Shown here: positions 1 to 64,000 of the stretch, piece after piece
How positions within the stretch are numbered: the stretch's first letter is position 1
Layout of the letters: the number at the start of each line of letters is the position of its first letter
Assembly: GCA_025765615.1 (NCBI GenBank)
Contig: JAIVFJ010000167.1
Coordinates: forward strand, 1-64,000
Reading direction: 5' to 3'
Origin: Zopfochytrium polystomum
Lineage: Eukaryota > Chytridiomycota > Chytridiomycetes > Chytridiales > Chytridiaceae
Length of the DNA: 64,000 nt
The notes under the pieces: model-generated
What the model saw: the letters and a program-made list of their open reading frames with translations, nothing else
What the model was told of the DNA's origin: nothing
Database searches by the model: none
Translations under genes and position numbers: made by a program

Positions 1-264
1 TTTCATAAAGAGACGAAAGCAAGTTGTCCGTTTACAAGGAAAAGAGGTTGTTTCAAAACAAAAAACGGCAAAAAGGAGAGAGGAAGAAGAAAAAGAAAAC
101 GAAAAAAAAAAAGGCGAGTCCATTGAGTTCAACCGAAATTCCCGTCCAATTTCTGCGCTTTTAGCCGTCAAACAAACGCCAACAAACGCCAACAAACGCC
201 AACCAACCCCACTCTTTCCTGGGAAGTGAGGCGTCAGGTTTGTTTGAACCCGCCACTTCCAGTA

Positions 265-1071
265 TCAGTAGCCCAAGAGCAAGGCCCCAAGGGCGAGCGC
301 CGCGGGGGTGCCCTGCATGAGGAGAATGCGCGGGGTGACCGTGACGGCGCCGTAGGTGGCGGCAGTAAGGATCAGCGAGGAGAAGAAGATGCCGACTTGG
401 CGCCCGACGCTGTTTGTATTTTTTTTTTTTTTTTTTTTTGGTTGTTTGTTTTAACGACAAAAAGGTGAGGAGAGTGAGGTGGCATAAACGGGAGGGAAGG
501 ATAGAGTACGTACTTCGAGTCTGGGTGGATGATGGCCCAAGCGAGGCCGGCGGCAAGGAAGCCGTTGTAGAGGCCCTGGATGATGATGGGGATTGCGGTG
601 AAGTCCGTGTCAAGAGAGGCAAGATGGTTTGGGTCAGGTGACCGGCTCCGACAGACAAGCTGCAGACACGGACGTCACAGCCCCAACAGTTCGGGAAGCG
701 ATCGTTCGGTGATCATCGAAGGTTTGGCGAACCCACACACACTCGCATTTGCAAGCGACGCGATCACGTCACCGCGCAGATCAAACGGCGCGCTCTCGAG
801 ACAGTCCCCGTCCATTGGTAGGTAAAACGGTGGATCGAACGAAGCAGCATGATTGAGGGGGGACACAAGAGGCAGGTGGGTGTGACAAAAGACTGACCAA
901 GTTTGCGGCCATTCGCTTTGCGTTGGGGCTGCCGGCGAAGACGGGGTCCTTGATGCCAAAGATCTTGTTGACGCGCGGGGTGTTCCACATGAACATTTCG
1001 AGGAACATGATGTAGGCGTGCTCGGCACCGGCCAGGCCGGCAAAGACGGTGGAGACCAAGGGGAGGGGCAT
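265..1071 (-). CDS. DUF1304 family small membrane protein
   Basis: Three exons fit: 1071..898, 575..514 and 409..265, giving 126 aa, the usual length of the DUF1304 family. Exon 1 has the family signature (HAYIMFLEMFMWNTPR), exon 2 the GLYNGFLAAGL motif, and exon 3 a hydrophobic stretch ending in LGALLLGY. All junctions are GT-AG and keep frame. Several hydrophobic helices indicate an integral membrane protein; the family has no established biochemical role. The start is the ATG at 1071, followed directly by the conserved N-terminus. The second intron ends in a T-run (A-run on the coding strand), typical of this window. Confidence 0.85.
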
Positions 1072-1412
1072 GATTTGATTGATTGATTGATTGATTGGGG
1101 CGGGCTGGGGTGTCGGGAATGGCGTGAGTGTGTAAGTTTCTGCGCGTGAGAGTGCGTGCGTGCGTGCGTGCGCGCGTTTTGGGGGGGGGGGGATTACGAT
1201 TCGAAGGAACAGGGAAGGGAAGCAGAGTGTTTGGCGGGCGAGGGCAGGCGAGAAGGTCTTCTTACTTCGACGAGAAGATGAGGCAGGCGGAGGTTTTTTT
1301 GTGTTTGTTTTTTTCTTTTTCATTTTCTTTTCTTTATATTTTTTTTAAAAATTTTTTGTTCTTGTTTGTTTGTTGTTGTTGTTGCTGTATTTCCCTTTGG
1401 AGGTGGAACTGG

Positions 1413-1574
1413 GCTGGAGACAGAGAGACAGAGAGAGAGACAGAGAGAGGGTGAGAGGGTGAGCGACAGGAGCGTAAGAGCGCCTGGGTGTGTGAGTGTG
1501 AGAGAGAGTGAGAGAGAGAGAGAGTGAGAGAGAGAGAGAGACAGAGAGAGAGAGAGAGTGAGAGAGAGAGAGAG
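1413..1574. repeat. (GA)n-rich simple repeat
   Basis: Imperfect GA/GAGAGT dinucleotide tract of about 160 bp. Confidence 0.9.
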
Positions 1575-3060
1575 CAGCAGCAGCAGGATCAGGAGCAGCG
1601 GCCGACTCGACAAGGTTTTCACCCTTTTTGGCCAGGACTCCGCACACGCTTCTCCGGCAGTGCGGTAGGTTAGTCTGTCTCTGTCACTGTCTCTCTCAGT
1701 CTCTCTCTCGTTCTCTCCTCTCTCCTTCTCTGCCTCTCTCTTTCTCTCTTTTGGGCACGCTCGCGCTCCCACTGCCACCCTCAACTATGACGTTCTCGTT
1801 TCAGGGATTCAAGGGAACAAAAAAATCAGGCATGTTTATTGACTTTGGGCTGATTAAGCGACGAGCTACCAGTGTGTTTGTTAGAGTCTGTCCGCTTTGC
1901 ATCTCAACCTAGGTTCACTTGTCGGCCCTGTTGCAAGCACGGAAGAACCAACCAATCAAGAGGAAAAGAAACGGCATCTACATAACCAATTGGAGAGAAA
2001 TGTGGGCAACCAGCAACTAGCTATCGAAACAACAAGCACATTTTGTGCTCGTATATTTTCAGCAGAATCCCGAAAAGTTCTTCACTCCCCCAAACCTCGA
2101 AATTTGGTCTTTGTTTTGAAAAACAAGTGCGAAAATGGGCGTGAAAAACGGGGGAAGGCTCAAAGTTCAAGGGATATTGCTGTAAATAAATACCAAATAT
2201 TTTTCTTCACCACCCGCACAGCGCACTGTTCTGAAGAATAATACCGAAAGAAAACACGATCTGACGGAACGCGTGAGGTAGTGATTTCGGAGGGAGCCTC
2301 TGATGTTCAACGGAAGTGAGGGAACAAACGGTGGCGGCGCTGTGAACGAGGGAAAGCGCACCCTACCGATCAAAACGGTAACCACGGGCAAGGGGGTTGT
2401 TATTTGCCCATGAGGCTCCGCAATTGAACGAGCTGCATCGAGGGCGTTCACCAAATCATTGACACACACGCATGCCGCGGAGCATGTTTTGAATGGGTGA
2501 GGTAGTAGTCTAACTTTGATCGTTGTTAGAAGCAGCGGCAGGACGGATGACCGGTTGGAAGGGAGGTTAGGGGGGGAAATACGACGCCGACGACTTCAAG
2601 TGGACGGTACTTGTATTTTGGGTTTCAGCCGAGGAGGCGGAAACTTCCCCTCAAGTGTCACGACCAAAGCCTCGAGCGACGACGATCTTTTCTTTTCTTT
2701 TCTTTTTTTTTTTTTGTTTGTTTGTTTGAAGATGGGTTTTGTGCTGCCCAAAATGCCGGCCAACGGCAAAAATGGGAACGGGGGTGATTTCAGCATCGCG
2801 CGACGCTCTCGCAGAGGTCCCTTTTTTTGCTCCAAAATATAAGCAAAACCAAAAACGCAGGATTTTGGACAGGCCAAAATTGCCCAGATCTGGGGACAGA
2901 CCTGCTGCCACAGCAAGGACAAGTCCAAAATGGACAGTGAAAGGCACTGTCGTTGGGAGTCAAAATCACAACCCTGGTTTGATGTGTGTCCCTTGCTTGT
3001 TGGAGTTTTCGCATGTGTGGGGGGGAGCAGCCGTTTGTTTTTTTCTGGACTACGAAAATC

Positions 3061-3097
3061 CTGTCTGTCTGTCTGTCTGTCTATCTTTCAGCCTGAC

Positions 3098-3130
<33 letters not shown>
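3061..3130. repeat. (CTGT)n tetranucleotide repeat
   Basis: Two blocks of CTGT repeats separated by a short interruption; they produce spurious CLSVCLSV-type ORFs. Confidence 0.9.
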
Positions 3131-3268
3131 TAGTTTGCCAACCACAAAGAACCAAACAACAAGCATTTTCCGTCGACATTGCCCGCAGCAGCAGAGGCCG
3201 GCAAGATTCCGCCCGCCCGCGGGCCGCACGTTTTTGTGATTTCAGTTGTGTTGTTTGTCTTCCTTCAA

Positions 3269-3269
<1 letters not shown>

Positions 3270-3301
<32 letters not shown>
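3270..3301. repeat. (GT)n microsatellite
   Basis: About 16 uninterrupted GT units, roughly 215 bp upstream of the chosen start of the next gene. The long frame beginning inside it (MCVCVCV) is not a credible N-terminus. Confidence 0.9.
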
Positions 3302-3302
<1 letters not shown>

Positions 3303-3516
3303 ACCAATAAACAACAACCCAGCAAGAAGCAAAACAAAAAAAACGAGAAAAGAAGAAGGAGGAGACAAACAACAGAAACAAATAATTAATCACCGTTTTT
3401 TGTCTCATCCCCATCTCGCCGCCCCGCGCCCGCCGCCGCCGCCGCCGCCCGCTACTAAGCTCCTGCACCGGACCGCACCGCCCACGTCGCCGCAAAGAAC
3501 CCAGCTCGCCCAGAAC

Positions 3517-6454
3517 ATGTCCTCGTCGTCGGCGGCCGCGTCCGTCGCAGCGGCCCGCCGCCGCCAGCAGCAGCTGCAGCTGCAGCAGGAGCAACGGCGT
3601 CGTGAGATGATGATGCAGCAGCAGCAGCAGCAGCAGCAGCTGGGCGACACCCTATCCACCACCTCACCACCCAACAATCCCACCCCGACCCCAACTCCCC
3701 CGCCCCGCGCAAACATCACCAACATGGCAAACGTCTACAACAACAACATCAACAACAATAACAACGGCACGAGCAGCAGTAGCAGCAGCTACGGCTGGAC
3801 TGCCGATTACGGTGCTGGCGGCAGCAGCGGCGGCAGCACCAATGAATATGGCTACTCTGGCGGGAGGACTGCCCCCACTGCCGCCACCACCACCCCTGCT
3901 GGCAGAAGCACCAATGCCTTCAACATGAACAACCGCAACAACAACAACTACACCACCATCAGTGGCTACCCGAACGACGAGCGTCGCTTTCTTCGACCAG
4001 GGAGCTACGTAGAAGAGCCCTCGTTCAGCACGTCTCCTTCCTCATCCGCTGCTCTAGCCTCCTCGGCTGCGTCTACGCCGTCTTCAACCAATTCCGCAAT
4101 GCATCTGCTTGGCGGACAACCACCGTCTCTTCAGCTGAACGTCCAGCCTCCCCCACCTATCCCAGAGTCCTCCTATCCGCAACGCAAGATCCTCCAGTCT
4201 CCAGAGCAGCTCGACACCCCCACCTCCTCCCAGCGCAGGTCGCTGGATATACCCATTCAACAGCACGTCGACACAATCAACTTTGGGAACGGCCTGCCTC
4301 CCCCGCGGAGCAGGTCTCTCGACCGCAACGCCCAGGGCTTCCCTCTGCAATCCTTCCTCCACCCGCCCATGCCTGCTCCGGTGCAAGCAGACCGTAAAAT
4401 CACGCTGGATGCGTCCTCTTCGTCGTCTTCTTCGTCGATACCAGCTCAAACGACCGAGAGACCACCGAACCCACCCAGGCGCGGATCCCTCACACCCATT
4501 GTGCAGCCTGGCCTTCTCCAGCCCGCCCCCGCTCTTCCAAAACCGTCTCAGCAATTCCAACCGGGGCCTCAGCAATCCCTACCTCGGATAAAAGTTCGCC
4601 AATCCATCACGCAGCAGCAGCTCGCGGAGCAGATGAAGCTGAAGGCGAATATCAACCAAGCCTTGGACCGATCGTTCGGGGGGGACACAACGAGCGGCTC
4701 GTCGCTCAGCCGCTCGGAGAGCACCGCGGGGACCATCACCGGCAGCATCGCAGCACCTCCGGCCTACAACGCCATCAACAACGGGCAAAGCAACGCGGCC
4801 GGGCGGAGCGGCCCACCGACCCTCAACTGCATCGTCCTGGGCACATCAAAGACGTTCCCCGTCGCGTACGGCGACTCGAACGTCCCGATGGCGACTCTGC
4901 TCTTCCGCGTCTCGTCGGCGCTGCAGACGCTGGGGTACAACCCGTCGCCGAAACTGGGCGTTGAGGCGTTCCTGGCGATCCCGCGGCGCGGCGAGGAAGG
5001 GCGGGTGTTGCTGCGCGGGGACGAGCCGGAGCTGAGCAGGGACAACCCGCGGGTGCAGAGGATCCTCGAGGCCGTGCAGCTCAGCGCGGCCGCGGCGGGC
5101 TCTGGACCGGGGCTGGCGGGCATCGACGACGACGCGATCGAGCGCGTCGTGGTGCTGATGCGCGGCCGGTGCGTGTGGATCAACGAGGCGATGAAGAGCG
5201 CGCGGCTCGGGGAGCTGGTGGACGTGTCGCGGCTGGGCGAAGGGATCGACATGATCCTGCTCGTCGCGGACACCAAGATGGCCGTGATCGGGAAGATGGC
5301 AATGATGGAGCGCGCCGTGGTCGCGAGGTCCTCAGGGTCGTCAGCAGGCGCCGCCGCCGTCACCGCGATCGCCGCCGAACAGCAGAACATGCAGCAGCAA
5401 CAGCTACTGCAGCAGCTGCTGCTGAATCAGCAGCAGCTACAGCGGTCGATTTTGGCGGCGAACGTGCGTAAACCCGTGGGGTACCAGCCGATTCAGTCGG
5501 CGGGGGCGAGGGAGTTTTCCTCGCTTGACTCTGGGTCGGGGTCCCAGGTCTTGCTCCTCGGTCCGAACGGAGCAGCGTACGTGCCGGTACCACGCCAGTT
5601 CCAGTCCGCTCCGGCGGGCACCGCTTACCAAAACTACGTCGGTGGGTAATACCGTGACAGTTGTTCTTTGCACCAGCTAACGCTTTGCTTGTACCCGGCA
5701 CACCCATTCTCCTTGGAAAAAAAAAAAAGTCCCACAACTGCCTCCCAACAAATTAGACCCACCAGATCCCTACGCTCTGAGAAAGAAGCGCTATCTGTTT
5801 ATTGCCCTTATAGTCTTTGCGTCTATACTAGTTCTCCTCGGCGCCGGCAGCTTAATATACATTCTCGTCATACGCAAACCAGCCGCCAATGGCGGCGCCA
5901 ACACCGTCGCCCGCGCGAACTGCACCCTCACCGAAATTGACGACTTTACGAAACCCTACGCAAACCTGCTAACGCAAACGACGGGCGAAGGGAACACGCT
6001 ACCCGGCGTGACGTGGTCGCAAACGATCAACTCGTCGTACCTGGCGTTCAACGACCCCAAGACGACGTCTTACTACTACGAGAACCTGCGCGACGTGCAG
6101 TTCCTCGCGACGGGCATCCAGTGCGCGCCGCCGCCGACCGTCGGCAAGTACCTGGTGTTCTCCATGTCCGGCTCCGGGTCCGTCAGGTTCAACGTCCAGG
6201 TCTCGTGCAAAAAGACGCCGTACACGTCCGACGCGTTCAACGTGACCCAGGCCGTGCGCGTCTACGCGGTCAACATGGACTCGGTCGCGGGGTACGTCGG
6301 CGCGTATACGGATATGAGCGCGATCGCGTGGCAGGAGTTCACGAGCGTGCCCGTCGACGGCGCGACTACCGTGCCGTGGACGCTGAGGAGCGTCAGGGCC
6401 GTGTCGGATCTGGTCGCGTGCGGGATCACGCCGGACGTTGTTATACTGCCGTAG
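3517..6454 (+). CDS. polyQ/Ser-rich single-pass membrane protein of unknown function
   Basis: Two exons, 3517..5641 and 5757..6454 (donor GTGGGT, acceptor TTAG), give 940 aa. The first frame would stop five bases after the splice site. Splicing creates a junction reading QNYVDPPDPYALRKKRY followed at once by a strong hydrophobic helix (about residues 722-744), then an NxS/T-containing C-terminal domain of about 195 residues. The N-terminal 500 residues are low complexity (polyQ near residue 36, Asn, Ser, Pro runs). A better-ordered part lies around residues 430-600, and a second Q-rich stretch around 625-650. Topology is probably cytosolic N-terminus and external C-terminus. The start was chosen for its context (AGAACATGT) and because upstream in-frame sequence is microsatellite. 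Not recognised as any family. Confidence 0.75.
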
Positions 6455-6662
6455 TTGTTTCGTTGGGGGGGAAGGTTTGGGGCGGCGCCGCCTGCTGTCT
6501 CGCGCCTCCCTTCCGTATGGGTGGGGTTTTCTTTTCGTTTGTGACCTTTGGGTTTTTTTAACTTTTTTTTCGGTTCTGTGGGTTGTTGCTGAGGTACTTA
6601 TCTCTGGACCTGCACGTGGTCTCACCTTCCGCCCCACACACACACTCCATTCGGTCTTTCCT

Positions 6663-6695
<33 letters not shown>

Positions 6696-9190
6696 CGCTA
6701 CGACCTATGGGATACTTAATGAAGGGAAGATTGCTCTGAAGCCGGCGGTTTCCAGCCAGACTGAATCTTTACATTCCCAACAATTGTCTCATTGGAACTA
6801 TCCCCCTTTCCCCTTCCCCCTTCACACACACAAATTCTTCTCACCATTCTCCGTCTTCTCTCCACCCTCAGGCACTCTATATCTTGGTTTGGTTTGCTCC
6901 TGACAGATCCAACTTTGTGTTTCTTAGGTTTTGGGGTTGTGACCCAGCCGCTCATGCTTACGAGGACGATGGGTTCTATTGGTATTTCTTCACCCCGGTC
7001 CCCTCTCCTCTCCCCTCCTGTCCCCGCTCATCTTATTCGGGTCCCCCCTGCCAACCACGGTTTTTTCTTCTTCAATTGGTGCTGAAAGACCCGTTTCCTT
7101 CTTTTTTTTTTCTTTGGTCTATGCTATATTCCCCAACGCTATTCATCATTTCACCACTTTGGTTTCCTTTTTTTTTTCCTTTCCCCCGTGGGGACCGGGC
7201 GGGGGGGGGGGGGCGTTGCCCTTCCCTTTTCATTTTGTTGTTTGCCCTTTGCTTGTTTCATCCGTTTCCTTTTTTTTTTTTCCTCGTTCCATTTCTCTCC
7301 CCCACAAAACGAAAAGAAAAAAAAAAAAAACCAAAGCAGGGCTTTGTGGCATATATATGTTGTTTTGTTTTGCCTTTTTTTTTTTGTTGTTGTTGTTGTT
7401 GTTGGTTGGGGGGTGGGAACAACGCAGTGGGAGCGGCGGCAAACAGCAGGTTGATGGTGAAAGGTGTTGGTTTCACAGAAGGGAATAACAAAGGAGTGGC
7501 CCAGCGGCGAAGGTGACTACGCGGTGCCCCACAGGCGAGAACGGCAGAGTGGCCTTTCGTGGCTGGTCCAAAAATGGGTTAAACAGAAAAGTAATCACTA
7601 CGTTCGCGGGCGATGGCAACCCGCGCGGGCTCTCACGGCCTCGCCGGTGGGAGCGACGCAGAAGAGACCACTGCGAACTCTTAGTCCCCACATACAGTAC
7701 ATAACGTAGATACCAGTTTATGATGGCTTTGGCACTTACATCCACACATATACAACACTTCTTTTTCAACACTTGCCTCATCTGGAACAATGCCAGTGAA
7801 GTGGAAGAAGTCTGCGCCGTAATAGTCTACCAAGCAATGGCTTGCATCCAGCTTTCCAGCACTAAGTGGGGGAGTCAAATGAGATTTAAAATGTTTGAAA
7901 CTGATGGAATTTCAAAGCCAAAGAGGAAATGTGCCACTTTAATCCTGAAATCCTCCATGCTCGTGGGTGGCTTGTTCTTGTTTACCATATTGTAGATTAT
8001 TTGAGCATTGTGAACACTTGCATCGAACGTAAAACACCAGCTTCAGTGGTGGTGTTTGTTCAGCGCCGAACCTCAGATGGGGCTGCCAGATCAACCCTGC
8101 CCATAAAACGATTATATTTGCTTGTTGCAAATGACTTGTGCTTTGTTCCACTGTAGTCACGCTGCTGAGGGTTGTAAACTGCTTCTGATTGCAGTCGGGA
8201 CCCATTATCGCATGTGATAAAGGCGTTTGTCAACGTAGGCCATAACAGCCACAAACCCAGTTGGCAGATTCATGGTTGCCCATTTGTGTGTTCAACACGC
8301 GAATTTTTCACATCGTGACTACGACCTAATGGAACGATGGCAGCACTCACCAACCTGGAAGGAATGTGGAATACTGTTGGTGTCCTCCCTTGCCTCCATT
8401 GTCGGTACTCGACGCTGAAGTTGTATTTTACGTCGGTCAGTGACAGAGTTCTATCAACATCTTTGGTCACTACGCTTGGTCGGCGTTCTTAGTCAACACA
8501 CATCGCACAGATGGTCAGAGGTTCTTTATGAACCTTCTCACAGCGAGTGTATGCTTGTGTGAATTCTTATCAAGCCTGCGACAACTGGTTAGAGAGGCCT
8601 ACACAGGCTTCCAAAAAAGAGGGGAAAGAAAGGTTGGAGGGGTGCTCATAGCAGCGATACAAATCTAATTGTTTTTGGACATGGCATTTATTGGTTGGGT
8701 TGGTTGTGAGACTATGCTCACTCCTTTGACCCCAGGATCCAGGCTCTTGAGTGAAGGGAAGCAAATAATAGGCTAAAACTAACTTCATTGGGCTGGGGGG
8801 TGTTTCAACCCTACTACCTGCCTTGTCCACGAAGTATCCCTACTGATCTGTCTAACAGGGGTCTCAAACCCAAGGAATGAACATTCAGAGGGACAATCCT
8901 CTGAGGGATCAGTGTGGGAGCACTGATTACTCCTGTGGATGGGGGCCAGTGCAAGGGGGAAGGGAAGGGCACTCCTGAGGGTGCAACACTCTCACTACTC
9001 TCACCTTGTGAGCCAGATGGATTTGAAGGGACTCTGTATTAGTGCCAAAGGACGATTGAAGAAAAAAAAGGTAAAAGAGAAACGCCCCAAAAACAGAGAG
9101 AGAAAAATTGACAAGCCAACCCCCTGACTTGGAGCATCCATCACAAATATCACAAATGGTGTAAGTCCCCAAACCCTATGTGTGTATGTA
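6455..9190. other. intergenic region, no gene recognised
   Basis: Contains a run of about 31 C at 6664-6694, G and T homopolymers to about 7400, then AT-richer sequence from about 7700 that resembles the transposon-rich block downstream. No ORF has family-like features. Confidence 0.55.
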
Positions 9191-11406
9191 CAGTGGGCTG
9201 ACAAATGTTTTCGCGGAATCCTCCAAAATTGAAGTGCTGGTGGGCATGTCCACAACACCGCCATTTTTTAATAAAACGTTATCAAACTTCGTACACGCAG
9301 TGGCTAAAACACTAAAGTCATGTTTGTAACAATCTGCATTGTTTTTCTTCATCAACATCAATTAGAACCATTACAAGACACTTTCCAGAAAGAAACATTC
9401 TCCTGAACTAAAAAAACTGATACTACTCAGTCTGAGGTAACTTGATTTGGGATAACTGATTTTCATCCACTTTAAAGTTCGCAGTCCCTTTGAACACAGC
9501 AGATCACTCCGAAAAAATTTCCTGCAAAATTGATAGTGCTGAATATATTCTTTCACCAACTTTTTACAACTTTAACCCTTTAACAGTCATCATACCGCCA
9601 GCAGCACGGTGACTGACATTTCCACCATTACAATTTGAAGAACTTCACCAAAACGAAACGAATCCTTGTGAAACTTTAATATGTTGTGGTCCTAGCAATT
9701 CTGCAAATGCGGTCTAAATTAGCTTGCTCCTTTTGTTAGTAAAAAAAAAAATTGCATCAAACCAACGAAACAGTGTGCCATATACGGCACAGTGCCACTG
9801 ATCACAACCTGCCTGCTCATCACATCCATGTGCCACAAAAAGAGCGATCCAGCAACATCGCTGTGATTCCCAATCGTGATTTTTAGCATAGAGGTAGATC
9901 CAGCATGCGCACATGTGTGGACACCTCATTTGTTTGAATCCGTTAACTGATCAGCTAACACCAATCTGCTGTGGAACAAACCTTTGGAAAAAGATGGCTG
10001 ATGAAAAAACACCCCCAGCTGCACCAACACACAGGCTCAAGCAGGCAAAATCACCCTGGGCTATCACATTCCAGTTCACTACTATGGGCATGAATTTTAT
10101 CCTTTTACATTGGAGGATGCACCTCCTGGAACATTGTTGGAGCGTGTTCGATGCCAAGGTTGCCCTGCAATCCAGGACAAAGGACTTCAACTATCTTTCA
10201 CAATGCTGCATTGGATTTTGTTGGAAAGTGCTTCTCTGATCATATTTTTGGCAGCGGAACTTTTGATATGATCAAAAGAAAGGTGTTTGACGATGCTGAG
10301 GGGCAACCTGTCAAAAAAGGAAAGCAAAGGGTATCTTTGTAGTGGATTTTGCATCCATCATGGATACTGTCTATGACCCCCTAAAATCATTTAATTCTTT
10401 CAAAATTTTTTGTGGCCAGATTTATCAATAAAAAATTCAAACAAAAAGCAAGATTTTGAAGCTTAGTCATTTCGCTATGCGCTATGTAAATTTGGTCGCA
10501 TTTGGAATGCTTTGATTGCTAAAACGACAGAAAGTGGCTCCATGACCATTCAAAAGTGCCCCCTACATAATGGACCAAATCTTCATCAAAACTCAATTAA
10601 AGGAGCAAACAGCCAGCATCATCAGAGAGCCTTTATCCAAAACAGTCTTTGTTACTAAGTAAGTAGTTGTGTATCTTTATTTTTGCAAGTGTGGTGCAAG
10701 TTGCAAAACATCCAATTGTGTCACATTTCGAAATCCAGTTAACATTGGCCTTTTTTCTTCGTTTTTCCAACTTTTGCTGAACAGAATCATCACAGAAAAA
10801 AAAAATTGGAGCCATAGTCACTTAAGCCATTTTATTTCATGTCCATTTTCGGAGTAGTACCCAAATTTTGAAAGACTTTGGTGCAGGTTTTACATTAGTC
10901 CACTAATAGGAGAAAAGGCGTGCCGCCATTGGCACAGCTGCAGTTTTGTTGCAATTACTATTTGTCTAGATTGGGTAAAACAAGGTGGAAAGGTACCAAC
11001 AGAAAGCCCTTTCAATTCTGAACGTGCTGGTTCTAGTTTCATCACGAAAGTTGCATCGGTGCAGAAGTTAGGTATGGGACAACTTTGAGGGTCATTGTGC
11101 TGCATGTGGCACAGTGGCACCGACCCTTAAAGGGTTAAGCTATTGCAGCACCCTCGTTTGTGGTGTTTGGTTGCTAACGAGAACAGTATTGTAATTATTT
11201 CTTTAGATATGTCCAGTTCTTTATCCGAACCAGAAAATAAAAGCGACCCAGACATGGAATGACTACGAGTTTACAGAAGCACATTGCTCTACTTATAAGC
11301 AGCACATGTACAAATTTCATCCTATTCTGCTGAGAATTGACAGACTTTGGGTTGATGGAAATGCTACAACTTTGGGGATTGTGCGAAAACATTTGTCACC
11401 CCACTG
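9191..11406. mobile_element. Tc1/mariner-type DNA element (non-autonomous), itself invaded
   Basis: Terminal inverted repeats of 24 bp (left 9191-9214 beginning CAGTGGGCTGACAAATG; right 11383-11406) match at 23 of 24 positions and are flanked on both sides by TA (9189-9190, 11407-11408), the target duplication of the IS630/Tc1/mariner superfamily. No intact transposase is present. Without the nested 1.56-kb insertion and its TTAA duplicate the element is about 650 bp, the size of a MITE-like derivative. The family assignment rests on the TIR and TA signature only. Confidence 0.7.
9576..11134. mobile_element. piggyBac-like element nested in the Tc1/mariner-type element
   Basis: Flanked by TTAA at 9572-9575 and 11135-11138, the piggyBac target duplication. 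Ends are CCCTTTAACAGTC (left) and, on the opposite strand, CCCTTTAAGGGTC (right), followed by weaker subterminal similarity around GCAGCAC. The 1.56-kb interior has only short ORFs (for example 9913-10239 +, 10890-11120 -), none clearly a transposase, so it is probably a non-autonomous or decayed copy. Confidence 0.65.
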
Positions 11407-12225
11407 TACAACTGCCAAAAATAAATGACAAATTAGGTGGGCGTGGGGTACAGCCTGTCAGTCACCCCACCCCTGGCAGTCAGGCAGTCTCTGTTAGTCA
11501 CCAAAAAAGAAATTTTGTTGAGAACACCCTGGCACAACAGAAACTGTTAAGATGAAAGTAGTGAAAGCAAGCCCAATAATAAAAACAGGTTAGCTGCAAA
11601 CACACTTTGATAACGCCTTGGAAACTAAAGAACTGGGAATAATAATAGGGGTCCCGATCCTTGTGGTTTTATGACAGGTATGCTTGTTTTGTGAATAAAA
11701 TTCCCTAGATTTTATTACTATGACCTTGGGGTAGTCTCACATGGTTGTATAATTGGGATAAATGAGGCTGCTTCTCCAAGGGCAGCTATTTATATGGAGA
11801 GTGGTATTAGGAAAAAGGGAATAGAAAGAAAGAAGAAAGAAAGAAAAATCATTGAAGAAAAATGAAAGGAAGGAAGAATGAAAAATTAATGGCAAGGAAG
11901 AAAAGATAAGAGAGATAAGGAGCATTTACATGATTACGTGCACAGATTATAAACAAAAGGGGGCTCCAAGGTTACATAGACCCATTGGCAACCAAGGAGC
12001 AAAATACCTCTTTCACTACCACAAAGATAATGATTCTAATTGTGCTTGTGAAGTGGCAATTCTTTGTTGCAAGACTAAAATTAAGTTTACATAGTGGAAA
12101 AAATTGAAAAAATTAGAGAAATGACTGAAATTGATTCCTCTTTCTAATAGGATCATACTTCTCATCTGAAAATATTCAATGTGTTGTACCAAATCATAGT
12201 AAAGTAAGAGCTGAAGAGCAAAACT
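11407..12225. other. AT-rich spacer, no gene recognised
   Basis: AT-rich sequence with an AGAAAGAAAG purine stretch near 11820-11900. It may include decayed 3' sequence of the adjacent piggyBac transposase relic, but no catalytic motif was found. Confidence 0.4.
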
Positions 12226-12685
12226 ATGACCAACACCTTATGTGAGATACTTGAGAATCTCATAAGATTTGCTGCTCCAGAAGTTCCATCACCAGCTCAG
12301 GGCTTGAAAAAAGTTATCAGCATGCACACACCGATACTGCCCGTTGAAGCCATCCATCAATCGCAAAACCAAGTCCTGACTTGCTTGATCCAACTAAGTC
12401 TCCACAGTGGCCTGTATTTTTCCAACATACAGCTCAAACCACTGAAGATAACCAGTGTCAGAATCTGCCAGCAACCACATTTTGAAGCCCCATTTGGTTA
12501 TTTTCTGACTCATATTCCTCTTGAATGGCATCTGGCCTTTGAACAGAATCATCATTTTGTCAATGGAGACATTCTCCACAAGTATAAAGCTCTTCGAACG
12601 GCTTAATGACAGCAGTGAGCAGTTTGTCAACTTTGTAGGATTTGCTGCTTTGTGCTGCTGTGTCATTCTCATCACAAAAGTGCAG
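12226..12685 (-). pseudogene. piggyBac transposase relic, catalytic-core part
   Basis: On the minus strand the frames read LHFCDEND, then SIDKMMILFKG, KWGFKMWLLADS and VHADNFF. These correspond to the DDE_Tnp_1_7 core, with the first Asp in the SIDE-like motif and the second in the ADNFF-like motif. A frame change and stops follow the second Asp, and the third catalytic Asp is not visible. The reading frame continues across the chromovirus into 17991-18729: the two sides join at the TGCAG target site and LHFCDEND is split by it. This is a dead copy. Confidence 0.75.
12681..12685. repeat. chromovirus target-site duplication, left copy (TGCAG)
   Basis: TGCAG directly precedes the 5' LTR and recurs directly after the 3' LTR at 17991-17995; a 5-bp duplication is usual for Ty3/gypsy integration. 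Confidence 0.9.
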
Positions 12686-12713
12686 TGTTATGAATCACCC
12701 TCTGGAAACCTCT

Positions 12714-12813
12714 GGAACCTTCTAGAACATTCCTTCATGGAACCTTCTGGAACCTTCTGGAACCTTCTAGAACATTCCTTCATGGAAGCTTGTGGAACCT
12801 TCTGGAACCTTCT
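12714..12813 (+). promoter_or_regulatory. tandem heat-shock element array in U3
   Basis: Read in 5-bp steps, this 100-bp stretch is a near-continuous series of alternating nGAAn and nTTCn units: four perfect units (12714-12733), a TTCAT spacer, eight perfect units (12739-12778), another TTCAT, then six units of which one (CTTGT) is imperfect. Three more units lie at 12877-12891, 32 bp upstream of the TATA box. Three contiguous inverted nGAAn units suffice for HSF trimer binding in known systems. The same array is in the 3' LTR at 17666-17765. Heat or stress inducibility is inferred. Confidence 0.8.
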
Positions 12814-12922
12814 TTGCTTTCCTGACTTGTCTTGTTGTCATTGGTATCATTGGTATCATTGTATTACTAATTGCTCTTTCTGGAACTTTCTTGGAGTCTT
12901 GACAAGGAACACTCTCAAAAGG

Positions 12923-12968
12923 TATAAAAGGGGGATGGGGGACCTGTCCCATCCCTCAAGTGAATTAT
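12923..12968 (+). promoter_or_regulatory. LTR core promoter and self-priming 5' end of the transcript
   Basis: TATAAAAG at 12923-12930 is followed about 35 bp later by AAGTGAATTAT (12958-12968), the exact reverse complement of the sequence at 13041-13051. In Tf1-type elements the first 11 nt of the mRNA fold back onto the primer-binding site, so transcription probably starts at or near 12958. Confidence 0.75.
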
Positions 12969-13040
12969 TGTTTCCAATACAATCATCACTCCTCTCAGTT
13001 CCTTGTCTGCCTTGCCCTGTCCTGCCCTGTTCCTGACATC

Positions 13041-13051
13041 ATAATTCACTT
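13041..13051 (+). other. primer-binding site for self-priming
   Basis: ATAATTCACTT begins 2 nt after the 5' LTR and pairs over 11 nt with the predicted 5' end of the transcript (12958-12968). I recognise no tRNA 3'-end complement here. Confidence 0.75.
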
Positions 13052-13078
13052 CACCCTCTCCCACTACTCTCTGCCATC

Positions 13079-14002
13079 ATGTCTGACCCAAACAACACCT
13101 TCCCTGATGCAACTGCCTTCCAAGCCTTGATGGACCAATTACAAGCCCTTTCAAGACAGACACACCAACTTCAAGAACAAGTCCTTCACCAGCAGCACCA
13201 GCTTCAACAACAACTTCACCAACAAGAACATCAAGCTCTTCCCCTGCCTCAAGCCAACCAAGCAAGAGAGCCCAAGGTTCCCAGCCCTGACAAGTTCACT
13301 GGGCTGGCCAAAGACCTTAGGAACTTCATGGCCACTGTGGAGAATGTCATCCTTCTCCAACCTTCAAGATTTCCCAGTGAGCAAGTCAAGGTTCTTTTCA
13401 CAAGCACCCTCCTGTCTGGTCAAGCTCAATCATGGTACAGATCTCTCCCAAGCACACCCACCACCCTGCAAGAGCTCTGGGAGGGGCTGGAAGCTACCTT
13501 TGGTGACCCCTACGCATCTTGGACAGCAAGATCCAAGCTCAAGCATATCAAGCAAGGAAAGCAATCTTGTGTGGCCTACACCAACCAATTCAAGCAACTA
13601 GCCAGAGACTCTGGATACAATGATGCAGCTCTGATGGAGCTGTACCATGATGGTCTCCATGAGTCTATCCAAGACATGCTCTCCCAGTCTCTGCACATCC
13701 CTGAGACCTTGGAAGAGTACATTCTCCTTGCCATCAAGATTGACAACAGACTCTACTCCAAGAGGCTGAAGCAAAGACAAGTAGGAACTACATCAAGACC
13801 TACCCCAGTTCCTCAAGCTCTTACAGTTCCTGAACCCATGCAAGTGGATGCAGTTGAGACACTTCCTAAGGGTCCTCTGAGCCAAGAGGAGAAAACAAGG
13901 AGGGCCCAGCAGGGATTGTGTTTTTACTGTGGCTCCAAGGAGCATGCTGTCAAGGACTGCCCAAGGAAGAAGCACCCAAACTCCCAGGTCCAGGCTCACT
14001 GA
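13079..14002 (+). CDS. gag: Gag polyprotein of the chromovirus
   Basis: 307 aa. The N-terminal part is Gln-rich and probably coiled coil (residues 20-60). A retrotransposon capsid region follows (about residues 75-225; motifs QAQSWYRSL and LEATFGDP), then a CCHC zinc knuckle (CFYCGSKEHAVKDC, about residues 280-293) for RNA binding. Gag forms the virus-like particle that packages element RNA. The ATG at 13079 is 40 nt after the LTR. It overlaps pol, which lies in the -1 frame. Confidence 0.92.
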   Translation: MSDPNNTFPDATAFQALMDQLQALSRQTHQLQEQVLHQQHQLQQQLHQQEHQALPLPQANQAREPKVPSPDKFTGLAKDLRNFMATVENVILLQPSRFPSEQVKVLFTSTLLSGQAQSWYRSLPSTPTTLQELWEGLEATFGDPYASWTARSKLKHIKQGKQSCVAYTNQFKQLARDSGYNDAALMELYHDGLHESIQDMLSQSLHIPETLEEYILLAIKIDNRLYSKRLKQRQVGTTSRPTPVPQALTVPEPMQVDAVETLPKGPLSQEEKTRRAQQGLCFYCGSKEHAVKDCPRKKHPNSQVQAH

Positions 14003-14020
14003 GGGGCAATTCCCTGGACC
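13975..14020 (+). promoter_or_regulatory. -1 programmed ribosomal frameshift signal (gag-pol)
   Basis: Slippery heptamer CCCAAAC (13975-13981) is positioned as C CCA AAC in the gag frame, the required X XXY YYZ phase. Five nucleotides downstream GGTCCAGG (13987-13994) can pair perfectly with CCTGGACC (14013-14020), an 8-bp stem with an 18-nt loop. Pol lies in the -1 frame and is open from here. The gag stop is at 14000-14002, inside the loop. Confidence 0.85.
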
Positions 14021-17000
14021 CTCCTCCAAGCTGCCCCTGTTTCATCACCACCACCAGCACCACAAACACCTCAGATTCCAAGCCCCACCAACTCACCATG
14101 GATGTCAAGATTCAACTCTCACCCAAGTCAACCATCACAACCAAGGCCCTTATAGACTCTGGATCATCCTGCAACATCATTGATGCCACCCTTGCCAAGT
14201 CTTGTGCCATTCCTACGATCAAGAAATCCACACCCCTCAAGGTCCACTTTGCCAATCATGCTCTGTTCAAGGAAATCAGCCATGAAACCAAGCTAAACCT
14301 CCACATCCAAGACTTTCCACCATCCATGGTCAATCTGGAAGTATTGGATCTTGGCTCACCCACATTCTCTGTCATCCTGGGATTACCATGGCTGCAAGCC
14401 CAGAACCCTGCCATTGATTGGGTCACTGGTCAAGTCCAACCTCCACCAATTGGAACAGTCACCCAAAACTCAAGTCAAGCCCCCAAGTCTCATGCTCTCA
14501 AGCCCTTGATTCAAGATTCACAGCCAGCCAAGACTCCAGTTCCACAGTTCACAGTTCACAGTCAAGATTCAAGTAGAGCTCATAGAGCTCACAGTCATGG
14601 CCATGACTCTTGTTCACAGAACCCACAGTCAAAGATTCAAGTACCACAGTTCACAGTCCACATTCAAGATTCAAGTTCCACAGCTCACAGTCTTTGCCAA
14701 GAACAGAACTCTCAGTCAAAGATTCAAGAATCACAGTTCCCAGTCAAGAATTCAAGCCCCACTGCTGAGGAGCACGACAACCTGGACCCATCAGACCTTT
14801 TGCTGGCATCCAAGCTACCAAAAGAATATCTCCCTTATGCTGATGTGTTTTCCAAGACCAAGGCAGACCTGCTACCAGCTCAGAGGCCTTATGACTGTGA
14901 AATCCCACTCAAGGATGAAACTTGCAGCCCACCTTTCAAGCCACTGTACCACCTCTCTCCACCAGAAGCCAAGGCCCTCCAAGAATACATTGAAGAAATG
15001 CTGAACAAGGGATTCATCCAACCTTCCAAGTCACCAGCTGGAGCTCCCATCTTTTTTGTCAAGAAGAAGGATGGGGGACTGAGACCCTGTGTGGACTACA
15101 GAGATCTCAATGAGATGACAGTCAAGAACCGCTATCCACTGCCTCTCATCTCTGAATTACTGGACAAACTGAGCCATGCAAGGATATTTTCCAAGATTGA
15201 CCTCAGAGGTGCCTACAATTTGGTCAGAATTAAGCCCCAGGATCAATGGAAGACTGCCTTCAGATGCAAATACGGTCACTTTGAGTACTTGGTTATGCCC
15301 TTTGGACTTACCAATGCTCCAGCTATTTTCCAAGGCATGATGAATGACATCTTCAGGGATATTCTGGACCTTTTTGTCATTGTCTACCTGGATGATATCC
15401 TGGTATTTTCATCTGACACTGCAAGCCATATGGGACATGTCAAGACTGTCTTGGAGAGACTCAGACAGCATCACCTCTATGCAAAGCTGGAGAAGTGTGA
15501 ATTCCACAAGACCTCCATTGAGTTTTTGGGGTTCATTGTGTCTGACAAAGGGATCTCCATGGCACCAGACAAGATCCAAACTATTCTTGAATGGAAGGCT
15601 CCAAATTCCATCAAGGATGTTCAAAGCTTCCTTGGATTTTGCAACTTCTACAGAACCTTCATTGCCAACTATTCTGCCATAGCCAAGCCTCTCACTGATC
15701 TCACCAAGAAGACCACCAAGTTTGAATGGACCCCAGCAGCAGAGCAAGCCTGGCTAGCTCTTAAGACAGCAACCACAAGTGCACCACTCCTTAAGCATGT
15801 GGATCCCTTGCTTCCCTTCACCTTGGAAACTGATGCCTCAGACTATGCCCTTGGCGGTGTTCTGTCCCAGCCAAGCTCTCAGGAACCCTCTGCTCCTCTG
15901 CATCCAGTGGCATATTACTCCAGGAAGCTGAACAGTGCTGAGTGTAACTACACAGTCCATGACAAGGAGTTGCTTGCAATTGTGGAAGCATTCAAATTCT
16001 GGAGACACTACTTGGCTGGTTCTAAAGGCATCTCTGTCTATTCTGATCACAAGAACCTCACCTTCTTCAGGGCAAGGAGGTTGCTCAAGCAGAGGCATGC
16101 CAGGTGGGCTGAACTGCTCTCTGAGTATGACTTTAAGCTGTGCTATTCTCCTGGCCACCTTAACACTGTGGCTGATGCCCTGTCAAGAAGAACAGACCTT
16201 GCACCTGAAGGGGGAGATGGTTTCACCCCACCATCCAAGACACACCTTTCATTGCTTCCTGACAGTGTGTGGGCCCATGCTATTTCCAAGGACCCCAAGC
16301 CTCACAAGATTCAAATCAGCCAAGAAGAGGAAAAACTTGAGATACTCAAGACAAGGCATGATGCAGCAACAGCTGGACACCCAGGAGAGCACAAGACATA
16401 TGAGCTTGTTTCCAGAGACTTCTACTGGCCAGGCATGAGGAAGTACATCAAGAACTATGTCAGCAGCTGTGAAACCTGTCAAAGAAACAAATCCAGCAGA
16501 CACAAGCCCTATGGACTTCTGGAGCCCCTCCCAATTGCCATCAGCCCTTGGTCATCAATATCCATGGACTTCATTGTGAAACTGCCCCCATCCCATGGAT
16601 TTGACTCTATCCTTGTTGTCATCTGCAGAAGGACAAAGTTGGCCCATTTCATCCCCTGCACTGAGAATATAGATGCACAAGGAACAGCAGACCTGTTTTT
16701 GCAGCACATATTCAGGCTCCATGGGCTGCCTCAGTCAATCATCAGTGACAGAGGACCACAGTTCAGATCTCAATTTTGGAAAGCACTCACAGCAGCCCTT
16801 GGAATCAAGTCTCAACTGTCAACTGCTTATCACCCTCAGACTGATGGACAAACAGAAAGAACAAACCAGACTCTGGAGCAGTATTTGAGGTGCTATGTCA
16901 GCTATCAACAGGATGATTGGCCCACCCTCCTTCCACTGGCAGAATTTGCTCTCAACAATTCTCTCCACTCAAGCACCCAGCTATCTCCTTTCTTTGCAAC

Positions 17001-17637
17001 CTATGGCTTCAATCCAAGAGGAGATCTTCTGGGACAAGAGACCCTATCCAATGTCCAAGCTCCTGCTGCGGCTTCACACTTACATAAGCTCAAGATCATC
17101 AACTCCTTCCTGGACTCCACCCTGAAGCAAGCCCAAGAAGATGCCTCAAGATTTGCCAACACTCACAGAATGGACCATGACCTTGCTGTGGGTCAGCAAG
17201 TTTGGCTTCTGAGGAAGAACTTGCAGACCAAAAGACCAAGTCCCAAGCTAGACAACCTCAAGTTGGGACCTTTCAAGATCTTGGAGCAAATCAATCCAGT
17301 CACCTTCAAGCTGGATCTCCCTGCATCCATGAAGATCCACCCAGTTTTCCATGTCAGCCTTTTAGAGAAGTTTGTGGCCAATTCCATTCCAGGCAGAGTT
17401 GTTCCTCCTCCTCCTCCAGTTGAGGTAGAAGGTGAAGAGGAATTTGAGGTTGAACAAATCTTGGATGCCAAGTGGTTTGGAAGAACACTCAAGTTCCTTG
17501 TTAAGTGGAAAGGTTACTCAGATGCTGACAACACCTGGGAGCCTGAGTCAAACCTCACTCACTGCCAAGACCTTCTGCTCGAGTTCAAGACCAGGTACCC
17601 CACCAAGTTGCAGAAGAGGCCTAAAAGGGGGAGATGA
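13975..17637 (+). CDS. pol: Pol polyprotein: protease, reverse transcriptase, RNase H, integrase, chromodomain
   Basis: About 1220 aa, entered by -1 frameshift from gag. Order of domains: aspartic protease (LIDSGSSCNIID), reverse transcriptase (fingers VKKKDGGLRPCVDYRDLN, catalytic YLDD), RNase H (TDASDYALGG), integrase with HHCC zinc finger (HPGEHKTY ... CETCQRNK), catalytic DDE core (MDFIVKLP, SDRGPQF, TDGQTERTNQTLEQYL), then the GPFKIL and HPVFHVSLLEK C-terminal region and a chromodomain (FLVKWKGY, NTWEPESNL). The chromodomain is expected to steer integration through histone marks. No stop or frameshift interrupts it. The stop codon at 17635-17637 abuts the 3' LTR and overlaps the polypurine tract. 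Confidence 0.95.
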   Translation, partial: PKLPGPGSLRGNSLDPPPSCPCFITTTSTTNTSDSKPHQLTMDVKIQLSPKSTITTKALIDSGSSCNIIDATLAKSCAIPTIKKSTPLKVHFANHALFKEISHETKLNLHIQDFPPSMVNLEVLDLGSPTFSVILGLPWLQAQNPAIDWVTGQVQPPPIGTVTQNSSQAPKSHALKPLIQDSQPAKTPVPQFTVHSQDSSRAHRAHSHGHDSCSQNPQSKIQVPQFTVHIQDSSSTAHSLCQEQNSQSKIQESQFPVKNSSPTAEEHDNLDPSDLLLASKLPKEYLPYADVFSKTKADLLPAQRPYDCEIPLKDETCSPPFKPLYHLSPPEAKALQEYIEEMLNKGFIQPSKSPAGAPIFFVKKKDGGLRPCVDYRDLNEMTVKNRYPLPLISELLDKLSHARIFSKIDLRGAYNLVRIKPQDQWKTAFRCKYGHFEYLVMPFGLTNAPAIFQGMMNDIFRDILDLFVIVYLDDILVFSSDTASHMGHVKTVLERLRQHHLYAKLEKCEFHKTSIEFLGFIVSDKGISMAPDKIQTILEWKAPNSIKDVQSFLGFCNFYRTFIANYSAIAKPLTDLTKKTTKFEWTPAAEQAWLALKTATTSAPLLKHVDPLLPFTLETDASDYALGGVLSQPSSQEPSAPLHPVAYYSRKLNSAECNYTVHDKELLAIVEAFKFWRHYLAGSKGISVYSDHKNLTFFRARRLLKQRHARWAELLSEYDFKLCYSPGHLNTVADALSRRTDLAPEGGDGFTPPSKTHLSLLPDSVWAHAISKDPKPHKIQISQEEEKLEILKTRHDAATAGHPGEHKTYELVSRDFYWPGMRKYIKNYVSSCETCQRNKSSRHKPYGLLEPLPIAISPWSSISMDFIVKLPPSHGFDSILVVICRRTKLAHFIPCTENIDAQGTADLFLQHIFRLHGLPQSIISDRGPQFRSQFWKALTAALGIKSQLSTAYHPQTDGQTERTNQTLEQYLRCYVSYQQDDWPTLLPLAEFALNNSLHSSTQLSPFFATYGFNPRGDLLGQETLSNVQAPAAASHLHKLKIINSFLDSTLKQAQEDASRFANTHRMDHDLAVGQQVWLLRKNLQTKRPSPKLDNLKLGPFKILEQINPVTFKLDLPASMKIHPVFHVSLLEKFVANSIPGRVVPPPPPVEVEGEEEFEVEQILDAKWFGRTLKFLVKWKGYSDADNTWEPESNLTHCQDLLLEFKTRYPTKLQKRPKRGR
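17623..17637 (+). other. polypurine tract
   Basis: AAAAGGGGGAGATGA immediately precedes the 3' LTR, the expected primer position for plus-strand DNA synthesis. It also encodes the last residues and stop of Pol. Confidence 0.85.
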
Positions 17638-17990
17638 TGTTATGAATCACCCTCTGGAAACCTCTGGAACCTTCTAGAACATTCCTTCATGGAACCTTCT
17701 GGAACCTTCTGGAACCTTCTAGAACATTCCTTCATGGAAGCTTGTGGAACCTTCTGGAACCTTCTTTGCTTTCCTGACTTGTCTTGTTGTCATTGGTATC
17801 ATTGGTATCATTGTATTACTAATTGCTCTTTCTGGAACTTTCTTGGAGTCTTGACAAGGAACACTCTCAAAAGGTATAAAAGGGGGATGGGGGACCTGTC
17901 CCATCCCTCAAGTGAATTATTGTTTCCAATACAATCATCACTCCTCTCAGTTCCTTGTCTGCCTTGCCCTGTCCTGCCCTGTTCCTGACA
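17638..17990 (+). repeat. 3' LTR
   Basis: 353 bp, identical by eye to the 5' LTR, including the HSE array (17666-17765) and TATA box (17875-17882). It could drive outward transcription into 17991 onward. Followed by the TGCAG target duplicate at 17991-17995. Confidence 0.95.
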
Positions 17991-18729
17991 TGCAGATTCC
18001 CAAGAATATCGCGAATCAACGCGCTGAAATTCCTGAACTAGCTGTTGCTTGGCAGTGAAGTAACACATCTGCACTCCAAACATCATCAACCACTCCAAAA
18101 CAGCACAGCAACACTCAGCCCTTGAACTGTCAGCTGCTTCCAGTTGGCAGCTTCAGAACCATTGTTTTCAGCTGTTTGGCTCAGTTTAAGTTCAGAAGCA
18201 CCATCCCCAGCTTTTTGAAAATAGTTTGTGTTGGTGAATGAAACACCCAACTTCTCAATCAATTCATTCCAGAAAGTAAGAAAAGCCTTTCATGGGCATA
18301 AGTATCTTGGTCTGCAGTAGATTTAAACTTCAGCTTATTGGATGGATGTCCATTGGGCTCGCGGCTCTGGAAAGGGAGAGCAACTCCCACGACAGCATCA
18401 GGGACCCATGAACCAGGAGGATCTTGAATCATTGCACCAAAGTCAAGAATTCCCTCAAGGTCTTCCTCCAATTCATCCAAATTCACCGTTGGCCCTTCGT
18501 TTTCAACGAATTTGGGAAATGCGGGCTCAGGGATTGAAGCACTGCCTGAGCCTGCCAAAGAGTTTGACAAGGTCGACGACACAACCAAGCCAAAATCTGC
18601 TGAGGACAACGCCACAACCAAGGCAGAGTCAACTAAGGAAGATGCCACAACAATGGCAGAGGCTGCTGTACCCATCACTGTGTCAAGTGATGCGGAAGCA
18701 ACATGAGTAGTGGCTGCAGTCTCATTCAT
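17991..18729 (-). pseudogene. piggyBac transposase relic, N-terminal part
   Basis: Minus-strand frames give an acidic Ala/Ser-rich N-terminus (18729 down to about 18260; includes LDELEEDLEGILDFG), then FWNELIEKLGVSFTNTNYFQ and a NWKQLTVQGLSVAVLFW stretch resembling the start of the piggyBac transposase fold. Stops and frame changes separate the pieces. It is the upstream half of the gene whose core lies at 12226-12685; the chromovirus split the two. Alignment of the N-terminal acidic part to piggyBac is weak. Confidence 0.6.
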
Positions 18730-19638
18730 TCCCAGCTGTCAAAGAAACCCTGAGGTGCCTTGAGAGATCGGTCAGTTTTTCCGTCGGTCATTTTTGGGTG
18801 CTTTCAAGATTTGAAGGCCAGAGGCACGAAATGAAGGGGGTGATCAGGACCAAGTTAGGTATCAGCAGGATTGCCTTGAGCAGGAGAACAAATGCACAAA
18901 GTTTGACCCGATGATCGCCAGTTTTGGGGCATGATGCACGCAGAAAGTCAGATATCAATATTGATATCGTCATTTTTCGATCTCAATATTGATATTTTTT
19001 TGAGGTATGACTTTTTTTGGTGTGCACCACCTCAAATGACACAAGATTTGCAGCATCTGTATGAAATGATTCTCAAACCTCTGGGCAAACTCTAAGAGCT
19101 GGTGGATTCTTCGTTGGCTGGTGATCGCGTTGCGAGGTCGATCGCAGGGGGGGTTTGCGCGAGTTTTTTTGCAGAATATCAATGTTGGCATGGCGAGGCC
19201 AATGGGCGAATTGGTCACTAGTATGCTGTCGGCCCACATCAGGACCATTAAGAAGAAGTACGATTGAAGGAGTTATTTATGACTGGGCGTCGAGTGAGGG
19301 GATCACGATGGGGGGAGGGGTGTTCGGGCGGTGATGGGGCGGGTGGAGTGCTTTCAGGAAGGTTCAGCTGGTGCTCGAATTTGGCCAATGAGAGCATGTT
19401 TGAAAAGGATCGCTCTGTGGTCTCCCGAGGCGAAACTGAGAGGTTTTTGTGATATACATGCAAGAGGATGGCGAAATCTCTTGCAGCCTCTGGATGAAAT
19501 CGTTTGGTCCCCTCTCCCAACATCCACGAGCTGTTGCACAGGGCCTGCCAAAATTGAGCAGTGCAGGCAGCACCCACCCACCCAAGCAAATGGTGGACAG
19601 TACACTAAACTCTCTACTCCACTCTGGTTCGAGCTGTA
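18730..19638. other. spacer with a perfect 18-bp palindrome
   Basis: No recognised gene. GATATCAATATTGATATC at 18951-18968 is a perfect palindrome with a second, imperfect CAATATTGATAT copy about 25 bp on. The minus-strand ORF 19248-19589 has no recognised motif. Confidence 0.5.
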
Positions 19639-19935
19639 TGTTATGAATCACCCTCTGGAAACCTCTGGAACCTTCTAGAACATTCCTTCATGGAACCTTC
19701 TGGAACCTTCTGGAACCTTCTTTGCTTTCCTGACTTGTCTTGTTGTCATTGGTATCATTGGTATCATTGCATTACTAATTGCTCTTTCTGGAACTTTCTT
19801 GGAGTCTTGACAAGGAACACTCTCAAAAGGTATAAAAGGGGGATGGGGGACCTGTCCCATCCCTCAAGTGAATTATTGTTTCCAATACAATCATCACTCC
19901 TCTCAGTTCTGTCCTGTCCTGCCCTGTTCCTGACA
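19639..19935 (+). repeat. solo LTR related to the chromovirus
   Basis: 297 bp, TGTTATGAATCA...CCTGACA, near identical to the 353-bp LTRs but lacking one block of the heat-shock unit array (four plus six units remain) and a short U5 stretch. TATA and R are retained. Flanks are CTGTA and ACATC, so no target duplication is visible; inter-element recombination or later change is likely. Confidence 0.9.
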
Positions 19936-19945
19936 ACATCAACAC

Positions 19946-20152
19946 AAAAAATTGTGCCAATGGCGTAGTCGCACGTTCAACTCTGCCTCTTGGACAATAT
20001 GTACAGTATGTCTGTGGCACTTACGCAGCTGATAGAGCAGATCTCTGAGAGTAACTGAGCTGAGTTTTGTGTCTGTACTACATTATTGAGTGTGTTTGAG
20101 CAGAGACTGTCATTGTGGCAAAAACATTGGCACAATTTTGTGAGCCACTGTA
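19946..20152. repeat. possible short inverted-repeat element (MITE-like)
   Basis: AAATTGTGCCAATG near 19950 recurs inverted as CATTGGCACAATTT at about 20124-20138, followed by TGTGAGCCACTGTA ending 20152. The right end resembles Tc1/mariner termini, and the 12-mer TGAGCCACTGTA also occurs at 49738-49749. The left outer end is degenerate beside the solo LTR. Confidence 0.35.
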
Positions 20153-20248
20153 CTTCCACACTTCCTTTTCCAGTGGGTGACAGTCTTTGGCCAGCGTCTC
20201 TGCGGACCCGCTTTGTCATTCGCAACAAGAGTTCCACCATGCGCCCAG

Positions 20249-20280
20249 AACTGCATTTGGGGAATAGAAGTTAAACCCAA
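20249..20280. repeat. dispersed repeat, copy 1
   Basis: AACTGCATTTGGGG-type 32-mer matching the copy at 21140-21171 at 28 of 32 positions. Confidence 0.6.
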
Positions 20281-20490
20281 ATCGACCAGACGGCCAAGGA
20301 AAACGCATAAGCCTGTTGCAACCACCGCTGGACGCTGGGCCACCTTGCTGCTTAAGCACGCTGCATGCAGCCACTGCTCTGTTGGTGAAGTTTCAGGCTA
20401 GTGTGGAGTACAGAGGTTTGGGGTTGGCAAGGAGCTTGGCAAGGAGCGCCTGCTGCCAGCTGGATGAAAATTCAAAATTTGATCCAATCC

Positions 20491-20502
<12 letters not shown>

Positions 20503-20531
<29 letters not shown>

Positions 20532-20600
20532 AATAAAAATTAAAAATAAAAATAACAATAAAAAAATGAAAATAAACACAAAAACAAAACCCCCTCCCAA
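20503..20600. repeat. A-rich tract with (TA)n microsatellite
   Basis: Poly(A) and TATATA run followed by A-rich sequence; comparable A-rich tails follow at about 20950-21010 and 21640-21690, near tRNA-like sequences. Confidence 0.7.
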
Positions 20601-20789
20601 GGTCCCATCTGACCACCCTGGAGCACCATGATTGTCAGAGCACAGCTCAAAAACCTAACCAAGAAAACACCATAGAACATTCTCAAGAGTCAAGCTCGAC
20701 ACTGCCCAGTGGGATTTCTTGCTTTTTGGAGTGGGAGAGGGGGGGAAAACACTCTCTGGCACACAGCAGCATGGCCCCAACGGGCATAA

Positions 20790-20858
20790 GCCCATGGTGG
20801 GGATAGAACCCACGATCTCCCTTAGGTGGGGAACGCAATACCACTTTGCTACACCAGC
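20790..20858 (-). tRNA. tRNA-like sequence (probable pseudogene or SINE head)
   Basis: The minus strand has a perfect T arm (GTGGG, loop TTCTATC, CCCAC), a 5-bp anticodon stem around loop CACCTAA (anticodon CCT, Arg) and an A-box-like D arm. Position 33 is A instead of U and the acceptor stem has a mismatch and wobbles, so a functional tRNA is doubtful. Confidence 0.4.
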
Positions 20859-21139
20859 CTAGATAGCGCATTGACTTTTATGGATTTTTGCCCTTTTTAG
20901 TGCAACTTTTGTCAACTTCAGCCATCAAGCTGAGATCATCAGTGCAAAAGAAAAAATAAATAAATAAATAAAAACAAGATAAATGAATGAAAAAAAAAAT
21001 TAATAAATAAAAAGGGCAGAGGCCCTAAACCGAAATTTTCACCAGACAATCTCCAAAAAAGGAATGGATTCCTTGGCATCCCCAGCTGAATAATGCCAAG
21101 TCCGTATCTGCTCCTTGCACAGAGAGGCATCAGGCATCA

Positions 21140-21171
21140 GAAACTGCATTTGGGGGATTGAAATTGAACCC
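21140..21171. repeat. dispersed repeat, copy 2
   Basis: Partner of 20249-20280; on the minus strand both contain a GGGTTNAA stretch like a pol III B box. Confidence 0.6.
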
Positions 21172-21716
21172 AATTTCCTTCCTTTCCTTCCCAAGTGGAC
21201 ATGCAATGCCCAGAGGCCAAGCATCCACCAGCTGTCCAGCATGGGCAACACAGCTGAGGAGGATGGGCCAAGGGACCCGTCTGACCAAAACCATGCAAAG
21301 AAAAAGGGCACGCAGCCAAGACAAACACTGTCCATCTGTACTACTTGGGCAAACGAGGCGCCAACACGCTTTCCAAGTGAGTCCGTGGCGGTGCTGCTTT
21401 GGCAGAGAAACATTTCTTGCTGTCCCCACATCTCCCAAGTCTGTTTCCATCCACCCGAAAACTTGTTCCAAGGGAGTGCAACAGCCGGGAATCGGTACCA
21501 CTGAACCACTGTTGCCTGCTGGTGATAAGACTGAGACTCGTAAAGTCTCTGGGCCAGAAGAACAGTAGGGGTTCCAAGCAAGCATACTTCTTCTGTTGCT
21601 TGCTGCTGCATCCTTCTCGCTGTGGACAAACAATCAAAACAAAAAGAAAAGAAAAAAAAAAAGAAAAAAAGAAAAGACAAAAAAATCCAGTACAAGCAGA
21701 ATGTATGGCCGTTACT

Positions 21717-21802
21717 GTGCTCTCTGACCGGGAATTGAACCAAGGGCTGATGCTCTCTCCTCAAGATGGAATGCGACTACTTTACCACTAAACTACCAGC
21801 AC
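21717..21802 (-). tRNA. tRNA-like sequence (probable pseudogene or SINE head)
   Basis: On the minus strand an A-box-like TAGTTTAGTGG and a B-box-like GGTTCAATTCC are correctly ordered, and the first five acceptor bases (GTGCT) pair with the 3' end (AGCAC). Inner acceptor pairs and the anticodon arm are irregular. Confidence 0.35.
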
Positions 21803-22406
21803 CTACTTGTCTGCCGCCTCTTTGGCAACCATCAAAATGCAGCACCTTCTTCGTGGGGACCAGGCACTCATGTCATTGATCAGCTACATTGACCCCACAG
21901 TCACCACCCTCCCAGACAAATCGGTCATCAGTGCTCAGCAGTAAGCACACCATCAATTGCGACATCAACACCACCATCGGCAACTCTTGAGTCTGTCACC
22001 ATACAGGCGCACACACACAGTTGATGGCTCACAACGCTTGTTTGATACCTTTTTTTTTTTAAATGCAGTCAAGGGCGTACGCTAACAAACACACTGCCAC
22101 CAGAGGCGGTTCACTGTGTGTTGGCTGGTGGGCTGTGGGCGACTTGGAGGTGTGTGTACAAAGACAGTCCAATGCAGCAATCTTGCATGCAAATTTTGAA
22201 AGGATGAAACAAGAGTCAGCAAAACGTTCTATCAGGCAGAATGAGAAGCTGCTCTGGGGACCAAGGTGGAGTTAGTAGTACCAGACTGCTTTCTGTGGCG
22301 CTGAAACTGGCCCACCCCCCTGAGAGCTGCAGCAGCAGCGAGCACCCATGGTACGCCAGGCAGAAGGCGCAGCAAGACATCGGCAAGTTACCAGGGGAGA
22401 ATGCAA

Positions 22407-22520
22407 TGCTCTGGGTGAGAGTCGAACTCACGACCTTCGGATGTCTGTGCAATACACCTGGGTGTGACCAGGGAATTGCAGGTATGAGACCGACGCTTTA
22501 ACCAACTAAGCCACCAGAGC
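22407..22520 (-). tRNA. tRNA-Met(CAT), elongator type, with a 40-nt intron
   Basis: Halves 22520..22483 and 22442..22407 form a cloverleaf: acceptor GCTCTGG/CCAGAGC (7 of 7 pairs), A discriminator, D arm with GTTGGTTAA, anticodon loop CTCATAA, T arm GTGAG-TTCGACT-CTCAC. The intron at 22482..22443 lies at the canonical position after base 37. The U-U pair at the loop-closing end of the anticodon stem is also typical of elongator tRNA-Met. Confidence 0.9.
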
Positions 22521-22739
22521 CTCCATAAAAGTGCGGCGCTCAAAGATCTCGACTTTCCCTTTGTGCTAACAAGCCTGGAAACTGTGCATTGCAACTGTTT
22601 GTGCAACAGTCGGAGCCTGCAAACTTGTCAGTGGCTTTAGGTGGGCATGAAGTTCCAAGCTGGGCCGTGCCTGCGGCCTGGAGCAGATGCTCCTAATCTA
22701 GGCACCGTTGTCAACCTCTAGAGTCCTTCTGAGAGCAAT

Positions 22740-22810
22740 TCCCAGATCGTCTAACGGTTAAGATTCCGCCCTTTCACGGCGGCGATCGGGGTTCGATTCC
22801 CCGTCTGGGA
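22740..22810 (+). tRNA. tRNA-Glu(TTC)
   Basis: Acceptor TCCCAGA/TCTGGGA, D arm with GTCTAACGGTTAAGAT, anticodon loop CTTTCAC (anticodon TTC), T arm CGGGG-TTCGATT-CCCCG. All stems pair; no intron. Matches the conserved eukaryotic tRNA-Glu pattern. Confidence 0.95.
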
Positions 22811-23688
22811 GGAACCAGCCACTTGTTGCCTGCCGGTGGGTGGTTGGCTGGTTGTCACTGTAAGGTCCTGACGCCTTGACTCGTCTCATTTCTGTGCTCC
22901 TTCCTGGGGAACCTGTTTGTCGCCTATTGTAAACAGTCTACTCTGAGTGAGTGAGTGGAAGGAGTGAATGAAGTGGAGATGTGTTTGTGGGTGGTCCTTC
23001 TCCCCAACTTCAAGAGAAAGAGACAAAACTCTGTTATGAATTATTGATACATAATGATGATATGCATGCTGTAATAGTTGCTAGGCAAGTGTGACTGGCA
23101 CAGGGTAAAAACCTCTCCTATATTATCTGCTTGAGCAGAGGAGGAGGAAAACTGTTGACACTGGGTTTCTGTTCCACTTAATACTCAGAGTATTTGTCAT
23201 CAGCACAAGCCAGCGCCGAGGTCTGCATTGGCAGTGGCTCGCTCTCCCATGGGCATTGTGAGAACGATAACTGACAGTCACAATAGGTTCAGGCTCCAGA
23301 ATTGAGACATAATGATTCAGGGGCCGACTCGATTGATGCCTTGTTAAATTGTGCGGCCCGCCTTTTCCGTTTTTTCAATGTGTTGGTGAAAAAAAGGCTG
23401 CAATTGGTCGCCAACTTTTTTTCTGAGCGAAGGCTGAACCTTCCTCCAATCTTCGGCTGTGCATCTCCTTCTTTTGGCTTTTGCTCGCTCCGCTCCGCCA
23501 GTGGGATGTTTTTTTGGGGTGGGTAAACTGAAAGGGCGTGTGTGTGTGTGTGTGGTGTGGTGTGTGTTGGTATGCCCTCAAATTGTGTAACCCCCAATTT
23601 TTTTTTATTCTTTTTTTTTGTACAGGTACAGTACAGTTGTATGTTCACATCCCAAAGAAACGCGTCTTTTTTTTTCTTTTCTTTTCAC
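22811..23688. other. intergenic region, no gene recognised
   Basis: GTGAGTGAG near 22950, a GT microsatellite near 23539-23570 and T-runs before the A/B-barrel gene's stop. Confidence 0.5.
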
Positions 23689-24170
23689 TCAGACGACCTT
23701 GACCTCCTTGGACGTGTCGAGCTCGTGGAAGCGGCGCAGGTCCATGGGCTTGTCGAGCAGTGGGATCACGTACGGGTCAAAGGTCTTCCAGTACGGGTTG
23801 CCGAGGTGGTACTGCTGGCTCTGTTTTTTTTTTGATTTTTTTTTTTTTTTTTTGGTTGTTAGGGGTTTTGGGGGGGGTCCGACAATGTTCAGCCACAGCC
23901 ACACGCAACATGGGCACACACAGGGCCCCTCTCTCGACCCTCCCATCATCATCACCAGTCCAAAACAAACAACAAACTCACCGACTCCTGCTCGTACCGC
24001 TCGACGATGGTGAAGGCGCGCGGGTCGATGTGGTCCTGCATGACGAACCACGAGATGGTCTCGCGGTCCTTGGAGTAGACCTGGCTGGCCTCGATGAGCT
24101 TGTTCTTGACCTTTTCGATGGCGACGGGGTCGTCCTTGGCGTAGAGGTGCACGACGATGGTGTAGACCAT
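23689..24170 (-). CDS. dimeric alpha/beta-barrel (antibiotic biosynthesis monooxygenase-like) protein
   Basis: Two exons, 24170..23982 and 23820..23689, phase 0, GT-AG, 106 aa. It begins MVYTIVVHLYAKDD, a beta strand typical of ABM/stress-responsive A/B barrels, followed by a helix (EKVKNKLIEASQVYSKD), then SWFVMQDHIDPRAFTIVERYEQES and a C-terminal helix-strand (FHELDTSKEVKVV). Members form dimers and often act on quinones or small aromatics, or have no known substrate. The fold is inferred from the pattern, so the function is open. The intron holds a long T-run (A-run in the transcript). Confidence 0.75.
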
Positions 24171-24541
24171 TTTGTGTTTGTTGTTGTGTGTTTGTGTGGG
24201 TGCGCGCACGTTTGGCTTGGCTGGGTGCTGCGGACTTTGAGGAGGAGAGGAGGAGGAGGAGGGCAGGCCGAAGGGCAGCTTGTTATAACAGTTACCCGCT
24301 TGGTTTTTTCGTCGGTCGATCGATTGCTCGATTGCCAGGAGGGTGTGTTATTGGGCAGGGGACTGGGGCAGGCTGTCGCTATTTTTCGATCTCCGCAATC
24401 ATCGAGCGAGAAAGAGGCAGATGCAGAGAGAGACAGAGAGACAGAGCGGGGGCGTGTGACCAACGAAAAGAGTTGTAGGGAAATTGGCTGGCGTCGGGCC
24501 GAGATTGATCATCGATGGATAGCAGAGAGAGGGAGAGAGAA

Positions 24542-24588
<47 letters not shown>

Positions 24589-25308
24589 GAGACAGAGACT
24601 GAGAGAGAGAGACAGAGAGAGGGACAGAGAGAGAGAGAGAGGCAGAGAGAGAGACAGAGAGAGAGGCAGAGAGACAGAGAGAGACAGAGAAAGTCCGAGA
24701 GTGGCACAGAGAGACAGATTGTCGAGTGGCCCAATGCATTTCCTCGTGACGTTCCCTTCAAATCCCCTCAACCCCTTGCCCATTACTAGCTGCCAACAAG
24801 GGCCAGTTCGAGTCCTGCACTCCGGCCCTGCAATAAGCTGGTTGCCCCCTGTACCTCCCAACAAACCCACAAACCCACAATCCCGCCAATCCCCGCTTCA
24901 TCCCGTTCAACTCTTTTTTATAAAAAAAGCGACAGAGAGAGAGGTTACGAATTGGTCCCGCACGAAACAAAAAGGAAAACCGAAGAGGAAGGCTTTGTGT
25001 GAGCGGAAAGAGAGTTGGTTGGAGGGGGCGGGGAGGGGGTGTTGGGGATGTGACCCGCAGAGGGGAAACGATAGTCGCGAGTATGAGGTGGCGAGTCAAT
25101 GGCGAGAAGAAGAGGGAGTTGGAAACGAGGGAAAATCAAAGAAGAAGGACGAGAAGAAACGAAGCAGCGTCCTGTGGAAGGCGAAAGAAAAAAAAAAACG
25201 ATTGAGAAAAACAAGAGTCTGAAGAGGCCTAATAAGAAAAATAAAGGAACAAAAAAGAAAACGGCGCAAAAACCCCTCTAAGGGCGAGGGCCCACTTCCC
25301 CTTTTTTT
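24171..25308. other. intergenic region with a GA tract
   Basis: No recognised gene. Carries a GA-rich simple repeat and purine-rich sequence to 25270. Confidence 0.6.
24523..24713. repeat. (GA)n-rich simple repeat
   Basis: About 190 bp of GAGAGA/GACAGA units. Confidence 0.9.
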
Positions 25309-27209
25309 TCAATAATGTATCCCCTTCCGCTCGTCGGGCCGGTTCTCCGTGACGACGGTGCCGCGGTCGTACGCGTTGTACACGTCGCTGCGGTTCGACT
25401 CGCCGTTGCCGACGGCGGCCGACGCGAGGTGCGGGATGCCGTCGTGCCGCGTCGGCCGCGTCCACCGCGTCGAGCCCGTCGCCGCCGAAACGCACCGCAC
25501 GCCGCCGCCGCGGTCCGTCACAAACACGAACCCGCCGACGTCCGCGAGCACCCGGCCCGCGGGCTCGCGCAGCCTCGCTCCGCCGCCGCCGCCGCCGCTG
25601 CCAGCGCTCCCGTCGCCGCCCGCGACGACCGGCTCCGCGTTGGTCCACTGCGTGCGGCCGTCGAGGAGCCGCAGGGAGTGCACCGTGTCGCGGTGCCGCA
25701 CGAAGCAGACGTCGGTGGCGGCCGCGGCCGCCGGGCGGAACATGACGGCGGCGCGGAGCCGGCGCGCGGGGACGCCGCCGCCGGCGGGGAGGATCGAGAC
25801 GACGGCGGCGCGACCCGGGGTGGCCGCGGCGGCGGCGGCGGCGGCGGGGCCGGTGGCGCTGTGGCGGGCGAGCCACTGGACGGCGCCGTTGACGAGGCGG
25901 ATGCGGGCGACGCGGCGGCCGCAGGTGGCGAGGGCCGTGTGCGACGCCGGGAGGAGGACGAGCGACAGTTGGCCGGTCGGGAAGGCGGCGTGGAGGTCCA
26001 GTTCGCCGTAGGTCAGCACCGCCGAGTTGGTCGTCAGCACCGGGTTGCCCGACCGCGCCTCGAAGGGGGTCAGGTGCGCGCCGGCGGCGAGGTAGATCGA
26101 GTGCAGCCGCGGCGTGATGCGCCCGCCGTTCGGGAGGGTCGCGTCGTAGTGCAGCGAGGCGCACAGCGGCGACGACCGCATCGTCGCGAGGGTCGTGTAG
26201 CTGCGCGAGCCGCCCGTGTCGGTCATCCATAGCTGTTTGTTCGTTGTTTTTGTGTCGGACATTGTGCGCAGTTCGTGAGCAACGTGTATAAAGGGTTAAT
26301 AATCAGGGAGGAACAAACCTGCCGCCCTCGATGCGGGTCCAGCGCCCACACGCGCGAGTTGCCCGCAACGTACAGCACGCCGTCCTCGATCAGCAGCGCG
26401 GGGATCTTGGACCCTTCGTTGAAGGTGCCCATCCGAAACTCCCAAAGATCGGCGCCGTCGGACACGCGCAGCGCGCGCACGGCGCTGTTGGACGCGGCAA
26501 ACACAATGTTCTCGAGCCGCCCGCCGCCGCCCCCGGCGCCGCTTGCGGGATCAAAGCCCGGAAATGACGCGGTGGGCGGCGGCGCGTCGGCGGCGTCGTC
26601 CTCGGCGAGATCGGCCATTTTCTTGATCAGGTCTGGGTCGGGCGGCATTGAGACCTGGGCCTGGCTGGCGGCGGCGATGCCGCGGGCGGCCAGCTGCTTC
26701 CGCCACAAGATGCGGCCGTCGAGGGCCGACATGGCGCAGACGTTGGGGCCATGGGCGACGACGAGGGACTCGGTTGTTGGGTGCGGGTGGATGGCAGTGA
26801 TCCAAAGGGACACAACGGAGAGCGGCGGCTTTGCGGAAAAACGGCCGCCGGATGAGGATGAAGATGAGGAGGATGAGGACGAGGACGCACCGCCGGCGGT
26901 GGTCTGCGGAGCGGCAAACACGGACGAACGCCACAGCTCGGCGCCGGTCTGCTTGTCGAGGACGGCGACGACGCCCTGGGGGAGGCCGACGTACAGGAAC
27001 GAGTTGAGGGTGACCTCGTTCATGAAGTGGATGTCAAAGACGTTTGGCGGCGGCATGTCCCTTTCGTCGGCGTTGTCGTCGACATGCGTGCCACCGCCAA
27101 GACGGCCGCTGGCGGGGGGTAGCGGCTGGACCGGCAGCCGTAGCCGCAGCAGCAGTAGCCGATGGCAGCGGCGGCGGAGCGACGTAGTCGGGGGGTGACC
27201 GGGCAGCAT
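25309..27209 (-). CDS. PQQ-type beta-propeller repeat protein
   Basis: Two exons, 27209..26319 and 26232..25309, phase 0, give 604 aa. Repeated blade motifs of the pyrrolo-quinoline-quinone type are clear: VAVLDKQTGAELW, MSALDGRILW, RVSDGADLWEF, VWALDPHRGRQLW and LRLLDGRTQW. A Ser run (about residues 110-125) and Ala/Gly loops are insertions. No catalytic or PQQ-binding set is evident, so a structural or sensor propeller is more likely than a dehydrogenase. The N-terminal 20 residues contain a short hydrophobic run (RLLLLRLRL) that might be a weak targeting signal. A GA tract lies just upstream of the start. Confidence 0.75.
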
Positions 27210-27283
27210 CGGGGACGGCCATCGCCGTCGTCATGGTTGTTCCGTTTGGCGGCACCCGCAGACAGGCAGGGAAAGAGAGAGAC

Positions 27284-27368
<85 letters not shown>

Positions 27369-27371
27369 GAG

Positions 27372-27410
<39 letters not shown>

Positions 27411-27479
27411 GAGAGAGAGAGAGAGCGAGAGAGAGAGAGAAAGAGAGAGAGAGACAAGGACAGGGACAGAGATAGATAG
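27284..27479. repeat. (GA)n simple repeat
   Basis: Nearly pure GA dinucleotides for about 170 bp between the propeller gene's start and the F-box gene's stop. Confidence 0.95.
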
Positions 27480-27632
27480 AGCCCAACAAAACCGGATGCA
27501 GAAGGCTCGAAGCAGCGCACTGCGTTTAATAGGAAGTATTTATTTAGTTTCCCCCAGTACACTCCGCAACGCGCGCCACTGCACGCTGGGAAACGCTCCC
27601 TCCCGACCTCTGGCCCTCCAGGCATCTGCGCA

Positions 27633-30600
27633 TCAATCTGCCCAGTCGCCGCCGCCGCCGCCACCCCCGGAGCCGCTGCCCGCCGCCTCGCGAAACGCAC
27701 GGAGCTCGTCCGCCTGCACGCCAATCCAGTAGGACGCGCCCGACAGGTAGTCTTCGACCCGCCTTCGGAGCGACCACCGCCCCTTACCGCCGGCGCCAGC
27801 GCCCGCCGCACCACCTACACTACCACCACCACTACCACTGCCGCTCCCACCTCCACCACCACTTCCTCCACCGCCTTCGTCCTCGCTGCCCGCCCCGCCG
27901 CCGCGCACATCCTCCATCCTGTCGTTCTGCCCACCACCACCGCCGCTGCTGCCGCCGCCGCCGCCGTCTTCGATTTCGCCGCCACCGCCCTCGACGCCTG
28001 CCAGCTCCCGCAGCAACACCCCGACCGACTCCCACTCGGCGCCGCGGCGGTCCTGCAGCGAGAGCACCAGCTTGGACAGCCGCGGGCTGGCAAGGAGGAG
28101 GCGGCGGAGGGCGTCGCCGAACGCCGGCGCGACAGCCGCCGCCGCCGGTTGCTGGTGATGCGCGGGCGGCGGGAGGAGCGCTGCGGAGGACGACGGCGAT
28201 GATGATGACGACGAGGAGGTGGACGAGGAGGAGGGAGGGTCACCGGAAAACGCAGGAGTAAGCGCAGCCTGGAAACTGGGAAAGGGAACGCGAGACGACT
28301 GCGGCGTCGGCGGTCGGGTGATGAGTGGCGGCACAAGCGGTGCATCCCACGGGTCCGGGCGGCGGGCGGCGCCACCAACGCTGTCGCCGCCGCCATCGCC
28401 TTCGCCAAAGTGAAGCCACGGCTCCAGCACCCGATCGGGCGACGGGGCGTCCTCCGAGTCGATGACGATGCGCGGGATGGCGTTCATCGCGAGAGCGACC
28501 ACTACATTTGCGGGGGCGGCGTCTGCGTCGAACGCGAGTCCGTGGACGTCGAATCCGTCGACGCCCTCCCCCGCCGCCGTTGGCGCCGCCATCGACGGCA
28601 TCGCCGCGCCGCCAGCGCCAGGGAGGTTGGGGTGCTGCATACCGGGCCCTGCGCCGCCCCCAAGGCCGACCTCTACGAGATTGAGGCTGAGCTGCTCGCC
28701 CTCCTCCTCTTGTTCCGAATCTGGCAGCAGCGCTGAAAGCAGGTCTCCCGACAGCGCGGCGCCGACGGCGCGAATGTGCAGGGCCTCGAGCGTCGGACGC
28801 GACTGAGCGAGGATGGTGCGGAGGTGTGAGTAGCCGGACCTGTCGAGGTCAATGTACTCGAGGACGAGGGTGTGGACGGGGAGTCGGCGCGCGGCGATGG
28901 TGGAGAGCAGCACGTTGACGATGCCGGCGACTTCAATGTTCTGCACCACCAGATTGCACTTTGCGGTGGCGCTATGGTCGTCGCGCGCTCTGCGGCTGTG
29001 CAGCGCAGCTGCCGCAGCAGCAAAGGGCTCGTTCGCAATGGCGGGTGGTACGCCCACGTGTCCAGTGAGGGACGACAAAAACAGTTTGTGCAGATTGTAA
29101 AAAGGTGCGCCAGATGCAAGCGCAGCAAAGACGCCGTGCCAACCTGTGAGCTGACTTGAGGATCCGGTTTCCCTAGCAAGCCCAAGGTCCAGCGAATTCG
29201 CTAATCGCACGCGATCCAGCCGAAGGGTGCGCAGGTTTTGCGTCGCATCCGGGCTGCGCAGCCAATGAATCAAGTCCTGATCCGAAAGATAGAGGTACTC
29301 TGAAACGGATGAGATATCCAAATCAGTGAGACGCGCACCCCCGGCCTCCAGGGCGGGGAAAATGTCGCAATTCAGGGTCATCTCGCAGTTTGAAAGCGAC
29401 AGGACCTGCAGCAGCGGCGCATTGCGAAGTATATGTGTGATGGGTGATCCAAAGGTGTCGTCCCCGTCGTCCGTGTGGTCGTCGCCGCCGAGACCAAAGT
29501 TGGTGTCCCTCCCGTCGTTCCAAATCCGTTGATGACCGGTGGGCTGCCGCTTGTTTGTGAGGCCCTCCAGGTGGAGATAAGACAGCTTGTGCCAGTCTCT
29601 GTCCACCGTCAGGACGTCGTGCGCAGAGACAGAGTGCCGACCGAGCAGCCGGTCCACCACAATCGTCACGGCCTGCGCGTTCTCCGCGCCACCAAGCAGC
29701 GCATGGAAAAACATGGCCACCGACCGCGAGACGACAGGTTTGGAAAGCGGCACGTTGGAGTAAAGACGCAGCTCCTTGACGGCAGCGAGGTGCGGAGCGA
29801 TGGATTCTGCCAGCGCTCGGGACAGCGTAAGATTCCGCGGCCGGCGCAGCTCGACGTGCAGCGTCTGGAGCGTGTCTGCAAACAGTGGAAACGCAGCAAT
29901 GACCGACGACAGCCACGTCGCGAGGCTGACCTTTTTCCTCCTCGCGGCGGCCGAACCCGGCGCGTTGGGGACAAAGCGCGAGACGAAACGCGGGGAAAAG
30001 TAGTCGTCGTCGTCCATGCCCTCGTCCTCAAACTCGGAGGACGGCTTGGACACGTAGAGGAAAAGGCTTCGCGGGAAGAGCGAAAAGTCGTGGGTGAACA
30101 CGCGGCCGCGGACGGATTCGATCGTCCGCAGCGTGTCCTTGGGTATGTAGCGCGCGCATCGCAAGGGGCAGGCGGGCGCCGGGCCACCGCAGTGCTGGTG
30201 GTCGTAGTGCGACGCCTGCAGCATCCTGTTCAGGGCGAGGTCGGCAGACGGCGAGTCGCCGTAGGAGAGGGACGACCACAGCCTGCGGACGGCGGCGGCG
30301 GACCACCGGCGGTTCAGCAGGGTGAGAGCTGGCAGGTCTTTGGGGCGGCAGAGCGCAATCAGCAGCTCGATCACGTCGCTGGGCAGCGATTCTGCAACAG
30401 AATGGGTTTTAGGGCGAGAGGGATGGCGCAGGTGGTGGGGACTTCTTCCGTGGAGCCGGTGATCGTTGGTTGGCGGCGCTGCTGGTGCTGCTGCTGGCTG
30501 CGGTGATGCAACTTGAACTCCTCCCCCTACTCCTCCTCCGACCCCACCATCGCCTCCGTCTACTACTGGGACGAAGATGGGAGGAGCCGCGGCTGCGCGT

Positions 30601-30704
30601 CCGGCGTCGCTGCCGACGACGGGCGTGGAGCGGGCGGTGGCGACGACGCCGTCGCCGTTCATGAATGTTCGTTTTGTCGTCAAACAAAAACCGCAAAAAA
30701 TCAA
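27633..30704 (-). CDS. F-box protein with extended low-complexity C-terminus
   Basis: Single exon, up to 1023 aa; a second ATG at 30662 (residue 15, MNGDGVVATARS) is an equally good start. An F-box lies near residues 107-150 (LPSDVIELLIALCRPKDLPAL ... NRRWSAAAVRRLW) and should bind Skp1 in an SCF ubiquitin ligase. The central 300 residues have leucine-rich, strand-helix texture (for example LRTLRLDRVRLANSL, LTDLDISSV) compatible with degenerate LRRs for substrate recognition. The C-terminal 250 residues are Ser, Gly and Pro runs. It is divergent with the KIF-binding protein gene. Confidence 0.75.
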   Translation of the reverse strand: MIFCGFCLTTKRTFMNGDGVVATARSTPVVGSDAGRAAAAPPIFVPVVDGGDGGVGGGVGGGVQVASPQPAAAPAAPPTNDHRLHGRSPHHLRHPSRPKTHSVAESLPSDVIELLIALCRPKDLPALTLLNRRWSAAAVRRLWSSLSYGDSPSADLALNRMLQASHYDHQHCGGPAPACPLRCARYIPKDTLRTIESVRGRVFTHDFSLFPRSLFLYVSKPSSEFEDEGMDDDDYFSPRFVSRFVPNAPGSAAARRKKVSLATWLSSVIAAFPLFADTLQTLHVELRRPRNLTLSRALAESIAPHLAAVKELRLYSNVPLSKPVVSRSVAMFFHALLGGAENAQAVTIVVDRLLGRHSVSAHDVLTVDRDWHKLSYLHLEGLTNKRQPTGHQRIWNDGRDTNFGLGGDDHTDDGDDTFGSPITHILRNAPLLQVLSLSNCEMTLNCDIFPALEAGGARLTDLDISSVSEYLYLSDQDLIHWLRSPDATQNLRTLRLDRVRLANSLDLGLARETGSSSQLTGWHGVFAALASGAPFYNLHKLFLSSLTGHVGVPPAIANEPFAAAAAALHSRRARDDHSATAKCNLVVQNIEVAGIVNVLLSTIAARRLPVHTLVLEYIDLDRSGYSHLRTILAQSRPTLEALHIRAVGAALSGDLLSALLPDSEQEEEGEQLSLNLVEVGLGGGAGPGMQHPNLPGAGGAAMPSMAAPTAAGEGVDGFDVHGLAFDADAAPANVVVALAMNAIPRIVIDSEDAPSPDRVLEPWLHFGEGDGGGDSVGGAARRPDPWDAPLVPPLITRPPTPQSSRVPFPSFQAALTPAFSGDPPSSSSTSSSSSSSPSSSAALLPPPAHHQQPAAAAVAPAFGDALRRLLLASPRLSKLVLSLQDRRGAEWESVGVLLRELAGVEGGGGEIEDGGGGGSSGGGGGQNDRMEDVRGGGAGSEDEGGGGSGGGGGSGSGSGGGSVGGAAGAGAGGKGRWSLRRRVEDYLSGASYWIGVQADELRAFREAAGSGSGGGGGGGDWAD

Positions 30705-30789
30705 TTTTAATAGTTAGAGGGGTGAACTACTCGACGACGACGACGCGACCGACGACAAGCGACGACGAAGACCCGACCCGACCGACGGC
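30705..30789. promoter_or_regulatory. short bidirectional promoter between F-box and KIF-binding protein genes
   Basis: Only 85 bp (127 bp if the inner F-box start is used) separate two divergent start codons, so both genes must share promoter sequence. The strip is rich in CGACGACG; no TATA is seen. Confidence 0.5.
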
Positions 30790-33259
30790 ATGGGAGTCAT
30801 CGAGAACAATCCCAGCAGCGATGGCGCCGAGGCCTCCGCCGCAAGTCCGTTCCACGCTCGTGTGCGCGGCGGTCTGTCATGGGCAGAGTACGTGCATCTG
30901 AGGGACCAGCCCGCCCCCAAGGAGACGCCGCACATCTTCAAGTACCAGGCCCGATCACTTCTTGTGGGTGAGAGATGGAGAGAGTGATTGAGCACGAAGA
31001 GGCGGGGGGAGCGGGGAGCGATGAGCAATCGTGCGGTACCTTGGATCTGGGTTATCTTCCCTCGCCGCCGCGTCCCTAAGTGCTCACCCAATTCCCATTC
31101 CTCTCGCAGACTGCTCTGAAGTCCCGTCTCGAAGCAACCGACACAGAACCCGAAGATGCCTCATGCGCGACTGACAAGCCGCTGATGCTAGCGCTCGTCG
31201 ACTACCACTTGGGACTGAACATGATCAACACGGAGGAACTGACGGCCGGCGAGAAGCTTCTGTCGTCGAGCGTCGCGCGACTACGACCCTCAGCTGACCA
31301 CGGCGCATGCATCGCCGCCTTGATCGACGGGCTCAACCAGGTCGCGGTCGTTTGGTCCGACTGGAACGAGCCGCGCAAGGCCGCTGGACTGCTGGAAGAG
31401 GCCGTCGATCTGTTCAAGGCGTTCAAGGCGAAAGGCAAAGAGCCCATTGCCGATCCATTTGTTGGCTGGTTTGACGTCGACGCGAAGTTGGATGGTTGGT
31501 GGATTCAGTAAGGAGAGTGTGGACTACCGACTCTGAACGCTCTTTCTGTTTCTCTCACGAACTCCCAGACGGATGGGCATACTTGGAAGGCCTACACACA
31601 TTTTCAACATACTATCTCGCGCAGGTTTATGGGACCCTCAAGTTGAAGGACAAGGCAAGACGACACGACTTTTTCCCTCGTCTAACGTAGCTTTCCGTCC
31701 CACGTAAAAACCGAGCAGAGCGCCGAGCTGTGCAAGCTAACGCTACAGAGGCAGCTCAAGCACGGCAAACTCATTGGACTGACGTGGGCTCTTGACTGCA
31801 TGACGCTTGCGCAGTACTACCATCAAAACAATGCCTTCCCCTTGGCATACCAGTGTCTTGCGAGTTCCGAACACGTTTTGCACTCGACCGCGATTCCAGA
31901 CGATGTTGCCGACGGCAGCGTCTCTGGAGAAAGCGGCGAAAACGGCCTCGTGCGAGCGAAAGCGGACCTTTCATTCATTTGGGGAAAGTTTTATCTTGCG
32001 GCGTTGGCCATTTCTGCGTGAGTTTGAAGAGCCATCACTTGCCTGTGTTTTTATGGTCAAAACTTACCGCTTCCTGCCCTTACACTGAAAGGGAGCGACG
32101 GGAGAGCGGGACCACGAGGTAGTGTATTACGAAAGCTGGCGACAGCGGGGTCTTACCCTTACTCATTACGTCTTGAATAGGGCCACGATTCCAGACTCTT
32201 CTGATGATGCAGTTCTGTTTGACGGTCTTCCACCTCTGTCAGAAAAGCGGAACCCAAAACTGATCCCGCCGCGTCCCAAGATTCCAGACCAGTTCGCAAC
32301 GACGCCAGCCGAGGCACGAGAGCTGTTTCTCGCGGCCATCACCTCGTTCTCGTCCGCGCTGACCTTCTTCAAGATCGACGGCCACGTGACAGACCACGTC
32401 CTGATCACGCAGGACCTTTCTCGGGCGTACGACTACTTTTCGCGGTTTGAGGACGACGCAGGGAAGCGCTGGAAGCTGCACAAGCGGCGATACGAGATGC
32501 TGAGCACGCTGATCGGGGTGGCGAACGCGACCGCCGGGAACCTCGGGGAGTCCGGGTCCTTTGGGTCTCGCGGGGGCGGCTTGTCGAAGACCCATTTTCG
32601 CGGGCTGGTGCAGCAGGTGTCGTACGAGATTGCGACGGTGCTGGAGTCGATGGCGGACGAGAAGAGCGAGCTGCTGGAGCAGGTCGAAAAGTCGTCGGAC
32701 AAGGACAAGGACAAGGCCAAGAAGCGCAGGGAGCTGTCGAACGATGTGAGGGACGCCACATCCAAGGGAATTGCTTTTTATGAGGAGTTTATCAAGCTCT
32801 TCAACAATACTGACGGCACAATGCCGTTCCCCTTTGAAGACCCGGACGATGCTGTGAGAAGATTTTCACTCCTGGGGCCATTCTTGCTACTAACCACAAC
32901 GTACATTTTTGGGTGCGGCCCCCAGCGGACGGTCATGACCGCTCGAGTCCGGCTTGCCTTTCTGTGGTCGAAGTTGGAGCCGTCCGTGTCGTCTTCGTCC
33001 ACCATGGCATCCTTGAAGCTCGAAAAAGTGACGTACCTCCGGAACAGGTGGGTCATTGTGAAACCCCTCCACAAAATCGAGCGTTGACACACCTTTTTTA
33101 TATATTTTCCTTGCCCGTCGCCCTAGCCACAAGCAATATGAGTACGTGCAAAAATACCACCGGGCGCACGGCGTTCCCGAGTTTGCCGAGACGGCGGATG
33201 TGGTCGACCAGATGGTAGGCTTGATGGCGCGGCAGATTGTGGAGTTGCAAAGGAGCTAG
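30790..33259 (+). CDS. KIFBP: KIF-binding protein homologue
   Basis: Eight exons fit in frame: 30790..30963, 31110..31494, 31569..31654, 31719..32017, 32123..32149, 32181..32853, 32926..33047, 33127..33259, giving 632 aa against about 620 for the human protein. Matching stretches include YHLGLNMINTEELTAGEK, HTFSTYYLAQVYGTLKL, TWALDCMTLAQYYHQNN, the EARELF ... FKIDGHVTDH region and KRWKLHKRRYEML. The family is an all-helical TPR-like solenoid that binds kinesin motors. The third intron (31655) starts with GC, a GC-AG intron, and exon 5 is 27 nt. Exon 5 is the least certain; it falls in a weakly conserved loop. Confidence 0.85.
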
Positions 33260-33413
33260 GTGCTAGCCAACTGAGGGACCGTTAGAAGGGCCGTCGGTGG
33301 AGTCGGAGGGTCAAGGGTAGGGCGTGAGGGCGAAGATAACGTCGTTGAGTTACATAAAAATAAGTCCTTTTTTTTTTTTTTTTCCCCGGTTGCACTCCTG
33401 ATAACATTCCGTA

Positions 33414-35921
33414 ATGGCGGCGGCGGCGCTTGCGTCATTGTCACCCTCCTCGTCGGCGGCAACGACCCCTGGCCGCCGCATCTCGCCGCCGCCGGCTTCG
33501 TACTCGCAGTTCTTTACGCCGGCACTGGTAGCGCCAGCGGCGGCGTCGCAGGCATCATCAGCGACGGCTTCTGCAGCAACAGCAGCAGTAGCACTCTCCT
33601 CCTCCGCCGCCGCGGGATCTGCCGCGATCGGTCACCATCACCGCCAGCAGCACCACCATCGCCGTCCCTCGGCAGTCTCCGTCACAACGCCCTCCTCCGC
33701 GACCGGCCCCGCCGCCCCCACCAACCCGTCTTCAGCCGCCATCCCTCTACCGTCCACGTCCACCCCAACGACTCTTTCCCCGCCTCCCGCCGCCCTGTCG
33801 CGCATCACGCTGCCTGACCGGCTCTCGGCGCAACTCCTCCGTCTGCTCTCCAACCTACCTGCCCAGGCCGATGCCTCCAGCCGCCGCTCCATCTCCATCG
33901 CCAGATCCACCTTTGCTCAGATGAACCGTCACACCCACGTCACCCGCTTCCTCGTGCAGTGCGTCAAGTTTGCCTCGCACGTGGAAGGCGCGGACAAGAT
34001 GCTCCGTCTGCTCGTCTACGGGCTGCGGCTGCTCGCCGCGCTCACCGGCGCCCCCGTCGGCGCCCGGTGGCTTTGGGCCTGGCTGGGGCGCCGCTGGTTG
34101 GCTGCGATTGCGGCGGCCGGACGGGTGGGCTCGGTCGGCGGTAGCGGCGACCGCCCGCTGTTTCTGACCTTGCCGTCAGCGATGGCGGCCGCGGCGGGCG
34201 ACGACGACGAGGTTGGCACTGCCGCCGCCGCCCCCGCCGACGACGAGTACTTTGTCGGCGGCGAGCTGTACGGATCCTCGCCCGACGACCTGGCTGACGC
34301 GGGCGGCTGGGACAGCGGTTACGGTGGCGTGGATGACCACTCGCTGGCAGCGCGGCTGCAACGGCTCGCCGCGCCTATCGACGACGCGCGAATCGTGCTG
34401 CGGCTTTTTGGCACGCTTTCGGTCTACGTCAGCCTACTGGATCCGGACCTTCGCTCCGACGCTGCCGTCGTCGCGTACGAGCGCGGTGGCGTTGGCTCAG
34501 GCCACGGCCGCAGAGGTTTCCGCGGTAAGTCAGCGTTGCTGAGCGACGACGGCGACGAAGACGACGACGACGACGACAGCGACGAGAGCGGGAGCGACCT
34601 GGACGTCGACAGCGAGGACGAGGAGGCGCAGCACGGCGGACGCCAACGCCGCCGTCGCCGCAGGAGCAGCTCATACGGACTGTACCCGCCACGGAAGCCG
34701 GCCGAGCTGGACATTGGGAACGGTAGCGGTCGCTTGAGCAAGGCCACCAGCCCGCAGCGCCGCGGTGGAGGAATCTCGACTTCACGCACGGCGTCGCCGT
34801 CCGCGACGTTCGGGTCACAGCAGCAGCAGCAGCCGCTGCAGCGCCCCGCCGGTCGCGAGAAGCCGTACACGGCGCCCGTTCCGCGGCCGCGTGATGTCAG
34901 TCGCGACGCGCGACCGCCACCCGCACCACCGTTGCAGTTGCGCCAGCAGCCTCCAGCGGCCGTCGGTCCGGCGCCGCCAGCCCCGCACCACTCCCGCCAC
35001 CAGCGCCGCCACGCCTCGCCGCAGCGGCAGGCGTCCCGCCGGCGCGGGCAATCGCGATCGCCGGCGGGCGACCGCGGGCCACCGGCAACCACAACCAGCG
35101 TCCCAGCGCTGGCGCCGGTGCCGCCGATTTCGGCCGCCGGCGCCACGCCCCCCTCAGTAGCAGCAGCAGCAGCAGCAGCAGGAGCAGGCGGCAGCAGCAG
35201 CACGTCGGCGGCGGCGGCTGACAAATTCCAGCGCGTGCTGCAAACCTGGCAGAAGCTGACGCTGCTTGCGTTCTACCCGCTCGAGCTCCTCTACTTCCTC
35301 TCGCGCCACCGCGTTCTCATGTTCCACCCGCGCGCGCCGGCGGCGTCGTCGTCGTCCGCGGCCGGGTACGCGGCGTGGGCCGCGGCGCACGCGGCGCGCA
35401 CGACCGCGCGGCTGCAGCGCTGGACGGCGCGCGCGTGGCTCGCGTACGTGGTGCTGGACGCGGCGGTCGTCGCGCGGCGCGTGGCCGCGGTGCGCGCCGC
35501 GATCGCGCTGGTGAGGCGGCAAAGGCACATGCAGGCGCACCGGGACAACGCGTGGCGCCGCGCCGTCGGCGACGCGCTGCTGGACGTTGGCGCCGCGATC
35601 GGGTGGCCGGGGGTGGTCGGAGGCGGAGGCGGAGGCGGAGGCGGAGGCGGCGGAGGAAACAAGGCGGGTGACGGCGGCGGCTCCGCGCTGGCCGCCGAGG
35701 AGCGCAAGATGCTCGACGACGAGCTGGACGGGCTGACGCGCGAGCTGCGCACGCTGCTGCTGCGTGTCGTCGCTGTCGCGGGCGACGCCGTGCTGGCGCT
35801 GGGCGGATCGGTGCGGGTGCAGCTGTTCCCCGAGTGGCTGCTCGCCGCGTGCGGCGTCGCGTCGAGCGTCGCTTCGCTGCGGTTAAAGTGGAAGTACATG
35901 GTGCAGTTTGAGGAAATTTGA
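33414..35921 (+). CDS. PEX11: PEX11-like peroxisomal membrane protein with large disordered insertion
   Basis: Single exon, 835 aa. Around residues 170-215 the sequence FLVQCVKFASHVEGADKMLR followed by LLVYGLRLLAAL matches the PEX11 N-terminal pattern (GRDK-x-LR-x-x-QY). IDDARIVLRLFGTLSVY (about residues 323-339) matches its second helix, LTLLAFYPLELLYFLSRHRVL (about 618-638) its central hydrophobic part, and the end (LFPEWLLAACGVASSVASLRLKW) its C-terminal helix. Between them is a disordered block (about 350-600) of acidic, Ser, Gln and Pro runs, far beyond the 230-300 aa of typical PEX11. PEX11 proteins elongate and divide peroxisomes. It lies 154 bp after the KIFBP stop; AATAAA at 36095-36100 may be its poly(A) signal. 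Confidence 0.72.
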   Translation: MAAAALASLSPSSSAATTPGRRISPPPASYSQFFTPALVAPAAASQASSATASAATAAVALSSSAAAGSAAIGHHHRQQHHHRRPSAVSVTTPSSATGPAAPTNPSSAAIPLPSTSTPTTLSPPPAALSRITLPDRLSAQLLRLLSNLPAQADASSRRSISIARSTFAQMNRHTHVTRFLVQCVKFASHVEGADKMLRLLVYGLRLLAALTGAPVGARWLWAWLGRRWLAAIAAAGRVGSVGGSGDRPLFLTLPSAMAAAAGDDDEVGTAAAAPADDEYFVGGELYGSSPDDLADAGGWDSGYGGVDDHSLAARLQRLAAPIDDARIVLRLFGTLSVYVSLLDPDLRSDAAVVAYERGGVGSGHGRRGFRGKSALLSDDGDEDDDDDDSDESGSDLDVDSEDEEAQHGGRQRRRRRRSSSYGLYPPRKPAELDIGNGSGRLSKATSPQRRGGGISTSRTASPSATFGSQQQQQPLQRPAGREKPYTAPVPRPRDVSRDARPPPAPPLQLRQQPPAAVGPAPPAPHHSRHQRRHASPQRQASRRRGQSRSPAGDRGPPATTTSVPALAPVPPISAAGATPPSVAAAAAAAGAGGSSSTSAAAADKFQRVLQTWQKLTLLAFYPLELLYFLSRHRVLMFHPRAPAASSSSAAGYAAWAAAHAARTTARLQRWTARAWLAYVVLDAAVVARRVAAVRAAIALVRRQRHMQAHRDNAWRRAVGDALLDVGAAIGWPGVVGGGGGGGGGGGGGNKAGDGGGSALAAEERKMLDDELDGLTRELRTLLLRVVAVAGDAVLALGGSVRVQLFPEWLLAACGVASSVASLRLKWKYMVQFEEI

Positions 35922-36541
35922 GAGGGGGGCGCGCGGCGGCGGGGGTTTCTGTTCATGGAGGGTGTGGGCAATTTTTTCCCCTTTTTGCGGGTTCGCTGTA
36001 TTATTTGTCGTTCGCCTTCGTCGTTTTGTTGGCAGTCTTGGTCACACGCTTTCAACACGGTGCTGCTTCATGGCAACGGGAGAACGGGAGGCCGAATAAA
36101 ACCCTTTTTTTTTGAAAAAAATACTCCCTCTCGCTTTCACTTGTGATGGGCCTGATGGGGGGCAAGGCGCCCAGCGATCCTCTATCTTATTGCCGCGAGG
36201 CAGCGACAAGATACCAGAACGAACACAAAAATAGTCGCACGAGCACTTATGGTATGACGTTACTTTCTTCCCCGCGCATCCGCCAAGTCCGCGACCGCTC
36301 CCAACCCAGTTCCCCCTTCCGCCACTTTCATCTAACATCGTATGAGACCCCCATTTCAAAACTAAACCACAAAAAATCCTTGGGAACAATGCCCCGCCCC
36401 CCTCCATCCCAGCAACATAAATATCCCTGAGTACAAATCAAAAACCGGGCAAACTCAAACGAAACCAGGCATTCGGGTGATTCAAAAATAGATGATATGT
36501 CTTCAGAAGCTGAGGTCCGGTCCAGTAAGAGGAAAAAGACG
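35922..36541. other. intergenic region between convergent genes
   Basis: Contains AATAAA at 36095-36100 after the PEX11-like gene; no ORF of note. Confidence 0.5.
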
Positions 36542-38026
36542 CTACGCCTCAATAGCCCCAACGATGGCAGGCACGGCTCCAAAGCCGTAGCCCGTCTCGC
36601 TGACGCGCGTGTGCGGAACGCGGTACATGTCGTCGAGCGCGCGGGTCTCGGGGCGCAGGAGTCCCCAGCCAAATCCCAGCGGGGCGAGCGGAGCGACACT
36701 GGCGCTGGCTTCCGGGGAGGAGGTTTGCGGGTGGGGTGACGGGGGCGTCGAAACGTGGGATTGGGGGGGCGGCAGCTGCTCAGTAATCGGGGTATCCGCA
36801 GCAGGCTGCGTGACCGACTTGTCGTGGACTGTGGAGGAGGCCCCTGGCTCGATAGCGTTCGGGACGAGTGCGTACCCACCTGTCAATCGCGTCTCTTCCA
36901 CCAGGACGACGGTCTCGACTTGCGGGGTATTCAAGGCTGAAAGGCTTGGCAGCTCCTTTTCGCCTTTTGCTGTCGTCTCCTCCAATGTCGGCGTAGACGA
37001 GGGGATCTCGGACCCGATCGGATCGGCCAGAGTGTCTGCAACAGCAACCGTGTCCAGAGCGTCCACAAAGGCTTCGTCCAAAGTCTCCTCGAGAGCCGGG
37101 ACGAGAGTGTGGGAGACGTCTTGCTGGGGGTCGGTGGATGCGCCGGCAGGTTGAGCTGCCTGCGTCGCGGAAGATACGCTTGTTTCCTCCTCGCGAGGAA
37201 CATTGGGAGCAGAGGTCGGTGCAAGAACAAAAGCGGGTGGCGCCGATCGCGTCGATTCCACAATTGCATCGTCGGCTAATGAAGATGATGAGGTTGATGA
37301 CGTTGACGCCACAGAACCCCGGCGATGGTCGAGTTCGCCGTTAAGGGCGGTTGGTTCTGGGCTTGAACGTTCCGTACCTGACGCATTCGGCGCACCGGTG
37401 GAAAAGCGGCTGAACAGTCGTCGGAAGAGAGATGGCTTTGAAGATGAGTTGACGGACGAAGATGAAGAACCGTTCACGGCTGAGTTCCGCCGAGGGCTCA
37501 TGCTTGGTAGGGTATCTCTTTCCTCGACGGTGTCCTCGTTCGCCTCAGGTAGGGTTCTGGGCCGCGTAAAGGCTGTGGTTGCATCCTCATCCATCGTCGT
37601 TGCAAGGTGTTGGCGAGCAGTCGAGGATAGGATGCTCTCTTTGGTTGCGTAGAGCTGCGAGGAGTTGAAAATGGAATGCGTTACCACGGCTTGCCGTCAG
37701 GACACTTCCCCACACACGCACACTGATCTGTCCCTTTCGCATCAGCATCTCTCGCTGCGTCCCACACTCTTTCTCTAGTCGCCCGTGTCTCTCTTTCCAT
37801 TTCTATCCTAATCAAACCGAACCTTTGCTTCGCGATGGGCCATTTCGGTGCTGCTCGGCTTGGCCTCCCCGTCATTCGCGATGTGGTGGTGGTGCCCGTG
37901 CTGGTGGGCCTCGTCTTCTTCTCCATCTAGTTCTTCCACTTGATGGTGATGGTGGTGGTGGTGGTAGGGGTAGAGCGACGAGGTCAGGCCTTGCAGGCCC
38001 GAGGCGATGCGTTTCAGCATGGACAT
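36542..38026 (-). CDS. His-rich, Ser/Glu-rich protein of unknown function
   Basis: Two exons, 38026..37823 and 37654..36542, phase 0 (donor GTTCGG, acceptor CGCAG), 438 aa. The first exon begins with an amphipathic stretch (MSMLKRIASGLQGLTSSLYP) followed by seven consecutive His and a second HQHGHHHH cluster, which could bind metal. The rest is disordered and acidic; only the C-terminal 45 residues (GFGWGLLRPETRALDDMY ... VPAIVGAIEA) look structured. No family recognised. The splice joins an otherwise unexplained upstream ORF. Confidence 0.6.
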
Positions 38027-38932
38027 CTGCTATTAGTAACTCACTTCTCCTTTTTTTTTTTTTTTTTTTTTCTTCGTTTTCCTTTCTTCTCCTTGTTTCA
38101 TTTGTGGGCGCGACGCGTCGCCTCCAATCCAGAAGGACCAACCCCGTAAAAAGAGCCAAAAATCGTCCTTCACGCCTAAGATGGATTATAATGTGTTCGT
38201 TTTTTTTTTATATTGTTCCAGCTCCGAAGGGCCAGCGGGAAGAGAAAGCACCATCAATGGTGAACCGTTATAGACTACATCCAGGTGTCACCTCAGCAAA
38301 CCCACCCCATGCACTATGGACTTACAGGGTTGTCAGGCATCTCCACCGCACCACTCCTTGTGATTCAAGGCTGTACTCTTTCTTGTTGCCTTCAACATCT
38401 GGCGTCGTGACTTGAACGCTGGGCCCTTGAGTGACAGATAACCAGACCCCCCATGCTTTCCCAGCTAGGCTCTTGTGAGGGGGGATTATAATGTGTTCGG
38501 TTGCCCGGAAGCAAGCGCGTTCAGCATGCTTGATGTGCGTATTGCCGGCTTGCCGCCTGTATGTTGGCGGCCAGCCGCCAACTTAGTTGAGGGTGTAAAT
38601 TGTGCGGGGGTCCAAAAACAAAATAAAAAAAAAAGTGAATAAAAATAAAAGAAAGAATCACCTCATTTTGGCGTTGGCACATTCATACCCGTATTCAAAG
38701 TCGTACGGGCCGCACCCTCCTCCTCCTCCTACTCCTCCTCCTGCCATCACGCGCCGCGAAGACGACACTCAAGCGAGAGAGAACGGGAGACATGGTTGCT
38801 CCCTTTTTCAAGCTGATATGCGTCAAATCCGCGGTTGGGGCACGGGGCAACACCCCCCAACTGACAAGGCAGGGAGACACGTCAACAAAGCAGACAACCT
38901 TGTCAACGAGATCACACCAAACAAGCAAAACC
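38027..38932. other. intergenic region, no gene recognised
   Basis: T-run at 38051-38071; GATTATAATGTGTTCG occurs twice (near 38182 and 38484), marking a small local repeat. Confidence 0.5.
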
Positions 38933-40329
<1,397 letters not shown>

Positions 40330-40566
40330 TAGTAAACAACACGATGAGTTTAATGAATAGCGGCAGCCCCTTTCTTTCTTCTTTTTTTGTGTACTCTTGT
40401 CTCTGCTTTCGGTCGAACAGCTCGGTCCGACTCGGTTGACGTCATGACTACGGTTGCTGGTGTCCTTTCTTGCTGCGCAGTTCGGGTGATTTGAAAATCC
40501 GAACGATGGTGTGTCCCCCGTGACAAGCGGCGAAATTGGAAAACACGGAAAAACAGAAAAAAAGTA

Positions 40567-41935
40567 ATGGCGTCTACTGCAAGCTCTGCCGCTTCGACGA
40601 CGGCGACGTCGAACTCGCAGCGTGAGGATGCGATCGCGCTCGCCGTTCGCTTCTTGAAAGACCCAAAGGTGCAGCAAGCCCCCCTCACTAAGCGCATCGC
40701 CTTCCTCGAGTCCAAGGGCCTCTCGTCCGACGAGATCGACGAGGCCGTCAAGCGTGTCAACGGCGGCAGCAGCACTAGCAGCAGCAGCAGCCCCGCCACC
40801 ACCACCACTACCACCACCGCCGTCGTGGCAACCGACGGGGCAGCCGCCCAGCCGCCCCCGCCGCCTCCTCCGGTCGGACCTCTCCCGCCGCACCTGGCAG
40901 CCTACCCGCCGCAGCCAGGCTACCCCCCGCAGCCGGGCTACCCCGTTCCGTACTACCCCGCTCCCTACGCTCCGCAACTAGCCCCGCCCGCCGTCGGCCC
41001 GTCGCCGCAAAAGATGGACTGGAAGGACTACACGCTCGCGACCATCGCGGCCGGCGTCGGCACGTACACGCTGTTCACGCTCTCCAAGCAGTACATTGGG
41101 CCGTACCTTTCGTGGCCGACCGAGGCCAAGCTGAGCGACGACCAAAAGCGCATCGAGACGCGGCTGGACGCGGCGACGCGCGCTCTGGACGCCAGCGCCG
41201 AGGCCGGGCGAGGCGTCGCAAAGAGCATCGACAGGAACGCGGAGAAGATCGAGGAGGCCGTCGGCAAGCTGCGCGATGCGGTCGAAGAGGTGCGGCGGGA
41301 GGAGGAGAAGAGGGAGGCCGAGGTCGCCGAGGTGCGCCGCGAGGTCAAGGAGGTTCGGGCCATGATTCCAAAGGTGATCGATCGTCTGTGTTTTTTTTGT
41401 TTCTAGTGTTTTTGACCCCACCGGAAACTGATCCTCGACCCCTCCTCCCCTTCCACTTGCGTTCCGCATCCCCGGACCATCCCAACCATTGCCAAAGCTT
41501 TTGGAAAAGTCGCGGGAGGCGCAGACGGCCGCGATCACCGAGGTGCAGAACGAGCTCAAGAGCTTGAAGAACTTGCTTCTGAACCGGCCGGTTCAGCGCG
41601 TTGGCGGCCCCGCGGGTGCGGTGCCTGCTGCCACTCCTCCGCTTACGGCTGCGCCGCTCACAGGCTCGCCCGCTCCAACCCCTTCCATCCTCCCTGCGGC
41701 GGACGCGGCGCCATCGCCGGCAGGAGTCAGCGTGGCCGCCGTCGCCGCTGCTCCCTCCACCGCGCCCCCCGCCCTCCCCGCCAGCGGAAGCGTCCACCTG
41801 CCGGCAGGTGCCAGTCTCCCCGCCATTGCGGGGCGCCCGTTCGGCAAGCCAGCGATCCCGGCGTGGCAGCTGGAAGCCTCGTCGGCGTTGCCGTCCTCGT
41901 CGTCGCCGACAGCCGGTTTGGAAGAGGGAGAGTGA
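40567..41935 (+). CDS. PEX14: peroxin-14, peroxisomal docking protein
   Basis: Two exons, 40567..41373 and 41498..41935, phase 0, 414 aa. Residues about 18-60 form the conserved PEX14 N-terminal domain (AVRFLKDPKVQQAPLTKRIA followed by FLESKGLSSDEIDEAV), which binds the WxxxF motifs of the import receptor PEX5. A proline-rich linker follows (PPQPGYPPQPGYP), then a membrane-associated segment (TLATIAAGVGTYTLFTL, about 158-175) and a long coiled coil (about 185-290). The tail is Pro/Ala-rich and disordered. It docks cargo receptors at the peroxisome membrane. It lies 237 bp downstream of NUDT21 on the same strand and about 5 kb from a PEX11-like gene. Confidence 0.92.
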
Positions 41936-44900
41936 GGTGGGGGGAGAAAGCGCGTTTTCAGTTGGGAAGGGGGTGGGGGGATCACTGGTAAATATAGGGC
42001 ATGTTTGACTCGCTGCTGCTTTTAGGACTCGTCCGCTTTTCACTTAATGCGCACGGTGGACTGGCTCACCTTGGATGTATTACAGCAGTATCCCTACAAC
42101 TTTGGGGAACTGACTTGATACCAAATCAAATCCGACTTGCTTTCTGACTTGAATCAAATGGGTACAATATGTAATTCTTGGTGCGGAAGAATGGAAAAAC
42201 TCAGTTGTGCTGGTGCAACAGACTGACCTCGTGTGCCCTCTGTCAGAATCAGTCACAGTGCTTCTTGCAAAGTCGTAAGACCGCTTCTGCCAGAGTCAAT
42301 GACAGCCCACCAGCAGGAGAGGTGCCGTTACGGTCTCCCTGTCTCTCCCCCAATAGTACCATTTGAATGAGATATATTGAAGAGAGACTGCGTGTGAGGA
42401 CAACAGACTGTTGAGCCTGCAACCTCAAATAAAAAGAGTACACCTAGCTTTTTAACTGATACCTTGTGAGGATTATCAATTTGACTCAACCGCACAATGT
42501 TTCACAAAAGTGATGTAACACAGTTGGACCCCAATTCTTATTATTTTCATGGGTAATCATTGTCCCTGCAAGCAAACCACTGATTTGTGAAGTTTTCTTG
42601 CCTGCTCTTTCCTCTCTAACGTGTGTATGAGAGTCCCCTGGTGTGGCCTCGCAAGGCACCCTTGTCACAGGTGAGGGAGGTTGTTCTTGTTCTGTCTTTG
42701 GTCGGCTGTAGGTGTTCAGTCCAAGCGGAGTAGGCTGCCCTTGCTCAAGAGGGTTGAACCGCCACCACCGGACACACAAGGCCTCCCCGTGCACTGGTTC
42801 TGGTAGTGACAAAGCTACTCCCACCTACAGCGGTTCAGTAGCAAGTAGACTGTCGGCCCTCAACAGCAATCAGTCCCACTTACAGGTGAAGAAAAGGGAG
42901 GGTAGGACAAGCACAAATAAGGAAAGTAAATGAAAAGGCGGGAGGGAGAGAGAGAGAGGGGGGAGGGAGGGCGAAGGGACAGCCCATTACCAAACAAAGA
43001 AAAAAAGGGCGTCGACGGGAGCTGGTGCGCGGCCCAACTCCGCTTCTTCGACTCTTCCATTGACATAGTCCAGCTTCCGTTTTCAAACGCAGCAACTGAT
43101 GGAAGGTTTCACGTTGCTAAATTGGAGACCACGCAACATTTGTGTTCAGTGACGGAATCGCCAATCGCCATTCGGCAACTCGCTAGAGGAAAGACAGGGT
43201 CAGATCAAAGCGCTGACCGACAAAGATCAAGCTTGACATACCTGATGAAAGATCAATCTCGTCCCGGTGCTGCTTCAAAAAAAAATTAAAAAAAGGGGGG
43301 AAGCAGCGAGTTAAGAAACCGAGAATCAAGCAAGTACCACAGGGAGCTTTTGCTAGAGAGTGTCGCTGTTGGAGTTGAGTGGGGTTTAGACAGCCCGGAC
43401 GCCCGCCGAAACGCGATTAGCTATCCAAACGGCCAGCGCTCTTTCTGGCTCCGCAGGTAGAGTTCTCCCCACCCGATCTGTGGTGCCGGTCTGAGCTGCC
43501 CAGGGCCCACAAGCCGTTCTGCGCGCAGAATAGCCCACGGTGTCCAAACTGGCCAGCGCCCACAAGCCGTTTCGTGTTCACGAAACGGCTTCCCGAGGTG
43601 TTTTTGTGGGACTTTCCGCGCACTTGGAAAAAGACTCTGGCGTCTGTTGTCAGGCAGCTCGGCCTCGTCTCCCTTCCGACTGTTGGAGCTTGGGACAGGC
43701 TTACGCGAAGTAATCGAATTTTGTTGACGCGTCACTTGCCCGTGCAGTGTTGTTGACAACAAGTTCCAATTCCTTTTCGCGCTTTCTATTCTTTGATATG
43801 TTTTATTACAAGCGCAGCGAGTGCAAATAGATATTTATACCTTTTTTCAACGCATTTAACCCATCGTATCACCGTCCGCTTTTTATTTTTTATTTTTATT
43901 ATTATTTTTTTTTCGGTTAGTGGCGGGTTGCAGCGTAACTATGTATTAGGTAGGCTGCTTTGCTCCCAGCGCGGCGGGCATTCCTTTGCAAGCTTGCCAT
44001 CTCCCAGCGCAACGATCTGTCCGGGGGGTGAAGGCAGGTAGAGAGACCTTAAGGTAAACGCCTATATCGCGGTTTCGCTCACGGTTGACCAACGCGCAGT
44101 CGCCGATAATAAAAAACTATAGTTTCGCGAAAAAAAAATTTTCCGTTAATCGCATGACACAGCAACGCGAAAAAAAAGTAACTACTGAGCAAAACTTCGT
44201 AGGATACGCTAGAGAAAGGCTTGCCCTCGGGACATTCGGAGCCAACGAATTCGAACACCCCCCCGAGGGGAGTAGCAGAGAGTGGCAACCAGACATTGCT
44301 AAATTCACGGTTTGCTTTTTTTTTTTTTTTTTTCTTTCGTCCGATGTGGGGCGTTTGGCTTTGTGTCCCGCGCTTCCGACGGGGTACACGCAATTTGCAT
44401 TTTTGAAATATTGTTAGCCTGGCGCGGCATGTGTGAAAACGACGGGGTAGGAGTGACTATGGAGGCCGATGTGGACTTTGGAACGGGGTTGGCGTTTCAA
44501 GGCGCACCCTCGCTCGATTTTTTGCGGTGAAAACGCGCAAACATTTTGGGATTGTACTGTACATTACAACCACTTGCAAGCTCTAAGGAAATATCCAGCA
44601 AGAAAAAGTCGAGGGAGATAAAAAAAAAAAAAAAAAAGAAAAAACCAAACCGGGAATTGGAATGCCACCAGTCTGGAGGCGGCACCAGACAAAAACAAAA
44701 AAAAAAACAAGGACGAAATCGAGCACGAACGCAAACCTAGCGATCAGACGCGCAAAAAAAGTTAGAGGCCAAAGAAGAAGCCACGAAAAAATGACGGTAG
44801 CAAAGAAAGGAAAGGGTGGTATTTTTGGTGTGGGCGAGAAAAAGCAATTAGAGTAGAGAGTGGTTGCGGGTGGGCTCGTGGAGAGGAAAGATGCACCAAG

Positions 44901-44968
44901 CTGTGAAACGATCATCGCCTTTTTTTCTGCGTTGCATCGCAGTTCGACAAAAGCACTCGCCCAATGAC
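41936..44968. other. 3-kb intergenic region, no gene recognised
   Basis: No ORF with family features. Carries an inverted repeat near 43564, and T- and A-runs at 44318-44333 and 44621-44637. Confidence 0.5.
43564..43591. repeat. perfect 13-bp inverted repeat with 2-bp spacer
   Basis: AAGCCGTTTCGTG (43564-43576), TT, then its exact reverse complement (43579-43591). ACAAGCCGTT also occurs about 55 bp upstream. Confidence 0.85.
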
Positions 44969-46732
44969 CTACTGGAAACTGACAACCCTGGCAGGTGTTG
45001 TCGCCCATCCGTCCTCCTCGTCGTCGTCGTCGTCATCTTGCGGCTGCGCAAGACCGCGCTGCGATTTGCCGCCAGCAGTGGCCGCTGCGAGGGCTCGTTC
45101 CATCTCGACCCCGAGGCTGCCTACTGCGACGGGCGTCAGGAACACAACCTCGTCCGTGATCCGTTCCAGCTGCATGGTGCGGACGCCGACTCCAGCATCA
45201 CTGCTGCCGGTACTACCCGTCGGTGACGACGGCGGCGCACGGCTCAAACGGCGGTCGTGCCTCCGATCCTCCGCACTTGCCGCTCTCGCGCCGCCGCCGC
45301 CGCCGCCAAGCATCGCTCCAAAGTTGGTCGACAAGCGACGGACCTCCGAGAGCGGCGGCGGGAAGGCGGCGTATCGCGACGTCGACGACAGGGGCGGCAG
45401 TGGCGGCGCGGCGGCGGCGGCCAGCGACTCGCTGATATCCATCGACGCTCTGCCCGCGGCGGGTGGGGGGCCGCGGGCAAAGCTAAAGCTGCCCGAGGCG
45501 CGTCCGGCGGCGGCGGCGACTGCCGGGGACATCGATCTTTCAGCGGAGCCAGCTGCTGAAGGCCCGACCGACATCGCCGAGGACGACGACGCGCCGCGGC
45601 GGTGGCCCTTGCGCGCCGTGACGTTGCGAGCGGCCGCCGCCGCCGCTTGCAACACGCACGGGGGACCAGCTTTGTCGGCGCCTCCGTGTGCCGCTGTCGG
45701 CGTCGGGGTCGCAGCAGGGGCAGCAGGGGCGGCAGGTGGGGCAAGGGTGGCGAGTGCTTGGCTGTCCACGTCACGGGGATGGGCGTCGGCGCGGGCGTGG
45801 ACGGCGCGGCGTTTGCGGATGACCGTGACACCAAAGACCACGGCCAGGACTGCCGCGGCGAGGACGGCGGCAGTGACAGACAGGGCCAGGGACGCAGATG
45901 CCCTTGTAGAGCTGGAGACCGTCTTCGACCCGCTTGACGACCCCGTCGGCGACGACGGGGTCACAGCCGCCGCGCCAGCGGTGCTCGACGACGCGACGGG
46001 GCCACCCGCGGCCGCCGGAGCAGCGGGTACTACCGCCGGAGAGCCAGAGTCCCCCGAACCATCGGAGGCATGGTGAACGTTGTCCACACTGGTGCTGGCG
46101 GCAGCGTCTCCGGGGCCTTTATCGTTCGGATTCATCGCAGGTGCCGGTGCGTCTCCCATGACCATGCCAGTGGGGCGAGTCGATCGTTGGGTTGAACTTG
46201 GGTTGTTGGGGGAAGAAGAGCTTGAGGTCGAGGACGTCGATGTGGGGGGAGGGGCTTCGATGCGGCCCCCCGGCATACCATCGGTTTGCGTGTTGGTGGT
46301 GGTGCTACTGCTGCTTGCGGTCGTGATGGGGCCGCTGCGGTTTCCGACCCCGGGTGTTGTGCGGCCAGGAGGCGTGGAAGTGATGATCGCAGTGGTAGGC
46401 CTTGAGGAATCGCTTGGACTAGGCGAGGGCTTATCCTCGGGGGGTAGGTTCACCAAGTGGATGTTGCCCCCCAGGCGAGCATCTCTCCGGTACATGGCCG
46501 TATAGGTGACCGTCCTGCTCGAGCCAGCGGCGCCGAGTCGCTCCACGACCTCCACGATTGCGGCTGCATCAACAGGGGCGTCTGCAGCGAGATGCCTTGG
46601 AGAGGGATCGGCCGAACACCAACCACAAGCATGCGAGAGGGTCAATGCAATGACGATGATGAGGGCAAGGCGGAGGAGTCGAACCGGAGGCGAGGAGGTG
46701 GAGCAGTCAATCCGGCCTGCCGTCCTCGTCAT
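44969..46732 (-). CDS. type I membrane protein with Ser/Thr-rich ectodomain (mucin/sensor-like)
   Basis: 587 aa from the ATG at 46732, chosen because it opens a signal peptide: MTRTAGRID then LLRLALIIVIALTLSHACGW. The upstream in-frame extension to 46975 is Arg/Pro-rich and unconvincing. After about 60 structured residues comes a long Ser/Thr/Pro-rich, probably O-glycosylated region. A single transmembrane helix (LALSVTAAVLAAAVLAVVFG) follows, then RKRR stop-transfer and a cytoplasmic tail of about 210 residues ending in an acidic run. The layout resembles fungal cell-surface sensors or adhesins. No WSC or known ectodomain is recognised. Confidence 0.65.
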   Translation of the reverse strand: MTRTAGRIDCSTSSPPVRLLRLALIIVIALTLSHACGWCSADPSPRHLAADAPVDAAAIVEVVERLGAAGSSRTVTYTAMYRRDARLGGNIHLVNLPPEDKPSPSPSDSSRPTTAIITSTPPGRTTPGVGNRSGPITTASSSSTTTNTQTDGMPGGRIEAPPPTSTSSTSSSSSPNNPSSTQRSTRPTGMVMGDAPAPAMNPNDKGPGDAAASTSVDNVHHASDGSGDSGSPAVVPAAPAAAGGPVASSSTAGAAAVTPSSPTGSSSGSKTVSSSTRASASLALSVTAAVLAAAVLAVVFGVTVIRKRRAVHARADAHPRDVDSQALATLAPPAAPAAPAATPTPTAAHGGADKAGPPCVLQAAAAAARNVTARKGHRRGASSSSAMSVGPSAAGSAERSMSPAVAAAAGRASGSFSFARGPPPAAGRASMDISESLAAAAAPPLPPLSSTSRYAAFPPPLSEVRRLSTNFGAMLGGGGGGARAASAEDRRHDRRLSRAPPSSPTGSTGSSDAGVGVRTMQLERITDEVVFLTPVAVGSLGVEMERALAAATAGGKSQRGLAQPQDDDDDDEEDGWATTPARVVSFQ

Positions 46733-48157
46733 CGTTCTTGCCGGTGCTGCAGGTGCTGCTGCAGGTTCTTTTGCTGAGTCGCGTCCGCGGTGACAGGGTG
46801 GTTGTCGTGGAAGTGGTCGTTGTCGTGGTCGTCGTAGCCGTCGTAGTCGGACTGGTTGCATGTGCATATTATTTGTATGATGATGCACCACCATCAGCGA
46901 GCGAGCGATAGGCCCAGCAAGGCAAGAAGCGCCCAAGCAGGGCAGGGCAAGGGCAGCAGCAGGGCAGCAGGGCAATCAAGGGCAAGGGCAAGGGCGGTGG
47001 GCGGCAAGGGGGCGGTGGGCGGCGAGAAGAGCGCGTTGTTGTTCGTGGCGGGCCGCCTTTGGGAGGGAGGGAGAGAGAGAGAGACAGAGCAAAAGAGAGA
47101 AATAGAGAGAGCGAGAGACAGAGAGAGAGTGTGTGTGTGAGGAGTGGGAGGGAAAGTAACAGAGAGAGACAGAGAGACAGAGAGAGAGATATGGTGGTCG
47201 TTGTTATCGTCCTGGCTCTGTCTCTCTGTCTCGCTCTCTCTGTCTGTCTCTGTCTCAGTTTGTTTGTGTTTTGTCTTCTTTTGCCTGTCTGTCTCTTCTT
47301 CTCTCTCGCGGTCGATTCCGGTCTCGCAATTTTCGGTCAGGAGGAATTCAGGAAGCAAAGGCTTCGATCCATGCGGCAGGTAGAGAGCGAGAGAGAGCGA
47401 GAGAGAGAGAGAGAGAGGGGGGGAAGGAGAGCGTGAGACAGGGCCGTGTCCCTCTGTGTGAGGAGGCCAGGTGGCTGGGTGTGGCGCCTCGGAACCCCAA
47501 GCACAACGTGAAATCCGACTGGTCGCGTAGGTCTGTCTGCCTGTCTGTGTGTCACTTATCTGTGTGTGCCTGTCTGCGCAGAAGCAGTTGCAACTTGTCA
47601 TGTAACATGTTGTTGATGATTGTTTTGCTTTACATGTCGCTGATCGAGAAATCCGCCACTCTCTTGTAAAAAAAAAAAAAAAAAAAAAAAAAAGTCCTGT
47701 AAAAAAAAAATGTTATTGGGGAGATTTATGTGAGCAAAGAACTCCATCGCGGCTATATTTATTGGCAATGGCAGACCTTGTGCACGAGAGATTGCAGACG
47801 GGAAAAAGGCACTTTACGTCTCAACAGTGAGGCAGAAAAACAACTGATTGGGGTTGGCTTGCGGCAACCCAAAAGCCATTTGCTTTCTGGATTTTTTACG
47901 GACCGCTCACATAGCCTCACGATTCCTCTGAAGCTGGCGAAATCTGGAACGTGGATGAGGTGCCAAAATCTGTTTTTGATTGATTAATTCACACAGAGTT
48001 TCTCGTCAATGATGATTGCGGATATACGTACGGTGCGTGGCCCAAGAGTGGTTGGTGGTGGCCGCTCGTTCATTTTCATTTTCATTTTTTTTTTCTTTCT
48101 TTCTTTCTTTTGTTTTTTGTTTTTTGCTTTTGTTTTTTCAAAGCGTTGGTTGCTGGG
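46733..48157. other. intergenic region with GA and CT/GT repeats
   Basis: GA-rich tract near 47060-47190, CTCTGT near 47215-47300, GA near 47386-47420 and a poly(A) run at 47669-47693. No gene recognised. Confidence 0.5.
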
Positions 48158-49417
48158 ATGCCGCCAGCCGACGATGACGTATCAGCAGTGGCCGCCCATG
48201 TCGGCGCACACGCCGCCCCCGCTGCTGAGACCGCCGACGCGCACCGCGCCGCCACCGACGACGACGACAACCACGACGGCGACGGCGATAACCACGACCG
48301 CGCCGCCTCCGCCGCCGCCGCCGCCGCCGCCGCCTCAGGCACAGCCGCAACCGCAACCCGGCGCCCCCGTCGCATCCCCTTCCTCGTCGCCACCGCAATC
48401 CTCTCCTACTTCGACTCTTCCGCGCACCGGCGCTTCCCGCTCGCCTGCCTCCTGCGCGTCCCGGCCGTCCAAGCGGACTCTCTCATCCGCCTGAAGGTCG
48501 GCCTCGTGCTCGACCACACGAGGTGCGTCGCCGCGTACGGGCTCCTCCTGGGCCACCTTCCGCCCGCGCGGCTCGAGCGCGCGTACTCTGCGCGCGCCAT
48601 GAACCTGGCCGACTCGGTCGAGCAGCTGCAGTGGTGGAAGGACAGCGGGCTGCCGCTGCGGTACACGCACGTGGCGATGCGGGTCGCCAGCCAGCGCGGG
48701 CGGGTCGATCTCCTGCAGTGGTGGCGGGACAGCGGACTGCCGCTCGTGTACGACGAGGTGCCGGTGGAGCTGGCGTGCATGAACGGGGAGACGGGGGTGC
48801 TGCAGTGGTGGAGGAACAGCGGGCTGGAGGTCAAGTACGACGAGAACGCTGTGCGGGCCGCGAGCGGGCGCGGGCACGTGCACGTGTTGCAGTGGTGGAG
48901 GGACTGCGGGTTGCCTATCAAGTACGACGAGGAGGCGACGAGGGAGGCGTCGTTCTACGGACGGACCGCCGTGCTGCAGTGGTGGCGGGACAGCGGGCTG
49001 GACGTCAAGTACACCGAGGAGGCGATGGACGGAGCCTCCGCTCCAGAAGTGCTGCAGTGGTGGAAGGACAGCGGGCTGCCAGTCAAGTACACGGCGGAGG
49101 CGGTGTGGAGGGCGTTTTTGTCGAAACGCGTGGATTGCTTGCGGTGGTGGGGGAGCAGCGGGCTGGAGGTCGACTGGGACGCTGTTTCTATCCAGAATAG
49201 CACCAGCTTGGAGATCCTGCAGTGGTGGAGGGCGTCGGGCTTGTTTCAGAGGTGGCTCGACCGCCAGAAGGACAAGCGAGCAGCGCTGAAGGGACTCAGC
49301 CAGCCATCGTGGCGCTGGGGCAAGAGAAAGCTTGACGGACTTCAACTGTGGTGGAAAAGAGAGCTGAAGGCGCTGGATGATGATGAGCGGCAAGTGCTGC
49401 AAGACGCAACAAGCTGA
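48158..49417 (+). CDS. 'LQWW' tandem-repeat protein (ankyrin-like repeats)
   Basis: 419 aa from the ATG at 48158 (MPPADDDVS). A disordered Asp/Ala N-terminus is followed by RIPFLVATAILSYFDSSAHR, F-box-like in texture. From about residue 155 tandem repeats of 29 residues run to about residue 365, each opening L-x-WW-[KR]-[DN]-SGL-x-x-x-Y and containing A-x-x-x-A/C-x-x-x-G, the helix-turn-helix rhythm of ankyrin-type repeats; seven or eight copies, the sixth shortened. It is probably a protein-interaction scaffold. From memory, similar WW-SGL repeats are expanded in chytrid genomes, which informed the taxonomic guess. Confidence 0.75.
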   Translation: MPPADDDVSAVAAHVGAHAAPAAETADAHRAATDDDDNHDGDGDNHDRAASAAAAAAAASGTAATATRRPRRIPFLVATAILSYFDSSAHRRFPLACLLRVPAVQADSLIRLKVGLVLDHTRCVAAYGLLLGHLPPARLERAYSARAMNLADSVEQLQWWKDSGLPLRYTHVAMRVASQRGRVDLLQWWRDSGLPLVYDEVPVELACMNGETGVLQWWRNSGLEVKYDENAVRAASGRGHVHVLQWWRDCGLPIKYDEEATREASFYGRTAVLQWWRDSGLDVKYTEEAMDGASAPEVLQWWKDSGLPVKYTAEAVWRAFLSKRVDCLRWWGSSGLEVDWDAVSIQNSTSLEILQWWRASGLFQRWLDRQKDKRAALKGLSQPSWRWGKRKLDGLQLWWKRELKALDDDERQVLQDATS

Positions 49418-50409
49418 CAGGAGTGTTGAAATATCATTAATATATTTACTATTTTCCAATTTATTATATCACAGCTGCAAGACCGTGTGGCCACTGGCCA
49501 AGAGTTGGAGCCAAACCGCCGTCGCTCGGTCGTTGCTAAGCATACGGTGATAAGAACAGCTCTGTCTGGCTACGTCAAGTTGCTGGAGGGTTTAATTATG
49601 TAAACACCTTCATATGCAGTGTCATGTTTTTGACTCGGACCCTGCGCATCCTCAGTGGCAAAGGGCAAGGGATCAATTGTCATTACAGCTATGCTTGCAT
49701 TCGCCAGCCCAACCTTGACAACAATGACCGCATTTTATGAGCCACTGTATCTAGATTTTGCTTGATGTGTTCGCGATGCTGTCGGTTGAAAAGGTCGATT
49801 TCGCGATGAAAGGAAGCCGTCACTATCTTTGGCGGTCAGGCCGTCAGACTGGAAGGGAAAATAGGCGGCGGCTGGTCCTTATCTATCTGATGCTGCTGCA
49901 CTGGGTGCTGATGCTTTTTCTTTTTTGTTTTTGTTCTTTTCTCTGATTGGGATTTTGTGTCTGATATGATCTGTCAGTCGGAGTTTCAAAAAATGAAACA
50001 GAAAAGAAGGAAACAAACAAAAGCTGAACAAGTTTGAGTCACGTCCGATCAATGCCATTTCTGGAATTTTAGGTTTTTTTTTGTTTTTGTTTTTTTTTTT
50101 TTTTTTTTTTTGGTTTTTTCTCTGGCCTCTCTTTTCTTTGAGGGTGGGGTTGGTGACTGATGTTGAGCTGTCGTTGCAGCAACAACGCGCGACTGGCTGA
50201 CTGACTGACTGACTGCACACGACGAACGAACGCAACAGGGCACCACCAACAATATAAAAAAAGGGGGGCTCGAGCCAATCCAGCCAATCCACGCAAATCT
50301 CATAAGCGAACGCGAATAGCAGCATTCATTAGTCTCTCGCTGTCCCTTTAACCCGCCACCCAATCCTCAAACCAAACCAACAACCCCAAGAAAACAACAA
50401 CAACAAGAA
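49418..50409. other. intergenic region, no gene recognised
   Basis: Includes TGAGCCACTGTA at 49738-49749 (also at 20141-20152, a transposon-end-like 12-mer) and a T-run at 50084-50110. Confidence 0.45.
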
Positions 50410-50601
50410 ATGCCCGTCGTCCGCGCGCTCCGCAGCATCCCCCTCGAGGTCTACCCGATCTTTGGCATGATGTCGTGCGCCCTCGCCTTCGGCGGCTTCG
50501 TTGCCACCCGCAAGACCCTGTTTGACCGCGACCTGCGCGTGCGCGCGGACCGCGGGTACCAGAAGGACCACTGGCTCGACAGGCTCAACGGCCGCCTGTG
50601 A
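50410..50601 (+). CDS. MLRQ/NDUFA4-B12D-like small mitochondrial protein
   Basis: 63 aa, single exon. MPVVRALRSIPLEVYPIFG opens into one hydrophobic helix (MMSCALAFGGFVATRKTLF) followed by a charged tail with WLDRLN. Length, helix position and the R-x-L-x-x-[DN] run after the helix match the B12D/MLRQ family of respiratory complex subunits in the inner membrane. The start follows an A-rich leader (ACAAGAAATG). Assignment rests on pattern only. Confidence 0.65.
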   Translation: MPVVRALRSIPLEVYPIFGMMSCALAFGGFVATRKTLFDRDLRVRADRGYQKDHWLDRLNGRL

Positions 50602-51508
50602 TTACTTGTTGCGAACCCCGACCCAACCAAGCCACCAACCAACCAACGGACCACCACTGCCGCCCACCACCACAAAACAGCCATCACCAAGCAGCACATC
50701 ACCACCTTGCCCTCCAAAAACCGCGAGAAAGAAACACTACACCAAAAAAACGCATCGAACAACAACAACGTCAACATCAACAAGAACACACCATCGAACG
50801 CCTAGCAGCAGACAGGTTCTAGAGAGAATGGACCGTAAACCCTTCCCCCTTCGCTCGGGGTACAGCACCGCACCATCTCTTGCCTCGCTCGTCTGTCTCC
50901 CGTTCTATCTTTCCCTCTCTGCCTGCCTTTCTATAACATTTTTTCTTACTCGTCTCGAAAGTTGTGTGGGCCGGAGGGTTCTCTTGTTTGTGTTTCTGCT
51001 GGCCCCTTGTTCTTAGCCCATCGTCTTTTTTTTATTTTGTTTTTGTTTCTGTTCTCTCTCTTTCACACGCACTCTTCTCTGTTGTTAGCCTTGATAGTCC
51101 GTTGGCACTTTTTATTGGAACGGATCTAGAACCCACGAAAAAAAAAAAAAAAAAAAAAAAAGGCGACAGACAAAAACATGAGACCCTCATAAAAATAGTG
51201 CTTGGCTCAGCTAGATTTTTCGCTTTGCTCATCAAAAATTGTTAGCGCTCGCCAAATGAATTGGACTGGAGGCGTCGCGACCATCCATCCAATCAAATCC
51301 ATACGCCCCTCGCCCCCTTAAGTATTTTCCGTGCGAAAGCGAAAGGCGCCTTCACACCCCCCTGTTCTGGAGGAACCCGTGCCAACTATGCCGGAGAGAA
51401 CGAACGAACGAACCGAAGAAAAAAAACAGAAGGAAAAAAACATGTCGACAAAAACACTCTTCCACGCATGTGCAAATCAAGGTCAAACACGACAAAAAAA
51501 ACGAACAA
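50602..51508. other. intergenic region, no gene recognised
   Basis: 3' flank of the MLRQ-like gene with CAACCAAC repeats and an A-run at 51139-51161. Confidence 0.5.
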
Positions 51509-53303
51509 TCACACCTCCATATCGTCATCATCATCACCACCCCCCGCCGCCGCCGCCGCCGCCTGCCTTTGCTGCTGCATCGCGCGCCGCACCGAGTCGC
51601 CCATCCCCGCCGCAGAAAAAGCCTGCGGGTGCACCAGCTCCCGGACGTACGGAACGGCGGCAGTTGCGGCGTCTGTCGGCTGGCAGCTTGCGCTGCACGA
51701 GTAGAACGCGACCGTGCCCCAGTCGAGCGCGTCCGGCTTCGAGTCGTCGATCTTGAGGTGGACCAGGAGCTGCGGCATGATCTGAGGGGGGAAGGGGGGG
51801 GTCGGTTGCGTGTTGAGCGTTATTAGCACAAAAAACAAAGAAGGAAAGCGAATCATCAAAAAAAAAAAAAAAAAAAAAAAAGAACCTGAAACTCGAACGT
51901 CCGCGCCGCGCCGCAGTGCGGGCACGGCGGGACGGCGTCGGGTGCCAGCTGCCCGCCCTCGGCGACCCACAGCGGCTGCGCCGGCGCCCCCGCGGCCGCG
52001 TCGTCGTCGTCCGCGTCGTCGCCGTCCTGCACCAGCCGCGCCGCCGCGCACCGCAGCACCTGCTGCGGCTCGATCTCGACGCGCTTCTGGAACTTGAGGA
52101 ACGTCGCGTCCACGTCGACCTCGGTCTCATCCATGTCGTAGTAGTCCACCGCCGCCGCCCCCGCCTCCCCGCCGTCCATGTCGTCGCGATCCGCGACCGT
52201 GACCCGCGCGACGCCCGCCGCGAGTCCCGCCGCACCGCCCCCGCCGCGCTCGGGCTCGTCCTCGGTCACGACCTCGGTCTCCGGGAACAGCGCCGCGGCG
52301 CGGACGCGCGCCATGCCGTCGCGCCGCTGGCGGTCGGCGTCGGTTTCTGTCGAGGTTGCGGAGGAGGAGGAGGAGGAGGAGGAGACGGAGGAGGCAGGAA
52401 AGGAGGAAGTGGACGAGCGAGCGCAGTGCACCTTGTGTCCGCCGGAGGTCCAGTCGAGGGTCTGGTGCGCCTTGGAGCAGTACCCGCGCGCGCCTGCACG
52501 CGCCGCAGGTTTTGGGCGCCGCGAGGCCGCAGACTAGGCAGGTTGGGGCGAGCGGCTCGAGCGGCGCGCTAATTTTGGCTTCGTCGGCTTCGTCGTCGGA
52601 GGCGGTATCGGGTGGCCATATCGGGTTGTGTTGTGGCAGCTGCGAGCGGAAGAATTTGAAGCTGGGAATTGGAGTTGTTGGAGGTTAGGTGGGAGAGTTG
52701 TGAGAATTGATGGGGCTGGATGGAAAACGAAACAAATGGTAAAGCTCTGGCTGGAGAAATACAAAAAAAAACACTCACGCGTCAGCCTGAGACTTTTTGT
52801 GGCACGCGCCGTCTTTGCATGCAAACACGTACACTACTCGAAGGTAGGCGGACGGCGTTCGGTCTGAGGGGGTGTAGAGCTTGGATTCGAGGGTGAAGAA
52901 AGAGTGAGCAGTGAGCGGTGAGTTGAGGGAAAGCCAAACCTGGAGCAGCAGCGGCATGATCGACCCGCAGGATCCGCACAGGACCTCGTCCGAGGAAAGC
53001 GGCCTCGTGCGGTGGAGCCACAAGGGAAGTCCGCCAACCTGGGGGGGAGGCGAGGGGGGTTAGAGTGTTTTTCAATTTCAATCGAATCCGGCCCCCGATG
53101 CACTGACCACACTGCGTGTTGGCCCGCCCTGCCCGCCCCAGCGTTACCTTGTGTGGAAAGTCCCCGACCGAGTCGACGGCCGAGAGAACGCCGAGCTTCG
53201 ACGGGTCGAGGGTGCCGCCGTTGGCGAGCGAGCGATCGGCGACGTAATCCTCTGGGCGGAGGGGCTCGACAAATCCGAGCTTCACCGCTGCTGCTGGCGG
53301 CAT
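51509..53303 (-). CDS. PDCD2: programmed cell death protein 2 (PDCD2) homologue with a one-base frameshift
   Basis: Five exons: 53303..53148, 53038..52940, 52879..52779, 52661..51886, 51781..51509. N-terminal motifs KLGFVEPL and VGGLPLWL, the CGSC zinc pair and VVYVFACKDGACHKK are typical. A MYND finger follows (CLVCGLAAPKTCGAC ... YCSKAHQTLDW), then the PDCD2_C domain (FLKFQKRVEIEPQQVLR; PPCPHCGAARTFEFQ; WGTVAFYSCSASC). PDCD2/TSR4 proteins chaperone ribosomal protein uS5 in 40S assembly. Exon 4 is one base too long: an extra C in the CCC at 52483-52485 shifts frame between the two halves of the MYND finger. Every other junction keeps frame, so a sequencing error is likelier than a pseudogene. 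An ATG at 53345 would add 14 residues. Confidence 0.88.
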
Positions 53304-54419
53304 ATGGGATGGGATGTTCTGTGTGTGTGACAAGTTCAAGGCCAAAAAGAAAGAAAGAAAGGACGAACTAGGATGGTACTTTCAAAAAGGGGAAAAAAAT
53401 TCCCCTTTCAAATCGTATATTTTGTGTTTGTTTGTCTTCTGTGGCCAAAAACTTCGGTTTTGAAAACCGATTTGAACCACTTCAGTCATTGAAAAAGAGA
53501 GAAAAGGACAAAGAGGAATTCTCCCCGCTGCTGACACGGCAGAATCCGATTTGTCAAACAGCGCTAAAAGTGTCTTAATATCGGCAAAAGGTTCTGAGTC
53601 ACACAAAGCTCAAACAACTCGCTAACACATACACACACACACACACAAGAGACGTTCGGACATAATTAGTGAATAATAATCTGGCCGGGATTCGCAGTGG
53701 ATTCTCAGCGGGCTCGGTCACATGCATGCCAAAGAGGGAGATCGATGCATTGGGAGAGAGAGAGGGCGAGAGAGAGAGAGAGAGCACCTCGTTCACCCAC
53801 CCCCACAAGCAACTGAACAGTGATACTGCACGACCCTCTAAACCAACGAGTCAGTTTGCCTGCAGATGTTCTCTGTCTGCACCCCTTTCCGTCTGCCCGC
53901 TCCCCACACTAAAAGCAAAGGTAAGTGCTTCATTTCGATGCACACAAGCTTGACACAACTGAGAAACACCCATTTGAATCCCAACAAGGTTGCTGCAAGC
54001 CTCCTCTCGAGCTGAGCCTGTTGCAGTTGTTACTTTGCTCCTTCAGAGTGTCAAGCCTCGTTTGCGTTTTCTCATGGACTGCTCGCTCAAGTCTTTACAA
54101 CATACTCGAATCAACGAAGGTTTACAGCCAGTAATTGACGCGGGAATGGTCTACTTTTCGTCACCATACCAGAGAACAAAGGTGGTGGGAGACGGCACAA
54201 CAGGGACAGAACGAATAGTTGAGAAGTATGACAAGCACTAAAAACAAGATGCCCAGAAAAAAGAACGCAGCCTGCGAACACCAGCCTCCCGTTGCGGCGG
54301 GTGGGGTTCCCGGTGACGCAGCTGTCGGCTCGTCCAAAAAAAATCACGCTTGGGAATCCCTGTCGGTCAGCGACCCACTGTTCGTCCTCCACCTCCACCG
54401 CCACGATCCTCGATGAATT
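53304..54419. other. intergenic region, no gene recognised
   Basis: Short CA and GA repeats near 53630 and 53755-53785; no supported ORF. Confidence 0.45.
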
Positions 54420-54542
54420 CGCCCTCTCGTAAAAAAACAAGTGCTCGCAGATCGACAGGTCTTCCCAGAGCAGGTCCTGCTGCGGACACACTACGATCTG
54501 CTCCTGCCCGGATAACCGTGTTTGGGTGGCTGATCGAGGCAT
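54420..54542 (-). pseudogene. ABC transporter (ABCA-like) nucleotide-binding-domain fragment
   Basis: The minus-strand frame reads IVVCPQQDLLWEDLSICEHL then FFYER, matching the Q-loop region of ABCA-type ATPases (GVCPQHD-x-L-x-x-x-LTVxEHL). No Walker A, signature or Walker B motif was found on either side within about 1 kb, and flanking sequence in frame is not transporter-like. Either an isolated relic or an exon of a gene I could not assemble. Confidence 0.45.
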
Positions 54543-54998
54543 CGGCGGCTAAGTAGTTGTTGGGCTGAGTGCGGCAAATAGGTGGCGAGTGGGCGAGCGG
54601 ATCATTGCTCCAATGACTGCTGCATGTTTCAAGCGGAGATGGGCGGTTTCAAGGCGAATCGATTGGGTTTCTGGGATGGTGCTTGTGACGACGACGATGA
54701 GGAACAGCACGCTCGATAGTTGCGCCGCGACGTCACCTGCGGTAGATGGATCGATTGATTCCTGACTCAGGCTGAGGATGAAGGCGAGGAGAATGACAAA
54801 TGACAAATGGCGCGCCTCATGCACCCCTGTCTGTCTGTCTGTCTGTCTGTCTATCTCTCTGTCTGAGCACCAGTCTCGGGCTGCAGCCTTGACTGTTTTT
54901 TTTTCTTCGTTTTTGTTTGGAAGACCCGGCACTGCATGCAAACCAACTCATTGGTTTAGAGGGTCGTTCAGTTGTAGGGTGAACGATGGTGCGAGGCT

Positions 54999-55053
<55 letters not shown>

Positions 55054-55401
55054 TCGATCCCGAGCAGGCGGTTGGATCGCGCTTTTTTGAATGTTGAAAG
55101 AAATTCGGACACCACTTACAAATCAGTTCATATCGGGCGTCGGATGATGATGTGGTGTCGTTGATGTTGTTGTTGTTGCTTCCAAATTTGTTGGACGCGC
55201 GAGAGGAGAGAGACAGACAGAGAGAGTGTTTGTACAGAGAGAGACAGCGAGAGAGAGAGAGAGAGAGACGTGTGTGTGTGTGTTTGTGTGTGAGTGTTTG
55301 TGTGCCCTGTGAGAAGCCTCCGATGTACATATATATATGGGGGTGGCACGGCAGAAAGAACAACAACAAAAGAAAAAAAATATAAACAAAGAAACAAAGA
55401 A
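54543..55401. other. intergenic region with CTGT and GA repeats
   Basis: CTGT repeats near 54829-54865, a pure GA tract at 55002-55049, and GA/GT repeats at 55240-55300 upstream of the next gene. A minus-strand ORF at 54549-54941 has one hydrophobic stretch but no recognised motif. Confidence 0.5.
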
Positions 55402-55731
55402 ATGGCCACACACAAGGCGGCCTTCATCCCCGCGGCGCGCGCGGGCGTCCTCAAGGTCGATTCGCGGCCGACGCCGGCGGCGCCCGGTCCCGGCGAGCTG
55501 CTCGTGCGCGTGCGGGCCATCGCGCTCAACCCCGTCGACCGGCTGCAGCGCGACATGGGCTTCCCGAACGTCAGCGTGTACCCCGCCGTCGTCGGCTCGG
55601 ACGTGGCCGGCGTCGTCGAGGCCCGCGGCGACGGCGTGCCCGACGGCGTATTCCGCCTCGGACAGAGGGTCGCCGCCTACACCCCGTCGTTCTTTGAAGG
55701 CGGCAAGCCGGACTACGGGTGCGTGCGTGTT

Positions 55732-55766
<35 letters not shown>

Positions 55767-55943
55767 ATGTGTCGAGCGTGTGTGAGATTGCTGGGAGGAA
55801 GAGCTGCGAGCAGGCGAGCATCGAGGGGGCGACGGGCGAGGGCGAGAGGTCGGCATTGTTGCTTTCTTGTTTGTTCCCACGCCACAATTGCGCCACAATC
55901 AATCATCCTCCGCTTCATGACGTTTTTTCGTCCGAAAGCCTAA

Positions 55944-55985
<42 letters not shown>

Positions 55986-57019
55986 CGTCCCGCCCCACAC
56001 GCCACCACCCTGAAAAAAAAAAAACTTTCCAAAAAAAAAAAAAATAACAGTGCTTACCAAGAAAAAGTTCTCGTGCCGTACGAGAATGCGTTCGAGATTC
56101 CGGACTCGGTTAGCTTCAGCGAGGCCGCCATGCTCCCGCTCGTCGTCCAGACCTCGTGGTCCGGCTGGCGCAACATTGGCGTCTCGCCGACCACAAAGCA
56201 CTCCGCCGCCGACAAGAAGGTGCAGTTTGTGTGTGTGTGTGTGTGTGTGTGTGACGCCGGTTTCTACTTCGGATGCTCGGTGGTTCAACAAAGCGCGGGG
56301 TTGTGCACACAAACGCTAACACACAATATTTTCAACATCAAAAAAAAAAAACAAAATCAGGGCGTCCTCATCTGGGGCGCCGGCGGCAGCCTGGGCAGCG
56401 TAAGTTTGCAAACCGCCGTGTCGATGGGCTTTGTTGTGTACGCGACGGCGAGCGAGCGGCACCACGCGGGGCTTAAGAAGCTCGGTGCCCACCGCACCTT
56501 CGACTACAAGACGAAGACGGTCGTCGCCGACATTGTCGCGGCCGCCAAAGCCGACGGCGTCGCCATCGACCTCGCCTACGACGCGTCGGGCGGCCTGAAC
56601 GAGTGCCTCGCCGTCCTCGCAAAGACGCGCTCGAAAGAGACCACCCCGCGCGTCGCGTCAGCGCCTTTCTCGTTGTGGCTGTTGACTTGGAGGTTTTGTT
56701 GCACCGCTTTCAAGTTTGCTGTTCTGCGTTTTATGTAATTCTTCTTCTTTTTATGTTAAAAAAAAAAAATAGGAAGCTGTTCCCCGCGTGGGGCGGCGTC
56801 GAGGCCGTCTTTGTCGTCCCGCCGTCGGACGCAAAGGAGCGGTCGGACTACTTCAGATTCGTGTTCAACGAGTGGACCCAGACGCGGCTCGCCAGCGGCG
56901 CGCTGGTGCCCACCCCCGCCGTCAAGGTCGTCGGCAGGGGCCTCGGGGCCATCCAGGGCGGCCTGGACGAGCTCAAGAAGGGCGTTAGCGGCGTCAAGCT
57001 GGTCGTCGAGCTGGACTGA
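55402..57019 (+). CDS. zinc-type alcohol dehydrogenase-like quinone oxidoreductase (MDR family)
   Basis: Four exons, 55402..55718, 56051..56219, 56361..56656 and 56773..57019, give 342 aa with all phases consistent. N-terminal GroES-like domain: ALNPVDRLQRD and VVGSDVAGVVEARGDGV. The Rossmann dinucleotide-binding motif GVLIWGAGGSLGSVSLQTA lies near residue 163, then FDYKTKTVVADI and LAYDASGG, and a C-terminal catalytic-domain return. The zinc-ligand Cys/His set of alcohol dehydrogenases is absent, as in zeta-crystallin/enoyl-reductase-like MDR enzymes of similar size. Likely an NAD(P)H-dependent reductase; substrate unknown. Introns contain GT microsatellites and long A-runs (55942-55981). 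Confidence 0.85.
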
Positions 57020-57350
57020 TAGGCTCGGCTCACTCAAACACACACTCTCTCTCCCTCTCGCCCTCTCGCCCTCTCGCTGTTTGCCAAATCTGTTTGCCGG
57101 TTTTTTTTTTTCCGCCTTCAAGGCTCCAACTGTTGTTGGCATTTTTTTCTCCTGGTGGTTTTTGTTCCAACGATGTGATCAGCATTTTACCAAGTTTGTA
57201 AATTTTCAGTGAAAAAAAAAAAAAAAAAAAAAAAGAACTGCTAACTCTGGCATTGTGTCCGTTAGCCCGACACCAGCACGGAGCCAGGGCAAAACGTCGG
57301 GGTTGTGTCGGGAAAAAGCACTCGCTTGTTTCGACCCGCACATGTTTTCC

Positions 57351-57383
<33 letters not shown>

Positions 57384-57851
57384 ATCGCGCACGCACAAGG
57401 GCGCGTTGTTGCGCGTTTGTTGCAAACAAAACATCGCCACCCGCGCCGACGATACTTCCTCAGCAGAACACAAAAAGCGAGCATAAACCCTTCATCCCAC
57501 CCCTTGGCCATCGACTTTTTTCCCAACCTTCAATAATAGATCCGCCCTCGTCCACGGCGGGGGGACAAAAACGCGAAAAACTTAATTACACGCCCACAAA
57601 AGATGACAAAAGCAGAGGGGAACAATGAAGTTGAGGGGCCGAGGAGGAGGAGGAGGATGAGGGAGAAGGAGGCGTCAAACCCGATCGAAGAAATATTAAA
57701 GCACAATGGCCGGCGGCGGCGGGTGAAAACCCGCGGAGCTGAGGTTCCTGTCTGCGAGATAACAGGAAAAGAAAAAGAAAAAAAAAAAGAACAAGGACGG
57801 GGTGTGGGTCAGCGTCAGGCAAGGCAAGACGAAGGTTTGGGTCTGGCCAAC
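57020..57851. other. intergenic region between convergent genes
   Basis: A-run at 57212-57234, CA repeat at 57352-57378; no gene recognised. Confidence 0.5.
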
Positions 57852-58280
57852 TCAACTGCCGGGGCTGTTAGGGCGCAGTGCGGGGCTTGCGGGACGCAGC
57901 GCGGGGCTTGCCGGGCGCAGAGCAGGGCTCGCTGGCCGCAGCGCGGGGCTGACGGAGCGGAGCGCCGGGGTCGCGGCGGCGAGGGTGTCTGCCACGAGAG
58001 CGGCGCCGTCTTGGCTGATGCGGTTTTCTAAGATATCCCCCCCAGAGAACCAGTTTGAGTCAGGGTTCCTGGCGGAGTGGAGGGGGCGGGGCGAGATAGA
58101 TATTTGTTCGCTCACCCTGAAGGTCGAGGGACACGGGCGCGGAATTGAGGACGAGCGCGTCGGCGAGCGCCTTTGCTCCCGCGTTGCCGACTCTGTTTTC
58201 TGGGGTTTGGTGGAACGAAGTGGGAAGAGCGAATTACCAAAATGGGTTGAAGCGAAATGTTGAACGCGCGCGAAGACCAG

Positions 58281-58313
<33 letters not shown>

Positions 58314-61300
58314 GACACGCTGACTCAACTGTGAAGGTCGATTGTGCGGAGCGCGCGGTTGGTCTTGAGCGCGTCGGCCAGCGCTTTGGCGCCCTTGTCC
58401 CCGATGCAGTTTTCTTTTTTTTTTTTTTTTTTGGTCGGCAGTCAGTTGAGACACACGCACCACACACACCCCCCCTCTCTCTCTCTCTCTCGCTTCTCTT
58501 ACCGTGCAGGTCGATGGATTGGACGGAAGCGTTTGTCTTGAGGGCGTCCGCGAGGGCCCTTGCGCCGCGGTCGCCGATGCTGTTGTCTGGTGGTGGCGCA
58601 TGTTAGAAGCAGGCTTTCAAGCGCAGTGGTGCCCCCCACACCTCTCCCCTGGCTACGCGGCTGCAAGCACAAACTCACAGTAGAGATTGATTCTCTGCAA
58701 GGTCGTGTTGGACTTTAGCGCGTCGGCGATGGCTTTTGCGCCGTCGTCGCCAATGGAGTTTCCTGTTCGGAGATGAGGACGATAAGGAGGAGGAGGGAGG
58801 AGGGTGAGAGCGGCCAACACAAGAGAGAGACAAGATGAGGTTGAGAAAGGGGCGTTCAACAAAAGAACAATAAGAAGAAGAAGAAAAACGAAAATAGGCG
58901 AATGATTGGCGGTGTTTACCTTGAAGGTCCAGGTTCAAGAGGCTCTTGTTCGTTTTGAGCGCTTCAGCGATGGCTTTCGCACCCTCGTCATGGATGTAGT
59001 TGTCTGGTGGGGTTTTCACGGTACATTGTCAACGGCCAAGAAGAGAGCAGGCGAGGGAGTTGTCTCATAGATTGTCAAGCACATTGTCAGAGGCGGGTAG
59101 TCGAACACAAGAAAGATCGAGATTGCACTCACAGCTTGGATCGACTCGTTCGATCGCATTGTTGACCTTGAGCGCATCGGCGATGGCCCGCGCTCCGAGC
59201 GGACCGATTCCATTCCCTGAAATAGGCGGTCAAACGGAAAAAATATGGGGGCAATGGGAGTGTGAGACAGTTATTGAAAAAAAGGTCGGTGCGGAAACTC
59301 GGACACGAAAAACGACAATATAGAAATCGAGAAGTGCTCACTCCATAGAACAAGCCTCTTCAGCGTGTTGTTGGTCCGCAGCGCTTCGGCGATGGCTGTT
59401 GCGCCTTGGTCACCGATGTTATTGTCTGAAAGGGGGTTTTTAGGGGTGAGGAGGGAAATAAGAGGCAAGAGCGAGGAAGTAGGAGGAAATAGAAACGTCA
59501 GAAAATGGACAGCCAGCAGGTACAAAGGTTCTCTTTGGAACAACTGCCAGCTTACTCCATAGATCAACGCTCTGAAGCGTTTTGTTGACTTTGAGCGCCT
59601 CGGCAAAGGCCTTCGCGTCGTCTGGCCCGATTCCGTTCCCTGCAGAACGGTTTTTTGTGGTTGCAGAGAGGAACAAGTGCGTCGTCAGCGACGGGGTGCC
59701 CATTGGAAGAAAAGAAAAGTGAAAAAGATGATAGACCGCTGCAAACGCGGCCGGTAAACTCAACAGCTAAGATCGATGCTTTGTATTGTCCGATTGGTCT
59801 TCAGCGCATCGGCGATGATTTGAGAGCCGGCCGACTTCAATTGAAAGTCTAGGTGGCGAAAGCGATTTTCGTTCAGTATCCGCCTTTGGGGGAAGGAGAA
59901 AAAAGAAAAGGGAGACGGAAAGTCCACCGACCCCTATGCACCAGCTCCAAATGCGTGACGCCCGTGATCAAATGGTGAATTTTCCGCGTCTCGCCGAGCC
60001 CGAGCGGCGGCCTCTGGATTCCGCCGCTGCGGTCCGCTCCCGCCGCCGACGACGCCAGCCGCAGCGCGGTCAGCAGCGCGGCGCCCGAGATGTCCGACAG
60101 CTTCAGGTCGACCGGATCGGGCGGGAGCGACGGCGACTTGAACGCCGCGCGGTCTTCGAGCGCCGGCGGCGGCGTCGGTTGGGGCGTTTGTGTGAGGGGC
60201 TGTTCTGTCGCAGCGGGGTCTGACGCTGCGGGCGGTGGCGGCGGGTCGTCGACGACGAGGGTGCGGACGGATTCGTCAGAGGCGGCTGCGATTGCCCCCG
60301 GCGTGTGGCGATGGTTGGTAGAGGTCGGTACCGTAACCGTTGCCTGCGCACCGTAAAAGGGGCCTCCTTCAAGGCTCTCACTGTCGGCCTGGGCCTTCGC
60401 CTGGCGTTGCGGCCACGGAATGGAGGCGACCGAGAGTACGTTGATGGAAGGTAGGGTGTGGGCAAACTCGACAAATTTCATCGAGGCCGAGGTGGTGAGG
60501 ATTGGGGACGTGACGGCCGATTCGAGCCGCACCGTGTCCTGGGGGCTGTCGGGACTGGGGCTGTCATCCGCTCGGTTCTGTCTGCCATCTTCGGACGGGC
60601 CATCTACAATGAAATATGGGGAGGAGGATACCAGGGTGATGGGGAAAAAAACAAGTGTGGGTGAAAAAGAAACAACCCCCTCAGGACTTACCACGGCTGA
60701 GAGGAGCGCTAGGATGCGAGGATACATTCTGCATCTCTTCGGCCAGGGCCTTCAACTCAAAGCACACGGCTCGGAACGCCGGTCGTTCAGCCAGGTCGAT
60801 GCTCCAACACTGCTTGAAAAGCCGGGACAGAACGGCGCCGACCGCCGTGCTGGAGCGGAAAACGTCCGAGTCGAGCTCGTGGATGAGGCTCTCGCGCTGC
60901 TCCTGGACCAGCAGCGCAGCGGTGACGCCCGCGACATCGATGCTGTCCCATGAAATCCCGTACACTCCTACCCAACTGACGACTTCGGTCATCAGCACGG
61001 CAAATGAGAACACGTCGTTTGCGTTCGAGATCTGCTCAAAAATAAGAGAAGGAAATTCAAAAACGAAAGGTTTACCAATGAACGTACTGAAAAAGGTTCC
61101 CTTCTCCCAAAAAGATCCACACGCCCCTCACCTTTGGCCGCATGAGCTTCCGTTCCGGTGCGAGCCACAGTGGCGTGCCCGCCACCGCAGAGGTCCTGCT
61201 GCGCGTCATGGTCTCGGTCTTGAGCCTGCTGAGGCCAAAGTCTGTAATCTTCGAGACGAGCGGGCCGTTGTGCATGTGTTGAGTGAGGAGGACGTTTGGG

Positions 61301-63120
61301 CTTTTGAGGTCGTTGTGCATGATCTTGAGGGTGTCGTGCAGGTAGGCCATGCCCGCGGCAACTTGGTAAAGGATTAAGACTCGCTGGTGGAGAGACGGCG
61401 TTTCGCGCATCGGATCTTGGTAGTAATCGTGAAGGGACCCAAGGGTGGCATACTGATGTCAAGCGAAAGGTACTTGTAGGTTACTCGGAGCGCAACAGAA
61501 AAGACCCCCAAGACATTGAAAATCATCGTACTCACCTCCAACACCAGCGCAAAGCCCGACTGTATTTGGAGCAGGCCGTGCAAGCCAATGACGAACGGAT
61601 GCCGCGACTTTTGCAGGATGTTTGCCTCGTTGATGAGCTCGAGGCGCGCGCGCTCGCTCATGCGCGTCAGCTTGAGCGCCTTGACGGCGACGGGGATGGA
61701 CCCGAGGAAGAGGCCGCGGTACACAGTCGCAAAGGCACCCTCCCCGAGCACGGTGGCGTCGTCGTCGTCGTCGCCGCCGCCGCCTCCGCCGCCGTCCGGA
61801 AATGTGATGTCGCTGCTGGCGACGCTGATGGATGCGAGGCCGGTGTTGGACGATTTCAGGATCCGCGCGGCAAGGCGCTCGTGGGAGGACGGCGTGACGC
61901 CGGCTTGGAAATCAATGTCTGAGTGTTTTTTTGTTTTTTTTTTCCCCCCGTCAGGAAACGCGGGTAGGGAGGCGAGCGAAACAGTAAACAGCAAAGCCGC
62001 GGACAAACCGTTCCCCCCTTCCTCACATGGCTGTCCCGCTGTCACCAGCGCCGCCGCGCCGGCCGCAACGTCGGCGTCCGCGCCGGCGAGCCGCACGGTG
62101 ACAATCGGCTTTCTCAGGGCGTTCGCGAGCTTGACCGCGAGCTTGCACCGGTGCGACGCGACAAACCCAGCCGACAGGAACGCCACGACCATGGCCGAGC
62201 GCCGAATGCCGGCCACCGCCGACTCGTCCATCGCGTCACCGTCGTCGTCATCGCCGCCGCCGCCGCCGCCGTGGCCGTCGCAGCCGCAGCCTCCGTCTGG
62301 AGTCGGCTCGTCGTCCAGCTTGCACAGGCGGATGTTCATGCTCGTAAGCTTGCCGGCGAGCGGCTCCACTGTCGCTCGGTCGAGGGGTGAGTACACGAGA
62401 ACGGCCTGGTATTGTGTTGTTGTTTGTTTTTTTTTTCCCAGGTTTTGAAGGATCGAGGGAGTTGTTATCGGTGAGCTCGCTGTCCAGTTTATAGAGGGGC
62501 TTCAAGTCCTTCACTTCTAGGACTTCGAGTCCGGGGGGGACTAAAACTCAACCCACATCGTAGTCGATCTTTGGAGACATTAGTCCCGCACCATTCTGCG
62601 GCAGCGGCGACCGCGACCGGGACCGCAACGCGTGTGGGGTCGGGCTCGGCGCCCGGATAGCAAGGGCCGTGGCGCAGTTGAGTCGGGCCATGCGGCGGGC
62701 GAGGGGACCGTCCAGGAGCTCGTCTTTGCTTCCGTCGTCGTTGTTGCAGCCGCCGTCCGCGGCTGGGCCTGGGTCGGCTGCGGCATCCGGCAGGATGAGG
62801 TCGATCGGGAGGGCAATCATCTGGTCGAGGGTGAGGTCCGGCGGGATGGCGCCGAGGCGCTGCAGGATGCGATGGTTCGAGTTGGTGAGGCCGTCGACGT
62901 TGTGGGCACAGAAGGTGGTGCCAGCTGCCGCGGCGGTGGGGGCGGCGGCGGTGGTAGTGGTGGTGGTCGTCGCGGTGGTGGCTGCGACAGTGGCGGCTGG
63001 AACTGTGGCGGTGCCGGTGGTGGTGGCGCGGTCAGGGGGCCAAAGGTGGCGCGAAGGAGGAGGAGGACGACCAGGAGGGGGAGGGGGAGGGTGACGCCGC
63101 GGGGTGGTGGTGGTGGCCAT
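57852..63120 (-). CDS. TIR - protein kinase - LRR receptor-like protein
   Basis: Sixteen exons join in frame (3591 nt, 1196 aa): 63120..62557, 62405..62027, 61918..61536, 61452..61132, 61031..60692, 60603..59932, nine 84-nt LRR exons, and 58027..57852. Residues 1-183 are Pro/Thr-rich. TIR, about 184-318: YDAVLVYSPLD, then GIRRSAMVVAFLSAGFVASH, KPIVTV and YIDF after the splice; the catalytic Glu position is Ala278. Kinase, about 370-650: G-loop LGEGAFATV, VAVK (Lys393), HND (488-490) instead of HRD, DFG (513-515), WLAPE, CWSIDLAERPAF. Linker about 660-886, disordered. Ten LRRs of RI/NLR type (N-x-IGD-x-GA-x-AIADALKTN) from 887; the tail is PALRPAS repeats. No signal peptide, membrane helix or NB-ARC/NACHT is seen, so it is probably cytosolic. 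A recognition or defence role is inferred. Confidence 0.88.
57867..57965 (-). repeat. (PALRPAS)n coding minisatellite at the C-terminus
   Basis: Five 21-bp units encode PALR-[PS]-[VAN]-S at the end of the TIR-kinase-LRR protein, a replication-slippage-prone tail after the last LRR. Confidence 0.8.
58116..59848 (-). repeat. nine tandem LRR exons, each 84 nt and phase 1-1
   Basis: Exons 59848..59765, 59639..59556, 59425..59342, 59216..59133, 59003..58920, 58762..58679, 58586..58503, 58413..58330 and 58199..58116 each encode one 28-residue LRR with both splice sites at the same place in the repeat. Any exon could be lost, gained or skipped without breaking frame. The tenth repeat opens the last exon (58027). 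Confidence 0.92.
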
Positions 63121-64000
63121 TGGGGCCGTTCCTTCTGTCGAGACTGGCTGTCCCAGCGGCGGGCGGTGTGTGTGTGAGTGAGTGGGTTTGAGAGTGGGGA
63201 GGAAACTGCGCGAAACTTGATTTTTCAGAATTAAAAGGACGTGCTTGGGTTGCGGCAGCTGTGCGCAACAAAAAAAAAAAAAAAAAAAAAAAAGGGAGAC
63301 AAAAAAACAATGCACGAAGACAGCCCCAAATTCGTTCAAGCTGTTCAGGCACGTGACATTTTCCGAAGACAGCCAACAAAGGACAAGCAGCGCCTCTCCC
63401 TCCTCCGCTGCTGCGGCCACGGAGATGATAGACGGTCAGTGCGGCGGGAGGCAACCGACGGTTGCTTTGGGCGACATAATGAGGAAAGCGGCTGCAAAGG
63501 ACAAGAATGCAAGATTTGGCAGGCACGCTTTGCTGGAAAATTTGCCACCTCGCTACAATGTCGCGCAGGCTTTGGGCTACATCATTTCCAAGCCCATTTC
63601 TCATATTAATCCTGCCTGGCAACCGGCTGGCGAGAGGCAGGCAGACCGCACAACCAAGGACAGCTCTGGACAGTGTGCCGTCCACGGCTCGCGACTGTGG
63701 GTGGGTCTGTTTGTTGCTTCTCCCGCAGAAGTTGAAGGGAAAGTGGGTGTTGGGTGTGTGTGTGTGTGCGTGTGTGTGGGGGCGCGGGGGGGCGTTTACT
63801 GTGAGCACTTGGCGGGAAGCTCTTTTCTTGGGGAGCATTACGTTCGGAAGGCGAATACAGGAGCCTCTTCTACTTTTTTTTTTTATTTTTCTTTTCTTGC
63901 AAAAACAACAATTGATTGGGTGGAATAAAAGCACAATGACAGCCGATCCATTACAAATTTTCTCACTCTGAAGCACACTGGCGGGCTTCAAGCAAGCCCG
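63121..64000. other. upstream region of the TIR-kinase-LRR gene
   Basis: GTGTGTGAGTGAGTGG near 63164, an A-run at 63270-63293 and a GT tract near 63753-63778. No second gene recognised before the window ends. Confidence 0.5.

Follow-up and report, generated by a model that had tools for sequence, protein, structure and literature searches.

The chytrid Zopfochytrium polystomum carries, in a 64,000-nucleotide stretch of contig JAIVFJ010000167.1 (positions 1 to 64,000, hereafter the window), a 16-exon gene whose spliced model encodes in one 1196-residue chain a low-complexity head, a TIR domain, a predicted TKL-type kinase, a linker and ten RI-type leucine-rich repeats (LRRs), in that order. 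A preliminary description of this DNA had put the gene forward as a lone candidate system; it belongs instead, as a divergent copy, to a multigene family, a family kinase being found within 1.5 kb downstream of 17 of the 98 TIR_2 matches listed in the genome. We consider the chances about even that its product is a cytosolic recognition receptor of this TIR–kinase–LRR family.

Gene model and domain content

The coordinates, exon count and domain chain given in the preliminary description held up, as did its reading of the genome as probably fungal: all exon phases fit without length adjustment (Table 1), and Pfam recovered TIR_2, the kinase (PF07714/PF00069) and LRR_6 from the chain. The LRR_6 match (1.6e-38) covers seven stretches, so that C-terminal superstructure-forming repeats are present. 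Also in line with that description, the Pfam list to E-values of 1 contained no NB-ARC or NACHT domain in the chain, and the same-genome profile search does detect NB-ARC and NACHT genes elsewhere; Pfam found no Death domain in the chain either. A hydropathy scan, the one method applied here, gave no membrane segment, the highest 19-residue mean (1.66) lying inside the kinase core. Among six chains scanned no 19-residue segment had a mean above 1.9, and the peaks lay in the kinase cores, except for a lesser one in the head of P0005. Two protein database searches (77 and 86 hits), each scoring only ~8000 word-sharing candidates, returned neither a protein record of the window gene nor any choanoflagellate TIR–kinase protein.

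Table 1 Features of the TIR–kinase–LRR gene, in window positions
Feature	Position	Strand	Basis
Whole TIR–kinase–LRR gene, 16 exons, 1196-aa chain	57852..63120	-	spliced model, Pfam, collinear P0002-P0004
Exon 1: start codon, low-complexity head, conserved short motif RILQRLGAIPPDLTLDQMIALPIDL from residue 84	62557..63120	-	
Exon 2: TIR; Pfam match (residues 192-323) extends into exon 3	62027..62405	-	
Ala278 codon GCG (checked), at the catalytic-Glu position of NAD-cleaving TIRs	62136..62138	-	alignment of TIR exons
Exon 3: TIR end and kinase start; glycine loop from residue 372, VAVK from 391	61536..61918	-	
Exon 4: catalytic loop HNDLK (residue 488, non-RD), DFG (residue 513)	61132..61452	-	
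Exon 5: kinase C-lobe	60692..61031	-	spliced model, Pfam
Exon 6: disordered linker; last part two short conserved blocks, VDLKLSDISGAALLTAL and GVTHLEL	59932..60603	-	
Exon 7: LRR 1, 84 nt	59765..59848	-	spliced model
Exon 8: LRR 2, 84 nt	59556..59639	-	spliced model
Exon 9: LRR 3, 84 nt	59342..59425	-	spliced model
Exon 10: LRR 4, 84 nt	59133..59216	-	spliced model
Exon 11: LRR 5, 84 nt	58920..59003	-	spliced model
Exon 12: LRR 6, 84 nt	58679..58762	-	spliced model
Exon 13: LRR 7, 84 nt	58503..58586	-	spliced model
Exon 14: LRR 8, 84 nt	58330..58413	-	spliced model
Exon 15: LRR 9, 84 nt	58116..58199	-	spliced model
Exon 16: LRR 10, SPALRPA repeat tail (from residue 1163), stop	57852..58027	-	

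TIR and kinase domains of the window copy

The TIR_2 match of the window copy (33.5 bits against a cut-off of 28) is the weakest among the 98 listed, and the domain shares 52% identity with the TIR exon of its relative C62. Its best Foldseek matches are TIR domains, a fold found also in DNPH1-like enzymes, and in a PDB profile search the family TIRs fall near those of MyD88 and TLRs and also near bacterial Cat1. The conserved helix C glutamate of NAD-cleaving TIRs, on which plant TNL NADases are described as depending (PMC9153377), is Ala278 in the window TIR, whilst it is kept in every one of the other 22 TIR exons in the alignment, of which 15 come from TIR–kinase loci, and a Gly/Asp-rich insert occupies the BB loop at about residues 221-243. 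Because of this replacement and the insert, a scaffold function is more likely for the window TIR than NADase activity; an enzymatic role is unlikely in this copy, as it lacks the residue that every other aligned exon retains.

The kinase matched PF07714 (142 bits) ahead of PF00069, and its nearest PDB sequences, like its nearest proteins outside the species, are CTR1 and other TKL or tyrosine kinases. It retains the VAVK lysine, the HND aspartate and DFG, and by sequence is of TKL type. A non-RD (HN) loop was found in 18 of 18 matched kinase exons, the window having HND, and the catalytic aspartate in 16, two having lost it (a further hit of the pattern in L017 was spurious and is not counted). 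Between the window copy and C62, dN/dS was 0.22 in the TIR and 0.12 and 0.13 in two kinase exons, with synonymous sites near saturation (distances of 1.4 and more). Judged from these comparisons, the window copy is under purifying constraint.

Family members and variation of the repeat arrays

In three annotated proteins of the same species (P0002, P0003 and P0004) the TIR–kinase–LRR chain is complete and collinear with that of the window gene; all three repeat the RILQRLGAIPPDLTLDQMIALPIDL motif, which recurs weakly in P0005, and the linker blocks VDLKLSDISGAALLTAL and GVTHLEL are common to the window chain, P0002 and P0003, the first block being readable in C4 as well. An LRR array is present at 12 of the 14 TIR–kinase loci read, the window included, and is missing from two (C162_33k and C94). 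The window gene has the longest terminal branch of the family tree (0.46), a tree in which the C162_33k row mixes exons from two kinases. P0005 combines a TIR with Sel1 and has no LRRs; given this protein, the two loci without an array and the two kinase exons without the aspartate, the members cannot all function alike. The 98 listed TIR_2 matches occupy at least three settings, and since TIR–NACHT and TIR–NB-ARC genes coexist with the family in this genome, the TIR–kinase–LRR design has not replaced NOD-type receptors in the lineage. On present data the family is chytrid-specific.

The repeat arrays differ even between close relatives: over 3.3 kb C4 and C144 share 95.1% identity, yet they encode 20 and 5 LRRs, respectively. 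The inter-repeat introns of C4 share a mean identity of 95.8%. Variation between repeats concentrates at predicted ligand-facing positions: at repeat positions 3, 23, 24, 26 and 28 of C4, pN was 0.29 against 0.028 elsewhere, a tenfold difference, pS was 0.21 against 0.04, and pN/pS 1.4 against 0.7, whilst entropy was higher at these positions in six of six arrays tested. The set of exposed positions was chosen after the per-position table had been seen, and 415 of 100000 random position sets matched it. The raised synonymous change could stem from gene conversion, or from an edge effect on mutation close to the splice sites.

Comparison with known systems

The preliminary description put the gene forward as an undescribed system; the combination has a precedent in choanoflagellates, from which proteins that join a kinase to a TIR, some of them with LRRs as well, have already been described (Richter et al. 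2018, PMC6040629). That account reports these "Kinase TIRs" and "Kinase TLRs" as unique to choanoflagellates and proposes a streamlined sensor-to-kinase pathway for them. Like the window chain, Kinase TIRs have no membrane segment and unite kinase and TIR in a single chain, and Kinase TLRs bring LRR, kinase and TIR together in one; the order in the latter is LRR–membrane segment–kinase–TIR, however, the reverse of the TIR–kinase–LRR order here, which has no membrane segment (PMC6040629).

Fungal NLRs, including the TIR-bearing NLRs of Chytridiomycota, likewise place the signalling domain first and the repeat sensor last, with TIR as the front domain in the chytrid examples (PMC4986451, PMC9815663). 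They also share with the TIR–kinase–LRR family the combination of conserved repeats and length polymorphism described as the signature of their repeat domains, but are built from NB-ARC or NACHT with WD, ANK or TPR repeats, whereas the window chain has a kinase and LRRs (PMC4986451). Plant TNLs resemble the chain in their front TIR, terminal LRRs and cytosolic location (predicted for the chain), and differ in having NB-ARC where the chain has a mid-chain kinase; in the window gene, moreover, each RI-type LRR is coded by an exon of its own. In animals the MyD88–IRAK relay is similar as an idea, with TIR and kinase in a single signalling unit, but consists of two proteins joined through Death domains, in place of one chain without such a domain. 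LRR and kinase are combined without a TIR in plant LRR receptor kinases, whose LRR lies outside the cell and whose kinase lies inside, with a membrane helix between them; the helix that separates LRR and signalling domain in these and in Toll-like receptors was not found in the window chain by hydropathy scan. The LRR-kinases reported from Batrachochytrium dendrobatidis also lack a TIR, and resemble the window chain in having LRR and kinase in each chain and no membrane segment (PMC2939053).

Proposed function and alternative explanations

The suggestion of a single-chain sensor and transducer stands as something that we infer from the gene family, the non-RD kinases and the variable LRR arrays. 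In a recognition receptor of this kind, the C-terminal LRR solenoid would bind a non-self or modified-self ligand, binding would cluster the chains or relieve inhibition, and the N-terminal TIRs, to judge by their fold, may associate with those of the same or sister chains. The non-RD TKL kinase, brought into proximity, would phosphorylate a downstream cascade or act as a phospho-switched scaffold. Sister members that retain the glutamate may cleave NAD+; the window member, with glutamate absent and BB loop filled, would most likely signal through its kinase, or else join mixed assemblies in which it would be a partner or brake without enzyme activity. Weighing against the recognition reading are the raised synonymous change at the exposed positions and their choice after the fact, the end of the annotated C144 protein ahead of its LRRs, the unlike make-up of some members, and the absence of the window gene from the protein records searched.

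Ordinary intracellular signalling, such as zoospore, nutrient or substrate sensing, in which a lineage-expanded family of TKL kinases would use TIR and LRR as assembly or docking modules, seems to us an unlikely but substantial alternative. It would suit the four B. dendrobatidis proteins with LRR and kinase and no membrane segment, to which no immune role is assigned in their report (PMC2939053), the lack of a TIR_2 match on the contigs of near relatives of the kinase (C39, C346 and others), and the replacement of LRRs by Sel1 in some TIR members; it accords poorly with a genome that has many TIR genes and, among its others, TIR–NACHT and TIR–NB-ARC genes, with the non-RD loops, and with arrays that are unstable and vary at predicted contact positions. 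Against splicing of adjacent TIR, kinase and LRR genes wrongly into one, which we think very improbable, stand the consistent phases, the LRR arrays downstream of the kinase at 11 of the 13 paralogue loci read, and the three proteins annotated whole, whose alignment with the window chain runs through the joins and takes in the linker blocks, although three donors in the model are weak and the annotated C144 protein (P0078, 515 aa) ends upstream of the LRRs.

The window copy itself could be decaying, or be a regulatory decoy or brake that pairs with intact sisters, and its altered TIR, weak TIR_2 score, long branch and missing protein record all point that way. We nevertheless hold this to be unlikely: even at synonymous distances of at least 1.4, the gene has no stop or frameshift in its 1196 codons and all 15 introns are usable, dN/dS is low where computable (near saturation at synonymous sites), and the kinase retains its lysine, aspartate and DFG.

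Possible implications for fungal immunity

We tentatively propose, at somewhat under even confidence, that the family comprises NOD-free cytosolic TIR–non-RD kinase–LRR immune receptors, whose specificity would be reshaped as single-repeat exons are gained, lost or shuffled, in which members without the glutamate, the window gene among them, would be non-enzymatic partners, and which would have arisen independently of animals, plants and choanoflagellates. A survey of 49 fungi reported zero LRR pattern-recognition receptors and zero TIR (PF01582) proteins (PMC2939053), LRRs are reported as not found in fungal NLRs (PMC4986451), and fungal TIRs are described as nearly absent from EukProt or InterPro (PMC13142454); in contrast, this single chytrid genome has 98 listed TIR_2 matches, some of which belong to a TIR–kinase–LRR family whose repeat arrays are unstable. 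If the recognition role is true, the family would show a design in which the sensor is linked directly to a kinase, with no nucleotide switch between them, and fungal immunity would gain an LRR branch; if its members are NOD-free receptors, there would be LRR-based recognition in a kingdom reported to be without LRR pattern-recognition receptors.

Gene model and domains

On the minus strand of the window, a spliced model joins 16 exons with GT..AG borders and consistent phases into a chain of 1196 residues, in which Pfam finds PK_Tyr_Ser-Thr (2.7e-41), LRR_6 (1.6e-38) and TIR_2 (6.7e-8) domains but no NB-ARC or NACHT. The preliminary description, which had proposed a 16-exon TIR–kinase–LRR chain without a nucleotide-binding domain, thus holds on both points. 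Exons 7 to 15 are 84 nt each, in phase 1, with one LRR per exon, and exon 16 carries the tenth LRR and an SPALRPA tail. Three splice donors are weak and the gene is known here from genomic DNA alone; the chain is almost certainly real. The four Pfam-matched open frames in the table are ordinary neighbours.

Coordinates of features in the window and in the genome assembly (G000; C, contig)
Feature	Location	Observation
TIR–kinase–LRR gene	window 57852-63120, minus strand	
C-terminal tail	window 57852-57930	resembles SPALRP pieces in P0005 linker
Helix-C codon	window 62138-62136	Ala
LTR retrotransposon, Ty3-type	window 13037-17634	gag and pol open frames, chromodomain
tRNA-Arg	window 20788-20859	ARAGORN; no Rfam match at gathering score
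tRNA	window 22407-22520	Rfam match, absent from ARAGORN list; at 114 nt, probably with intron
Open frame	window 32089-33084	KBP_C
Open frame	window 40495-41403	Pex14_N
Open frame	window 47984-49414	ankyrin repeats
Open frame	window 55944-57019	ADH_zinc_N, below cut-off
P0001 (protein)	C162:31186-33994	TIR, then tandem pair of kinase domains; annotated TIR–kinase–kinase
TIR directly followed by NB-ARC	C550:4237-5479	
TIR directly followed by NB-ARC	C250:7584-8833	
TIR directly followed by NB-ARC	C250:47378-48626	
TIR directly followed by NB-ARC	C174:7925-9303	
L009 (DNA stretch)	C52:276794 on	TIR exon, then at least 7 Sel1-like repeats, no intervening kinase
P0079 (protein)	C57:301857 on	TIR and ~540 residues that no Pfam family matches at E ≤ 0.001
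L081 (DNA stretch)	C144:150000-151500	repeat with ≥40 copies of about 99% identity, hence a recently active element

A TIR–kinase family within one genome

The window TIR–kinase part gave 125 exon matches in the Zopfochytrium polystomum assembly (80.16 Mb, 761 contigs), where the window is C167:1-64000; 24 kinase places were picked from these matches, and profile searches placed 98 TIR_2 (PF13676; the window's listed last), 86 NACHT and 5 NB-ARC matches. Pairing each TIR_2 match with a partner lying on its strand and no more than 1.5 kb downstream gave 17 with kinase, 21 with NACHT and 4 with NB-ARC, leaving 56 without any of the three; these counts are lower bounds and may include alleles. 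The NACHT pairs form a TIR–NACHT family (for example at C418, C436, C428, C18, C67, C57 and C120), and the NB-ARC pairs are, at the level of these two domains, a TNL-like pairing in a fungus.

Of the 16 further TIR–kinase loci, all but C60, C224 and C19 had their downstream DNA read; 11 of these 13 carried LRR arrays, with 20 matched repeats at C4, 14 at C199, nine each at C62, C129 and C415, seven each at C241_71k and C162_9k, five each at C144 and C241_81k, three at C241_77k and two at C241_29k, where the stretch read ends inside the array. A second kinase lay downstream at C162_33k, and neither LRR nor Sel1 at C94. Among annotated Zopfochytrium polystomum proteins, P0002 (C62), P0003 (C129) and P0004 (C241) are whole TIR–kinase–LRR chains, P0005 (C224) is annotated TIR–kinase–Sel1, and P0001 (C162) is tabulated. 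The window chain aligns with P0002 and P0003 from an N-terminal motif through the linker blocks to the LRRs. At C144 the annotated protein, P0078, stops upstream of the LRRs; the linker found in C4 is absent there, though splicing to the LRR exons would still be possible from an in-frame GTGAGC donor.

Divergence of the window copy

Aligning the TIR exon of the window with 22 drawn from the remaining 97 TIR_2 matches (23 exons in total) shows Glu at the helix-C position in all 22, versus Ala in the window, whose BB loop has a 20-residue insert. In the PDB, a profile of these exons matched chains of Cat1, TLR, MyD88, RPS4 and AbTir; the Glu of Cat1, taken to be catalytic, aligns at the helix-C position. 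NAD+ hydrolysis by TIRs requires the Glu, and some TIRs lack it (PMC9153377, excerpt). Judging from its residues, the window copy's TIR is likely non-enzymatic; its kinase retains VAVK, HND and DFG.

In a tree of the TIR and two kinase exons, the window groups with C62 and C129 (support 94/91, not starred) and has the longest terminal branch, 0.46. Against C62, dN/dS is 0.22 for the TIR and 0.12 and 0.13 for two kinase exons, one exon being saturated. The assembly shows no second copy of the gene, its kinase exon DNA matching elsewhere only at 69–70%.

Relatives and known systems

Protein searches, which demand shared five-residue words and were capped, listed Zopfochytrium proteins as 5 of 77 matches to the window TIR–kinase part, as the top 10 of 86 to the profile and as 6 of 6 (among 294 candidates) to the P0002 TIR; kin elsewhere may lie beyond the matches listed. 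The remaining matches listed for the window part and profile were general kinases, headed by plant CTR1, with one exception: P0025, an unnamed protein from a metagenome, combines TIR_2 with a kinase. The nearest known design is that of the choanoflagellate 'Kinase TIRs' and 'Kinase TLRs', which are described as exclusive to that group (PMC6040629); the window gene departs from it in its domain order, its host and the coding of its repeats. Lacking a NOD, the gene is no NLR, and with no membrane segment in a hydropathy scan it is neither a TLR nor an LRR receptor kinase.

Little has been reported on TIRs in fungi: no PF01582 TIRs in 49 fungi (PMC2939053), Rhizoclosmatium as their only fungal source in EukProt (PMC13142454) and a mention of TIR in chytrid NLRs (PMC9815663).

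Kinase and repeat variation

Across 25 loci scanned, 18 catalytic loops were matched (16 HND, one HNN, one HNA), all with Asn for Arg, and the family is therefore non-RD. Non-RD kinases have been linked to the innate immune systems of plants and animals, where catalysis is sometimes dispensable (PMC8463890, in part).

C4 and C144 carry 20 versus 5 repeats despite 95.1% identity over 3.3 kb, and 17 inter-repeat introns of C4 average 95.8% identity (136 pairs). Repeat positions 3, 23, 24, 26 and 28, outward-facing in or beside the predicted strand, have a pN of 0.291 and pS of 0.211 in C4, against 0.028 and 0.041 at the remaining positions; 415 of 100000 random five-position sets reached the observed pN. 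Entropy was higher at these positions in all six arrays tested, using full-length repeats (13/20, 6/9, 5/7, 5/7 and 7/9; window 8/10). This pattern, ambiguous as evidence of selection, resembles the conserved, length-polymorphic repeats of fungal NLRs (PMC4986451). A role in recognition is the best reading of the TIR–kinase–LRR gene, and one that is evenly poised between right and wrong.
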